A stretch of DNA of 64,000 nt, from the NCBI GenBank assembly GCA_001577345.1, contig LSLI01000003.1, forward strand, positions 1 to 64,000, in the 5' to 3' direction. How positions within the stretch are numbered: the stretch's first letter is position 1; each line of letters starts with the position of its first letter. The stretch comes from Candidatus Gallionella acididurans. Lineage in GTDB: Bacteria > Pseudomonadota > Gammaproteobacteria > Burkholderiales > Gallionellaceae. Positions 1 to 64,000 of the stretch are shown one piece after another. The notes beneath the pieces were generated by a model. The model saw nothing but the letters and a program-made list of their open reading frames with translations, did no database searches and was not told where the DNA came from. Both the position numbers and the translations under genes were made by a program.

Positions 1-99
1 ACTAGTGGTAATTTTCGCAAGCTTGGCACTTTTGCTTGGGATGCGGGCGCAACTGCTACAATTCCAGACGTTGGAAAATACCGTCAAAAGGAATTGCGA

Positions 100-381
100 A
101 TGAGGGTGTCGATTTTATTGTTGTTCCCTGTCCTATTTTTTGCCGGTTGCGACAAGCAAAGTGCGGCTGCGCGCGATGCGCAGGCGCAAGCCAGGCCAGG
201 TTACCAGACGGCAAAGACCTTCTGCTCGCAGTGCCACGATCTGCCGAGTGGTGACCAGTATCCACCCGCTGCGTGGCCTTATGTGGTCTCGCGCATGGAG
301 GGTCATATGGAATCAGCCCACAAGCGGATCCCGAGTGCGGCGGAGCATGATGCGATCATCGGGTATCTGCAAAGCAAATGA
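100..381 (+). CDS. Small monoheme c-type cytochrome-like lipoprotein
   Basis: Lipobox LFFAGC after a hydrophobic leader, single CxxCH (CSQCH); ATG at 100 preceded by aaaagga; the track start at 94 is a TTG. Confidence 0.7.
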   Translation: MRVSILLLFPVLFFAGCDKQSAAARDAQAQARPGYQTAKTFCSQCHDLPSGDQYPPAAWPYVVSRMEGHMESAHKRIPSAAEHDAIIGYLQSK

Positions 382-448
382 TGGTGTTTGGTCGAATTGG
401 ACTGACGCAGAAACAGATCGGGTTGACGATTACCATACTTGCTTCGCA

Positions 449-486
449 CAATAGAAAAAGCCCGTTGCGCAAGCAACGGGCTTTTT
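449..486 (+). terminator. Rho-independent terminator
   Basis: aaaaagcccgttgcgcaagcaacgggctttttt: GC-rich stem with A/T runs on both sides, possibly bidirectional. Confidence 0.85.
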
Positions 487-511
487 TGCCGCACACAGCC
501 AATCCCGGGGT

Positions 512-1723
512 TCAGGCGTAATAACGCAAGCGCATGGAAAACTGTTGCAGCGCGGCGATGCCGCTGGTTTCAGCGCGACGGCACCATGCCTCCAGATCAT
601 TTACCATCTGTTCCTTGGACGAGGCGGAACGTTGCCAGATCGAAAACAGTTCCTGGCGCAGGGTATAGGCAGTGTTCAACCGGGTGCTGGTCTGTATGAC
701 CAGGCCCAGTTTCAATCTTTCCTGCTCGCTGAGAACGGTAGCGTCAGCATGCAGCCAGTGCTTGACATGCTTGAGATCAACTTTCGCCAAGCCGGGCATA
801 CGCATTTTGAGTTGTGCAATTTCCTCGCGATAGGTTTTTTTCAGGGATTTCGCATATCTGGCCATCACTTCGTAACGGTGGGCCATCACCGCATGCAGCG
901 TATCGATATCACATACCGTTTTGCTGGTATTCAGGCGTACTTTGGGCGCAACCCTTTTGATTTTGGCCAATCCCAGTACTGCCATGCTGCGGATGTACAG
1001 CCAGCCTATGTCGAATTCATACCATTTGCTGGAGAGTTTCGCTGAGCCGATATGGGCGTGGTGGTTGTTGTGCAGTTCTTCTCCGCCGATCAGGATTCCC
1101 CACGGAATGATGTTGGTGGATGCGTCGGCAGGCTGGAAGTTTCGATACCCCCAGTAGTGCCCGGCACCGTTGATAATTCCCGCCGCCGTCACAGGTATCC
1201 AGATCATTTGCACTGCCCAGATGGTGATACCGATAGGCCCGAACAGCAGCACGTCGATGGCCAGCATCAGCATGATGCCCAGTGTGGTGTGCCGGGAATA
1301 AATGTTGCGTTCCAGCCAGTCATCCGGCGTGCCGCGCCCATATTTTTCCAGGGTTTCCTGGTTTATGGCTTCCTTGCGATAAAGCTCGGCACCTTCCAGC
1401 AGCACCTTTTTTATCCCCATAATTTGCGGGCTGTGCGGATCTTCCCGGGTCTCGCATTTGGCGTGATGTTTGCGATGCACGGAGGCCCATTCCTTTGTCA
1501 CCGTGCCGGTGGTCAGCCACAACCAGAAACGGAAGAAATGGCTGGCGATAGGGTGCAGATCCAGGGCATGGTGAGACTGGTGGCGGTGCAGAAAAATTGT
1601 CACCGAAGCAATGGTTACGTGGGTGAGCGCCAGTGCGGACAGCACATAACCCCACCATGGTAAATCAAGTAAGCCTGAAAACATGCGACCTCCGAATTGC
1701 AAAGATTGGTTGCAATTTATCAA
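512..1723 (-). CDS. Fatty acid desaturase (acyl-lipid/acyl-CoA delta-9 type)
   Basis: Histidine boxes HRHQSHH, HRKHH, HNNHH. Confidence 0.85.
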   Translation of the reverse strand: MINCNQSLQFGGRMFSGLLDLPWWGYVLSALALTHVTIASVTIFLHRHQSHHALDLHPIASHFFRFWLWLTTGTVTKEWASVHRKHHAKCETREDPHSPQIMGIKKVLLEGAELYRKEAINQETLEKYGRGTPDDWLERNIYSRHTTLGIMLMLAIDVLLFGPIGITIWAVQMIWIPVTAAGIINGAGHYWGYRNFQPADASTNIIPWGILIGGEELHNNHHAHIGSAKLSSKWYEFDIGWLYIRSMAVLGLAKIKRVAPKVRLNTSKTVCDIDTLHAVMAHRYEVMARYAKSLKKTYREEIAQLKMRMPGLAKVDLKHVKHWLHADATVLSEQERLKLGLVIQTSTRLNTAYTLRQELFSIWQRSASSKEQMVNDLEAWCRRAETSGIAALQQFSMRLRYYA

Positions 1724-1771
1724 CTTTGTAAAAGTACGGACATTTTACAGGAGCGCGCTTGCGGCAGGTAA

Positions 1772-3046
1772 CTAAATTCGTTCCAGTACCGCGGCGAAGA
1801 ATCCATCCGTGTTGTGTAAATGGGGGCGCAATTCAAGATAATCAAGCGCTTCCACCGCTATCTTTTGCTGCTGCAATATTTCCCCGGCAGGGCGCAGCAC
1901 GAAATCGGGATGGGCGGAGAGGAAGTTCTGCACGATATGCTGGTTTTCTTCCGGCAGGAAGCTGCAAGTCGCGTACACCAGACGCCCGCCTTTTTTCAGC
2001 AGTCGGCTGGCAGAGGCGAGGATGGCAGCCTGTAGCACGGTGTATGCCTCGATGCTCTCGGGAGACTGGCGGAATTTCAGATCCGGGCTGCGCCGCAACG
2101 TGCCCAGGCCGCTGCAGGGCGCATCCACCAGCACGCGGTCGATCTTGCCGGCCAGCCGTTTTACCTTGAGGTCGTTCTCATGTGCGATCAGCATGGGCTG
2201 GATGTTGCTGGCACCGGAGCGCTTCAGGCGCGGTTTGAGATTGGCGAGGCGCTTTTCCGAAACGTCCATCGCATATAAACGCCCTTGCGAATTCATCATC
2301 GCGGAAAGCATCAGTGTCTTGCCGCCCGCGCCCGCGCAAAAATCAACCACCATGTCGTTGCGTCTTGGCGCGAGCAGAAAACCGAGCAGCTGGCTGCCCT
2401 CGTCCTGGACTTCTATCTTGCCTTCGGTGAACAGCGCATCGCGATTGAGCGGGATCTTTTCCTTCAGGCGGATGCCGACCGGGGAATAGGGCGTGGCGGA
2501 AGCCGCGATATTTTTTTCGTGCAGCTGCTGCAGCACTTCGTCGCGCCTGGCGAGCAGGGTGTTGACCCTGATATCCAGCGGCGCTCCCTGTTGCATGGAT
2601 TTTCCTATCGCGAGTATGTCTTCATCCGTATAGGATGCGCGCATTTTTTCCACCAGCCATTCGGGCAATTCGGCTTGTATCGACAGGGACAGGCCTTCGG
2701 GCTTTACGCCCTTCACGGTGGCGAGCCAGTCCTTTTCACCGGGTTTAAGCACCGGTTCGAGTTCGCGCAGGTTGTAGCCGCCGAACCTGATCATGTGGGC
2801 TAGCGCCATCCGGCGTGGCGTGGCGGATGGCGTGTCTCCGGATGAGTTGCCCGCGCAGGCATGTTCCAGCAGCAGCCGGTGGCGCAGCACGCCAAACACA
2901 GTCTCGGCGACCAGTTCGCGTTCATTGGAGCCGATGCGTTCGTCCTTGAAAAAATAGCGCAGTGTGGTATCGGCCGGATGAGCCAGCGGCAGAACGGTGC
3001 GCAGTGTCTGGATGACGAGGTCTAAGCGGTATTCGGTGATAAGCAT
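1772..3046 (-). CDS. RsmB/NOP family SAM-dependent rRNA cytosine-C5 methyltransferase
   Basis: DFCAGAGGKTL, VDAPCSGLGTLRRSPD, YATCSFLPEEN motifs. Confidence 0.85.
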   Translation of the reverse strand: MLITEYRLDLVIQTLRTVLPLAHPADTTLRYFFKDERIGSNERELVAETVFGVLRHRLLLEHACAGNSSGDTPSATPRRMALAHMIRFGGYNLRELEPVLKPGEKDWLATVKGVKPEGLSLSIQAELPEWLVEKMRASYTDEDILAIGKSMQQGAPLDIRVNTLLARRDEVLQQLHEKNIAASATPYSPVGIRLKEKIPLNRDALFTEGKIEVQDEGSQLLGFLLAPRRNDMVVDFCAGAGGKTLMLSAMMNSQGRLYAMDVSEKRLANLKPRLKRSGASNIQPMLIAHENDLKVKRLAGKIDRVLVDAPCSGLGTLRRSPDLKFRQSPESIEAYTVLQAAILASASRLLKKGGRLVYATCSFLPEENQHIVQNFLSAHPDFVLRPAGEILQQQKIAVEALDYLELRPHLHNTDGFFAAVLERI

Positions 3047-3114
3047 GGATGAAGTAATTATACAAATTCAGGCGCGCAGTTTAGCAGACACCGACAGGGT
3101 TTCCCTTCCCGGCA

Positions 3115-4062
3115 TTATTTATCACCGGCGCGTATGTCTGAAATCACAAATTCCTCGGTCACCTTGTCCGAACTGTCGACCAGTTGAAATTTTACCGGTA
3201 ACAAACGGTATTGCAGTCCCAGCCAGATTTCGAAATGGGCTGCTCCTGACTCATGCATTTCGCGCAGATGCAAAACGGGCAACTTGCCCAGCGGGGTGGC
3301 GAGTTCCGCCCTTGTGCCGATTTCGATCTGATATTGCTGCAGCTGCGCGCCATCGCTGACAGGTATCGCAAAATACTCGCCATGCATGGGGAGTTGCGAG
3401 ATCTGGTAGATGAAGCTGAGTATGTCCTGGGCATCCCGGGGCAGCGGGATTTCGCCTCCGTCCTGGAGCCGCAGTTTCTGCGCAACCCAGTCGAACGTGG
3501 CTTGCACACCCTGCTTGCCGTCCCGGGTGATTTTTTCTTCCTCGTAGGTGTCCGGCTGCAATCCGTGTTCACCGATCTTGCCGGAACTGGTCTGGGTAAT
3601 CCGGTCACTGTTCCGCAAGCTGCTCAGCCCGGCAGTTTGGCGTTCTGACTTGAGGGTGTAGCGGTTCCCGGAAATATCCAGCTGCTGATGGATTTCGCCG
3701 ATCCTTGAGCCTTCCCCGCCCCGGTATACGATAAAAGTGAGTTGCAGGTGTCTGGGAAACGGGTGGGCCGCGATGCTCTCATCTGCCTTGCTCATCCTGG
3801 CCATTGCATGGCTTGCGAGTCCGGTTTCCGGGCTGTTGTCAAGTTTGGTTAAGGGATTTGCAGGTTCAGTCTTCGCAGGCTTCGGTGTATCCGCAACCCT
3901 GGTTTTGGGTGGAGGCTCGATCCTGACGGAAAGCGGCGGCAACTCGATTCTGGTGCGCGGAAATTGGATATAGGGCAACCACAGGATGGCGGCATGTATC
4001 AGCACCGAGAGTGCAATGGCCAAGGTGATGCGCCGGACGGGGCTGTTCAGGGCTGCAATCAC
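3115..4062 (-). CDS. DUF3108-like protein with TonB-like N-terminus (TM plus Pro-rich)
   Basis: N-terminal TM then PPLSVRIEPPPKT; C-terminal half resembles the adjacent DUF3108-like protein. Confidence 0.65.
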   Translation of the reverse strand: MIAALNSPVRRITLAIALSVLIHAAILWLPYIQFPRTRIELPPLSVRIEPPPKTRVADTPKPAKTEPANPLTKLDNSPETGLASHAMARMSKADESIAAHPFPRHLQLTFIVYRGGEGSRIGEIHQQLDISGNRYTLKSERQTAGLSSLRNSDRITQTSSGKIGEHGLQPDTYEEEKITRDGKQGVQATFDWVAQKLRLQDGGEIPLPRDAQDILSFIYQISQLPMHGEYFAIPVSDGAQLQQYQIEIGTRAELATPLGKLPVLHLREMHESGAAHFEIWLGLQYRLLPVKFQLVDSSDKVTEEFVISDIRAGDK

Positions 4063-4802
4063 GGCACGTAATTGAGCCCGGTCAGTTCCTGCGAAAGCTT
4101 GCCTCCATCGGGATCGGTGATGACCATCTTGCAGGGGAAGCCGGCATGATCTTCGGCCAGCCAGATTTCAGTGCGGTTAACGCCCGCTTCTGGCACGCTG
4201 GCGACGTACAGGGCCCTGAACGTGCCGAACGGAACGGTCACGCTCTGGCCGGGGGTGATGCGGTAATTGTACAAGTCCAGCTTGCTGCCGTTGGTCATGT
4301 TGAAGTTCAGGGTGTCGCTGTTGGCCAGGGACAGGAACAAGAATTGATACATCGCGCTCAGTCTATCCTGGGTGCCATCCGGCAGCGCCAATACTCGCTT
4401 TTGTCCGTGCTCGGTCAGGGTCAGCCGCCTGGTGTTCCAGTCGAAATCGGCACGGCGTTCCTTGCTTGCATCGCTTTCACGCCGGTCAAGGAAATGTAAC
4501 GGCTGCAGGCCGCGTGAATTTATCAGGCCGTTGCTGGTGATGATGATTCTTCCCGGCTGGAATACCGCCAGCAATCCTACCGCGCGAGTGGTGCTGGTCA
4601 GCGCATATCTGTCCTTGTCGCGTGTAAAGGTCTCGACGATCTGGCCGATTTTCAAGCCGCCTTTGTAAATATCGTAATTGGCCGAAACCCTGCTCGGCGC
4701 GGCGGCCCAGGCGGAAGGCAGAGGACAAATGGCAAGGGACAGAATAAAGATCCGGCATAGCCGCGCCAATCCCGCTGTTTTACTTTTTGCATTTTCTGTC
4801 AT
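4059..4802 (-). CDS. DUF3108 domain-containing protein
   Basis: Signal peptide followed by YDIYKGGLKIGQIVETF; start MTENAK chosen to avoid overlap with purN. Confidence 0.7.
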   Translation of the reverse strand: MTENAKSKTAGLARLCRIFILSLAICPLPSAWAAAPSRVSANYDIYKGGLKIGQIVETFTRDKDRYALTSTTRAVGLLAVFQPGRIIITSNGLINSRGLQPLHFLDRRESDASKERRADFDWNTRRLTLTEHGQKRVLALPDGTQDRLSAMYQFLFLSLANSDTLNFNMTNGSKLDLYNYRITPGQSVTVPFGTFRALYVASVPEAGVNRTEIWLAEDHAGFPCKMVITDPDGGKLSQELTGLNYVP

Positions 4803-4807
4803 AGGGC

Positions 4808-5446
4808 TTATTCCAGGCCGGGTGAAAACAGCGTGTGGCCGGACTGCTTGTGATGGCGCAATACGGCATGTCCCTTCCCGTTCAATACAACCCTGTCTTT
4901 GCATAGCCAGCGTATGGCCTGGGCGTAGATGCGATGCTCTTCACGCAGCACGCGTGCCGCCAGGGTTTGCTCGGTATCGTCGCGCAACACCGGTACCGCC
5001 GCCTGAATGATGATAGGCCCGTGGTCGAGGTCGCGGGTGACGAAATGCACCGTGCAGCCGTGTATCTTCACCCCGTCCTGCAATGCGCGGGCGTGGGTGT
5101 CCAGGCCGCTGTAGGCCGGTAACAATGACGGATGGATGTTGATCATTCTGCCGTGATACCGGGACACGAAATTCGCGCCGAGGATGCGCATGAATCCTGC
5201 CAGCGCAACAATATCCGGAGCGAAGGAATCTATGGCCCTTGCCAGCGCGGCATCGAAGCTGTCGCGATCCGGATAGTCGCGGTGTTCGATGACAACGGCA
5301 GGGATGCAGTGTGCTCTGGCAATGTCCAGACCTTCGGCATCTGCGCGATTGCTGATCACCGCAGCGATGCGGCAGTGCAGTGTTGCTTCCAGCAGGGCTT
5401 GCATGTTGCTGCCCCGGCCGGATATCAGGATGACGATATTTTTCAT
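4808..5446 (-). CDS. purN: Phosphoribosylglycinamide formyltransferase
   Basis: MKNIVILISGRGSNMQALL, NIHPSLLPAYSGLDTHARAL, HFVTRDLDHGPII. Confidence 0.95.
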   Translation of the reverse strand: MKNIVILISGRGSNMQALLEATLHCRIAAVISNRADAEGLDIARAHCIPAVVIEHRDYPDRDSFDAALARAIDSFAPDIVALAGFMRILGANFVSRYHGRMINIHPSLLPAYSGLDTHARALQDGVKIHGCTVHFVTRDLDHGPIIIQAAVPVLRDDTEQTLAARVLREEHRIYAQAIRWLCKDRVVLNGKGHAVLRHHKQSGHTLFSPGLE

Positions 5447-5472
5447 TTGTGAAGAGCCTAGCCGGATATTAG

Positions 5473-5584
5473 CCACGGAATGTGCGGATCACACGGAATC
5501 GGGTGACCGCCAACTTTTGGCGGCCACCCGATCGGTGAACTCAATGCCTGGAGTGGCCCATGATTCTTTCCGTGTATTCCGTGG
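5473..5584. repeat. Large nested inverted repeat between purM and purN
   Basis: Central cgggtg-a-ccgccaa-ctt-ttggcgg-c-cacccg (5500-5530) inside arms acacggaa/ttccgtgt and ccacggaat/attccgtgg. Confidence 0.85.
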
Positions 5585-5605
5585 GTAAGAATTGTCTTTA
5601 TTCGG

Positions 5606-6688
5606 TCAGCTGACTTGCGTCTGGGTCTCATTGCCCTGGCGCGCGCGTATCGTGCCGATGATGGTGGCGCGCTCGCCCGCGGCATTGAGTTGCGCCATTG
5701 CCGCATCCGCATCTTGCTTGGCCACGATTACCACCATCCCGATGCCGCAGTTGAAGGTGCGATACATCTCCTGCGGGGCGACGTTGCCCATCTCGCGCAG
5801 CCAGTCGAACAGCGCCGGCGTATGCCATGCCTTGCCGTCCAGTTGCGCGACGACATTCTCCGGCAACACGCGCGGCACGTTCTCCAGCAGGCCGCCGCCG
5901 GTGATGTGCGCCATGCCTTTTACGGTGAGCGATTTCATCAGCGCCAGCAGCGGCTTCACGTAGATGCGCGTCGGAGCCATGATCAGGTCGGCCAGCGGTA
6001 TTCCGTCGAGTTTCTGGCCGAGATCGGCTTTGCGGGTGCTGATGATTTTGCGCACAAGCGAATAACCGTTCGAGTGCGCGCCGTTCGAGGCGAGTCCGAT
6101 CACGGTATCGCCTGCCCTGATGTCGGCGCCGCTGATGATGGCGGATTTTTCCACAACGCCGACCGCGAAACCCGCCAGATCGTATTCTCCCGCCGGATAC
6201 ATGCCGGGCATTTCGGCGGTTTCACCGCCGATCAGCGCGCAGCCGGCCTGTTCGCAACCGAACGCGATGCCCTTGATGACTTCGGTGGCGGCATCCACGT
6301 CGAGCTTGCCGCAGGCGAAGTAATCGAGGAAGAACAGCGGTTCCGCGCCCTGCACCAGGATGTCGTTGACGCTCATGCCGACCAGATCGATGCCGACCGT
6401 GTCGTGGCGGTTCAGCTCGAAGGCGAGCCTGAGCTTGGTGCCTACGCCGTCGGTTCCGGACACCAGCACGGGTTCGCGATATTTTTTGGAAATTTCCACC
6501 AGCGCGCCGAAGCCGCCGATGCCGCCGAGCACTTCCGGGCGCATCGTGCGTTTGGCAAACGGTTTGATATTCTCGACGAGCCGGTCACCGGCGTCTATGT
6601 CCACCCCCGCGTCTCTGTAGGTAAGGCCGTCGCGGTAAGTCAGGCCCCCGCTGTTGACGGAGGAAGTAGTGTCAGTTGAGTTGTTCAA
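5606..6688 (-). CDS. purM: Phosphoribosylformylglycinamidine cyclo-ligase
   Basis: [44 protein letters not shown]. Confidence 0.95.
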
Positions 6689-6749
6689 GTTGAGTTTTCG
6701 CTTTCTACAGGATAAAGTGCCGCACGATTTCCCGCGAATTTTACCCCAA

Positions 6750-7808
6750 ATGACCTTATCCCGCTTCGCCGCCTTGCAATGGCTGTCTTTCGCTTTGGTG
6801 GCCGCATTGCTGGTCTACCTGCTCAGCCCTATCCTTACCCCCTTCGTTGCTGCCGGCATCGTTGCCTACATCTGCAATCCGCTGGTGCAGCGGCTGACTG
6901 CGTGGAAGCTGCCCCGCACCATCGCGGTGGCGCTGGTGATGGCCGGGTTGCTGCTGCTGTTCGCATTGCTGCTGCTGATCGTGTTGCCGCTGCTGGAAAA
7001 AGAGGTCAGCCAGTTCGTGGCGCGTCTGCCGGACTGGATCGAAGGTACGCGCACGCATCTCCTGCCGTTGCTGCAAAAATGGTTTGGTGCTGATTTGCAA
7101 TGGGATAGCGGCGCAATAAAAAATATTTTTTTAAGTCACTGGCAGAGCGCCGGAGGCGTTTTGGAAAAGCTGCTGCCCTGGCTGGGCAGCAGCGGCGGTG
7201 CGATCATCGGCCTGGCGCTCGACCTGCTGCTGTTCCCGGTGGCGATGTTTTACCTGTTGCGCGACTGGAACGGCGGTCTGGCGCGCCTGGATGAACTGAT
7301 CCCGCGCCATCTATACACCAAGACCCGGGCGGTCATCGCAGAAGTGGACCGCGTCATGGCAGAGTTCCTGCGCGGGCAGATCTCCGTGATGCTGCTGATG
7401 AGCGTTTATTACGCACTGGTGCTGTGGTTGATCGGCCTGGATTTCGCGTTGCCGATCGGCATCATTGCCGGCATGCTGGTGTTCGTGCCTTATCTGGGCA
7501 TGATCACCGGCCTGACCCTGGCCACGCTGGCGGCAATGATGCAGTTCAGCGAATTCGGCAGCGTGGCGCTGGTCTGGGCGGTGTTCGGCGCCGGTCAGTT
7601 GACCGAGGCGATGGTCGTCACCCCCAGGCTGGTCGGTGAACGGATCGGTCTGCACCCGCTGGCGGTGATTTTCGCGCTGCTCGCCTTCGGGCAATTATTC
7701 GGGTTTTTCGGGCTGTTGCTGGCGTTGCCGCTGTCCGCGATCTTTCTAGTCGCGCTGCGGTATGGCAAGGCATGGTATCTCTCCAGCACGATGTACCGAA
7801 AACCATGA
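6750..7808 (+). CDS. AI-2E family transporter (PerM-like)
   Basis: Multi-TM protein; [21 protein letters not shown] and [32 protein letters not shown]; divergent from purM. Confidence 0.85.
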
Positions 7809-8464
7809 GCCAACTGCTGCTCGATATCGCTCCCGAAAGTCATCCGACCCTGGACAGTTTCGTGGCGGGGCGCAATATGGAATTGCTGTCGGCGCTGCGC
7901 CACACCCTGGCCGGCGGCGGCAATGAGCGCTGTTTCTATGTGTGGGGCGAGACCGGCAGCGGCAAAAGCCATCTGCTGCAGGCCTGCGTGCATGCCGCCA
8001 GGGGCATGGGACAAAACGCGCTTTATGCCCAAGGCGTGGTTCCTGAAAGCGCGGCGGTTGTGGCACTGGATGATGTGGAGAAGCTTGATGATGCGGCGCA
8101 AATCGGGCTGTTCAATCTCTACAATCAGATGCGCGAAAGCGGCGGCTTACTGCTGATCAGCGGCAGGGAATCCGTATTGCATCTCGGGTTGCGCGATGAT
8201 CTGCGCACTCGTCTGGGATGGGGTCTGGTGTATCAGGTCCATGGCCTGAGCGACGATGAGAAGGCGTTTGCCCTGTTGCAGCATGCACGGGCAAAGGGTT
8301 TCTTCCTGTCCCACGAAGTCACCCAGTATTTGTTGCGTCACGGCAGGCGCGATCTGCCGAGTTTGCTGGCGGTGCTTGACGCGTTGGATGCACACTCGCT
8401 GAGTTTGCATCGCGCGCCTTCCGTGCCGCTGCTCAAGGAAATATTACAGCGGGAGTTCAAGTGA
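7805..8464 (+). CDS. hda: DnaA regulatory inactivator Hda
   Basis: Short DnaA-type AAA protein: WGETGSGKSHLLQA, VVALDDVEKL, RDDLRTRLGWGLVYQ. Confidence 0.85.
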   Translation: MSQLLLDIAPESHPTLDSFVAGRNMELLSALRHTLAGGGNERCFYVWGETGSGKSHLLQACVHAARGMGQNALYAQGVVPESAAVVALDDVEKLDDAAQIGLFNLYNQMRESGGLLLISGRESVLHLGLRDDLRTRLGWGLVYQVHGLSDDEKAFALLQHARAKGFFLSHEVTQYLLRHGRRDLPSLLAVLDALDAHSLSLHRAPSVPLLKEILQREFK

Positions 8465-9123
8465 ATCTGGCATTGTTCGATCTGGATAACACCCTGCTTG
8501 ACGGCGACAGCGATTTCGAATGGTCGCAATTCCTGATCCGTATCGGCGTACTCGACCGGGAACTGTTCGAAGCCACGAATCTCGCCTTCTACGAACATTA
8601 CAAGGCCGGGACCCTGGATATCGGGGAGTTTCTGGATTTCCAGTTGAAGCCTTTGTCGCGCCATGCCCGAAAAACACTGGATGAATGGCATGGCCGGTTC
8701 ATGCGCGAGAAGGCGCTGGGAATGATCACACAGGCTGCGCGCGACCTGGTCAATCGCCATCGTGCCGCGAATGATGTGTGCATCATCATCACGGCGACCA
8801 ACAGTTTTGTCACTGCGCCGATCGCGCGCGCGTTCGGCGTCGAAAATTTGATCGCCACCGAACCGGAGCAGAGGGATGGCGAGTTCACCGGACGCGTCGC
8901 CGGCATTCCGTGTTTTCGCGAAGGGAAGATTATCCGTCTGGAAAGCTGGCTGGGTGAACGCGGCTGGAGCCTGGACAGCTTTGACAAAACCACGTTTTAC
9001 AGCGATTCATTGAATGATCTGCCGCTGTTGGGCAAAGTGAACAATCCCGTCGCGGTGAATCCGGATGCAACGCTGCGCGCGCACGCCGAAAAATCCGGAT
9101 GGCCGGTGATGAGTTTGCGCTGA
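8461..9123 (+). CDS. HAD-IB family hydrolase (SerB-like phosphatase)
   Basis: LALFDLDNTLLDGDSD, TATNSFVTAPIA, YSDSLNDLPLL. Confidence 0.85.
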   Translation: MNLALFDLDNTLLDGDSDFEWSQFLIRIGVLDRELFEATNLAFYEHYKAGTLDIGEFLDFQLKPLSRHARKTLDEWHGRFMREKALGMITQAARDLVNRHRAANDVCIIITATNSFVTAPIARAFGVENLIATEPEQRDGEFTGRVAGIPCFREGKIIRLESWLGERGWSLDSFDKTTFYSDSLNDLPLLGKVNNPVAVNPDATLRAHAEKSGWPVMSLR

Positions 9124-9256
9124 CGTTCCTGCTCCCGTTTCCCGGCATCCGTTCAGGTTGCGCGCCCATTTCGAGCCAGTCTGGCCGGGTTCATGCCGGC
9201 AGGTGTCCCCGCTATAGTTGCTGCGAAGCAGGTTGCAGGCATCGCGAGCCTGCGCC

Positions 9257-9805
9257 TCAGCGCTGCAAGCCCGCTTCCACTTCCTGTCGTTTGGCAGAAC
9301 CAACCAGCCGTTCCGCCAGGGTCAGCGCGAAATCCATTGCTGTTCCCGGGCCGCGCGAGGTGATGAACCGGCCGTCCTCGACGACGGCCGCGCGCTGTTG
9401 TTTCACCTTCGGGAATTGATCGAGCGTGCCGGGGAAGCCGGTGGCTTGCCTGCCGTCTAGCAATCCGGCCCCGGCAAGTACCGCAGGCGCCGCACAAATC
9501 GCGGCGACAAATTTTTGCTGTTGTGACATGCGTTGCACCAGATTTGATACGCGTATATCGGCTTTCAGATTGTCTGTGCCGGGCTGGCCGCCCGGCAGGA
9601 CTATCATGTCGAAATCATCATCGAGCACATCATCCAGCGTGCTATCCGGCATCAGCATCACGTTGCGGCTGCCTCGCAATGCGCCGCTGTCCAGGCCGGC
9701 CAAAGTGACGGAAACCCCGGCACGACGCAAAATATTCACGATCGTGATCGCTTCCAGTTCCTCGCTGCCTTCGGCGAATAAAACCAAGACTTTTTTCATG
9801 GGCAC
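9257..9805 (-). CDS. DJ-1/PfpI family protein
   Basis: KKVLVLFAEGSEELEAITIVNILRRAG, VAAICAAPAVLA nucleophile elbow. Confidence 0.9.
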   Translation of the reverse strand: MPMKKVLVLFAEGSEELEAITIVNILRRAGVSVTLAGLDSGALRGSRNVMLMPDSTLDDVLDDDFDMIVLPGGQPGTDNLKADIRVSNLVQRMSQQQKFVAAICAAPAVLAGAGLLDGRQATGFPGTLDQFPKVKQQRAAVVEDGRFITSRGPGTAMDFALTLAERLVGSAKRQEVEAGLQR

Positions 9806-10033
9806 CCCCGGTTACATGCTTGAACGAGCGCGATCGCGGTAATGATGCGCTGTCAGGATGGCGATGGGCAGATTGTATCCGTTTTGGGCATGGCCTTCCA
9901 TGAGCAGGTATCCGGAACGCAGCGTTGCAACTGTACATGCGGGTGTTTTGCCCGGGATATGGTAGTGCGATGATGCAACGCAAAGCACCGCGTTGGGTTA
10001 CCATAAACGATTCTTCGAACCTAGGACCGACCC

Positions 10034-10747
10034 ATGTCCCGCATACTGCTGATACTCGCTATTATGCTCTCTGGTTGTGCCGCCATACCGCAGCACCTGA
10101 CGGAAGAGAGGCAAAATGAAATAAGGAATGTCGCTGTTATTTCCCTGGTGCCTGAAAACGTGAATTTCGACAAGATCGGGACAATTTCATTTTTTAACCA
10201 GCACACCGTGTTTGATATGAATGGCAGGGTCGCCAGCGGCATCCTTTCCGCGGCACGGGCAAGAATCGCAAAGTCCCACCCGGCTTGGGCAGTCAAAAGC
10301 GTTCAATATGATCAAGCCGCCCTGTTGGCCATAGTGGAATCGCCGCTTGGTTTCAGTGCCACGGCCGCCAAGGATGCGTTTGCCGATTTGGCGCGCAAAA
10401 ACAACCTTGATGCAATATTTGTTGTGCGCGCTGCTGAGGATACTGACAATAATTTGCGTGAAGGCGTCAATGTGTTGTTTGCGAATAACCCCATGGATGC
10501 CAGCCAGAGGCTGACGGTCCGTGCAAACCTGAATGTTGCAATTACCGATAAACAGGGGGAGGTAATAGCCGAAGGCGGTGTGCCCGCCAGTCTGGATAAT
10601 GTCAAAGCGCTGGACCCTGATGCATTCGACCTGAAAGACAAAATGAAGAATAACCTGCGCCCTGAAGTTTTCAGCAAGCTGGGTGTTGAGGTTGTCGCCG
10701 ACTTAACCAGAAGAATTAACCTTTGTTTTGATTCCCTCGGGTTTTGA
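10034..10747 (+). CDS. Putative lipoprotein of unknown function
   Basis: Signal peptide with LSGC lipobox; intact 237 aa ORF. Confidence 0.6.
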   Translation: MSRILLILAIMLSGCAAIPQHLTEERQNEIRNVAVISLVPENVNFDKIGTISFFNQHTVFDMNGRVASGILSAARARIAKSHPAWAVKSVQYDQAALLAIVESPLGFSATAAKDAFADLARKNNLDAIFVVRAAEDTDNNLREGVNVLFANNPMDASQRLTVRANLNVAITDKQGEVIAEGGVPASLDNVKALDPDAFDLKDKMKNNLRPEVFSKLGVEVVADLTRRINLCFDSLGF

Positions 10748-11018
10748 CATGCATTCCCATAACTGAAAATATTGTGTCGCCACTTCAGTTTGCGCAGGCC
10801 CAAACGGGAATCCCGTGCATGCTGACACCTTCCGGAAATTACGGATCAAAACATCGCTGTCAATCGCGGGACTATTTCAGGCAGCGTTGTTTTCCGCGGG
10901 CGCAATGATTTGTTTCGCGTGAACATCGCCGGCCCGGCAGGATTGCATTAAAGGGCAAAGCGTTTGCACTGGAAACCGGATTCATGTCTGCCCGGCCAAG
11001 GGCAGCCCGCAGCCGGGT

Positions 11019-11507
11019 TCAGTCGCGGAAGTTCTGGTACTGCAACGGGAAGTCGGTGACGGTTTTTTTGACGAAGGCGATGGCATCCTGCAGGTCGTCG
11101 CGGTTCTTGCCCGTGACCCGGACGGTGTCGCCCTGAATGCTGGCCTGCACCTTCATCTTGCTGTCCTTGATGTGTTTGACGATCTTCTTGGCCAGCTCTA
11201 TCTCAACGCCGACCTTCACTTCGCAGCCGCGCTTGACCTTGTTGCCGCTGACTTTTTCGATCTTGTCGCTGATCTCCAGGCACTTGATATCCACGCCGCG
11301 CTTGGTCAGCTTGGCATTCAGGATGTCCTGCACCTGATCGAGCTGGAATTCGTTGTCGGCCCAGACCGTGAGCTTGAGCTCGGCCTGTTCCACGCGCGCG
11401 TCCGAGCCCTTGAAGTCAAAGCGGGTGCCGACTTCCTTGTTGGTCTGCTCGATGGCGTTTTTGACTTCGGTCTTGTCTACTTCTGAAACGATGTCGAAAC
11501 TTGGCAT
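11019..11507 (-). CDS. YajQ family nucleotide-binding protein
   Basis: [40 protein letters not shown]. Confidence 0.95.
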
Positions 11508-11548
11508 GTTGTCCTCACTCTAAAAGAAAAACAAAAACTTGATCCGCT

Positions 11549-11596
11549 GATTACGCAGATTAACGCCGATTAAAATCTGTGTGAATCTGCGCAATC
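11549..11596. repeat. Intergenic inverted repeat
   Basis: gattacgcagatt (11549-11561) and aatctgcgcaatc (11584-11596): 12 of 13 positions complementary. Confidence 0.7.
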
Positions 11597-11607
11597 TGAT
11601 AAAACCG

Positions 11608-11661
11608 CTAGCCATTCGACTAAGGTTGGCCCAATTCACCAACCAAGTCGCCGGTTACGCG
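11608..11661. repeat. Hairpin element copy A (related to 16462-16514)
   Basis: ctagccattc-GACT-aa-GGTTGG-(9 nt)-CCAACC-a-AGTC-gccggttacgcg. Confidence 0.55.
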
Positions 11662-11738
11662 GATAATTTATTTGTGGAATTAGCCACAACACGCCGCACA
11701 GCGGCTTGTTGCGGTTGATACTTACCTTCAGGTTAGTA

Positions 11739-12050
11739 TCAACCAAAACTGCAAACGTAATTCACCACCTCGTTATTCTCGATCACGAAGCGGCTATTGG
11801 CTGCCACGGAGAACTGACCGCCTGCTGCATAGGTCCTGAATTCCGGCTCGTCGCCGACCTTCACGCGGCAGGTGCCGGAGGTGATCTCCATCAGTTCGGG
11901 GGTGCTTACATTGAAGGTCAGCGTGCCGGGCATGATCACCCCGACTGTCTTGCGTGTGCCGTCGGCAAACAACACCGAGTGCGACACGCACTTTCCATCG
12001 AAAAACACATTGCCCTTTTTAATTACACTGACATTATCGAATTGCGACAT
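11739..12050 (-). CDS. ppnP: Pyrimidine/purine nucleoside phosphorylase (PpnP, former DUF1255)
   Basis: [49 protein letters not shown]. Confidence 0.9.
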
Positions 12051-12051
12051 G

Positions 12052-12549
12052 CTATTTCCTTCCGGTTGGTTCGACGGCTTTGACGCCTTTTTGGTATGTG
12101 ACATATATATAAACAGGGATGCCGAGATCGCCGAGCTGTTTTTCGATCAGCGGCTTGACTTCATCCCAATCCAGGCCGGTCATGCCGCAAGCCAGCCGGG
12201 GCAATGCCAGGCTGCCCACTTTTTCCTTTTGCGCGAAATCGCGCAGGGCGTGCAAGGCGTGATTCACGTGACTGAGCTTGGCATTTCCGGGCTTGCTGCC
12301 GTAATCGTACGCGGCGTCCTGGGTGAACAGGTTGACGATGTAACGTCCGTCCGCGCTCATCCATGACCACACCCCGCCGGACTTGGGATGTTTGGTCTGG
12401 CAATAGTGGCGGAAGTCCTTGTACATCGCCGGCATGCGCTCGCGCAATTGCAGGGCCAGGCCATGATGGAAATCATCGTTGGGCGCGACACCTTGCGCGA
12501 TGGCTTTCGCAGTGCTGAACAAGATGTCCCCGCTCAGTTCGTGTATCAC
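12052..12549 (-). CDS. Macro domain protein (ADP-ribose-binding type)
   Basis: [36 protein letters not shown]; likely GTG start 5 nt past the argG stop. Confidence 0.75.
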
Positions 12550-12554
12550 GATCC

Positions 12555-13781
<1,227 letters not shown>

Positions 13782-13796
13782 GTTCTTTCAACCGGG

Positions 13797-14138
13797 TTAA
13801 TCAATCATTAATTCAAAAGCCACGACAAATCCAACTACCACCATCACCGCCAGGCCGAGCAAAAAAATAATATCGGCCATGCTTTCGAATTTTTCCGCCT
13901 GGTCGGGATGGCGCAGGGAAAAATAGGACAGCAGAGCGCTGCCTAAAAACAACAGGCTGTCGAGAGCCAGCAGCTCATTGACGTGCCTGCTGATGCTGTG
14001 CCTCGGGATCAGGTGAGCCAGGCTGATAACCGTCATGCACACCCCGATCATCGTGGCCGATGACGGCAGGATGTGATCGGCCAGCCGGCCTTCCTTGCGC
14101 TGGCCTGTATTGGGTTTGGAAAGCGGTTTGTCGCTCAT
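13797..14138 (-). CDS. Small inner-membrane protein of unknown function
   Basis: Three predicted TM segments; start overlaps the argF stop by 4 nt. Confidence 0.65.
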   Translation of the reverse strand: MSDKPLSKPNTGQRKEGRLADHILPSSATMIGVCMTVISLAHLIPRHSISRHVNELLALDSLLFLGSALLSYFSLRHPDQAEKFESMADIIFLLGLAVMVVVGFVVAFELMID

Positions 14139-15088
14139 TCCGATATTCTGCCCAGCAACAGGTACTCCAGCAGCGCCTTTTGCACATGCAAGCGGTTCTC
14201 GGCCTCATCCCATACAATGCTTTGCGGACCGTCCATCACGCCTGCCGACACCTCCTCGCCGCGATGCGCGGGCAGGCAGTGCATGAACAGCGCGTCTTTC
14301 GCGGCAACGAGCATCATGTCTTCATCCACTTGCCAGTCGGCGAAGTCTTTCATGCGTTCTTCATTTTCCGCCTCGAAGCCCATGCTGGTCCACACGTCGG
14401 TGGTCACCAGATCGGCCCCGTGAGCGGCTTCCATCGGGTCGGTGAATTCTTCATAGTGATCTTCGCCGAACAGTCCGGCACGTTCCGGCTCGACCTCGTA
14501 GCCCGGCGGGGTCGAGACATGCACGTTGAAATCCAGTATTTCCGCGGCCTGCAGCCAGGTATTGCACACGTTGTTCGAGTCGCCTATCCAGGCCACGGTT
14601 TTGCCCTGTATGGTTCCGCGCTGCTCGATGTAGGTGTAGATATCCGCCAGGATCTGGCACGGGTGGTATTCGTTGGTCAGGCCGTTGATCACCGGCACGC
14701 GCGAGTGCGAGGCAAAGCGCTCGATGATGGATTGCTCGAAGGTGCGGATCATCACGATATCGGACATGCGCGAAATCACCTGCCCGGCATCCTCCACCGG
14801 CTCGCCGCGGCCCAGTTGCGAGTCCCGCGTGTTCAGGTAGATCGCCGAACCGCCCAGTTGCTGCATTCCGGCTTCGAAGGAAAGGCGCGTGCGCGTGCTG
14901 GCTTTCTCGAAAATCATCACCAGGGTGCGGTCGGTCAGCGGCCAATACTGCTGATAGGATTTGAACCTTTGCTTGATGATGCGGGTGCGCTCAAACAGAT
15001 ATTCAAATTCTTCGCGGGTGAAGTCCTTGAACTGCAGGAAATGCTTTACCGGCACTGGTTGCTTTATGGGCATGGGCTGGGCTGACAT
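14135..15088 (-). CDS. argF: Ornithine carbamoyltransferase
   Basis: FEKASTRTRLSFE, HPCQILAD, FMHCLPAHRGEEV. Confidence 0.96.
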   Translation of the reverse strand: MSAQPMPIKQPVPVKHFLQFKDFTREEFEYLFERTRIIKQRFKSYQQYWPLTDRTLVMIFEKASTRTRLSFEAGMQQLGGSAIYLNTRDSQLGRGEPVEDAGQVISRMSDIVMIRTFEQSIIERFASHSRVPVINGLTNEYHPCQILADIYTYIEQRGTIQGKTVAWIGDSNNVCNTWLQAAEILDFNVHVSTPPGYEVEPERAGLFGEDHYEEFTDPMEAAHGADLVTTDVWTSMGFEAENEERMKDFADWQVDEDMMLVAAKDALFMHCLPAHRGEEVSAGVMDGPQSIVWDEAENRLHVQKALLEYLLLGRISE

Positions 15089-15101
15089 GGGTCATTACCA
15101 A

Positions 15102-16274
15102 TCAGGTTTGCAAAAATTCTTTGATCAGCGGGCACAGGATGTCCAGCAGCTGTTGTGCCTCATCCTGCTTCATCACCAGCGGCGGCAACAGGCGGATCAC
15201 GCTGTCGGCAGTCACGTTGATCAGCAGGCCTTGCGCGAGAGCCAGCTTGACCAGGTCTCCGCATGGCTGGTCGAGTTCGATGCCTATCATCAGGCCCTGA
15301 CCGCGGATCTCCTTGACGCCTTTCACCCCCTGCAGGGCGGTGTTGAAACCATCGTGCAGGAAGCGGCCGAGTTTCTCGGCATGCGACATCAATTTGTCCT
15401 GTTCGATGATATTCAGCGTGGTCAGGCCTGCGACGCAGGCGAGGGGATTGCCGCCGAATGTCGAGCCATGGTTGCCCGGCTGGAATGTCCCGGCTGCCTT
15501 GCCGGCGGCGAGGCATGCGCCGATCGGCACGCCCGAGCCCAGGCCCTTGGCGAGCGTCATCACGTCCGGCAGGATTCCGCTGTGTTGATAGGCGAACCAT
15601 TCGCCGGTGCGCCCGATGCCGCACTGCACTTCGTCCAGCATCAGCAGCCAGTTCTGCTCGTCACAGATCTGCCGCAGTTGTTTCAGGTATTCGATGTCCA
15701 GCGTGCGGATGCCGCCTTCGCCCTGTATCGTTTCCACCAGTACCGCAACCACGTTCCTGTTGTGTTGGGCGACCTGGCGTATCGCGTCCAGATCGTCGTA
15801 AGGCACGCGCACGAAGCCGCTGACCAGCGGTTCGAAGCCGGCCTGTACCTTGCGGTTGCCGGTGGCGGAAAGGGTCGCAAGCGTCCGCCCATGGAAGGCC
15901 TTTTCCATCACGATGATGGCGGGGGCTTCGATGCCCTGCCTGTGGCCGTACATGCGCGCCAGCTTGATCGCCGCCTCATTCGCTTCACACCCGGAATTGC
16001 AGAAGAATACTTCCCGCATGCCGGTCAGGTTGCACAGCTTGTCGGCGAGCAGTTCCTGCTCGTTTATCTGGTAGACGTTGGAACAATGGATCAGTTTGCC
16101 GATCTGCGCTCCGAGTGCGGCAGTGAAGCGCGGGTGCGCGTGCCCCAGAGTGTTCACGGCTATACCCGCCAGGCCGTCCAGATATCGCCTGCCCTCTGTG
16201 TCCCAAAGCCAAACGCCTTCACCGCGCACAAATGTGACGGGGAGCCGGGCATAAGTGTTCATTAAATGCGACAT
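15102..16274 (-). CDS. argD: Acetylornithine-type aspartate aminotransferase family protein
   Basis: NSGCEANEAAIKLAR, MLDEVQCGIGRTGEWFAYQ, TLAKGLGSGVPIGA; next to argF. Confidence 0.93.
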   Translation of the reverse strand: MSHLMNTYARLPVTFVRGEGVWLWDTEGRRYLDGLAGIAVNTLGHAHPRFTAALGAQIGKLIHCSNVYQINEQELLADKLCNLTGMREVFFCNSGCEANEAAIKLARMYGHRQGIEAPAIIVMEKAFHGRTLATLSATGNRKVQAGFEPLVSGFVRVPYDDLDAIRQVAQHNRNVVAVLVETIQGEGGIRTLDIEYLKQLRQICDEQNWLLMLDEVQCGIGRTGEWFAYQHSGILPDVMTLAKGLGSGVPIGACLAAGKAAGTFQPGNHGSTFGGNPLACVAGLTTLNIIEQDKLMSHAEKLGRFLHDGFNTALQGVKGVKEIRGQGLMIGIELDQPCGDLVKLALAQGLLINVTADSVIRLLPPLVMKQDEAQQLLDILCPLIKEFLQT

Positions 16275-16412
16275 GTCAACCTCTAAAATACACACGGCGG
16301 ACCAGCCGCCGTGAGCAAAAAGCAAGGTGCGTATATTGAGCCAAACAGCACCGGTAAGGCAAGGGAAACAATGCCATTCCGTAACGGGAAATCTCTAAAA
16401 CTATATGGAGTG

Positions 16413-16452
16413 CGGCGACATGTCGCCGTTATTAAACGCGCAGACATGTCTG
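16413..16452. repeat. Two adjacent perfect palindromes sharing the core GACATGTC
   Basis: CGGCGACATGTCGCCG (16413-16428) and CAGACATGTCTG (16441-16452). Confidence 0.8.
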
Positions 16453-16461
16453 ATGCAGCTA

Positions 16462-16514
16462 CTAGCCATTCCACTAATCAATCCAGAAACGATTGATAAG
16501 TGGCTGGTTATGCG
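16462..16514. repeat. Hairpin element copy B (related to 11608-11661)
   Basis: ctagccattc-CACT-aa-TCAATC-(7 nt)-GATTGA-ta-AGTG-gctggttatgcg. Confidence 0.55.
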
Positions 16515-16544
16515 CACTCCAAAATTAGTTCCACAAAGCAAACA

Positions 16545-16564
16545 AGCCGACATTGCTGTCGGCT
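16545..16564 (-). terminator. Probable rpsT transcription terminator
   Basis: agccgaca-ttgc-tgtcggct perfect stem; on the minus strand followed by a T-rich tgtttgcttt. Confidence 0.6.
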
Positions 16565-16604
16565 CGCGCGTTGAATCAAAACGTCGCGGCTTGCGCCGGG
16601 GCGC

Positions 16605-16868
16605 TTAAGCCATTGCCTTGATGGCTGCAGACAGGCGGCTCTTGTGGCGTGCTGCCTTGTTCTTGTGAATGATCTTCTTGTCCGCGATGCTATCCACGGC
16701 ACTTACGGACTGTTTATATACAGCCTGGGCGGCTGACTTGTCACCGGCTTCGATCGCCTTGATGACTTTCTTGACCGCTGTGCGCAATTCCGAACGCAGG
16801 CTGCTGTTGTGGGCGTTCTGTTTTACTGCCTGACGTGCACGCTTGCGGGCTTGTGCGCTATTTGCCAT
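16605..16868 (-). CDS. rpsT: 30S ribosomal protein S20
   Basis: [35 protein letters not shown]. Confidence 0.97.
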
Positions 16869-17023
16869 GACTACTCCTTGAAAATTCGGTACAACGGAAA
16901 GGCGCGCATTCTAGTGACTTGCGCCTGATTTTGCAAATCTTTTTGCGGCTGCGTTGTTCGGCCGGGCTGAACCGGTGCCGGTGATATGATACGCAACGTT
17001 TGAATTCCATGCCCCGATACCCT

Positions 17024-18562
17024 ATGAACCTGCTTAAATCACTGGCCACGATCAGCGGTTTGACCCTTGTTTCGCGCATCCTCGCCTTTGTCCGCGACGT
17101 GCTGATCGCCCGGGTGTTCGGCGCGGGCATGGCGACCGATGCATTTTTCGTCGCGTTCAAGCTGCCCAACCTGCTGCGCCGATTGTTCGCGGAGGGCGCG
17201 TTCTCACAGGCGTTCGTGCCGATCTTCGGCGAATACAGGAACCGCCGCGGCCATGAAGAGACCCAATTGCTGGTCGACCACGTCACGACCATGCTGGCGC
17301 TGATATTGTTTGTGGTCACGCTGGTCGGCATCGTCGCCGCGCCTGTCCTGGTGTATATCAGCGCGCCCGGCTTCGTCAAGGATGCCGCGAAGTTTGACCT
17401 CACCGTGCAATTGCTGCGCATAACCTCTCCGTATATCTTCTTTATCTCGCTGGTCGCGGTGGCGGCGGGCATACTCAATACCTACAACAAATTCTGGGTG
17501 CCGGCGTTCGCGCCTGTGCTGCTCAACCTGTGCTTCATAATCGCCGCGCTGTGGCTGGCGCCGTATTTCGATCCGCCCATCCTGGCGCTGGCCTGGGCGG
17601 TGTTCGTCGCGGGCATCGTGCAATTGGCGTTCCAGATCCCGTTCCTGAAGAAGATCGGCATGCTGCCGAGCATCCGTTTCAGTTGGAGCGACCCCGGGAT
17701 GCGGCGCGTCATCAGGCAGATGGGGCCGGCGGTGTTCGGCGTTTCGATCGGCCAGATCAGCATGCTCATCAATACCATCTTCGCCTCGTTCCTCGCTGCA
17801 GGCAGCGTGTCCTGGCTGTATTACGCGGACCGGCTGATGGAATTTCCCTCAGGCGTCCTGGGCGTGGCTCTGGGTTCCATCCTGCTTCCGTCGCTATCCA
17901 AATGTCATGCCGACAACAACACTGCGGAATATTCGAAACTGCTGGACTGGGGCCTGCGCCTGACAGTGATGCTGACACTGCCCGCCGCGCTGGCGCTGGG
18001 CATGATCGCCGTGCCGCTGCTGGCGACGTTCTTTCAGCGCGGCGCGTTCGGCGCGCACGACGTATTGATGACCAGCTACGCGCTGGTCGGTTACAGCGTC
18101 GGACTGATCGGGATGATCCTGGTGAAGATACTCGCGCCGGGTTTTTATGCGAAGCAGGACATCAGGACCCCGGTGAAGATCGGCGTAGTCACATTGCTGG
18201 CGACGCAGGCGATGAACGCGCTGTTCATCGGCTGGATACAGCATGCCGGGCTGGCCCTGTCGATCGGTCTCGGCGCCTGCCTGAACTCCGCGATCCTGTT
18301 TCACTACCTGCGCAAACGCGGCATCTACCAGCCCGAACCGGGCTGGGCGAAATTCTTCATCAAGATAGCCACCGCGATGCTGGCCTTAGCGATCACGCTG
18401 TGGTTCGGCATGGGCAGCGAACAAAGCTGGCTGACTGGCTCGGGCTGGTCGCGCATCCTGCGCTTGTCGGGGCTGGTGGCGGGCGGAGTGGCGGTTTACT
18501 TTGCCGTGCTGGCCGCGCTGGGTTTCCGGCCCGGGGATTTTTCCAGGCGGGCGGTTCACTAG
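17024..18562 (+). CDS. murJ: Lipid II flippase MurJ
   Basis: MNLLKSLATISGLTLVSRILAFVRDVLIARVFGAGMATDAFFVAFKLPN. Confidence 0.95.
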   Translation: MNLLKSLATISGLTLVSRILAFVRDVLIARVFGAGMATDAFFVAFKLPNLLRRLFAEGAFSQAFVPIFGEYRNRRGHEETQLLVDHVTTMLALILFVVTLVGIVAAPVLVYISAPGFVKDAAKFDLTVQLLRITSPYIFFISLVAVAAGILNTYNKFWVPAFAPVLLNLCFIIAALWLAPYFDPPILALAWAVFVAGIVQLAFQIPFLKKIGMLPSIRFSWSDPGMRRVIRQMGPAVFGVSIGQISMLINTIFASFLAAGSVSWLYYADRLMEFPSGVLGVALGSILLPSLSKCHADNNTAEYSKLLDWGLRLTVMLTLPAALALGMIAVPLLATFFQRGAFGAHDVLMTSYALVGYSVGLIGMILVKILAPGFYAKQDIRTPVKIGVVTLLATQAMNALFIGWIQHAGLALSIGLGACLNSAILFHYLRKRGIYQPEPGWAKFFIKIATAMLALAITLWFGMGSEQSWLTGSGWSRILRLSGLVAGGVAVYFAVLAALGFRPGDFSRRAVH

Positions 18563-18586
18563 CGATAGTCCATGCATATGTCCCTG

Positions 18587-19513
18587 CTAAGGTGAGGCAT
18601 GCATCGCCTTGGCGATCACCTCACGGGTCAGGTGCGGGGCGAACAATTCGATGAAATCGTAGGTGTAGCCGCGCAGGTATTCGTTCTGGCGGATCGCGAT
18701 CCGCGTCGTGCTGGGCTTGAACAGGTGCCCGGCATCCATCATGCGCAGGTGTTTGTCGCGCTCGGGAATGAAGGCCATTTTCGCCAGTATTCCCACGCCT
18801 AACCCCAATTCCACATAGGTCTTGATCACATCGGCATCGATCGCGGTCAACGCGATGTTCGGCTGGATGTTGGCCGCCTCGAACGCGGCATTGATCTTGC
18901 CGCGCCCGCTGAACGCGAAGTCGTAGGTGATGATCGGGTATTGCGCGATCTTCGCCAGCGTCAGCTTTTTCTCGTTCAGCAAGGGATGTCTGGGCGGCGC
19001 GATCACGCAATGGTTCCATTCGTAACAAGGCAGCGTGACGAGCTCGTTATACAGCGCCAGGCTCTCGGTGGCGATACCGATGTCGGCCGCGCCGCCCAAC
19101 ACCTGCTCGGCGATCTGCGTCGGATTGCCCTGGTGCAGCCCCAGCTTGACGCCGGGATAGCGCTTGATGAACTGCTTGACCGTGGGCGGCAGGGCATAGC
19201 GCGCCTGGGTGTGCGTCGTGGCAATGGTCAGGCTGCCGCTGTTTTGCGAGTGGAATTCCTCGGCGACCTGTTTGAGGTTGCCGGCATCGTGCAGCATGCG
19301 CTGGGCGATCTCCAGCACGGCTTTCCCCGGCTCGGTGATCGCCACGATGCGCTTGCCGTTGCGCACGAAAATCTCGATACCCAGCTCATCCTCCAGCAAC
19401 CTGATCTGTTTGCTGATGCCGGGTTGCGAGGTATACAGCGCGGCGGCGGCGGAGGAGATGTTCAATCCCTGATTGACGATTTCGTTGAAGTAACGCAGTT
19501 GCTGCAGGTTCAT
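18587..19513 (-). CDS. cysB: LysR-type regulator, CysB family
   Basis: MNLQQLRYFNEIVNQGLNISSAAAALYTSQPGISKQIRLLEDELGIEIF; adjacent to cys genes. Confidence 0.9.
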   Translation of the reverse strand: MNLQQLRYFNEIVNQGLNISSAAAALYTSQPGISKQIRLLEDELGIEIFVRNGKRIVAITEPGKAVLEIAQRMLHDAGNLKQVAEEFHSQNSGSLTIATTHTQARYALPPTVKQFIKRYPGVKLGLHQGNPTQIAEQVLGGAADIGIATESLALYNELVTLPCYEWNHCVIAPPRHPLLNEKKLTLAKIAQYPIITYDFAFSGRGKINAAFEAANIQPNIALTAIDADVIKTYVELGLGVGILAKMAFIPERDKHLRMMDAGHLFKPSTTRIAIRQNEYLRGYTYDFIELFAPHLTREVIAKAMHASP

Positions 19514-19623
19514 GACGACTCTCCAATATATTTATAAGCTATAAGATACTAACATAAAAGTATTTAGAGATATAAGAGGTGCAACCTAGAATGCACCCCA
19601 TTAATTCCAACGGGTGGTGGCGC

Positions 19624-20403
19624 ATGGACTGGATGTACACATTGTCGGGCTTTCTGGTCGGCCTGGTCGTCGGGGTCACCGGGGCGGGAGGCGGGTCATT
19701 GATGACGCCGTTGCTGGTGCTGCTGTTCGGTGTTTCCCCGGCCACAGCGGTCGGTACCGACCTGCTGTATGCCTCGCTGACCAAGACGTTGGGCGGCTGG
19801 GTGCATGGGCGGCGCGGCACGGTGGATTGGAAAGTGGTGGGCTTGCTCAGCCTGGGCAGTTTGCCCGCCGCGGTGTTCACCATCGCGCTGTTGAAATATC
19901 TGGCGCTGGACCAGAAGACATTGGGCGGGCTGGTGACCGGCGTGTTGAGCGTGGCCCTGTTGCTGACCGCCGGCGCGCTGTTGTTGAAGGCCCAAATCAG
20001 GAAGCTCGCGCAGCGCAAGGATGGCACCCTGTATGAGTTGCGTGATCACCATCTCCCCGCCGCGACGATCATCACCGGCATCGTCGTCGGCACGCTGGTG
20101 GCGATCTCCTCGGTGGGCGCGGGTGTGCTGGGCACGGTCGCCCTGCTGTTCCTGTATCCGCGCATGCAGGCGGCGAAAGTGGTGGGCACGGACATCGCCC
20201 ATGCCGTGCCTCTGACCGCGGTGGCCGGCATGGGGCATCTGGCATTGGGCACGGTTGACCTGGTGTTGCTGGGCAGCCTGCTGATGGGCTCGCTGCCCGG
20301 AATATATATCGGCAGCCATCTGAGCGCCAGGGTACCGGAAGCGGTGCTGCGCCCGGTGCTGGCAGCCATGCTGCTGGTCATCGGGGTCCGAATGGTTTTG
20401 TAG
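19624..20403 (+). CDS. TauE/SafE family sulfite exporter-like permease
   Basis: GFLVGLVVGVTGAGGGSLMTPLLVLLFGVSPATAVGTDLLYA. Confidence 0.88.
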   Translation: MDWMYTLSGFLVGLVVGVTGAGGGSLMTPLLVLLFGVSPATAVGTDLLYASLTKTLGGWVHGRRGTVDWKVVGLLSLGSLPAAVFTIALLKYLALDQKTLGGLVTGVLSVALLLTAGALLLKAQIRKLAQRKDGTLYELRDHHLPAATIITGIVVGTLVAISSVGAGVLGTVALLFLYPRMQAAKVVGTDIAHAVPLTAVAGMGHLALGTVDLVLLGSLLMGSLPGIYIGSHLSARVPEAVLRPVLAAMLLVIGVRMVL

Positions 20404-20483
20404 GGCGGACATGGCTTCAAGTAACTGGTTGGGAAGGTTTTTTGGCAGCCCGGAACAATTATGAATCTGCAAGGAGAAACACA

Positions 20484-22535
20484 ATGAGCATCAACACACA
20501 GGATTTATCCGATCTCGAAGAGATAGACAGACTCGAACAGGCGATCCAGACTTTTATCGAGGGCCGTGTCGATCCGGATCGCTTTACCGCGGTGCGGCTG
20601 CAGCAGGGCGTGTATGGCCAGCGCCAGGACGGCGTGAACATGCTGCGCATCAAGATCCCCGGCGGGCGTTTGAACGCGGACCAGCTGGATGCGATCGCCG
20701 ACGTGACGGAAACCTTTTCGCAGCGCGGCATCGCGCATCTGACCACGCGCCAGGCGATACAGGTGCATTTCATCCCGCTGGCGAAGATGCCCAGCGCGAT
20801 GCGCCGTCTGGCCCGGGTCAACATGACCACGCGCGAAGCATGCGGCAACACCGTGCGCAACATGTCGGCGTGCGCGCTGTCCGGCGTGTGCCCCAAACAA
20901 CACGTGGATGTGGCGGCTCATGTCGACGGCGCGACGCAGCATTTTTTGCGCAATCCGCTGAACCAGCAGATGCCGCGCAAATTCAAGATCAGCTTCTCCG
21001 CCTGCGAGTCGGATTGCGCGCAGTCGCTGTTGCACGATGCGGGCGTGATCGCCATCAAAAAAGACGGCCAGCCCGGCTTCAGGGTCAAGGCCGGCGGCGG
21101 CTTGGGGCACAAGCCGCGCGAGTCCATTGTGGTCGAGGAATTCATTCCGGAGAGCGAGTTGCTGTTCTCGCTGGAGGCGCTGGTGACCCTGCACAACAAA
21201 TACTCGGATCGCACCAAGCGCGCCAAGTCGCGCATCAAATTTCTGGTCGAGCGTTTTGGCGTCGACGGCTTCCTGGAGAAATATCGCGAAGAGTTTGAGC
21301 GCACCAAAAGGGCGCTTGCCGGCCAGCCTTATCCAAAAGGCGTGTGGCAGGAGCAGACCGGGCAGCAGGTTCCGGGATCGGGCGCACCGCGCAAGCTGTT
21401 CGCGCAGCGCCAGGCCGGACTGTTCGTGTTGCCGGTCGCCTTGTCCATCGGGGACGTCAAGCCGGCGCAGTTGCGCGGCATTGCCGGATTGTTGCGCGTG
21501 CACGGTCTGGATGAAGTGCATACCACGCAGGACCAGAACCTGATCATCCTCAATGTGCCGGAAAACAAACTGGCGAAGCTGCGCAGCGGTCTGGCTGAGC
21601 TGGACCTGCATGAGCCGGTCACCGGCGACAACGTGGTGGCCTGCCCGGGCACGTCGACGTGCCGTCTGGGCATCACTGCCAGTACCGTGGTCGCGCCGCA
21701 GTTGTCCGGCGGCAAGGCCGATCTGCGCATACGCGTGTCGGGCTGCCATAACGGTTGCGCTCAACCTGAGACCGGCGATATCGGCATCTACGGCGAAGGC
21801 AAGCGCATGCACGGCAAGCTGGTGCCGCATTACCAGATGTACTTTGGCGGCGATGGCACGGGCGGCGATGGCACGGGCGGCAAGCTGGCGATCAAGGGCC
21901 CGTCGCTGCCGGTGGCGCGCGTCAAGCAGGCGATAGCACGCGTGCAGCAAGCCCATCTTGACAGCGGCGAAGCGAATTTTTTCGCCTGGGTGCGTGCGCA
22001 GCAGCCGGATTATTTCAAGCAATTACTGGCCGATCTGGGCGAAGTAAAAGCCGAGGAATTGCACACGGTGATGCATGATTACGGCGAGGCGAGCGACTTC
22101 CGCGTGCTGCAACTCGGCGGCGGCGAATGCGCCGGCGCATCGCAGGTGCTGATCGGCGCGAATTTCTTCGAGGCTGCGCACGAACGCGCATACCGCAATG
22201 CACTGGTGTTCCAGCGCAAGTACGACGAGGCGGCCCAGTGCAACGAGGCGATCCTGCGTTTGCTCGGTTCGGGGTTGGCGCAGTTGCTGGGCGGCGTGCG
22301 CCAGGACGATCTGGACAAACTGTCCATCCAGCTGCAGCAATTGTTACCCGGCCAGCTCGCCGACGAGCTCGCGCGCATCGCCTCGGCTTTGGCGGGAGTG
22401 GATGAAATCAGCCAGGAAGAACTCGCCATCATCAGCGCGGCGGTGGATGACTGGACGGTGAAGGTGGCGACATTCGCGATGCAACAGGACGCGCAGCTTG
22501 ATTTGACCGAAGCCGCTGCCGGCTTGACGGTATAG
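20484..22535 (+). CDS. Nitrite/sulfite reductase hemoprotein with C-terminal extension
   Basis: TTRQAIQVHFI, CGNTVRNMSAC, ACPGTSTCRLGI and SGCHNGCAQPETGDIG siroheme/4Fe-4S motifs; about 150 aa C-terminal extension. Confidence 0.9.
   Translation: MSINTQDLSDLEEIDRLEQAIQTFIEGRVDPDRFTAVRLQQGVYGQRQDGVNMLRIKIPGGRLNADQLDAIADVTETFSQRGIAHLTTRQAIQVHFIPLAKMPSAMRRLARVNMTTREACGNTVRNMSACALSGVCPKQHVDVAAHVDGATQHFLRNPLNQQMPRKFKISFSACESDCAQSLLHDAGVIAIKKDGQPGFRVKAGGGLGHKPRESIVVEEFIPESELLFSLEALVTLHNKYSDRTKRAKSRIKFLVERFGVDGFLEKYREEFERTKRALAGQPYPKGVWQEQTGQQVPGSGAPRKLFAQRQAGLFVLPVALSIGDVKPAQLRGIAGLLRVHGLDEVHTTQDQNLIILNVPENKLAKLRSGLAELDLHEPVTGDNVVACPGTSTCRLGITASTVVAPQLSGGKADLRIRVSGCHNGCAQPETGDIGIYGEGKRMHGKLVPHYQMYFGGDGTGGDGTGGKLAIKGPSLPVARVKQAIARVQQAHLDSGEANFFAWVRAQQPDYFKQLLADLGEVKAEELHTVMHDYGEASDFRVLQLGGGECAGASQVLIGANFFEAAHERAYRNALVFQRKYDEAAQCNEAILRLLGSGLAQLLGGVRQDDLDKLSIQLQQLLPGQLADELARIASALAGVDEISQEELAIISAAVDDWTVKVATFAMQQDAQLDLTEAAAGLTV
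21849..21878. repeat. 15-bp tandem duplication inside the sulfite reductase gene
   Basis: ggcgatggcacgggc x2, encoding GDGTG-GDGTG. Confidence 0.85.
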
Positions 22536-22544
22536 GAGACGAAC

Positions 22545-23294
22545 ATGAAACAGAAAATCGATCAGGCGGTGGCCGTGCTGCAACAGGCGGTGCGCGATTT
22601 TTCGCCGGTGTGTTTCGCCAACAGTCTGGGCGCGGAAGACATGGTGCTGACCGACCTGATCGCCAGGCACCGTTTGGACATAGGGATGTTCAGCCTGGAT
22701 ACCGGACGCCTGCCGCAACAAACTTATGACCTGATGCAGAAAGTGCGCGAGCATTATGCGGTTCCATTGCAGGTGTACTTTCCGGACAGCGCGCTGGTCG
22801 AGGAATATGTCGCGCAGCACGGCATCAACGGATTTTACGACAGCGTGGAGAATCGCAAGGGTTGCTGCTACGCGCGCAAGGTGGAACCGTTGCGCCGCGC
22901 ATTGGCAGGCAATAGAGCATGGATCACCGGGATGCGCCGCGAACAGGCTGCCACGCGCGGCACGCTGGAAGTCTCCAGTTTCGATACGGACAACGGTTTG
23001 CAGAAGCTCAATCCGTTGCTGGACTGGTCGAATAAGGACGTGTGGGCATACATCCGCGAATACGATGTGCCCTACAACAAGCTGCACGACCAGTTCTACC
23101 CCAGTCTCGGCTGCGCGCCCTGCACCCGCTCAGTCACGCCGGGTGAAGATATCCGCGCCGGGCGCTGGTGGTGGGAACATCCAGATAATAAGGAATGCGG
23201 CCTGCATGTGAGCAGTACTTCACTCGAAGCGAGCAGGATCAGGGTGCGGGAGATATCCATGCAGGTTCATGACACTCAGAAAGCAATTGCGTAA
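22545..23294 (+). CDS. cysH: Phosphoadenylyl/adenylyl-sulfate reductase (APS reductase type)
   Basis: GCCYARKVEPLRRAL and LGCAPCTRSV, the Cys pairs of the 4Fe-4S class. Confidence 0.93.
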   Translation: MKQKIDQAVAVLQQAVRDFSPVCFANSLGAEDMVLTDLIARHRLDIGMFSLDTGRLPQQTYDLMQKVREHYAVPLQVYFPDSALVEEYVAQHGINGFYDSVENRKGCCYARKVEPLRRALAGNRAWITGMRREQAATRGTLEVSSFDTDNGLQKLNPLLDWSNKDVWAYIREYDVPYNKLHDQFYPSLGCAPCTRSVTPGEDIRAGRWWWEHPDNKECGLHVSSTSLEASRIRVREISMQVHDTQKAIA

Positions 23295-23342
23295 AAGCGC
23301 TGTGGGATCGCAAAAACCGGAATGATAGAAACGGAACATATT

Positions 23343-24272
23343 ATGGAACTAGCCGAGAAAGAAAGAATGACTGCACACACTTTTACCCACCTGGACGCGC
23401 TGGAAAGCGAATCCATACACATCATGCGCGAGGTCGCGGCGGAGTGCAAAAATCCCGCGCTGCTGTTTTCCGGCGGCAAGGATTCCATCGTGATGCTGCG
23501 TCTGGCCGAGAAGGCGTTCCGTCCCGCGAAGTTTCCGTTCCCGCTGGTGCATATTGACACCGAGCACAACTTCCCCGAGGTGATCTCGTTTCGCGACAAA
23601 CGCGCCGTCGAGCTGGGCGAGCGGCTGATCGTGCGTTCGCTGGAGGATTCCATCAGGAAAGGCACGGTCGTGCTGAAGAGCGCAACGCAGAGCCGCAATG
23701 TGTTCCAGTCTGTGACGCTGCTCGAGACCATCGCGGAATTCGGCTTCGATGCCTGCATGGGCGGCGCTCGGCGCGACGAGGAAAAGTCGCGCGCCAAGGA
23801 ACGCATCTTCTCGTTTCGCGACGAGTTCGGCCAGTGGGACCCGAAGAACCAGCGCCCGGAGTTGTGGGACATTTACAACACCCGCGTGCATGCCGGCGAG
23901 AATATCCGCGTGTTCCCGATCAGCAACTGGACCGAAATGGACATCTGGCAATACATAGAGCGCGAGCGGCTGGAAATACCCGACATTTATTTCGCGCACG
24001 AACGCGAAGTGATCCAACGTCCGGGCGGCCTGATGCCGGTGAGCGAACTGGTGCAGCCGCAACCCGGCGAGAAGGTGGTCAGGAAAACCGTGCGTTTCCG
24101 CACTGTCGGCGATATCACCTGCACCTGCCCGGTGGAATCCAATGCGAAAAATGCGCTGGAGATCATCGCGGAAACGGCGATTACGCGCATCACCGAACGC
24201 GGCGCGACGCGCATGGATGACCAGACTTCGGATGCTTCGATGGAGTTACGGAAAAAAGAAGGGTATTTTTGA
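23343..24272 (+). CDS. cysD: Sulfate adenylyltransferase subunit 2
   Basis: LESESIHIMREVAAECKNPALLFSGGKDSIVMLRLAEKAF. Confidence 0.96.
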   Translation: MELAEKERMTAHTFTHLDALESESIHIMREVAAECKNPALLFSGGKDSIVMLRLAEKAFRPAKFPFPLVHIDTEHNFPEVISFRDKRAVELGERLIVRSLEDSIRKGTVVLKSATQSRNVFQSVTLLETIAEFGFDACMGGARRDEEKSRAKERIFSFRDEFGQWDPKNQRPELWDIYNTRVHAGENIRVFPISNWTEMDIWQYIERERLEIPDIYFAHEREVIQRPGGLMPVSELVQPQPGEKVVRKTVRFRTVGDITCTCPVESNAKNALEIIAETAITRITERGATRMDDQTSDASMELRKKEGYF

Positions 24273-24274
24273 TC

Positions 24275-25525
24275 ATGAGCAGCACAACGCAATTACTGAG
24301 ATTCATTACCGCAGGCAGCGTGGACGACGGCAAGAGCACGCTGATCGGCCGGCTGCTGCATGACTCCAAATCGATTTTCGAGGATCAGTTTTCGGCAATC
24401 TCCAAAACCAGCGCAAAGCGCGGCATGGCCACGGTTGATTTTTCCCTGCTCACCGACGGCCTGCAGGCCGAGCGCGAGCAGGGCATCACGATAGATGTGG
24501 CATACCGCTACTTCGCCACGCCCAGGCGCAAGTTCATCATCGGCGACACGCCCGGCCACGAGCAATACACCCGAAATATGGTGACGGCCGCCAGCACCGC
24601 CAACCTGGTGGTTATCCTGGTCGATGCGCGCAAGGGTGTGCTGGTGCAGACGCGCCGCCACACTTACCTGGCGAGTCTGGTCGGCATCCCGCATATCGTG
24701 CTGGCGGTCAACAAGATGGACATGGTGGATTATTCCCAGGCACGATTCAGCGAAATTTGCGCGGAGTATCTGAAATTCGCCGCGCAGCTGGGTTTGACTG
24801 ACATTACCTGCATCCCGCTGTCGGCATTGGTTGGCGACATGCTGGTGGAGCGCGGCGATAACCTGGACTGGTATCAGGGCACGACGCTGATGAACCTGCT
24901 GGAGAACATCGTGATCGATTACGACGTGAACACCACCGACTTCCGTTATCCGGTGCAATGGGTATGCCGTCCGCAGACCGAGGAATACCATGACTTCCGC
25001 GGTTTCATGGGGCGCATCGAGGCGGGCGAGATCGCGGTCGGTGACGAGATCACCGTGCTGCCCTCGGGCCGCACCAGCAGGGTGAAGGAGATCGTCACTT
25101 ACGACGGCAAGCTGCAACGTGCTTACGCTCCGCAATCCGTCGCACTGACGCTGGAAGACGAGATCGATATTTCGCGTGGCGACATGTTCGTGAGCGGCGG
25201 AGTTGCGCCAAAGGTGGCGAAAGAGTTTGAAGCCATGCTGTGCTGGCTGTCCGAAACCCCGCTCGATCAGAATCGCAAGTACCTGATCAAGCACACCACG
25301 CGTACCGCGAAGTGTTTGTTCTCCGGCATCGCCTATCGCGTGGATGTGAACACGCTGGAGCAGCACGCCGCCGCCACGCTCAACATGAACGACATCGCGC
25401 GCGTGGCGATGAAGGTGCAACAGCCGCTGGTGTTCGACAGCTACACCACCGACCGCGCCACCGGCAGTTTCATCGTGATCGACGAGGCGACCAATAATAC
25501 GGTTGCGGCGGGAATGATTGCATGA
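24275..25525 (+). CDS. cysN: Sulfate adenylyltransferase subunit 1
   Basis: TAGSVDDGKSTLIGRLLHDSK, DTPGHEQYTRNM GTPase motifs. Confidence 0.96.
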   Translation: MSSTTQLLRFITAGSVDDGKSTLIGRLLHDSKSIFEDQFSAISKTSAKRGMATVDFSLLTDGLQAEREQGITIDVAYRYFATPRRKFIIGDTPGHEQYTRNMVTAASTANLVVILVDARKGVLVQTRRHTYLASLVGIPHIVLAVNKMDMVDYSQARFSEICAEYLKFAAQLGLTDITCIPLSALVGDMLVERGDNLDWYQGTTLMNLLENIVIDYDVNTTDFRYPVQWVCRPQTEEYHDFRGFMGRIEAGEIAVGDEITVLPSGRTSRVKEIVTYDGKLQRAYAPQSVALTLEDEIDISRGDMFVSGGVAPKVAKEFEAMLCWLSETPLDQNRKYLIKHTTRTAKCLFSGIAYRVDVNTLEQHAAATLNMNDIARVAMKVQQPLVFDSYTTDRATGSFIVIDEATNNTVAAGMIA

Positions 25526-26024
25526 AGTAGGGCGTGGCACCCAGAGGCCTCCGTCCGCAAGACTTGGCGAGCATGCTCGAGTTTGCGGTTCCACTGAAGT
25601 TTTTGCTTCAGCGCGGGCTGCTGGCAACGGTGCCGCCTGTTGCCTTTGTCCTTGCCCTGTTGCTTCCCATTTTTTCCTGATCGTGCGTCACGCTCACGGT
25701 GTGATTCTGCCTGTCTGACCAGCGGAGGCTGCAGGGATAAGCCCTTTCAGGCGCGGGCACTGCGATGCCCAGGCGCATCGTTTGACCCAGCTGGATCTTT
25801 GGCCGCGCCGGACGCGAACATCTCGCTCAAAGAATCCATCATCCTGAATTTGCATAACCTTCAATTCAGTCTTGCGAAATACCACTCAGCAAATGACAGG
25901 CCGTTGGCTTGTGTGCGATACCGCACGGAGAGATTTTTAACGAATATATAGCATCAAACTATATGTCATCGCCCTGTGCAGGAGTGCAAGTGCGTAGTCG
26001 ATTGCTGTTGCGGAGGAAAACAAA

Positions 26025-26204
26025 ATGAAATCAGCACCTGTCTCCGACCGGGAGGCGCTCACCGGGGAACTGGTAAACAAGCTCCGCAGCAACATAATAA
26101 TAAAGCGGCTCAACGCCACGATCACCCATACCAGCCAGTCAGGGAAGCCGACAAGTGCTCCGGGTCAGGCGACTTTGAATTTCCGGCTCCACATGCGCTG
26201 GTAG
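26025..26204 (+). CDS. Candidate 59-aa small protein (MKSAPVSDREALTGELVNKLRSNIIIKRLNATITHTSQSGKPTSAPGQATLNFRLHMRW)
   Basis: ATG 8 nt after cggagg; below the ORF-track cutoff; no homology known to me. Confidence 0.35.
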   Translation: MKSAPVSDREALTGELVNKLRSNIIIKRLNATITHTSQSGKPTSAPGQATLNFRLHMRW

Positions 26205-26292
26205 TTCGCGGCCATACTTTCCCGGACGCGGCACATGGAGCAGGAATTGGGTGCTTAACATTACCTGAAAACAGGGACCGAAGGGAGCAGTC

Positions 26293-26406
26293 ATGACACA
26301 AACACTTGCCAAGTTTGCACGCTTCATTGGAAATTACCGCTACTATCGCAGGCAAGGATTAAGTTCCAGGGCGGCATGGTATCTGGCCAGCACGACACTT
26401 CCCTGA
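26293..26406 (+). CDS. Candidate 37-aa basic small protein (MTQTLAKFARFIGNYRYYRRQGLSSRAAWYLASTTLP)
   Basis: ATG after gggag; Arg/Tyr-rich amphipathic-looking sequence; below the ORF-track cutoff. Confidence 0.35.
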   Translation: MTQTLAKFARFIGNYRYYRRQGLSSRAAWYLASTTLP

Positions 26407-26615
26407 GCAGCAAAGACCCTGCCGACAGAGGGCATGTTGTACTGCCGTATAGCGCGCCATATTGAGTATTCCGTAATTCATTGCACCCGAACGGGTTTGT
26501 CATTGGCAAATCACGGAACGCCCAATAGTGGGTGCGTTTCCCGATGCTGGCTGCGCAAGGCTATCGTAGTGTGTTATCTTTCGCCTTGTCCGATCGCCGA
26601 TGTTTTCCAATTTAC

Positions 26616-27548
26616 ATGAGCCTGTTTGCCTTGATCACCGCGCTGTTGCTCGAGCAGCTTCACCCGCTTTCATCGCGCAAACATCTGCATGGCTGGCTGT
26701 CCGGTTACGTCAATTATTTCCAGCATAACTTCAACGCAGGCGAACACCGGCACGGCAAGATCGCGTGGCTGGTCGCGGTGTTGCCGCTGGTGACAGGCGT
26801 CGCGGTTTCCTGCCGTTTGTTATATCAGGTGCACCCGGTGCTTGCCTGGGCGTTCAACGTGCTGGTGTTGTATCTCACGATGGGCTTCCGCCAGTTCAGC
26901 CATTATTTCACCGATATTCATCTGGCGTTGCGCGCCGGAAAGCTGGATGAGGCGCGCGGACTGTTGTCGCGCTGGCGCGGTTTTCCTTCGCACGAATTGA
27001 ATGCCGAAGAGGTGGCGCGTGTCACCATCGAACAGGCGCTGATTGCCTCGCATCGCAACGTGTTCGGCGTGATCGTGTGGTTCGTATTGTTCAGCGCGCT
27101 GGGCCTGGGCGGCGCGGCGGGTGCCCTGTTGTATCGCCTGGGACAATTCCTGCGCACACGCTGGGGCGGCGGTGATGAAATGGGTGAATTTGGCGGTTTT
27201 GCGCGGCAGGCATTCTATATTCTGGAATGGTTGCCGATACGCATGACCGCGATGACCTTCGCCATCGTGGGTAATTTCGAGGATACGGTTCATTGCTGGC
27301 GCACCCAGGCAGCAAGCTGGCCGGATCCCGAAGCGGGAATATTGCTGGCGAGCGGTGCAGGGGCACTGGGCGTGCGCCTGGGCATGCCGATCGCGCAGGG
27401 CGGGGTGCTGGAAGATCGGGCAGAGTTGGGTGTCGGCGATGCTGCCGATGCCGATTTCATGCAAAGCGCCGTCGGGCTGGTGTGGCGCTCGGTGGTTTTC
27501 TGGCTGATCCTGTTGTTGTTGCTGACGCTGGCCAGTTTGCTGGGATAA
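26616..27548 (+). CDS. CobD/CbiB family membrane protein
   Basis: MSLFALITALLLEQLHPLSSRKHLHGW..., LVLYLTMGFRQFSHYFTDIHLALRAGKLDEAR; multi-TM. Confidence 0.75.
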   Translation: MSLFALITALLLEQLHPLSSRKHLHGWLSGYVNYFQHNFNAGEHRHGKIAWLVAVLPLVTGVAVSCRLLYQVHPVLAWAFNVLVLYLTMGFRQFSHYFTDIHLALRAGKLDEARGLLSRWRGFPSHELNAEEVARVTIEQALIASHRNVFGVIVWFVLFSALGLGGAAGALLYRLGQFLRTRWGGGDEMGEFGGFARQAFYILEWLPIRMTAMTFAIVGNFEDTVHCWRTQAASWPDPEAGILLASGAGALGVRLGMPIAQGGVLEDRAELGVGDAADADFMQSAVGLVWRSVVFWLILLLLLTLASLLG

Positions 27549-27590
27549 CAATCTAATGACTAATTCCATGAGGCATGAAAAAATCCGGCC

Positions 27591-28679
27591 ATGATCCACA
27601 GCGATAACCTCTCCGCCGAACCGCCTCCCCAGCTGAACCCGGGTTCCGGCCGGATAATCTCGGCCGCGCCGGCTTCCCAGCACGAGGAGGTCCTGGAGCG
27701 CGCGCTGCGCCCCAAACAGCTTGACGAGTATGTCGGCCAGGAAAAAATCCGCGGGCAACTGGAAATATTCATCGAGGCTGCGAAGCTGCGCAAAGAGCCG
27801 CTGGATCATGTGCTGCTGTTCGGTCCTCCCGGTCTGGGCAAGACCACACTGGCGCAGATCATCGCGCGCGAGATGGGCGTGAACCTGCGCCATACTTCCG
27901 GACCGGTGCTGGAGCGCGCAGGCGATCTTGCCGCGTTGCTGACCAATCTCGAGCCCAACGACGTGCTGTTTATCGACGAGATCCATCGTTTGTCTCCGGT
28001 GGTGGAGGAGATACTGTATCCGGCACTGGAGGATTACCAGATCGACATCATGATAGGCGAGGGACCTGCGGCGCGTTCGGTCAAACTCGACCTGCCGCCG
28101 TTCACGCTGGTCGGTGCGACCACGCGCGCGGGGATGCTGACCAATCCCTTGCGCGACCGCTTCGGTATCGTCGCAAGGCTGGAGTTCTACACGCCGGAAG
28201 AATTGCAGCGCATCGTGATGCGCTCGTCGAATCTGCTGAAAATGAACCTGACCCAGGACGGCGCGCTGGAGATCGCCAGGCGTTCGCGCGGCACGCCGCG
28301 CATCGCCAACCGTCTGCTGCGCCGCGTGCGCGACTTCGCCGATGTGAAGGCGGACGGCGACGCGACCCGCGAGGTGGCGGATGCCGCCCTGACGATGCTG
28401 GATGTGGATAGTCACGGGCTGGACATCATGGACAGGAAATTATTGCTGGCGGTCATCGAAAAATTTCTCGGCGGCCCGGTCGGCCTGGACAACCTCGCCG
28501 CGGCCATCGGCGAGGAGAGCGACACCATCGAGGATGTGCTGGAACCCTATCTGATCCAGCAGGGTTATCTGCAGCGCACCCCGCGCGGGCGCATGGCCAC
28601 CGCGATCGCCTATCGCCATTTCGGGTTGACGGTCGCGAATAATCCGGTCAGCGGGAATTTGCTTTTGGGAAACGATTAA
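27591..28679 (+). CDS. ruvB: Holliday junction branch migration helicase RuvB
   Basis: [53 protein letters not shown]. Confidence 0.97.
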
Positions 28680-28680
28680 A

Positions 28681-29088
28681 ATGAGTATGCACAAGATTTT
28701 TTCATTGCCGGTCCGCGTGTATTTTCAGGACACGGATGCGGGCGGGGTGGTGTACCACGCCAATTATTTGAACTTTATGGAACGTGCGCGGACTGAGTGG
28801 CTTCGCGTCCACGGTTACAGCAACGCCGGATTGATGAAGGAATTCGGTGTGGTGTTTGTGGTGCGCTCCGTCAAGATGGAATATCTCAAGCCCGCGCAGC
28901 TGGATGACTTGCTGGATGTGACGGTGCAGATCAAGGACATCGGGCGCAGCCGCCTCACGCTGTTGCAAACCGTACAGCGAGGAGCCGAGGTGCTGAACGA
29001 AACTGAAATCAGTCTGGTATGTGTCTCGTTGGAAAGTTTCAAGCCGGTGCCGGTGCCGGATGTATTGCGCGATCAATGGAAGAATTGA
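28681..29088 (+). CDS. ybgC: Tol-Pal-associated acyl-CoA thioesterase
   Basis: VRVYFQDTDAGGVVYHANYLNFMERARTEWLR, start of tol operon. Confidence 0.93.
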   Translation: MSMHKIFSLPVRVYFQDTDAGGVVYHANYLNFMERARTEWLRVHGYSNAGLMKEFGVVFVVRSVKMEYLKPAQLDDLLDVTVQIKDIGRSRLTLLQTVQRGAEVLNETEISLVCVSLESFKPVPVPDVLRDQWKN

Positions 29089-29103
29089 AGGGGATGTGGC
29101 GAA

Positions 29104-29781
29104 ATGGAAGTGACTCAGGATTTATCGTTTGTGCATCTTATCGGCAACGCCAGCGTGCTGGTGCAACTGGTGATGGGCTTGTTGCTGTTTGTTTCATTGA
29201 TGTCGTGGTGGTATATCTTTCTCAAGATGTTCGCGATACGCGATGAAGTCAGGCTCACCGAAGAATTTGAAGACGCGTTCTGGCACAACCAGAACCTGAA
29301 CGAGCTTTACAGATATGCAAACAGCAGTTCTTTGCGCAACCAGGGAGCCATGGAACGAATCTTTGCCGCGGGGTTCGTCGAGTTCGTGAAGTTGAAAAAG
29401 CAGAACGGTGTGGATGCCAGCGCGGTAATGGAAGGGACGCGCCGCGCGATGCGTGCGACGTATCAGCGCGAGATGGACAGGCTGGAGTCGCATCTGGCAT
29501 TCCTGGCCTCGGTCGGTTCGGTCAGCCCCTATGTGGGGTTGTTCGGCACGGTGTGGGGGATCATGAACGCGTTTCGCGGCCTGGCGAACGTGGGTCAGGC
29601 GACGCTGGCCCACGTCGCGCCGGGCATTGCCGAAGCGCTGGTGGCGACCGCGATGGGCTTGTTCGCGGCGATCCCGGCGGTGGTCGCCTATAACCGCTAC
29701 GCGCACGAGATCAATCGCCTGTCCACACGCTTCGACAGCTTTACCGAAGAATTCTCCAACGTATTGCAGCGCCAGCCATGA
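29104..29781 (+). CDS. tolQ: TolQ
   Basis: ExbB/TolQ-type GLFGTVWGIMNAFRGLANVGQATLAHVAPGIAEALVATAMGLFAAIPAVVAYN. Confidence 0.96.
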   Translation: MEVTQDLSFVHLIGNASVLVQLVMGLLLFVSLMSWWYIFLKMFAIRDEVRLTEEFEDAFWHNQNLNELYRYANSSSLRNQGAMERIFAAGFVEFVKLKKQNGVDASAVMEGTRRAMRATYQREMDRLESHLAFLASVGSVSPYVGLFGTVWGIMNAFRGLANVGQATLAHVAPGIAEALVATAMGLFAAIPAVVAYNRYAHEINRLSTRFDSFTEEFSNVLQRQP

Positions 29782-30197
29782 AAAGCAGCCGTCCCACCAA
29801 CCGGCTGATGAACGAGATCAACGTCGTGCCCTATATCGACGTGATGCTGGTGCTGCTGGTGATTTTCATGGTGACCGCACCGCTGATGAATCCCGGCCAG
29901 GTCGACTTGCCCAGCGTGGCCAAGTCGCTTGCCCCGCCGCTTGCCCCGCTGGAGGTCATCATCAAAAAGGACGCCACTCTGGCGATGCGCGATCATGCCG
30001 CGAACGGGGCGGAAAGCAAGGTGTCGCGCGATGAGTTGATTGCGATATTGAAAGCCAGGCAGGGCAGGCAGGCCCAGCAGGCGGTCGTGATTTCCGCGGA
30101 CAAGAACGTGCGCTACGATGAAGTCATCAAGGTGATGGACTTGCTGCAACAGCAGCATATTCAAAAAGTCGGCCTCCTGACACAATCCAGGCAATGA
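29778..30197 (+). CDS. tolR: TolR
   Basis: INVVPYIDVMLVLLVIFMVTAPLMNPGQVDLP. Confidence 0.95.
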   Translation: MKSSRPTNRLMNEINVVPYIDVMLVLLVIFMVTAPLMNPGQVDLPSVAKSLAPPLAPLEVIIKKDATLAMRDHAANGAESKVSRDELIAILKARQGRQAQQAVVISADKNVRYDEVIKVMDLLQQQHIQKVGLLTQSRQ

Positions 30198-30991
30198 GCG
30201 CGACGGCTTATTACGAACCTTACAGGCTTCCCGCAGGCATACTGGCTCTGGTGGTGCACAGTGTGTTTTTCGCGCTGTTGTATTTTGGCTTCAATTGGAA
30301 CAGGCAGTCCTTTTCAAACCCCGCGATGACTGTGGAGCTGTGGTCGAGTCTGCCGGAAGACGTTGTCAGGCTGCCCGCTACGCCAAAAATCGAGGTGGTC
30401 GCGCCGCCACCGCCACAGGAAAAAATTGCCAAGCCCGACATTGTGATGCCGGAAAAAAAGAAACCCGCCGTCAAGCCGGTCGAGGCCAAGCCGGAGAAAA
30501 CGAAGCCGGAGAAAACGAAGCCGGAGAAAACGAAGCCGGAGAAAACGAAACCGGTACCGAAAGCCATTGAGGCAGTTAAACCCAGGCCTGACGCCAAAAC
30601 ACCCGCTGCGCAAAGTGCAGATGCCCGCATCGCGGACCAGCAAGCCGCGCAGCACCAGGCCGCACAGGCCAGGCAAGACGAGTTGGATGCTGCAAATGGC
30701 AAGGTGGTGGATGAGTTCAGGGCGAAGATAAACGCCAAGATACGCCGAAATGTCGTGAATCCGCCGGGTGTGGCAAAAGATGCGCGCGCTGAATTCATGG
30801 TGACGCTGTTGCCGGGCGGTGCGGTACTGAAGGCGGATTTGGTCAAGTCCAGCGGTAATGCGGCTTATGACGATGCGGTTGAGCGTGCAATATTGAAGTC
30901 CGATCCTTTGCCTGTGCCGCAGGACGGGCTGCTGTTCAACCGGTTTCGCCAACTGGATTTGGTTTTCAAGCCTGAACAACCTGCTGAATAG
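30194..30991 (+). CDS. tolA: TolA
   Basis: N-terminal TM, Pro/Lys/Glu-rich linker, TonB-like C-terminal domain; operon position. Confidence 0.92.
   Translation: MSATAYYEPYRLPAGILALVVHSVFFALLYFGFNWNRQSFSNPAMTVELWSSLPEDVVRLPATPKIEVVAPPPPQEKIAKPDIVMPEKKKPAVKPVEAKPEKTKPEKTKPEKTKPEKTKPVPKAIEAVKPRPDAKTPAAQSADARIADQQAAQHQAAQARQDELDAANGKVVDEFRAKINAKIRRNVVNPPGVAKDARAEFMVTLLPGGAVLKADLVKSSGNAAYDDAVERAILKSDPLPVPQDGLLFNRFRQLDLVFKPEQPAE
30488..30547. repeat. Perfect 15-bp tandem repeat x4 in tolA
   Basis: aagccggagaaaacg x4, encoding (KPEKT)4. Confidence 0.95.
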
Positions 30992-31002
30992 GAAAAATAT
31001 AT

Positions 31003-32274
31003 ATGGTGTTGCCCGGACTTCGTTGCATGTTGGGATTGTTGCTGCTGGCGCAGGTGTCGGTGGCAAATGCAGTAATGACTATAGAGATCATCGGCGCGGG
31101 TGAGCACCAGATCCCGGTCGCAATCGTGCCATTCGGGGGCGATGCCAAACTGGCCCAAACGATCAATGCAGTGGTTGTTGGAGATTTACAGCGCAGCGGA
31201 TTGTTCCGGCTGATAGACCCGGCGGGTAAATTGCCGCATGAACTGGCCGATGTCAGTTACCCGGATTGGCAGGTGCGCGGCGCGGACGCATTGGCGATAG
31301 GTAATGTATCCGTGCAGGATAACGGCCGCATAGATGCGCGCTTTCGCTTGCTGGATGTGGTCAAGCAGGTTGAATTGACCGGTCAATCAGTCTCTGCGAA
31401 CGGTGACGAGATCCGTGCAGTCGGGCACCGCATCTCGGACATGATCTATGAGAAGCTGACCGGCGACAAAGGTGTGTTCAGTACGCGTATCGCTTATGTG
31501 AAGCGGAGCGGTGAAAAGTACAGCCTGATCGTGGCGGACAGCGACGGCTACAACGAACAGGTGGTTCTCGAGCAAAACGAACCCATCATGTCGCCGGCCT
31601 GGTCTCCGGACGGCAGCCATCTGGTTTATGTCAGCTTTGAGACGGGGCATGCAGTCGTGTATGTGCAGTCGCTGTTCACCAATCAGCGCATGGTGCTGGC
31701 CGATTTTCGCGGCAGCAACAGCGCGCCGTCCTGGTCTCCGGACGGGAAGCAGCTGGCTATCGTGTTGACACGCGACGGCAGCTCGGAAATTTACCTGGTG
31801 CGGCCGGATGGAAGCGGGATACGCCGTCTCACTTTTATTAACGCTATCGCAACCGAGCCGAGTTTTTCGCCGGATGGGCAGACTTTGCTGTTTACCTCCA
31901 ATGAAGGGGGGAGTCCGCAAATATATAGCATGCCGGTGGCAGGCGGCCCCGAGCAGCGCATGACGTTTGGCGATGGCAATAATTATTCGCCGCGCTATAG
32001 CCCGGATGGCAAAGGTTTTGTCTACACGCATTTAATTAACGGCAAGTTTTTCATTGCCACCCAGGATTTTCAGACCGGGCAAGTGGAGACTCTCACCTCC
32101 GGAGGCTGGGAGAAAAAACCCAGTTTTGCGCCTAACGGGAAGCTCATCCTATTTGCCAGCGAGGCGCGCGGTCGTGGTATATTAGCGACTGTATCGAGCG
32201 ATGGTCGTGTGCAGCAGCATATGTTCACAGATAACGGCGATGCCCGTGAACCGGTGTGGGGGCCACATCAATGA
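31003..32274 (+). CDS. tolB: Tol-Pal system beta-propeller protein TolB
   Basis: Repeated SPDG blades: SPAWSPDGSHLVYVSFE, APSWSPDGKQLAIVLTRDG. Confidence 0.96.
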   Translation: MVLPGLRCMLGLLLLAQVSVANAVMTIEIIGAGEHQIPVAIVPFGGDAKLAQTINAVVVGDLQRSGLFRLIDPAGKLPHELADVSYPDWQVRGADALAIGNVSVQDNGRIDARFRLLDVVKQVELTGQSVSANGDEIRAVGHRISDMIYEKLTGDKGVFSTRIAYVKRSGEKYSLIVADSDGYNEQVVLEQNEPIMSPAWSPDGSHLVYVSFETGHAVVYVQSLFTNQRMVLADFRGSNSAPSWSPDGKQLAIVLTRDGSSEIYLVRPDGSGIRRLTFINAIATEPSFSPDGQTLLFTSNEGGSPQIYSMPVAGGPEQRMTFGDGNNYSPRYSPDGKGFVYTHLINGKFFIATQDFQTGQVETLTSGGWEKKPSFAPNGKLILFASEARGRGILATVSSDGRVQQHMFTDNGDAREPVWGPHQ

Positions 32275-32299
32275 TTAACCTGACTAAAGGAGTAGTGCA

Positions 32300-32800
32300 A
32301 TGAAAAAACTAGTTATCAGTATCGTGTTGCTGAATTTGCTTGCAGCATGTGCCAGCGAGAAACCAAAAGAAGCTGCTGCGCCGGCTCCGGTAGCGGCGAC
32401 AGCACCAGTGGCCGCACCGGCCCCAGCAACAGTTGTTGCGGTTGACCCCCTGAATGATCCTTCCAGCATCCTGTCCAAGCGCAGTGTCTACTTTCCTCTC
32501 GATGTCTCAGCCGTGCAAGCTGACGACAAGCCGATCGTGTTGGCGCACGCGAAATATCTGAGCGAGCATCAGAATCGCAAAGTGCGAGTGGAAGGCAATT
32601 GCGATGAACGCGGCAGCAAGGAATACAACCTGGCTCTCGGTCAGCGCCGTGCAGAGAGCGTGAAGAAGATGCTGGTGTTGGGTGGAGCGAAAGCCAGCCA
32701 GATCGAAACTGTCAGCTATGGCGAAGAAAAACCGCTTTGCAAGGAACACAATGAATCGTGCTGGAAGCAAAATCGCCGGAGCGACATAAAGTACCAATAA
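32300..32800 (+). CDS. pal: Peptidoglycan-associated lipoprotein Pal
   Basis: LLAAC lipobox; VRVEGNCDERGSKEYNLALGQRRAESVKKMLV OmpA-like domain. Confidence 0.96.
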   Translation: MKKLVISIVLLNLLAACASEKPKEAAAPAPVAATAPVAAPAPATVVAVDPLNDPSSILSKRSVYFPLDVSAVQADDKPIVLAHAKYLSEHQNRKVRVEGNCDERGSKEYNLALGQRRAESVKKMLVLGGAKASQIETVSYGEEKPLCKEHNESCWKQNRRSDIKYQ

Positions 32801-32818
32801 AGCACTTAAGCTGTAAAT

Positions 32819-33580
32819 ATGCTGAAGCAACGCGCTCTCTTATTGCTGGCCCTGAGTTTCGCCATTCCTGCCCGGGCAGGATTGTTGGAGGATAACGGGG
32901 CACGCAAACAAATCCAGCAATTAGAGACGCGTGTGCTGAAGCTGGAGGATGAGGTCAGTCAGAGAACCAAGTCTATGCTGGATCTGCAGAGCCAGATCGA
33001 TGCACTGAATACAGAAATCCGAAATTTGCGCGGGCTGAATGAAGAAACGACGCACGGCTTGCAAGATGCCGAAAAGCGCCAAAAGGATTTTTATGTGGAT
33101 CTGGATACGCGCATGCGTCATTTTGAATCCGCTGAGCAGGCTGCAAAAGAAGCCGCTTCCGCTGTCGCCGTCAAGGCACCTGTTTCCACCGATCCTTCCG
33201 ATCCGGTTCCCGAAGACCGAGCCTTTGAGGCTGCCTACGGGATGTACAAATCCGGCAGTTATGTGAATGCGGTCAAGGCTTATCAGGACTTTATCAAGAT
33301 GTATTCCGGTTCTACACGGGTTCCGGATGCGAATTACTGGCTGGGCAAGTCCCAGTTTGGAATGAAGGAATACAAGCAGGCTTTGGTCACTTACCAGAAG
33401 CTGCTGAAGGATTTTCCGGAAGCTCCCAAAGCTGCCGATGCGATGTACGGGATTTCGGATTGCCTGAAGGGACTGAAAAAACCCATTGCAGCGCGCAAAA
33501 TGCTCAGGCAACTTGTCGCAAAATATCCAGCCAGCGAAGCCGCCGCCAAAGCCAAGAAGCTGCTCGCTGCCACCAAGTAG
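32819..33580 (+). CDS. cpoB: Tol-Pal system protein CpoB/YbgF
   Basis: Signal peptide, coiled coil, C-terminal TPRs (AYGMYKSGSYVNAVKAYQDFIKMYSGS). Confidence 0.93.
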   Translation: MLKQRALLLLALSFAIPARAGLLEDNGARKQIQQLETRVLKLEDEVSQRTKSMLDLQSQIDALNTEIRNLRGLNEETTHGLQDAEKRQKDFYVDLDTRMRHFESAEQAAKEAASAVAVKAPVSTDPSDPVPEDRAFEAAYGMYKSGSYVNAVKAYQDFIKMYSGSTRVPDANYWLGKSQFGMKEYKQALVTYQKLLKDFPEAPKAADAMYGISDCLKGLKKPIAARKMLRQLVAKYPASEAAAKAKKLLAATK

Positions 33581-33585
33581 TCAAT

Positions 33586-34245
33586 ATGCCGCACGCGAGT
33601 ATGGATGTGCAACTGCGCATTACTGAAATTTTCCATTCCCTGCAAGGCGAAACCAGCCGGGTCGGTTTGCCCACGGTATTCATACGCCTGACCGGTTGTC
33701 CGTTGCGGTGCACATACTGCGATACTGCTTACGCCTTCAGCGGCGGGAAAAACACCAGCCTGACAGAGATACTGCGGCAGGTTGTCCAATTTTCGCCGCA
33801 ATACGTGACTGTCACCGGCGGCGAGCCGCTTGCGCAAAAAAATTGCCTGCCCCTGCTGCGCGCCTTGTGTGATGCGGGTTATACGGTGTCGTTGGAGACC
33901 GGCGGGGCCCTGGATATCGGTTCAGTCGATGCCCGTGTGATGCGCGTGGTGGACATCAAAACTCCGGCATCGGGCGAGCTTGAAAAGAATCGTTGGGAAA
34001 ACCTGGCGCTGCTGACCGGGCACGACGAAATAAAATTCGTGTTGTGCGATGAGAATGACTACCAATGGGCAAAGAAAATCCTGCAGCAACATCATCTGAA
34101 CGAGAAGTGCCCGGTGCTGTTTTCACCGGCACACGGAATGTTGAATGCCACGCAGCTGGCGGACTGGATATTGCGCGACAATCTTCCGGTCAGGATGCAA
34201 GTCCAGTTGCACAAGTTGTTGTGGAATAACGAGCCGGGGCACTGA
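33586..34245 (+). CDS. queE: 7-carboxy-7-deazaguanine synthase QueE
   Basis: [37 protein letters not shown] radical-SAM cluster. Confidence 0.95.
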
Positions 34246-34247
34246 AC

Positions 34248-34922
34248 ATGAAGAAAGCAGTGGTGCTCCTGTCCGGCGGGATGGATTCGGCAACGGTGCT
34301 GGCAATGGCCGCTGCGCAAGGCTTTGACTGTCACGCGTTGAGCGTGGATTACGGGCAACGCCATCATGCTGAACTGGCTGCCGCGCAACGTGTTGCGCAA
34401 GAGCTGGGGGCTCGGGAGCATCGGGTGGTGAATATCGACCTGACCGGATTTGGCGGTTCGTCCCTGACGGATAAAAAAATCGCGGTGTCCCAACAGCCCA
34501 CCGAGGGTATCCCGCTGACTTATGTTCCCGCACGCAATACCATCATGCTGGCGCTGGCGCTGGCCTGGGCCGAGGTGTTGCAGGCACGGGATATCTTCAT
34601 TGGGGTGAATGCCGTCGATTATTCCGGCTATCCCGATTGTCGACCCGCCTACATCGAGGCTTTCGAGCGTATGGCAAATCTCGCCACCAAGGCGGCGGTG
34701 GAAGGGCATCCGCTTGCCGTGCACGCGCCGCTGCAGCATATGTCAAAAGCGGAGATCATCCGGCAGGGCCTGGCTCTTGGCGTGGATTTTTCACATACTG
34801 TTTCATGCTACCAGGCTGATGAATCAGGGCGAGCCTGCGGAGTATGTGACGCCTGCCGCTTGCGTCACACCGGATTTGTTGCGGCGGGCATTGGTGACAC
34901 GACACGATATCGCGTTTTATAA
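34248..34922 (+). CDS. queC: 7-cyano-7-deazaguanine synthase QueC
   Basis: [49 protein letters not shown]. Confidence 0.96.
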
Positions 34923-34953
34923 ACTCGCAAGTTGTGCTCCAAGGTATTTTTCG

Positions 34954-34981
34954 TTGACAGGGTGGGCTAATTCCGTATAAT
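34954..34981 (+). promoter_or_regulatory. Sigma-70 promoter for the tRNA-Lys/tRNA-Thr unit
   Basis: Consensus TTGACA, 16-nt spacer, TATAAT, 17 nt upstream of tRNA-Lys. Confidence 0.85.
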
Positions 34982-34998
34982 TCGCGCTCCTTTGCGAG

Positions 34999-35074
34999 GG
35001 GTCGTTAGCTCAGCCGGTAGAGCAGCGGACTTTTAATCCGTTGGTCGCGTGTTCGAATCACGCACGACCCACCA
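34999..35074 (+). tRNA. tRNA-Lys (anticodon TTT)
   Basis: Acceptor GGGTCGT/ACGACCC, loop CTTTTAA, T-loop GTTCGAATC, encoded CCA. Confidence 0.97.
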
Positions 35075-35111
35075 TCTTGCAAAAGAGCCTCAGTTTTCCT
35101 CGATTTTTCAT

Positions 35112-35187
35112 GCCGATTTAGCTCAGTTGGTAGAGCAACCGCCTTGTAAGCGGTAGGTCATCAGTTCGAATCCGATAATCGGCACCA
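35112..35187 (+). tRNA. tRNA-Thr (anticodon TGT)
   Basis: Acceptor GCCGATT/AATCGGC, loop CTTGTAA, T-loop GTTCGAATC, encoded CCA. Confidence 0.97.
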
Positions 35188-35336
35188 GAATTTACAGGAC
35201 TTGCAGCAATGCAGGTCTTTTTACTTTCGGACGAGCGTTTCAAATCAAGCAACACGGAATTCTGTCGCGTCGCCGCATCTGAAAGCCGGCTTTCGATTTG
35301 CAACGTTAACGGCAAGGCGGATAAACGTCCGCGCAT

Positions 35337-36803
35337 TCAGATTTCATCTCTGCGCTGTGCAGCCCAAATTCTCAGTGCCAGTGCTACCTCACTGATGGTC
35401 GCCGACCAATTACCGGTTTTTGTTTGCCTGAACAGCCGCATCACGACCGGATACCATGGCGAGTCAGTACGCTCCTGAAGCCAGCGCCAATCAACTCCTA
35501 CGGCAGGCAGCAGTACCCAGCAGGGCTTGTTCAATGCTCCCGCCAGATGGGCGATGGCGGTGTCGATGCAAATCACCAAGTCCAGTTGGGCCACGATGGC
35601 TGCGCTATCGGCAAAGTCCAATATGCTGGAGCCGAGATGAAGAATAGGCTGACTTGCTGGCGGTGTTGCCGCTTCTTCCTCGCCGGGCCCTTTCTGCAGG
35701 CTGATAAAAGTTATACCGGGTTCAGACCACAGGGGAGCCAATAGAGAAAGATCCGGCAGGGAACGGTTCGCGTCGTTTTCATGGGCGGCATTCCCTTTCC
35801 AGACCAGCCCTATCTTCAATCCGTCCGCGGGCAGCCGATGCTGCCACTGCTTGAATCTTTCCGGGGGGACTTTCAGGTAGGGCAGTTTGTCCGGGATGGT
35901 CTGGACTGTGGTGGAAAAATGCATCGGCAGGCTCATCGGAAATGTCCAGTAGTCGTGTAGCGGCAAAGTTAATGCGTCCGAGAAGGGAATCACCTCATCC
36001 ACGCCATCGACCATTTTCAGCAATGCTTCAAGAGCCGGCTTGCAAACCACGGTAAGGCGGGTGACGCCCAGAGTTTTGAGCATGGGGAAATAACGGGCAA
36101 ACTGAATCTCGTCCCCGAAGCCCTGCTCGGGCCAGATCAGGAGAGACTTTCCGTTCAGGGATTCTCCTCGCCAATGGGGGAATGGCAGGTCAGGTGGAAT
36201 GGATTGCCGTCCCGAATAATTAGGGTCATGGCGGGTTTCGTACTCGGGCCATGCCTCGATGTACCGGCCCCGGGAAAGGAGCAGCGAACCCAGATTCAAA
36301 TGCGCCTCGACCAGATCGGGATTGAGCTTAAGGGCGCGTTGGAAACTGGCAATGGCATCATCAGGCTGCCCGAGTTCCTTGAGTGCGACCCCCAGACTGC
36401 AATGCACCTCGGCGTAATCGGGTTGAATCTCCAGCGCACTGCGATAGTTCGCCGCGGCTTCGTCAAACTGGCCGTTGCCCAGCAGGACATTGCCGATGTT
36501 GTAGTAAGCGCCGGCATAATCGGGTTTGTGTTTGATCGCGGTCCTGAATGCCTGCAGCGCGCCGTCCAGGTCGCCCTTCAATAACAGGACATTGCCCTGA
36601 TTGAGGTGGGCCCGTGCCGGATTGGGTGCCAGACGGATGGCATTCAGGTAGCATTGCATCGCCGCGTCGAGGCTGCCCTGGGCTTCCAGTTCATGTCCTG
36701 CGTCGATCAGGCGTGTCGCGTCCTGTTCCGAAGTCTCAGCCCTGCGCGCGCTGCTGTTCGCGACTACCTGTCCGCCAGAGCGGAAGCGATTGAATAATCC
36801 CAT
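35337..36803 (-). CDS. TPR protein with GT9-like glycosyltransferase domain
   Basis: Four to five N-terminal TPRs; C-terminal LKIGLVWKGNAAHENDANRSLPDLS and CIDTAIAHLAGALNKPCWVLLPAVGVDWRWL. Confidence 0.85.
   Translation of the reverse strand: MGLFNRFRSGGQVVANSSARRAETSEQDATRLIDAGHELEAQGSLDAAMQCYLNAIRLAPNPARAHLNQGNVLLLKGDLDGALQAFRTAIKHKPDYAGAYYNIGNVLLGNGQFDEAAANYRSALEIQPDYAEVHCSLGVALKELGQPDDAIASFQRALKLNPDLVEAHLNLGSLLLSRGRYIEAWPEYETRHDPNYSGRQSIPPDLPFPHWRGESLNGKSLLIWPEQGFGDEIQFARYFPMLKTLGVTRLTVVCKPALEALLKMVDGVDEVIPFSDALTLPLHDYWTFPMSLPMHFSTTVQTIPDKLPYLKVPPERFKQWQHRLPADGLKIGLVWKGNAAHENDANRSLPDLSLLAPLWSEPGITFISLQKGPGEEEAATPPASQPILHLGSSILDFADSAAIVAQLDLVICIDTAIAHLAGALNKPCWVLLPAVGVDWRWLQERTDSPWYPVVMRLFRQTKTGNWSATISEVALALRIWAAQRRDEI
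36301..36607. repeat. TPR-coding repeat copy 1, diverged
   Basis: Aligns gap-free to 40771-41077 with about 13 hand-counted mismatches. Confidence 0.85.
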
Positions 36804-36823
36804 CTAATAACCTTTCCCGGTGG

Positions 36824-39079
36824 TCATGCCGGTTTCTCTGGTTTGGCCTGATGACGTTGCCACATTCCCCACAGCGCATTCTCGAAATGCCGGGCAAAGC
36901 GCGGGGCGTCGAACAGCGGGGAGGCTAGGACTTGCTGGCGCAAGCCGCTGCGCAGCGCGGCCAATTTTGTGTAATCGCCGGCCAGCGCGATTGCCTTGGA
37001 GATGTATTCCTGTCGGCTTGCCGCAACCCATTCCGGCAAGCCTGCTGCCGTGAGCAGGCTGGCTCCCTGCCTGGCCAGCAGGCTGTCACCTGCCAGAGTC
37101 AGGGTAGGCACACCCATCCACAGCGCTTCACAGGTGGTGGTGCCACCCGGATAAGGAAAGGTGTCCAGTATCATGTCAATCTCTGCATGGGCCGCCAGAT
37201 AGGCCTCGCGTTGAGTTGATTTGTGCATCATTACCCGCTCGTGGGAGATGCCGTGATGCTGGCAGCGTTGCAGCAGTTGTTCCATCTGTGCCGGTTCGCC
37301 CAATTGTTTGCACTGTAAACGCAGTTTTGCATTGGGCAGGGCAGCAAGGATTTCCCCCCATGTTTCAAGTACCTCATCACCCAGCTTGGTCAGGTTCTGG
37401 AAACAGCCAAAAGTGATCATGCCGTTCGACAAGGCGGGCAATGGCGCGACGGGCAGGTCAACCAAGGGTGTGGTGAAACACAAACGCGTGTCGGGCAGAT
37501 ACCAGACGGATTCGATGAATTGCCCCTGTTGAGCCTCGGGCACACCCACTTCGTCGGCCAGCACATAATCCATTTCCGCCATCCCTGTGGTGGCGAAATA
37601 GCCCAGCCAGGTAACCTGCACCGGCGCAGGCTTCCAGGCGAACACCGGCAGGCGGTTGTGTTCGGTATGGCCGGAAAGATCGACCAGGACATGTACACCG
37701 TCGGCGTGGATCAGGCGCGCGGCGGTTTCGTCACTGAGATTGGTCAACGGTTTCCACTCGGAGAAACGCGGGCGGATGCGAGTGGTGAGTTCGTCCTCCC
37801 TGCGATGTGTCGGATAGGCGACCAGTTCGATGCGGGCCGGGTCGATCTGAGCCAGCAGCCCTTCCAGAAAAAATCCCACCGGGTGGCTGATCAAATCACC
37901 TGACACTAGCCCGACCCGCAGGCGTTTTGGGTGGGTGGCACACTGCCAAGAAGTAAAACGGGCCCCCACTTTCTCTGCGACGATCCGGCCATACCGGCGA
38001 GCTTGTTCAAGATGGTACGAGGGTGTATTACCGGCGGTGTAATTCAAGGCAAACAGCAGGCCATGATGCGCATTAACGTAGTCGGGTTTGAGTGCTAGAA
38101 TTTGCCGGTAAATATCCATCGCACCATCGAGCCGCCCAAGGTCTTGCAGCACGATGCCCAGATTGTTTAGTGCCTCGGTGTAATCAGGTTTGACCTCCAG
38201 TGCCCGCTGGTAACATGACTCCGCACTTTCGTATTGCCCGAGGTCTTGCAGGGCATTGCCCAAGTTGTTTAGTGCCTCGGCGTAATCAGGTTTGACCTCC
38301 AGTGCCCGCCGGTAACATGACACTGCGACATCGTGTTGTCCTAGTTCTTTCAGGATATTGCCCAAGTTGTTAAGTGCATCAGCGTAATCGGGTTGGATAT
38401 CCAGAGCTCGCCGATAACTTGTCACGGCATTCTCGAACTGCCCAAGTTTTTGTAGGGCAAAGCCCAGGTTGCTGTGCGCTTCAGCCAAATCAGGTTTGAA
38501 CTCCGTAGCGTGTTGGTAACAGGTCACCGCGTTTTCAAGTTGCCCTAGAGTTTGCAGGACATGGCCCAGATTCAAATGCGCCTCGATCAGGTCAGGATTG
38601 AGCTTAATGGCGCGTTGGAAACTGGCAATGGCATCATCAGGCTGCCCGAGTTCCTTGAGCGTGACGCCCAGACTGCAATGCACCTCGGCGTAATCGGGTT
38701 GAATCTCCAGCGCACTGCGATAGTTCGCCGCGGCCTCATCAAGCTGGCCGTTGCCCAGCAGGGCATTGCCGATGTTGTAGTAAGCCCCGGCATAATCCGG
38801 TTTGTGTTTGATCGCGGTCCTGAATGCCTGCAGCGCGCCGTCCAAGTCGCCCTTCAATAACAGGACATTGCCCTGGTTGAGGTGGGCGCGTGCCGGATTG
38901 GGCGCCAGGGGTATGGCATCCAGATAACATTGTATCGCCGCGTCGAGCCGACCCTGTGCCTCCAGGACATGTCCCGCGTCGATCAAACGTGTAGATTCCT
39001 GTTCGGACGTGTCCATGCTGCCGCGGATGCTGTCCGCAGGTGCCGGTCCGGTAGAACAGAAGCGATCGAATAGGCTCAT
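36824..39079 (-). CDS. TPR protein with GT41 (SPINDLY/O-GlcNAc transferase-like) domain
   Basis: TPR array; RLRVGLVSGDLISHPVGFFLEGLL, VDLSGHTEHNRLPVFAWKPAPVQVTWLGYFATTG, FGCFQNLTKLGDEVLETWGEIL; start set at MSLFDRF. Confidence 0.88.
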   Translation of the reverse strand: MSLFDRFCSTGPAPADSIRGSMDTSEQESTRLIDAGHVLEAQGRLDAAIQCYLDAIPLAPNPARAHLNQGNVLLLKGDLDGALQAFRTAIKHKPDYAGAYYNIGNALLGNGQLDEAAANYRSALEIQPDYAEVHCSLGVTLKELGQPDDAIASFQRAIKLNPDLIEAHLNLGHVLQTLGQLENAVTCYQHATEFKPDLAEAHSNLGFALQKLGQFENAVTSYRRALDIQPDYADALNNLGNILKELGQHDVAVSCYRRALEVKPDYAEALNNLGNALQDLGQYESAESCYQRALEVKPDYTEALNNLGIVLQDLGRLDGAMDIYRQILALKPDYVNAHHGLLFALNYTAGNTPSYHLEQARRYGRIVAEKVGARFTSWQCATHPKRLRVGLVSGDLISHPVGFFLEGLLAQIDPARIELVAYPTHRREDELTTRIRPRFSEWKPLTNLSDETAARLIHADGVHVLVDLSGHTEHNRLPVFAWKPAPVQVTWLGYFATTGMAEMDYVLADEVGVPEAQQGQFIESVWYLPDTRLCFTTPLVDLPVAPLPALSNGMITFGCFQNLTKLGDEVLETWGEILAALPNAKLRLQCKQLGEPAQMEQLLQRCQHHGISHERVMMHKSTQREAYLAAHAEIDMILDTFPYPGGTTTCEALWMGVPTLTLAGDSLLARQGASLLTAAGLPEWVAASRQEYISKAIALAGDYTKLAALRSGLRQQVLASPLFDAPRFARHFENALWGMWQRHQAKPEKPA
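38577..38883. repeat. TPR-coding repeat copy 2
   Basis: Aligns gap-free to 40771-41077 with 2 hand-counted mismatches in 307 bp. Confidence 0.92.
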
Positions 39080-39080
39080 A

Positions 39081-41273
39081 TCACAATCTTTCCGGTTTTT
39101 CCTGGTGAACCTGATGGCGTTGCCACATCGCCCACAGCGTATCCTCGAAATTCCTGGCAAAGCGCGGGGCGTCGAACAGCGGGGAGACCAGCACCTGCTG
39201 GCGCAGGTCGGCGCGCAGCGCGGCCAAGCGTTCAAGGTCGGTGGCGAATGCCACAGCTTTAGCCACATAGTCGTCCATGTCAGCGGCGATCCAATCGGGT
39301 AATCCGGCATTGTGGGCGATACTGCCTGCCGTGCATGAAAGAAACCTGTCGCCCTGCAGGCTCAGCACCGGCACACCCATCCACAATGCTTCAACGCTGG
39401 TAGTCACCCCGGGGTAGGGGAAAGTATCCAACGCGATATCGACTTTGCTGTAAGCAGCCAGATGATCATCGCGGGATGCCAGTATCCCGCTTAACAGCAG
39501 TTGGCCGGGCGCAATGCCGCAGGAAGCAAAACGTAGGCGGGTTTTTTCGCAGGCAGCCGGTTCACTCAACTGTTTCGTCTTGAGCAACAGCCGTGAGTTT
39601 GGCACCAACTTGAGTATACGCGCCCATGCAGCCACGACAGCATCGTTCATCTTGGTCAGGTTATTGAAACTCCCAAAGGTCACATACCCGGTTGATAGTG
39701 CTGGGAGCGGGGCGACATTCACGGGTGAAGCCGGAATGGTAAGGCACAAATAGCTTTCCGGCATCCGCCACACCGTTTCTGAGAAGTGATTTTCGTATTC
39801 TGCCGGAATGGCATGTGGATCACCCAGCACATAATCCATTTCCGTCATCCCGGTCGTCGCCGGCAACCCCAGCCAGGTAACCTGCACCGGCGCAGGCTTC
39901 CAGGCGAATACCGGCAGGCGGTTGTGTTCGGTATGGCCGGAAAGATCGACTAGGACATGTACACCGTCGGCGTGGATCAGGCGCGCGGCTGTTTCGTCAC
40001 TGAGATTGGTCAACGGTTTCCACTCGGAGAAATGCGGGCGGATGCGCGCGGTGAGTTCGTCCCGCCTGCGATGTGTCGGATAGGCGATCAGTTCGATGCG
40101 CGCCGGATCGATCCTGGTTAACAGGCCCTCCAAAAAATGTCCCACGGAATGTGTGAACAAGTCACCGGATACCAGCCCGACGCGCAGGCGTTCTGGCTGA
40201 GCCGCGCACTGCCAGGAAGCAAAGCGTGCGGTCACTTTTTCTGCAACGATCCGGCCAAACTGGCGTGCCTGGTCAAGATGGTACGAGGGTGTGTGGTTGG
40301 CAGTGTAGATTAATGTAAACAGCAGGTTATGAAGCGCATTAAGGTAATCTGGTTTGATCTCCAATGCTCGCCGATAACTTGCTGCCGCTTCAGCGAATTG
40401 TCCCAGCTCTTGCAGTACATTACCTAAGCCGGTGTGTACCTCAACATAATCGGGTTTGAGTGCCAGCGCCCGCCGGTAACTCGCCAGCGCATTATCAAGC
40501 TGTCCGATTTTTTCCAGTGCGGTGCCCAGGTTGTTATGTGCCTCGGCGTAATCGGGTTTCAGTTCCAGCGCCCGATGGTAGCTTGCCACTGCATTATCAA
40601 GTTGTCCAAGTTCTTGCAAGGCACGACCCAAGCTGTCATACGCTTCCGTCAGATTGGGTTCGATCTCCAGTACCCGTCTGAAATTCGCTACTGCTTTCTC
40701 CAATTTCCCGTTATTTAGCAGGACATTTCCAGAGTTGTATAGGTGCTCCAGAATGTTACCCAAGTTGGATTGCGCCTCGATCAGGTCAGGATTGAGCTTA
40801 ATGGCGCGTTGGAAACTGGCAATGGCATCATCAGGCTGCCCGAGTTCCTTGAGCGCGACGCCCAGACTGCAATGCACCTCGGCGTAATCGGGTTGAATCT
40901 CCAGCGCACTGCGATAGTTCGCCGCGGCCTCATCAAGCTGGCCGTTGCCCAGCAGGGCATTGCCGATGTTGTAGTAAGCCCCGGCATAATCCGGTTTGTG
41001 TTTGATCGCGGTCCTGAATGCCTGCAGCGCGCCGTCCAGGTCGCCCTTCAATAACAGGACATTGCCCTGGTTGAGGTAGGCGCGCGCCGGGTTGGGTGCC
41101 AGGCGGAGGGCATCCAGATAACACTGCATCGCCGCGTTGAGGCTGCCCTGGGCTTCCAGTTCATGTCCTGCGTCGATCAGGCGTGTCGCGTCCTGTTCCG
41201 AAGTCTCAGCCCTGCGCGCGCTGCTGTTCGCGACTACCTGTCTGTTAGAGCGTAAGCGATCGAATAATCCCAT
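39081..41273 (-). CDS. TPR protein with GT41 (SPINDLY/O-GlcNAc transferase-like) domain
   Basis: Paralogue of 36824-39079: LRVGLVSGDLFTHSVGHFLEGLL, VQVTWLGLPATTGMTEMDYVLGD. Confidence 0.88.
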   Translation of the reverse strand: MGLFDRLRSNRQVVANSSARRAETSEQDATRLIDAGHELEAQGSLNAAMQCYLDALRLAPNPARAYLNQGNVLLLKGDLDGALQAFRTAIKHKPDYAGAYYNIGNALLGNGQLDEAAANYRSALEIQPDYAEVHCSLGVALKELGQPDDAIASFQRAIKLNPDLIEAQSNLGNILEHLYNSGNVLLNNGKLEKAVANFRRVLEIEPNLTEAYDSLGRALQELGQLDNAVASYHRALELKPDYAEAHNNLGTALEKIGQLDNALASYRRALALKPDYVEVHTGLGNVLQELGQFAEAAASYRRALEIKPDYLNALHNLLFTLIYTANHTPSYHLDQARQFGRIVAEKVTARFASWQCAAQPERLRVGLVSGDLFTHSVGHFLEGLLTRIDPARIELIAYPTHRRRDELTARIRPHFSEWKPLTNLSDETAARLIHADGVHVLVDLSGHTEHNRLPVFAWKPAPVQVTWLGLPATTGMTEMDYVLGDPHAIPAEYENHFSETVWRMPESYLCLTIPASPVNVAPLPALSTGYVTFGSFNNLTKMNDAVVAAWARILKLVPNSRLLLKTKQLSEPAACEKTRLRFASCGIAPGQLLLSGILASRDDHLAAYSKVDIALDTFPYPGVTTSVEALWMGVPVLSLQGDRFLSCTAGSIAHNAGLPDWIAADMDDYVAKAVAFATDLERLAALRADLRQQVLVSPLFDAPRFARNFEDTLWAMWQRHQVHQEKPERL
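40771..41077. repeat. TPR-coding repeat copy 3
   Basis: Same segment as 38577-38883, constant offset 2194 bp. Confidence 0.92.
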
Positions 41274-41414
41274 CTAATAACCTTTAAAAGATAAATTTTG
41301 CTAAACTTGCCTTGCAAATGCGCAGTTTATATTTTTTGCGGGAATAGCTTGGTCTTTACCGAATATCGCCATTTTCAGGTCCTTTAATTTCATCGATATG
41401 TCCGGAGCGGAAAC

Positions 41415-41717
41415 ATGATACTAGATTGGTTCAACGCTGAAGAAGCAGTTTTGTTTGCGCATGAGATAGTCCGCGAAGTAAACCGGCTGTTTCCTCCCGC
41501 TGAACAAAAAGGGAAAGCTATCCCGGCAAAAGAATACCAGAGAAAATTTGACAGTCTGATCGTCCGCGTACGCACATTTTCCTCAAAGCACAGGCTGAAT
41601 ATTTATAAAAAAGCAAAACTTTTGAATACGATTAAATGGGAAATGAAGGACGCCGGGCACGAGGAAGTTATTGTCAATGAGTTCATTTCCTTCCTTGCCC
41701 CACTGTTGGTCAATTAG
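41415..41717 (+). CDS. Hypothetical protein (100 aa)
   Basis: Intact ORF, helical-looking, upstream ggagcggaaac. Confidence 0.55.
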   Translation: MILDWFNAEEAVLFAHEIVREVNRLFPPAEQKGKAIPAKEYQRKFDSLIVRVRTFSSKHRLNIYKKAKLLNTIKWEMKDAGHEEVIVNEFISFLAPLLVN

Positions 41718-41916
41718 ATAGATTGCAGATAATTTTCTTGCCGGTATTTTTTGTTGATTGCCGACCAATTTTCACCGGCGTATTGAAGGGGTCGTTTTGT
41801 GTTTTGACAACGCATCTTCCCTTGCCGCATGATTTTCCGCTTTATTTCAATAAATTCGGTAATATTGCATCTGCGCCAAACTTGGCGACAGGGCTACATT
41901 CGGGCAACAATCCATC

Positions 41917-43086
41917 ATGAAAATTCACGAGTACCAGGGCAAAGAAATACTTCGTCAATTCAGTGTGCCTACACCTCGCGGGGCGGCATGCCATAGCGTA
42001 GATGAGGCTGTGTCGGCGGCCCGGCAATTGGGTGGAGCAGCCTGGGTGGTAAAGGCGCAGATACATGCGGGTGGTCGCGGCAAGGGCGGCGGGGTGAAGG
42101 TGGCGCACTCGCTGGAAGAAGTGCGCAGCGCGGCGCAGCAGATTCTCGGCATGCACCTGATTACGCATCAAACCGGTCCGGAGGGGCAAGTCGTGCGTCG
42201 CTTGCTTGTCGAAGAGGGCGCGCAAATAGCCCAAGAGTTTTACATTGGCATGGTGATAGACCGCAGCAAGCAGCGCGTAGCCTTGCTCGCGAGCAGTGAA
42301 GGCGGAATGGAGATCGAACAGGTCGCACTGCACGCGCCGGACAAGATACACAAGGTTTGGATAGACCCGGCGACGGGGTTGCGCAATGCCGAGATGGACT
42401 CAATCGCTCGTGCCATCGGCATACCCGCGGCAGCCTATGTCCAAGCGCGTGCATGCCTGCAGGGCCTGTACCGGGCCTTTGTGGAGAAAGACGCGATGCT
42501 CGCGGAAATCAATCCATTGGTGCTGACCGCGGATGGCCGCCTGCTGGCTTTGGATGCAAAGTTTAACTTTGATAGTAACGCGCTGTACCGGCATCCGGAG
42601 ATTGTGGCGTATCGCGACCTTGATGAAGAGGATCCAGCCGAGATCGAGGCGTCCAAATTCGATCTCAGTTATATCGCCCTGGATGGTGACATCGGCTGTC
42701 TGGTCAATGGCGCGGGGCTGGCAATGGCGACCATGGACATCATCAAGTTGTACGGTGGCAATCCGGCGAATTTCCTCGATGTGGGCGGCGGGGCGAGCAC
42801 GGAAAAAGTTACTGAGGCGTTCAAGCTGATGCTGAAGAATCCGAAGCTGAAAGCGATATTGGTGAACATCTTCGGCGGCATCATGAAATGCGATGTTATC
42901 GCCGCGGGCGTGGTTGCCGCGGCGCGCGAGGTTGATCTGAACGTGCCTTTGGTGGTGCGTCTGGAGGGCACCAACGTGGAACTGGGCAGGAAAATCCTGG
43001 CCGAATCCGGACTGACCATCATTTCCGGCAGCGACATGGCGGATGCGGCACAAAAGGTCGTTGCGGCGGCCGGGGAGAAACAATAA
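41917..43086 (+). CDS. sucC: Succinate-CoA ligase subunit beta
   Basis: [36 protein letters not shown]. Confidence 0.97.
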
Positions 43087-43967
43087 TGTCCATCCTGATC
43101 GATAAAAACACCAGAGTGATGACGCAGGGTATGACCGGCAAGGTGGGCCAATTCCACACCATCAATTGCAAGGCCTATGCGAACGGTGCGAGTTGTTTCG
43201 TCGCAGGGGTGAACCCGAAAAAAGCGGGAGAATTGTTTGAGGGTATCCCGGTATATGAGTCGGTGCTCGCTGCAAAAGCAGCGACCGGAGCCACGGTGTC
43301 GGTAATCTACGTCCCGCCATCGGGTGCCGCGGCAGCAATCGATGAGGCGGTCGAGGCCGATCTGGATCTGGTGATCTGCATCACGGAAGGGATCCCGGTG
43401 CACGACATGCTGCGCACGCGTTACAAGATGCAGGGCAAGCGCACCCTGTTGATCGGGCCGAATTGCCCGGGGCTGATCACGCCCGACGAGATCAAGATCG
43501 GCATCATGCCCGGGCATATACACCGCAAGGGACGCATCGGTGTGGTGTCGCGATCGGGGACGCTCACCTACGAGGCAGTCGGACAATTGACCGCATTGGG
43601 TCTGGGCCAATCCTCTTGCGTTGGCATCGGCGGTGACCCGATCAATGGCTTGAAGCATCTGGATGTGATGAAGCTGTTCAACGAAGATCCCCAGACCGAT
43701 GCGGTGGTCATGGTGGGTGAGATCGGCGGCAGCGACGAAGAGGAGTGCGCGCGCTGGATCAGGGACAACATGAAAAAGCCGGTGGTAGGTTTTATCGCCG
43801 GCATCACCGCGCCTCCCGGCAAGCGTATGGGGCACGCCGGTGCAATCATTTCCGGCGGCCAGGGCGGTGCCGAAGACAAGCTGGTGGTGATGGAAGAATG
43901 CGGTATCCACATCACTCGCAATCCGGCGGAAATGGGGCGCACGATGCAGAAGGTCCTGAAGAGTTAA
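43086..43967 (+). CDS. sucD: Succinate-CoA ligase subunit alpha
   Basis: [54 protein letters not shown]. Confidence 0.97.
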
Positions 43968-43970
43968 ATA

Positions 43971-44801
43971 ATGCTGGAAATGTTCTCCACATCGCAATTC
44001 TGGGTCGATGTGTTCAAGATCATCGTGATCGACCTGTTGCTGTCCGGCGACAACGCGGTGGTGATCGCGCTTGCTTGCCGCAATCTTCCTGCCGGGCAGC
44101 GCAGCAAGGGCATCCTGTTCGGTGTGGCGGGCGCGATAGGCCTGCGTGTGATATTGACGTTCTTTGCTGTGAGCCTGCTGTCGCTGCCTTACCTCAGGCT
44201 GGTCGGTGCACTGCTGCTGCTGTGGATAGGCATAAAGCTGATCCTGCCTGAGGAAGATCATAACGCGGACAATATTCAGGCTGACACGCGGCTGCTGGGC
44301 GCGGTCAAGACCATCATCATCGCCGATTTCGTGATGAGTCTGGATAACGTGCTGGGTGTGGCGGCCGCAGCCAAGGGTAATGTGGCGCTGCTGGTGTTTG
44401 GCCTGCTGATCAGCATTCCGCTGATCGCATGGAGCAGCCAGCTGGTACTCAGGCTGATCGATCGCTTTCCGTTCATCATCTATGCAGGTGGCGCGCTCCT
44501 GGGATACGTCGCGGGTGAAATGCTGGTCAGCGAGGCTTTGTTCAGTCCGCTGGTGGAGACACGGCATTATCTGCATAGTCTGGTTCCGGTGTTTTGTGCG
44601 CTGCTGGTGTTGGCGGCAGGAAGGTGGCTGGCGGTACGCAAGGCTGCGGCAAGAGCAGTCATCAACCTGGTGGACGAAGCGGTTGTGGCAGGGGTGGGTG
44701 ACAAGTCGCAAACGGCTCCAGCAGGGGTGGATGGCAAGCCGCCGGTCCGGAAATACGCGAATATCGTGCCAGACGATAAATCGCCAGGCGATAAATCGTA
44801 A
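43971..44801 (+). CDS. TerC family membrane protein (YjbE type)
   Basis: FKIIVIDLLLSGDNAVVIALACRNLPAGQRSKGILFG, TIIIADFVMSLDNVLGVAAAAKGN. Confidence 0.88.
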   Translation: MLEMFSTSQFWVDVFKIIVIDLLLSGDNAVVIALACRNLPAGQRSKGILFGVAGAIGLRVILTFFAVSLLSLPYLRLVGALLLLWIGIKLILPEEDHNADNIQADTRLLGAVKTIIIADFVMSLDNVLGVAAAAKGNVALLVFGLLISIPLIAWSSQLVLRLIDRFPFIIYAGGALLGYVAGEMLVSEALFSPLVETRHYLHSLVPVFCALLVLAAGRWLAVRKAAARAVINLVDEAVVAGVGDKSQTAPAGVDGKPPVRKYANIVPDDKSPGDKS

Positions 44802-44808
44802 GGGGGGG

Positions 44809-45237
44809 ATGATGAAAATACTGATACCGGTCGATGGTTCGGCTTATGCCCAGCATGCAGTCGAGTACGTGATCAGAAATGGGGCGGCCTGGAAGGAATC
44901 ACCGCAGGTATTGCTGCTGAACGTGCAGTGGAATGTGGCGGTGGGCAATGTCAAACTGTTCATCAGTCAGGAAACCATCAACGATTATTATCGCGAGCAG
45001 GGAATGGCAGCACTCCAGCCTGCCCGCGCGGCGCTTGATGCCGCTGCCTTGCCCTATCAGTACCACATCAGCGTGGGCACCCCCGCGGAAGCGATAGCCC
45101 AGTATGCCGATCAGCAAAAAGTGGATCAAATCGTGATGGGCAGGCAGGGACAGGGCGGATTGCAATCATTGTTGCTGGGTTCAGTAGTGAACAAAGTCCT
45201 GCATCTGGCAAAATGCCCGGTGCAGTTGGTCATGTAA
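44809..45237 (+). CDS. Universal stress protein
   Basis: MKILIPVDGSAYAQHAVEYV, DQIVMGRQGQGGLQSLLLGSVVNKVLHLAKCPVQLV. Confidence 0.92.
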   Translation: MMKILIPVDGSAYAQHAVEYVIRNGAAWKESPQVLLLNVQWNVAVGNVKLFISQETINDYYREQGMAALQPARAALDAAALPYQYHISVGTPAEAIAQYADQQKVDQIVMGRQGQGGLQSLLLGSVVNKVLHLAKCPVQLVM

Positions 45238-45394
45238 ATACAGCCTTGCCGTCCTTCCATGACCAATCGTTTTTTTGGATAACTGCCAGTAAACCTGAAG
45301 GGTTATGGTGGGTTGATGGGAAGTATATTAATATCTGCGCCGTATCCTGCATGGAAATCCACATCACTCTTGTCAATAAGTTCCCGGGGAAAAT

Positions 45395-47935
45395 ATGAGT
45401 AAGTGGTCATTTTGGCAGAAGGACTGGTTGGTGGGTTTGCTGGTGGCCTTGTTTTTTTTGGCGGGCGCAAGAAGCGATTTGATCCAGAGTCTGGAGCGCA
45501 AGGCCTACGACCTGGGTGTTTTGGCCACTTCGCGCACACCGAGCGACAAGATCGCGGTAATTGCGATTGATGACCGGAGTATCGCCAATCTGGGACGCTG
45601 GCCGTGGCCGCGCGAAATACATGCCAAAATGATCGATATCCTGACGGCGGGCCATGCCAAGGTGATCGGTTATACCGTCTTTTTCTTTGAACCGCAGGCG
45701 GATGCCGGGCTGGACTATATTTACAGGATTGCCGAATTGCTGCGCAATTCCACACTTAAAAAAACTTCCAATCCGGCGCAGCAGGCAGAACTGGCGCAGC
45801 TTGATGCGTTGCTGCGTGAGGCTGCGACAAATCTCGATAACGACCAGAAACTCAGCGATAGCATAGCCAGGGCCAACGATGTTTTGCTGCCGATATTTTT
45901 CGAGCTTGGAGAGCCCCAAGGCAAGCCCGGTCATCCCTTGCCGGACTATGTTTTGCGCAATAGTCTTCCGAATGTAAAAGATCCGGGCGGTTCCGGTGAA
46001 TTCCCGCCGCCTTCAAGAGGTGTGTTGTCACCCATCCCGTTGCTGGGCAGCAAGGCGATGTCCATTGGACACTTGAATAGTGATCCTGATGTCGACGGGG
46101 CAGTGCGTACTGAACCCCTGGTGATAAGCTATTACGACCAGTATTATCCCTCGCTATCATTGATGCTGGCGGCCAAAAGCCTGAATCTCGATCCCGGGGA
46201 TATACAGATCAATCTGGGCACAAGTGTGCGGTTGGGGAAACAGATAATCGCCACAGACCCGCAGTTAAAGATGTACACCTATTTTTACAAGGACAAGAAT
46301 GGGCGGCCGGCATTCCCCGTGGATTCTTTCTATGACGTTTTGAGCGGCAAGATTCCGGCTGAAAAGTATCGCGACAAAATCGTGTTGATCGGAGCTTCGG
46401 CAGCAGGTGTCGGATCGTTGCAGGTGACACCTGTTTCCTCTGCCATGCCCCCGGCGGAGATATTGGCGCATTCTGTATCCAGCATCCTCCAGGGTGACTT
46501 TTTTGTATCGCCAAGCTGGGCTGGATGGGCCCAAGCCGGAGCTTTTCTGCTGGTTGCGATTTATCTGACCCTGCTGTTGCCGCGCCTGAATGCAGCCATA
46601 GGTTCGTGGGTTACGGCGGTGTTATTCATTGCATTGCTGTCCACCCAATTTATTTTAATGACCGCCCAGGCGCTGTGGCTGCAATTGATGTTGCCGGCTG
46701 CCATGCTATTGGTCGGGCATTTGCTCCTTACCACCAAGCGTTTTTTGGTGGCCGAGAAAGGCAAGCGAAAATCAGATGCGGAATCAGCGGAAAGCAATCG
46801 CATGCTGGGCTTGGCTTTCCAGGGGCAGGGTCAGCTGGATATCGCCTTCGACAAATTCCGCAAGGTGCAGGTGGACGATAGCCTGATGGAGGTGTTGTAC
46901 AACCTGGGGCTGGATTTCGAGCGTAAGCGGCAGTTCAACAAGGCAGAGTCGGTATTCAAATATATGGCGGAATATAACCCGAAGTTTCGCGACCTGGATG
47001 CGCGCCTTGCCCAGACCAAGGCGATGTCCGAAACGGTGTTGCTCGGCGCTGCATCCGGCAGAAGCAACGCCAGTACATTGGTGTTGGACAACAGCGGCGT
47101 GTCCAAGCCGATGCTGGGGCGTTATGAAATAGAGAAAGAGCTCGGCAAGGGTGCGATGGGCGTGGTGTATCTGGGTAAGGATCCGAAAATCGGCCGTGTG
47201 GTGGCGATCAAAACCATGGCCCTGGCGCAGGAGTTCGAGGCCAGTGAAGTGGAGGAAGTGAAAGCCCGGTTTTTTCGCGAGGCCGAAACTGCCGGCCGCC
47301 TCAATCACCCGAATATCGTGACCATGTATGACGCGGGTGAGGAACATGACCTTGCCTACATCGCGATGGAGTTTCTTAAGGGCAGGGACTTGGCATCCCG
47401 CACCAAAGCGGATAATTTGCTGCCTTTGCCCAGTGTGCTGGGTATATTTTCAAAGGTTGCCGACGCGCTGGACTATGCGCACAAACAGAACGTGGTGCAC
47501 CGGGATATCAAGCCGGCCAATATCATGTACGACCCGGAAACTGACACGCCAAAATTAACCGATTTTGGAATTGCGCGCATCACTGATTCGAGCAAAACCA
47601 AAACAGGCATGGTTTTGGGAACGCCGTCGTTTATGTCGCCCGAACAATTGACCGGCAGGAAAATCGACGGGGCTTCAGACCTTTTCTCATTGGGCGTGAG
47701 CTTGTATCAAATGGCTTGTGGTAAGCTTCCGTTCGAGGGGGAGTCTATGGCTCAATTGATGTACCGTATTGCCAACGAGCAGCCTACGGATATCCTGAGC
47801 ATCAAACCTGATTTGCCGCAATGTCTGGTGGCAATAATAAATCGCTCATTGGCAAAGCGGATTGAGGAGCGCTATTCCAGTGGTGCTGAAATGGCCAATG
47901 ACTTGCGTCGTTGCGCCGCGAGCTTACAGGGGTAA
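45395..47935 (+). CDS. CHASE2 - 3TM - TPR - serine/threonine protein kinase
   Basis: CHASE2-like KIAVIAIDDRSIANLGRWPWPREIHAKMIDIL; kinase YEIEKELGKGAMGVVYLGKDPKIGRVVAIKTM, VVHRDIKPANIMYD, DFGIARI. Confidence 0.92.
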   Translation: MSKWSFWQKDWLVGLLVALFFLAGARSDLIQSLERKAYDLGVLATSRTPSDKIAVIAIDDRSIANLGRWPWPREIHAKMIDILTAGHAKVIGYTVFFFEPQADAGLDYIYRIAELLRNSTLKKTSNPAQQAELAQLDALLREAATNLDNDQKLSDSIARANDVLLPIFFELGEPQGKPGHPLPDYVLRNSLPNVKDPGGSGEFPPPSRGVLSPIPLLGSKAMSIGHLNSDPDVDGAVRTEPLVISYYDQYYPSLSLMLAAKSLNLDPGDIQINLGTSVRLGKQIIATDPQLKMYTYFYKDKNGRPAFPVDSFYDVLSGKIPAEKYRDKIVLIGASAAGVGSLQVTPVSSAMPPAEILAHSVSSILQGDFFVSPSWAGWAQAGAFLLVAIYLTLLLPRLNAAIGSWVTAVLFIALLSTQFILMTAQALWLQLMLPAAMLLVGHLLLTTKRFLVAEKGKRKSDAESAESNRMLGLAFQGQGQLDIAFDKFRKVQVDDSLMEVLYNLGLDFERKRQFNKAESVFKYMAEYNPKFRDLDARLAQTKAMSETVLLGAASGRSNASTLVLDNSGVSKPMLGRYEIEKELGKGAMGVVYLGKDPKIGRVVAIKTMALAQEFEASEVEEVKARFFREAETAGRLNHPNIVTMYDAGEEHDLAYIAMEFLKGRDLASRTKADNLLPLPSVLGIFSKVADALDYAHKQNVVHRDIKPANIMYDPETDTPKLTDFGIARITDSSKTKTGMVLGTPSFMSPEQLTGRKIDGASDLFSLGVSLYQMACGKLPFEGESMAQLMYRIANEQPTDILSIKPDLPQCLVAIINRSLAKRIEERYSSGAEMANDLRRCAASLQG

Positions 47936-47938
47936 TAC

Positions 47939-48766
47939 ATGAAGGTTACGGAGGCATTGGAAATATTCAGCCAGACGCATCCCGGGATGGTGCGTTCACA
48001 CAACGAGGATAGCGTTGCCTGCGAGCCCGCTTATGGATTGGTGGTGCTGGCGGACGGAATGGGTGGTTACAATGCCGGCGAGGTCGCGAGCGGGATAGCC
48101 GTTTCGGTAGTGGTGACCGAAGTTAGCCACTCTTTGCAGGATGCCAGCCCGATTGATCGCGATGAAACAAGCGACGAAGAACTGGGTGTGATGTTGTTGC
48201 GCAACAACATTCAGAAGGCGAATGCCTCGATTTTTCATGCGGCGGAAAGCCAGCCGCAATATTCGGGTATGGGAACAACCATTGTTTCCGGACTGTTTTA
48301 TGACAACCGCATGGTGGTCGGACATGTCGGGGATTCGCGCATGTACCGGTTGCGCGGCGAAGTCCTGGAAACGGTCACCCGGGATCATTCATTGCTACAG
48401 GAACAGATTGATGGCGGGATTATCAGTGTGGAAGATGCGCGCCTGTCAAAAAACAAGAATTTGGTGACCCGCGCCGTCGGGATCGATGCGCAAGTGGTGC
48501 CGGAAATCCATGTGCTTGAAGTGCTGGTCGGGGATGTGTACCTGCTATGTTCGGATGGCTTGAACGACATGGTCGAGGATGAAGACATACAGTCCACGTT
48601 GTATGCATTGCAAAACAATTTGCCGCTTGCCGCTAGTCAGTTGATACAGATGGCTAACGACAATGGCGGACGGGATAATATTTCCGTGATATTGGTGAAA
48701 GTAAAAGGCGGGTTCTCCGTTCCGCGAGGTTGGCTGGCAAAATCTTTCGCCTGGTTTAAAAGATAA
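47939..48766 (+). CDS. PP2C-type serine/threonine phosphatase
   Basis: GMVRSHNEDSVAC, LVVLADGMGGYNAGEVAS, VGHVGDSRMYRLR, LLCSDGLNDMV. Confidence 0.94.
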   Translation: MKVTEALEIFSQTHPGMVRSHNEDSVACEPAYGLVVLADGMGGYNAGEVASGIAVSVVVTEVSHSLQDASPIDRDETSDEELGVMLLRNNIQKANASIFHAAESQPQYSGMGTTIVSGLFYDNRMVVGHVGDSRMYRLRGEVLETVTRDHSLLQEQIDGGIISVEDARLSKNKNLVTRAVGIDAQVVPEIHVLEVLVGDVYLLCSDGLNDMVEDEDIQSTLYALQNNLPLAASQLIQMANDNGGRDNISVILVKVKGGFSVPRGWLAKSFAWFKR

Positions 48767-48780
48767 TTAGCAAGAGGATT

Positions 48781-49611
48781 ATGACTATGGCTGCAAAATT
48801 GATACTTAGCATGGACGGGGCGGTACTTAAAGAGTTTCCACTTAACAAGGAGCGCATGACTATTGGCCGCAAGGAACATAATGATGTTGCCATAGACAAT
48901 CTTGCAGTAAGTGGCGAGCACGCTGCTATTGTTACCATACTGCACGATTCCTTCCTTGAGGATCTGGATAGTACCAATGGGCTGGAAGTCAACGGGGTAC
49001 CGACAAAAAAGCATTTTCTGCAAAACAACGATGTGATAGGGATCGGCAAATACAGGCTGAAATATATCAGTGATCAAGTCACCCAGACCACTCCTGCCGA
49101 TTTCGAAAAAACGATGGTGATGCGCAGTCCACCCAAACAGTTTGCTCCAAGCGCAAGTAATCCCCCAACCAGCCAGGGTCCTGCGCACGGGCTGGCCGGA
49201 AGCAAGCCCTTGCAAAGTGAAGCGATTGAAAAAACCGGGAAATTCGAAGCTCAAAAAATCACGACACCGGGCGCCCCCAGTCAAGCAGCTGCACCGGCAG
49301 TCCCGGAATCTGCGCCCAAACCGGCTCCGCAAGCTGGCGTTCCGCAGCAAGTCGCGGTGGTACAAGTCTTGACCGGGCCAAACGCGGGCAAGGAGCTGGA
49401 GTTGATAAAAAACCTCACCACGCTGGGCAAGCCTGGCTTGCAGGTGGCTGTATTGACGAGGCGTCCGCAGGGGTATTTTATCACCCATGTCGAAGGGGAT
49501 AGTTTCCCTTTGGTGAATGGCCAGGCGCTTACGAACCAGGCGCGCCAGTTGAAAGAACATGACGTGATCGAGCTGGCGGGGGTCAAGATGGAATTCTATT
49601 TCAAGGGTTAG
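48781..49611 (+). CDS. FHA domain protein with a probable second C-terminal FHA-like domain
   Basis: MTIGRKEHNDVAIDNLAVSGEHAAI...DLDSTNGLEVNG; Ala/Pro-rich linker; C-terminal TTLGKPGLQVAVLTRRPQGYFITHVEGDSFPLVNG. Confidence 0.88.
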   Translation: MTMAAKLILSMDGAVLKEFPLNKERMTIGRKEHNDVAIDNLAVSGEHAAIVTILHDSFLEDLDSTNGLEVNGVPTKKHFLQNNDVIGIGKYRLKYISDQVTQTTPADFEKTMVMRSPPKQFAPSASNPPTSQGPAHGLAGSKPLQSEAIEKTGKFEAQKITTPGAPSQAAAPAVPESAPKPAPQAGVPQQVAVVQVLTGPNAGKELELIKNLTTLGKPGLQVAVLTRRPQGYFITHVEGDSFPLVNGQALTNQARQLKEHDVIELAGVKMEFYFKG

Positions 49612-49687
49612 TAGTGGGAATAAGACAGAAGGCCGTGGTGCCCGGTGTCTCTCGCCGGGCCGGACAGTCCGGTAGCCATTCGACCGT

Positions 49688-51997
49688 ATGGCAGAATCCT
49701 TGCCGCTGCTGTGCCGGATATGTATTGAAGCTGCCGCGTGGCGACGCAAACAAGTTTTTCCTCTGTTCTTCGCCGTGAAAAAAAGAGCAATCCTGATCGT
49801 ACTCGGGCTATTGATCGTCCTGGTCTTTGTGGGCAATGCCGCCCGGTTTTACAGGCTGGATTTTGTCGCCCAACTGTCATCGCTCATATACGACTACCGC
49901 ATGCGCTTGACGATGCCGCGGACACTGGATCATCGTATCGTTATTCTTGACATCGACGAAAAGAGCCTGAAGGAGGAGGGGCGCTGGCCATGGGGACGAG
50001 ACCGCTTGGCTCTGTTGATGGATGAGTTGTTCGATAAATACGGTATAGCCGAGGTGGGATTTGACGTGGTTTTTGCCGAAAGGGATGACAGTTCCGGTCT
50101 GAAGGAATTGGAAAAGCTCGGGCAGAACCAGCTCAAAAATGATGCCACGTTTCAATCGGTTCTCAGCCGGGTCAAGCCGCAACTCGAGTATGACGAGTTG
50201 TTTGCGGACAAGATCAGAAATCGCAAGGTGGTGCTGGGATATTACCTGAACAATCAGAAAAATATCAATGTGTCGGGGAGCCTGCCGGAACCGGTTTTCC
50301 CTGCCGGGACATTCAATGGTTATCCGATTGAGTTCACTACCTGGAATGGCTATGGCGGGAATCTTCACGAATTGCAGCAAGCTGCCGCGGATGCCGGACA
50401 TTTCAATCCCATGGTGGACTCCGATGGTCGCGTGCGCCGCGTGCCCATGTTGGCCGAATATGCAGGTGCATATTACGAATCCCTATCGCTTGCGATGGTG
50501 CGCACCCTGCTGGGCTATCCAAAACTGGTACCCGGTTTCGCCAGCTTGAAGAGCGGCGGATATACGGGCTTGGAGTGGCTGGAACTGGAAGTTACCGGGG
50601 GCAATCTGAAAATCCCCGTGGACAGGGATGTGGCCACCTTTGTGCCATACCGTGGAAAACAAGGGAGTTTCCGTTATATTTCGGCCACGGATGTGCTTCA
50701 TGGCAGGGTCGACATCTCGCAGCTGAAAGACAAGATCGTTCTGGTAGGTACCACTGCTCCGGGGCTGATGGATATGCGCTCAACCCCTGTGGATGAGGTT
50801 TATCCCGGTGTGGAAGTCCACGCCAACCTGATTGCTGGTATTCTCGACCAGAATTTGAAGCAGCGGCCGGCCTATATGCTCGGAGCTGAAGTGATCTGGT
50901 TGTTGCTGATCGGTATCGCATTGAACTTTTTGTTGCCGCTGTTCAGTCCGGCAAAGGCAATTCTGACCTCGGTACTTGTGCTGGGCACTACTGTGGCGCT
51001 GAGCCTGCTGATGTGGACATATGCGGATATTGTGATGCCTGTGGCTAATAGTATCGTTATGATCGTGCTGTTGTTTGCCTTGAACATGTCTTACGGCTAC
51101 TTCGTGGAATCGCGTATCAAGCGGCAAATCACCGGACTGTTCGGGCAGTATGTTCCCGGCGAATTAGTCGAAGAAATGGCGAAACACCCGGAAAGCGTGT
51201 CCATGGAAGGCGAGAGTCGGGAAATGACGATCCTGTTTTCTGATGTGCGCGGCTTTACAACCATAGCGGAAAGCCTGGAACCCAAGGAATTAGCACTGTT
51301 GATGCATGACTTTCTGACTCCCTTGTCGCGTGTGGTTTATAAGCACCACGGCACGATAGACAAATATATGGGTGATTGCATCATGGCATTTTGGGGCGCG
51401 CCATTGCACGATCCTGATCATGCGCGCAATGCCATGCTGGCTGCAATCGAGATGCAGATGACCTTGCAGAGCTTGCAGCCATTCTTCAAGGGACGAGGCT
51501 GGCCTGAGATACGCGCGGGTATAGGCATCAACACCGGACGCGTCAGTGTGGGCAACATGGGTTCCGAACTTCGTGTAGCCTACACGGTGATGGGCGATGA
51601 AGTGAATTTGGCTTCGCGCCTGGAAGGTTTAACCAAACAATACGGGGTTGACCTGATAGTAGGTGAAAATACCCGGAATACCGCAACCGATTTTATTTAC
51701 CGTGAACTTGACCATGTGCGGGTAAAAGGTAAAGATAAGCCCGTTGCGATTTACGAACCATTGGGATTGGCCGGTGAGGCGAGCAAGGAACTGCATGATG
51801 AAGTGAGATGGTTCCATGATGCGCGTCGTTACTACCGTAAACAGGATTGGGAACAGGCGGAGTTACAATTGATGAATTTGCAGCGCATGTTTCCGGCTAT
51901 AGAACTGTATAGAATGTATGCGGAGCGCGTGGCTTTCTACCGTAAAAATCCGCCATCCGCAGACTGGGATGGCGTGTTCGTGTTCGAGACCAAGTAA
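49688..51997 (+). CDS. CHASE2 domain-containing class III adenylate/guanylate cyclase
   Basis: CHASE2-like HRIVILDIDEKSLKEEGRWPWGRDRLALLMDEL; cyclase MTILFSDVRGFTTIAESLEP, DKYMGDCIMAFWGAP, GIGINTGRVSVGNMGS; actual start may be GTG 49775. Confidence 0.92.
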   Translation: MAESLPLLCRICIEAAAWRRKQVFPLFFAVKKRAILIVLGLLIVLVFVGNAARFYRLDFVAQLSSLIYDYRMRLTMPRTLDHRIVILDIDEKSLKEEGRWPWGRDRLALLMDELFDKYGIAEVGFDVVFAERDDSSGLKELEKLGQNQLKNDATFQSVLSRVKPQLEYDELFADKIRNRKVVLGYYLNNQKNINVSGSLPEPVFPAGTFNGYPIEFTTWNGYGGNLHELQQAAADAGHFNPMVDSDGRVRRVPMLAEYAGAYYESLSLAMVRTLLGYPKLVPGFASLKSGGYTGLEWLELEVTGGNLKIPVDRDVATFVPYRGKQGSFRYISATDVLHGRVDISQLKDKIVLVGTTAPGLMDMRSTPVDEVYPGVEVHANLIAGILDQNLKQRPAYMLGAEVIWLLLIGIALNFLLPLFSPAKAILTSVLVLGTTVALSLLMWTYADIVMPVANSIVMIVLLFALNMSYGYFVESRIKRQITGLFGQYVPGELVEEMAKHPESVSMEGESREMTILFSDVRGFTTIAESLEPKELALLMHDFLTPLSRVVYKHHGTIDKYMGDCIMAFWGAPLHDPDHARNAMLAAIEMQMTLQSLQPFFKGRGWPEIRAGIGINTGRVSVGNMGSELRVAYTVMGDEVNLASRLEGLTKQYGVDLIVGENTRNTATDFIYRELDHVRVKGKDKPVAIYEPLGLAGEASKELHDEVRWFHDARRYYRKQDWEQAELQLMNLQRMFPAIELYRMYAERVAFYRKNPPSADWDGVFVFETK

Positions 51998-52040
51998 TCC
52001 GTTATTTTTCCCGATAAACATTCAGGATAATCAAAACATC

Positions 52041-52805
52041 ATGAAGCTAAGGGTATTGGGATGCAGCGGTGGTATCGGTGGCAATCTGCGCACCACTTCG
52101 TTCCTGTTGGACCAGGATGTGCTGATTGACGCCGGCACCGGGGTGACAGAACTCAGCCTTACTGAACTTGCCTTGGTTGATCATGTTTTTGTTACCCACT
52201 CCCATCTCGATCATATCGCTTGCATTCCCTTCATGGTTGACAGTGTCGGGTTCATGCGGGATAAGCCGTTAACCGTTCACGCAACCGAGGAAACCCAGGA
52301 AATTCTCAGGCAACATATTTTCAACTGGAAAATATGGCCGGATTTCACTGAAATACCCAATGTTCGCCAGCCCTACATGCGTTACCAGTCCATCGAGCTG
52401 GGCGTGCCCCGGGTTTTGAACGGGCGGAAAATAACTGCCATACCAGCCAACCATGTTGTTCCGGCGGTCGGCTACCATCTGGACAGCGGTGCGGCCAGTT
52501 TGATATTCAGCGGGGATACCACATCCAATGACGCACTATGGGATGTGGTTAACAAAATTAATAATTTGCGATACCTTATCATAGAGACGGCATTCCCCAA
52601 TAGCGAGAAAGACCTGGCGATTATTTCCAAGCATCTTTGCCCCAGTATGCTCGCCGAAGAATTGGCAAAACTGACTCGCGAGGCGGAGATTTTCATCACT
52701 CACCTTAAACCGGGCGAGTTGGAAATCACCATGACGGAAATCGAGGACTGCGTGCTCGGATTGCGCCCCAGAATGTTGCTCAATAATCAAGTATTCGAAT
52801 TTTGA
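52041..52805 (+). CDS. Metallo-beta-lactamase-fold hydrolase, class II 3',5'-cyclic-nucleotide phosphodiesterase-like
   Basis: MKLRVLGCSGGIGGNLRTTSFLLDQDVLIDAGTG, VTHSHLDHIACIPFMVD, FSGDTTSND. Confidence 0.75.
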   Translation: MKLRVLGCSGGIGGNLRTTSFLLDQDVLIDAGTGVTELSLTELALVDHVFVTHSHLDHIACIPFMVDSVGFMRDKPLTVHATEETQEILRQHIFNWKIWPDFTEIPNVRQPYMRYQSIELGVPRVLNGRKITAIPANHVVPAVGYHLDSGAASLIFSGDTTSNDALWDVVNKINNLRYLIIETAFPNSEKDLAIISKHLCPSMLAEELAKLTREAEIFITHLKPGELEITMTEIEDCVLGLRPRMLLNNQVFEF

Positions 52806-53031
52806 AGAATAAAGATGATTTTCATTTTTAAGCTTCCCGAAGCATCAATTTTTCAGGCTGAGGTTAGTGAGATCTGGAACATCATGCAGATTGACCTGAA
52901 AAATCTTCAGGCAGGCGCAGACCGGAAGTCCGGGCGCAAACCGCAAGTAAAATGCAGGTTTTGATCGATGGATTATGGATGGTGCCGAGACCGGTACGAA
53001 ACAGCCTCATGAAACAGGCAAGGGAGTGGAA

Positions 53032-55435
53032 ATGAGCACAGTTATGGCAGCCAAAACCGCATCAAGCAATGCCGGTGATATCAAGGCCAAGCTTGAGTTT
53101 ACCAAGAGCCTCAATCAGGTCAGCAACAAGATCCACGCCACCGGCAACGTTGATGAAATTATGCTGGACGTCAGCAGGGACATCTGCGCGTTGTTCAATG
53201 CAGACAGGTTGACGATTTATGTTGTGGGCGAAGACAATATTTCACTGGTTTCCAAGGTCAAGACCGGCCTTAACTCCTTCAAGGATTTAAAGTTGCCCAT
53301 TGCCGAGCAGAGCCTTGCCGGATACGCGGCAATGCATAAAAAATTGCTCAACATAAAAGATGTCTATGATGAGAAGGAACTGGCCGGATACAGTCCCCAT
53401 CTGCGGTTTTTGCAGGAAGTTGACAAGCGTACCGGATACCGCACCAAGCAAATGCTGGTCGCGCCTATACTGGATGCATCCCATGGTGATCTTGTCGGCG
53501 TAATCCAGGTAATCAACAACAAGGCCGGTGCCCCTTTTGCCGTTTTGATCGAAGAGGGTGTGCAGGAACTGGCGCAGACCATGGCGGTGGCACTGCGCCA
53601 ACATCTGCGCCAGCGTGAAAGTTCGATTAAAACAAAATACGATTACTTGGTGGCAGACGGGGTTCTTTCCGCTGCAGAGTTTGAGCTGGCAACACGTACA
53701 GCAAGGCACACAGGGTATAGATGTTGAAGAAGTGCTCACCGACGAATTCCAGGTCACTGTCCCGGCCCTGGGTAAGGCGTTGTCCAGTTTCTTTGGAGTG
53801 CCATATGAGGCCTATCGTGGAGACCGCCTCAAACCTGCAGAATTATTGAAAAATCTGAGGCGCGAGTATGTCGAAAGCAGCCGCTGGGTTCCACTCCTGG
53901 AATCTCAGGAGGGATTGGTGATATTGACCACTGACCCGGAGCGCATTCAGGCTTCGCGCGTGGTCAACAATATTTTTCCTAAAAACCGGCTGGTCTATCA
54001 GGTTTGTTCGCAGCGCGAATTCACTCAAACCTTGAATCTGTTCTATGGCGGCGGCGCTGCTTCGGAAGGTGGAGGCGGCATGGCCGATGAGTCGTCCATG
54101 GATGACATATTGTCCAGTATGGGAGGTGATGAAGAAGAGGGGATCGTTACTCCCGATGAAGTCAGTGCCGCCGCCGATAACGAACTGGTCAAGCTGGTCA
54201 ACAAAGTCATCGTTGATGCTTACCGGATGGGTGCTTCGGACATTCATGTCGAGCCCGGACCGGGCAAGGCCAAGACACAGATTCGGGTGCGCAAAGACGG
54301 GTCATTGTTGAACTACATCGAAGTTCCATCAACTTATCGCAACGCACTGATAACGCGCATCAAGATCATGTGCGATCTGGATATTTCCGAGAAACGCAAG
54401 CCGCAGGACGGCAAAATAAAATTCAAGAAATTCGGCCCGCTGGACATCGAGTTGCGTGTCGCGACAATTCCCTCACAAGGCGGCGTGGAAGACGTGGTGA
54501 TGCGTATTCTGGCCTCGGGAGAACCGTTGCCGCTGGAGAAAATGGGTTTTTCGGCACGCAACAATGAACTGATCCGGACAACGGTGACCAAGCCGTATGG
54601 ATTGTTCTTTGTATGCGGCCCGACAGGCTCTGGCAAGACCACCACGCTGCATTCCATACTCAAGTATATCAACAAGCCGGAAACCAAGATCTGGACCGTC
54701 GAAGATCCGGTGGAGATTACCCAGAAGGGCTTGCGCCAGGTGCAGATCAACAAAAAAGCCGGGCTGGATTTCCCCACCATCATGCGCGCCTTCCTGCGCG
54801 CTGACCCGGATGTGATCATGGTCGGCGAAATGCGCGACAAGGAAACCGTGTCCATCGGCATCGAAGCCTCATTGACCGGCCATCTGGTGTTTGCCACGCT
54901 GCATACCAATAGCGCCCCGGAATCCATCAACCGCCTGCTGGATATGGGCATGGATCCATTCAACTTTGCCGATGCCTTGCTGGGTATATTGGCGCAGCGC
55001 TTGGGGAAGCGCCTGTGCGGCGATTGCAAGAAGCCGCATATAGCGACTGCCGACGAAATAAAGTCGATGCTCACCGAATTCAGCTCTGAGTTGACTAACA
55101 TCGCCAGCTGGAAAAAAGACCCGGTTGCGGCGATGAAGAATTTGTATAACGAATGGGTAAAATCATTCGCCGACCCCAAGGGTCAATTCACCCTTTATAC
55201 CCCGGTGGGTTGTGAGAAATGCACCGGCACCGGCTATCGCGGGCGGGTTGGTTTGCATGAATTGCTGATAGGCACCGATCCGATCAAGAAGGCGGTCCAG
55301 GAGCGCGCCCGTGTTGCCGATTTGCTGGCCATCGCATTGGAGGAAGGGATGCGTACCCTGAAGCAGGATGGCATTGAGAAAGTGCTGCAAGGCATTACCG
55401 ATATGCACCAGGTACGGGCTGTCTGCATAAAGTAG
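53032..55435 (+). pseudogene. GAF - GspE/PulE-family ATPase, split by an apparent +1 frameshift at GGG 53713-53715
   Basis: Frame 1 ORF (to 53727) carries GAF and the start of the GspE N-domain (YLVADGVLSAAEFELATRTARHTG); frame 2 ORF resumes IDVEEVLTDEFQVTVPALGKALSSFFGVPYEAYRGDRLKP and runs through CGPTGSGKTTTLHSIL; removing one G joins them. Confidence 0.8.
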
Positions 55436-55500
55436 GAGAAGCCCATGAATTTTATCCGCGTTTTTTCCGACGTATTTTTCCGGTTTTGCTGATATCTCGT

Positions 55501-57126
55501 ATGCATTCCACAGATAAACTCCTGCACCGGTTGAAGGAACTCAATGAGATCGGTATCGCGCTGTCCCGGCAGCGCGATACCAGCAGTTTGATGGAAACCA
55601 TACTGGAAGCGGCAAAACGCATAACGAATGCCGATGCCGGCACGCTCTATCTTCACGAGCCGGAACAGCGGGTGCTGCGCTTCGAGATTCTGCGCAACGA
55701 TACGCTTGATACGGCGATGGGCGGAACCAGGGGCACCCCGATCAGTTTTTATCCTGTTCAGCTTTACGACGAGGATGGCAATCCCAATCACGCCATGGTG
55801 GTCAGTCACTCTGCGCTCAGCGGAGAAACAGTGAATATTCCCGATGCCTATATGGCCAGGGGATTTGATTTTTCAGGCACCAAGAAGTTTGATGCCAAGA
55901 CCGGCTACCGTTCGAAGTCGTTTCTCACCGTGCCGATGCGCAACCATGAAAATGAAGTCATCGGTGTGCTGCAGCTGATCAATGCACAAGACCGCGAAAG
56001 CAGCGAGATCGTTCCTTTTTCGTCTGACGATCAGCAGTTGCTGGAATCACTCTCTTCCCAGGCTGCCATAGCATTGACAAACCGCCATCTCATTGAACAG
56101 CTGGAAGGATTGTTCGAGGCATTCATCCAGCTCATCAATAACGCCATAGACGATAAATCACCCTACACGGGCGGTCACTGCGCGCGCGTTCCTGAACTCA
56201 CAATGTTGCTGGCGGAAGCCGTCAATCGCACCACCCAGGGGCCGTTCAGGGATTTTGTGATGACTGACAAAGACCGTCGGGAGCTCAGGATAGCCGGTTT
56301 GCTGCATGACTGCGGCAAGATCACTACACCGGTTCATGTGGTGGATAAGGCGACCAAGTTGCACACCTTGTTTGACAGGATTCAACTGGTGGACACGCGC
56401 TTTGAGGTGATCAAGCGCGATGCCGAGATTGCCATGTTGCGCGAAGTCGCGGCAGCGGGCAGTGATATTCAGCGTGCCGATGCCGCCCGCCAGAATTATG
56501 CCGCGCGAATAACGCAACTAGACCAGGATCGTGAGTTTTTGCGCCACTGCAATGTCGGAAGTGAAGCGATGTCCGGCGAGGCACAGCAGCGCGTGCGCCA
56601 GATCGCAGCCTACCAATGGCGCGATGCCGAGGGCAAAGCGTGCAATTTTCTCAGTGCGGATGAAGTGGAGAATCTTACTATCCGTGCCGGCACGCTGACT
56701 GCGGCTGAGCGGGAAATCATCAACCACCACATCGAAGTTACCATCAAGATGCTGGAGTCTTTGCCTTGGCCCAGCCACCTGAAAAATGTCGCGGAATATG
56801 CGGGCGGCCATCACGAACGTATGGATGGCAAAGGTTATCCGCGCGGCCTGACACGAGATCAGATGTCGGTGCAGGCCAGGGTCATGGGTATTGCGGATAT
56901 CTTTGAGGCGCTCACCGCCAAGGATAGACCATACAAAAAAGGAAAAACCCTTACCGAGTCGCTGACTATTCTCGGTAAATTCAAGCTGGGTGGGCATATC
57001 GACCCTGACTTATTTGACGTATTCATACGGGAGAAGGTCTATCTCGACTATGCACGGCAATTTCTTGCGCCCGAGCAGATAGACGAAGTGGATCTGGAAC
57101 GGATTCCCGGTGTGGATTTACACTAA
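55501..57126 (+). CDS. GAF - HD-GYP domain protein (c-di-GMP phosphodiesterase type)
   Basis: GAF region NADAGTLYLHEPEQRVLRFE; LLHDCGKITTPVHVVDKATKLH; YAGGHHERMDGKGYPRGL. Confidence 0.9.
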   Translation: MHSTDKLLHRLKELNEIGIALSRQRDTSSLMETILEAAKRITNADAGTLYLHEPEQRVLRFEILRNDTLDTAMGGTRGTPISFYPVQLYDEDGNPNHAMVVSHSALSGETVNIPDAYMARGFDFSGTKKFDAKTGYRSKSFLTVPMRNHENEVIGVLQLINAQDRESSEIVPFSSDDQQLLESLSSQAAIALTNRHLIEQLEGLFEAFIQLINNAIDDKSPYTGGHCARVPELTMLLAEAVNRTTQGPFRDFVMTDKDRRELRIAGLLHDCGKITTPVHVVDKATKLHTLFDRIQLVDTRFEVIKRDAEIAMLREVAAAGSDIQRADAARQNYAARITQLDQDREFLRHCNVGSEAMSGEAQQRVRQIAAYQWRDAEGKACNFLSADEVENLTIRAGTLTAAEREIINHHIEVTIKMLESLPWPSHLKNVAEYAGGHHERMDGKGYPRGLTRDQMSVQARVMGIADIFEALTAKDRPYKKGKTLTESLTILGKFKLGGHIDPDLFDVFIREKVYLDYARQFLAPEQIDEVDLERIPGVDLH

Positions 57127-57250
57127 TTGCGGGTGAGAATCAGAGAAAATCTGCCAAAAATTGTCAGTCTGAGACGAATTTTAGTTGGCCTGCAACAGGC
57201 ATGCAGGGGGATTTAAAATAATTTGTAAATGGAAATAAGCGCTTGTGTTT

Positions 57251-57267
57251 TTGGCATGACTGTTGCT
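57251..57267 (+). promoter_or_regulatory. Sigma-54 (-24/-12) promoter upstream of the pilin gene
   Basis: TTGGCATGACTGTTGCT matches YTGGCACG-N4-TTGCW with the GG/GC spacing preserved. Confidence 0.8.
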
Positions 57268-57328
57268 GATAATCACGCCGACACATGACGTATAGTGTGT
57301 TCAATCCATATTCTTAAGGAGCTTTAAC

Positions 57329-57916
57329 ATGTTAAAAAACATACAAAAGGGTTTTACCCTGATCGAACTGATGATCGTGGTCGCGATCATCGGCATTCTG
57401 GCTGCCGTGGCAATTCCCGCCTACGGCGATTACACAGCCCGTGCGCAAGCTGCTGAAGCTTTTACCTTGCTGGACGGTTTGAAGACACCGTTAACCGAAG
57501 CGTGGACAACGTCAACCATTTTTGCACTCGACTCGTCAGGCCTTTCCGGTGTTACGGCTATCGTTTCGGGTAAATATGTCGCGGCCATTAACGTAGGTGC
57601 CGTGGGTACGGGTACTTTAGGATATCCTGCGCTACCGACCGCAGTAACAGTTCAACCATTCGACGTCGTGGCACAGTTCCAACCAGTATCAACCAAAACT
57701 GCGAGTCCCAGGATAGCAGGGCTTAGTGTGCACATGTATTACAATCCGACCAGTGGTTCGTGGACTTGCGCCAATGGGGACGGTGCCAATGATGACACAA
57801 CAGCTACTACTGCTGCTGGAGTGGGTCAGACAGTACCTGTCGCTTCGATGGTAGCCAAAGCAGGCGCTACTAGTACTACGATCCCGTCAAACGTGCTGCC
57901 TAAGGCTTGCACATAA
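57329..57916 (+). CDS. Type IV pilin (PilA/PilE-like)
   Basis: [40 protein letters not shown]-terminal Cys pair. Confidence 0.95.
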
Positions 57917-57943
57917 GATTGCTTAGGGTATGCGGTAATTCCA

Positions 57944-57966
57944 AGCCCCTCGCAAGAGGGGTTTTT
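57944..57966 (+). terminator. Rho-independent terminator of the pilin gene
   Basis: cccctc-gcaa-gagggg followed by ttttt. Confidence 0.9.
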
Positions 57967-58120
57967 AATGGGTCAGTTGAATTTGCAGCTGGTGAATTTG
58001 CAGTCGGACCTGTCTGAGCGACGCGCAGGCCGAAAGCTATGCAAGCGGACCAGGATGCTAGACTGCCAGGTTGTTGGCAATTTAGCGTAAAGTCTGGTTC
58101 TTGCATCGGGGCTAGCCAGC

Positions 58121-59557
58121 CTACTTTTTACCTTGCGCGTCGCGCAGTTCGCGCAACTCGCGCAAATCGCTCTCTATGCTGGAAAGCTGGTAAAAGCTGC
58201 CTCCGGCCTGTTTCGCCATCTCAAGCTGCTCCATCGCGGCATACAGGTTGCCCTGCCATGCGTAGCTGTAGGCGAGTGCCTGGTGTTCTTCCAGTGCCTT
58301 GCCTTGCATCGCGTATGCCCTGGCCTGCAGATCGTATAATCTGGTGTCCGTGGGATGCAGGCCAACCTGCTCGGAAAGCAGTTTGAGCGCGGTTTCTGCC
58401 TGATTGTCCTGCAATAACAGATCGGCGTAGTCGTAGGTCAAGGCACGATGTTGCGGAAAGTTCAGCACTGCGTTGCGGTAGAACGCCAGCGTGGCGGCAT
58501 TATTCTTTTGCGCGCGCATTACCCTCCCGGTGAGAGTCGCTATCATCGGGTTGTTTCTGTACATTGGGTTATCCTGGGCTTGCTTGCGCAAGATCGCCAG
58601 CTCCTGTGCAGCCCGATCGATCTGGTTGTCACGCAACAGGGCGCTTACCAGCCCGTAGCGCTGTGCGACCGGGTTGCCGTAACCTTGCGGGCCGAGAGCC
58701 TCGCTAAAAAAGGCGATGGCTGCCGGCGCGGTCTTCTGTGCACCGATAAGCTTGGTGCGCACCAGTTGAAAATTCAGGCTGTCGGGTATCAATCGATACG
58801 GGTCCTTCTGCACGCGGTTTTCGATTTCCGCGATACGATCGCTGGTGATAGGGTGGGTGCGCATATAATTCGGCGCGTTGCCCTCAAGCAAGCGTGTGGA
58901 GTTTTGCATACGCTCCAGAAATTCCGGCATGGCGTGGGTATTGAAACCGGATTTTCGCAGCAGCTGCAGGCCAATGCGGTCAGCCTCCTCTTCGTAAGAG
59001 CGGGTGAAGTTGAGTTGTTTTTGCATCGAACGCGCCTGTGCGCTGATGATTGCGGCTTCAGAAGCTTGCGGGTTGGTGCGTGCAGCGAGTATCGCGAGGG
59101 CGATCGTGGCCATCGAAATCAGACTGTCCCCTTGCTGACTGGCTATCATGCGAGCCAGGTGATGCTGGGTGACGTGCGAAATTTCATGGCTTAATACCGA
59201 AGCCAATTCCGATTCACTTTGTGTGATCAGCAATAGCCCTGCATTGACGCCGATGAAGCCGCCGGGCATGGCAAATGCGTTGATGCCGTAATCATTCACC
59301 GCGAAAAACTCGAACTCCAAACCGGGCTCGGGACTGTTTTCTACCAGCCTGTACCCGATTTGATTGAGATAATCGTTGACTTCGGAATCATCGAGGAATT
59401 GCTTGCTGGCACGTATCTGCATCATGCTCTGCTGGCCGATTTCGCGTTCCTGCAACGGAGTAAGCGCAGCCTGGGACACGTCGCCAAGGTCCGGCAAGCC
59501 GTCCCCCAGTACATAAGCAGGGAAACACAATAACAACAACAGGGCAGTTTTCTTCAT
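58121..59557 (-). CDS. M48 family metalloprotease with TPR region (BepA-like)
   Basis: SVLSHEISHVTQHHLARMIA (HExxH), YEEEADRIGLQLL; TPR-like C-terminus; signal peptide at MKKTALLLLLCF. Confidence 0.92.
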   Translation of the reverse strand: MKKTALLLLLCFPAYVLGDGLPDLGDVSQAALTPLQEREIGQQSMMQIRASKQFLDDSEVNDYLNQIGYRLVENSPEPGLEFEFFAVNDYGINAFAMPGGFIGVNAGLLLITQSESELASVLSHEISHVTQHHLARMIASQQGDSLISMATIALAILAARTNPQASEAAIISAQARSMQKQLNFTRSYEEEADRIGLQLLRKSGFNTHAMPEFLERMQNSTRLLEGNAPNYMRTHPITSDRIAEIENRVQKDPYRLIPDSLNFQLVRTKLIGAQKTAPAAIAFFSEALGPQGYGNPVAQRYGLVSALLRDNQIDRAAQELAILRKQAQDNPMYRNNPMIATLTGRVMRAQKNNAATLAFYRNAVLNFPQHRALTYDYADLLLQDNQAETALKLLSEQVGLHPTDTRLYDLQARAYAMQGKALEEHQALAYSYAWQGNLYAAMEQLEMAKQAGGSFYQLSSIESDLRELRELRDAQGKK

Positions 59558-59692
59558 AACCCGTATGATAATTGCTTTTCCCCTCAGTTCACACTGCCAG
59601 CCATGCTGTAATTGCCACAAAGAGACTGTTTATATGGACAGCCAACTGCAAAGTGCGCAAAATTGAACCCTTTATATTTTGGCAAAAGGTAA

Positions 59693-60991
59693 ATGGACAA
59701 GATCGGAAAATATGAAGTCGTGCGTGAAATCGGCACCGGTGCAACCAGTACAGTATACCTTGCGATCGATCCTTTTAACTCGCAGCAGGTCGCCATCAAA
59801 TTGATTGACCTGGGAATTTTGCGTGACACGAATCGCGCCAAGGTATATCGCAAGCTGTTTATGACCGAGGCGTCACTGGCGGGCAAGTTGTCTCATCCGC
59901 ATATCGCAAAGATTCTTGACGCAGAAATGTACGGCAACATCAACTATGTGGTGATGGAGTATGTGGAAGGCAGTACTCTTGAACAATATGCCGAAGTGGA
60001 CAAGTTGTTGCCGGTCAGTACTGTTGCCGAAATTGCCTACAAGTGCTGCAAGGCGCTCGAGTACGCGCAGCACCAGGGCGTGATACATCGCGACATCAAG
60101 CCGGCCAATATCCTCTTGCAGGGCGAAACCGACATAAAAATTTCCGATTTTGGCGCGGCAGCCTTGCAGAGCGACCAATCAACCCAGGTGTCGGGAGTGG
60201 GATCGCCGGCATATATGTCACCCGAGCAGGTCATGGAACTCAAGTTGACCCACCAGACGGATATATACTCGCTGGGAGTGGTGATGTACAAGTTGCTTAC
60301 CGGCAAGCTGCCATTTGATGCGACCAATAACCACAGCATGATCTACCATATCATCAATATCGAGCCGCCGCCGCCCAGCTCGTTTCGCCCGGAAATGGGG
60401 CCGGAACTGGATGCCATTGTGCGGCGCGCGATGGAGAAGGATACCACCAAGCGCTATCAGACATGGGATGAGTTTGCCAACGATCTGGTAGGCTTTTCCA
60501 GCCGCGTGTTGCCTACTCAAAACGAGATTCTGGATACCGAAAAATTTAATACCTTGCGCAGCCTGCAGTTCTTCAGGAATTTCAGTGATGTCGAGCTTTG
60601 GGAAGTGCTGCGCTTGAGCCTGTGGCGCAAGGTTGCGGATTCCGAATGCATACTTCGTGACGGTGAAAGCGGGCGCTCGTTTTTTGTCCTGGCACAGGGT
60701 ACGGTGCGCGTCACCAAGCAGGGCAGGTTGTTGAGCCTATTGCATCGCGGCGATTGTTTTGGTGAAATGGCGCACCTTATAGAACGCGATTTCAAGCGCA
60801 GTTCGGATGTGATCGCGAAGAACGATGTTGTAGTGATCGAAATCAACCCCGATATGCTGATGCATGCCACGATCGGATGCCGGTTGCAGTTCGGCGATGC
60901 ATTTTTGCGCATGCTGGTGAAGCGCTTGTCGGTGGCGAACACCCGTTTATCACATTTGTTGGCGGATCATAACCAGGCGGGAGAAGAGTAG
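59693..60991 (+). CDS. Serine/threonine protein kinase fused to a C-terminal cyclic-nucleotide-binding domain
   Basis: YEVVREIGTGATSTVYLAIDPFNSQQVAIKLI, VIHRDIKPANILLQ, ISDFGAAAL; C-terminal FFVLAQGTVRVTKQGRLLSLLHRGDCFGEMAHLIERDFKRSSDV. Confidence 0.92.
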   Translation: MDKIGKYEVVREIGTGATSTVYLAIDPFNSQQVAIKLIDLGILRDTNRAKVYRKLFMTEASLAGKLSHPHIAKILDAEMYGNINYVVMEYVEGSTLEQYAEVDKLLPVSTVAEIAYKCCKALEYAQHQGVIHRDIKPANILLQGETDIKISDFGAAALQSDQSTQVSGVGSPAYMSPEQVMELKLTHQTDIYSLGVVMYKLLTGKLPFDATNNHSMIYHIINIEPPPPSSFRPEMGPELDAIVRRAMEKDTTKRYQTWDEFANDLVGFSSRVLPTQNEILDTEKFNTLRSLQFFRNFSDVELWEVLRLSLWRKVADSECILRDGESGRSFFVLAQGTVRVTKQGRLLSLLHRGDCFGEMAHLIERDFKRSSDVIAKNDVVVIEINPDMLMHATIGCRLQFGDAFLRMLVKRLSVANTRLSHLLADHNQAGEE

Positions 60992-60994
60992 AAA

Positions 60995-61330
60995 ATGCCA
61001 GTAACCATGAATAACAGCGGTTTCAACAATATTACAGTCGCGGAGCTGCAAGCGAAATTGCAGCAAGGCAGCTTGCGTCTGGTCGACGTGCGTACCGACG
61101 CGGAAGTGGCACGCGGTAAAATTCCGCAAGGCGAGCCGCTGCCGTTACATTTGTTGCCATTACGCTTGAATGAGATGGACAAGAATGCCACGACCGTTTT
61201 CTATTGCCAGATGGGCGGGCGTTCGGCACAAGCTGCCGCTTTTGCCGCCGCCAATGGCTTTGCCGATGTGTACAACCTGCAGGGCGGGATCATTGCGTGG
61301 GCTAACGCCGGATTGCCGCTGGTGGCGTGA
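60995..61330 (+). CDS. Rhodanese-like domain protein
   Basis: LRLVDVRTDAEVARGKIPQG, active-site FYCQMGGRSAQAA. Confidence 0.88.
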   Translation: MPVTMNNSGFNNITVAELQAKLQQGSLRLVDVRTDAEVARGKIPQGEPLPLHLLPLRLNEMDKNATTVFYCQMGGRSAQAAAFAAANGFADVYNLQGGIIAWANAGLPLVA

Positions 61331-61557
61331 TGGATTCCGATGTGGAGCTGGATGCGCGCAATCTGAGTTGTCCCTTGCCGATATTGCGCGCCAAAAAATC
61401 CCTGTCGCAGATGTCCAGTGGGCAGGTACTCAGGATAACCGCGACCGACAAGGGGGCGCCTAACGACTTTGAGGAATTTTGCCGCCAGACCGGCAATGAA
61501 CTGTTGTCGTCGACGGCAGAAAATGGCGAGTTCGTGTTCCTGATTCGGCGTCGTTAG
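61327..61557 (+). CDS. TusA-family sulfurtransferase
   Basis: ELDARNLSCPLPILRAKKSLSQMSSGQVLRI (CPxP); start overlaps the rhodanese stop. Confidence 0.9.
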   Translation: MMDSDVELDARNLSCPLPILRAKKSLSQMSSGQVLRITATDKGAPNDFEEFCRQTGNELLSSTAENGEFVFLIRRR

Positions 61558-61561
61558 GACA

Positions 61562-64000
61562 TTAGCCCAGTATGCTGCGTTGAGTTTCCATTTGTGCCAG
61601 CGTCACAACGAACTCTTCCATGCGTTTGCGTTCCTGTTCCACCACCGCAGCCGGAGCACGATCCACGAAGCTGGTGTTGGATAATTTGCCTTGTGTCTTG
61701 GTGATCTCGTTTTGTAAACGGGCGATCTCCTTGTCAAGACGCTCGCGTTCGGTTGCCACGTCAATTTCGACATTCAGCATCAGTTGGATATTCCCGATGG
61801 ATATGACTGGCGCCGATGCGTTGACAGGAAGAGAGCCTGTAACAAGCGCCCCTCTTGTTTCATCTGTCTGCTCGATGTTGTCCGATTTCGCGAGAGCTTT
61901 GATATAGGGGTGCATTTCTCTAAACCTGCCTGAGTTTTGCGTACCGACCCACATGGAAATATTGACGCGCTTGCCGGGTGAAATATTCATTTCGCTGCGC
62001 AGGCGCCGCACGGCTTCAATTATGGACTTGAGTTCCTCAATCCATGCTTCGGCGGCCCTGTCGATCTTTTCAGGTTGCGGCATTGGATAGGGTTGCAGCA
62101 TGATGCTGTTTCCCTGTTTTCCTGCCAGCGGCGCGACCGATTGCCACAACTCCTCGGTGATGAACGGAATGATCGGGTGCGCCAGGCGCAGCATGGTTTC
62201 CAGCACGCGCACCAGCGTGCGGCGCGTTGCGCGTTGCTGCGCCTCATCGCCGGTGGAAATTTGCACCTTGGCCAGTTCCACATACCAGTCGCAATAGCTG
62301 TTCCATACCAGCTCATACACGGTGCGCGCCGCCATGTCGAAACGGTAGTCGGCAAAATGTGTCGCCATCTCCGTTTCGGCCTGTTGCAAAACGCTGGCTA
62401 TCCAACGATCTGCCGCAGAAAATTCCGCGGGCAGCGATTCGTCGAGCCCGACATCCTTGCCGTCGCAATTCATCAGCACGAAGCGCGTGGCGTTCCACAG
62501 CTTGTTGCAGAAGTTGCGATAGCCTTCGCAGCGTTGCATGTCGAACTTGATGTCGCGTCCGGGCGAGGCGAGCGAAGCAAAGGTGAAGCGCAGTGCGTCG
62601 GTGCCGAACGCCGGGATGCCATTGGGGAATTCCTTGCGCGTGCGCTTTTCGATTTTCTCTGCATCCTTCGGGTTCATCAAGCCAGTGGTGCGCTTCTTCA
62701 CCAGCTCTTCGATGCCGATGCCATCAATGAGGTCGATGGGGTCGAGCACGTTGCCCTTGGACTTGGACATTTTCTGCCCTTCGGCATCGCGTATCAGACC
62801 GTGTACATACACATCCCTGAATGGAATTTTTCCGGTGATGTGCCTGGTCATCATCACCATGCGCGCCACCCAGAAGAAAATGATGTCGAAGCCGGTGACC
62901 AGCACCGAGGAAGGCAGGTACATGTCCAGAGCGGGGTTGGACTTGGCGGGATACTCCGGCGTCCAGTCCAGCGTGGAGAACGGCCACAGCGCGGAGGAGA
63001 ACCAGGTGTCGAGCACGTCATCGTCGCGCTTCAGGTTGCCGGTGTAGCCATCCCCGGCTGCAAGTTGCTTCGCTTCGCCCTCGTTGTGCGCGACATAGAC
63101 TTTGCCGTCATCGCCGTACCACGCCGGTATCTGGTGTCCCCACCACAACTGGCGAGAGATGCACCAGTCCTGGATGTTGTTCAGCCACTGGTTGTAAGTG
63201 TTCACCCAGTTCTCAGGGTGGAATTTGATCTCGCCCGAGGCGACGCATTCCAGTGCCTGTTCGGTGATGCTCTTGCCTGGCCTGCCATTTATTTCCGGGC
63301 CCGGCTTGCTCATCGCTACGAACCACTGGTCGGTCAGCATCGGCTCGATCACCACATGGGTACGGTCGCCGCGCGGCACTTTGAGTTTGTGCTTCTCGGT
63401 TTTTTCCAGCAACTCTGCAGACTCCAAATCGGCGACGATCTGTTTTCGCGCTTCGAAGCGGTCGAGGCCTTGGTATTTCTTAGGAATGCCAATGTCAACG
63501 GCGAGTGGCTGTGTGCTACCTGGGGCAATTTTGATGCTGTGCTCTGTAGGTGCAACGTAATCAAATGTTTTATCACTGGGGGCCAAAACGCTGTTGTCTA
63601 TGATTCGTGCGTCCAACGTTAGCACTCTGATCATGGGAAGGTTATGTCTTAGACCGACTTGATAGTCGTTGAAGTCGTGCGCGGGCGTGACCTTGACCAC
63701 ACCCGTGCCGAATTCCCTGTCCACATAGTCATCAGCGATGATGGGAATGTTGCGCGCGCACAGCGGCAGCATGACTTGCTTGCCGATCAGGTGCTTGTAG
63801 CGCTGGTCCTCCGGATGCACCATCACCGCCACGTCGCCCAGCATGGTCTCGGGGCGGGTGGTGGCAACAGTCAGATGCGTCAGTCCGCCCACGCCGTCTT
63901 TCTCTACCAGCGGGTAGCGGATGTGCCACATGAAGCCGTCTTCTTCTTCCTGCACCACTTCGAGGTCGGATACGGCGGTGTGCAGCTTGGGGTCCCAGTT
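61562..64000 (-). CDS. valS: Valine-tRNA ligase (5' end beyond window)
   Basis: [18 protein letters not shown]; minus-strand reading at the window edge gives [15 protein letters not shown], so the ORF continues past 64000. Confidence 0.96.

Follow-up and report, generated by a model that had tools for sequence, protein, structure and literature searches.

The closest described relatives of the ATPase gene considered here are PilB/PilF, the assembly ATPase of the type IV-A pilus (TIGR02538; PDB 3jc8, 6f8l and 5zfr), and GspE, the ATPase of type II secretion (TIGR02533; PDB 4pht and 1p9r). By sequence, PilB/PilF are the best solved relatives, sharing with our gene a T2SSE core and an MshEN-type N region, and GspE shares the ATPase core and the paired-cysteine region (CGDCKKP and CEKCTG). 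Unlike either of them, the present gene carries an N-terminal GAF domain, and unlike PilB/PilF it sits in a signalling cluster. When scored with the NCBIfam equivalog models, its 3′ half, the only part compared, fell short of both PilB (465.7 against a cut-off of 675.65) and GspE (437.9 against 630.25). No type II secretion genes were seen among the neighbours examined.

In the window, the 64,000-nucleotide stretch that we analysed of a contig from Candidatus Gallionella acididurans, an iron-oxidising-type bacterium, this gene is present as two forward-strand halves, a GAF-domain frame (53032–53727) and an MshEN/T2SSE ATPase frame running to 55435, which lie one nucleotide out of register. The 5′ frame encodes the GAF domain (PF01590, E 3.8e-11) and the start of the GspE/PilB-type N region, and its start codon agrees with the MSTVMA of the relatives. 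It terminates in ELATRTARHTGYRC-stop, the tail being a few out-of-register residues followed by TGA. The open stretch of the second frame spans 53549–55435, so that the two frames overlap without stops from 53549 to 53727, and from 53717 onwards the second frame reads IDVEEVLTDEFQV and continues through the MshEN domain (PF05157, E 1.8e-10, 41.1 bits against a cut-off of 23.1) and the T2SSE domain (PF00437, E 1.6e-113, 379.6 bits against 24.9, profile positions 4–368 of 370), with the Walker A motif GPTGSGKTT intact (53717–55435). Thus, as judged from its domains, the gene product is a T2SSE-family motor ATPase with an N-terminal GAF sensor. The first-pass annotation had rightly recognized one gene with a single one-nucleotide lesion and otherwise intact halves; it had also placed a GspE N-domain at the junction, where an MshEN/GspE-N region is indeed found, and had left the preceding GAF domain unmentioned. 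In the orthologues from the same genus, the gene encodes a protein of about 800 amino acids in one frame, and an intact gene here would likewise give one protein, in which the GAF sensor is joined to a PilB/GspE-type hexameric ATPase with a presumed motor role.

Alignment of the local DNA with 29 same-genus relatives places the extra base at C53711 on the forward strand, within GGCACACAGGG. No other column pairs a base in the window with a gap in every one of the 29 relatives (CACA-C-AGGG, in a CACACA stretch). The adjacent G run, to which the insertion had originally been assigned, is in register in the same 29 relatives and lies a few bases off. Nearly all relatives read A-R/K-R-K-G-[IVL]-[DE] at the junction, with CGC or CGT, AAA or AAG, and GGN at the R-K-G stretch, so the G run is not where the change lies, and the continuous ARHTG|ID junction obtained by removing a G is not the ancestral one. 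The break interrupts a conserved part of the N region and lies ahead of the Pfam MshEN match. In addition, A53708, 3 nt upstream of the insertion, is private to this genome, every relative having G at this position; across the whole gene, about 1,020 columns are otherwise invariant, and the window has private changes at seven of them, this one included. A substitution so close to an insertion suggests that the two arose in one complex mutation or that the consensus is locally in error. The (CA)3 tract at the site is equally private, being partly the product of the A53708 change, and the relatives have CGCAAG or similar.

The lesion is not shared. A single open frame runs through the site in 28 of the 29 same-genus orthologues, the remaining one having an in-frame stop, and the gene is intact in 77 of 80 wider betaproteobacterial loci drawn from one-per-species genomes. 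The halves are therefore not normally separate genes, an outcome that the earlier reading had named as one that would overturn it. Across both sets, the exceptions amount to two in-frame stops, with one genome counted twice, and one frameshift at a different position of the gene; none of the relatives examined is frameshifted where the window has its insertion. The same-genus exception (G032, locus L018) has its stop at codon 227, which is the codon of the window's insertion, and L018 apparently lies on the same contig as locus L044 of the wider set (JACREA010000221.1, with identical length and match position). There, three private A-to-T changes, including the stop, occur within 41 nt, and the sequence of this region appears to be of poor quality. 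That it should break at the window's codon is a coincidence whose probability we estimate at about 1%. Of the other two exceptions in the 80-locus set, L066 has a stop at residue 159 and L107 is frameshifted near residues 74–86. All three are metagenome-assembled genome (MAG) records, and the relatives of the window's genome are themselves mostly Gallionella-type MAGs, which together with its own 316 contigs suggests that it, too, is a draft of this kind.

Both halves are under normal purifying selection, with no sign of relaxed constraint. The median dN/dS values in comparisons with the window are 0.073 for the 5′ half and 0.064 for the 3′ half, as compared to 0.091 and 0.065 overall, although this test dates the lesion only coarsely, as the nearest relatives are about 88–89% identical in the ATPase half. 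Each half has one private change at an invariant residue. Given this constraint, the lesion is either very recent or not real, and selection on the gene either persists or ended very recently.

To gauge how common such lesions are, we compared 0.86 Mb of the window's assembly, a 316-contig draft, with 1.62 Mb of one relative in 5 contigs (G027). When the candidates were read, two clean frameshifts emerged in 273 matched genes: the ATPase gene, and a methyl-accepting chemotaxis protein gene (contig C2, around 62113; L126), in which a one-base frameshift is likewise accompanied by mismatches beside the extra base. Stop candidates from this comparison, several of which are antisense shadow frames, are not part of the frameshift count. 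Three further frameshift candidates (C8 39298, C8 20177 and C1 79521) were set aside, since on reading they look like over-extended reference starts before conserved genes. When the comparison was reversed, with 292 genes of the window's assembly set against the relative, no frameshifts emerged. The window's assembly was also searched for another copy of the region, or a version of it from another strain, and none was found. It is documented that assembly at low coverage can generate spurious frameshifts (PMC11017572). Like the spurious pseudogenes of draft assemblies, the present case shows one indel in a gene that is otherwise under constraint, within an assembly broken into many contigs; it differs in being judged here from the consensus sequence. 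This precedent and the second frameshift raise the odds of an error; yet a count of two is small, and genuine pseudogenes could account for it.

The lesion is thus best regarded as an ordinary one, due most likely either to faulty assembly or to a mutation of very recent origin, and between these two we infer that error is the better explanation. A consensus or assembly slip would have added one base at 53711 to a conserved betaproteobacterial GAF-MshEN-T2SSE gene, and the organism's own gene is probably intact. The relatives that read through the site, the unrelaxed halves, the second clean frameshift, the private change 3 nt away and the lesions in other MAGs all favour this explanation. On the other hand, the site lacks the long homopolymer that is the classical context for indel errors, two frameshifts in about 270 genes would also fit real pseudogenes, and the coincidence with the L044 stop weighs against an error. 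A real and very recent mutation, which we consider appreciably less likely but a serious contender, would either have inactivated the gene or left it to encode two products, a GAF protein and, through re-initiation of translation just past the stop, an ATPase. The non-homopolymer context and the intactness of the remainder of the gene suit such a mutation, as does a forward-strand GTG in the ATPase frame (53732–53734), 4 nt past the upstream TGA (53725–53727), from which translation could restart if the insertion is genuine. Moreover, a stand-alone GAF paralogue at locus L051 indicates that a GAF domain can form a gene of its own, and C5 and C35 encode other GspE/PilB-type ATPases with an MshEN domain, which might soften the loss. 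Against a real mutation stand the lack of decay and of relaxed selection, the second frameshift in the same assembly, which suggests errors, and the fact that no relative is frameshifted at this site.

The remaining explanations fare poorly. Of the four possibilities first put forward, error and very recent mutation survive, whereas phase variation and recoding do not. Phase variation, in which a reversible change in tract length toggles the ATPase on and off, could be imagined from the (CA)3 adjoining GGG, but these make up the only repeat tract at the site, far too short for usual slipped-strand switching; with the (CA)3 confined to this genome, and with no inverted repeats nearby and no hairpins or repeats able to cause an error or a switch found around the site, we hold this to be very improbable. 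Programmed +1 frameshifting or other recoding that yields the fused protein is slightly more improbable still: the stop-free overlap of the frames would permit it, but no orthologue needs a shift at the site, so that a conserved shift site is lacking, no known +1 slippery motif was recognized, and the predicted single-strand structure around the site, calculated with DNA parameters, is weaker than that of shuffled sequence (z 1.43). Just as little credence attaches to the idea that this lineage naturally has two separate genes here. The L044 stop at the same codon is the one observation that speaks for it, yet that stop belongs to the cluster of three A-to-T changes, nearly all other loci are fused, and the break lies inside the conserved N-region stretch, ahead of the Pfam MshEN match. 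It is also highly doubtful, to about the same degree as phase variation, that the insertion is real and that the gene now works through two products, a GAF sensor on its own and an MshEN ATPase that lacks the GAF domain and is produced by translational coupling, in which case the L044 stop would be a second, independently arisen split of this kind. If the insertion is an error, its effect is on annotation, where an intact, conserved ATPase is listed as broken and two genes are predicted for one; it has little import beyond that.

The cluster around the gene, whose order is kept across betaproteobacteria, is more interesting than the frameshift and merits experimental study. It spans 48781–57126 of the window and comprises an FHA protein, a CHASE2-adenylate/guanylate cyclase, an MBL-fold hydrolase (PDE-II-like), the GAF-MshEN-T2SSE ATPase and a GAF-HD-GYP protein. 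All five members occur together in 50 of the 80 betaproteobacterial loci, and 49 keep the same order; among the remaining loci, some are truncated where the contig ends, and others, for example in Nitrosomonas, have fewer members in the stretch covered. A search of the literature on this gene cluster found nothing close, and it appears to be conserved but little studied. A reasonable guess from its gene content is that it may link cyclic-nucleotide signalling to a pilus or secretion motor.

Several genes near these loci are also worth recording. The stand-alone GAF paralogue at L051 (JABFRF010000161.1, 4780–5328) is about 63% identical to the GAF part of the fused gene and lies directly upstream of it. 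Near the cluster in the window, a serine/threonine protein kinase is fused to a cyclic-nucleotide-binding domain (59693–60991). A type IV pilin-like gene (57329–57916) follows the GAF-HD-GYP gene, and only 9 of the 80 loci have such a gene close to the cluster.
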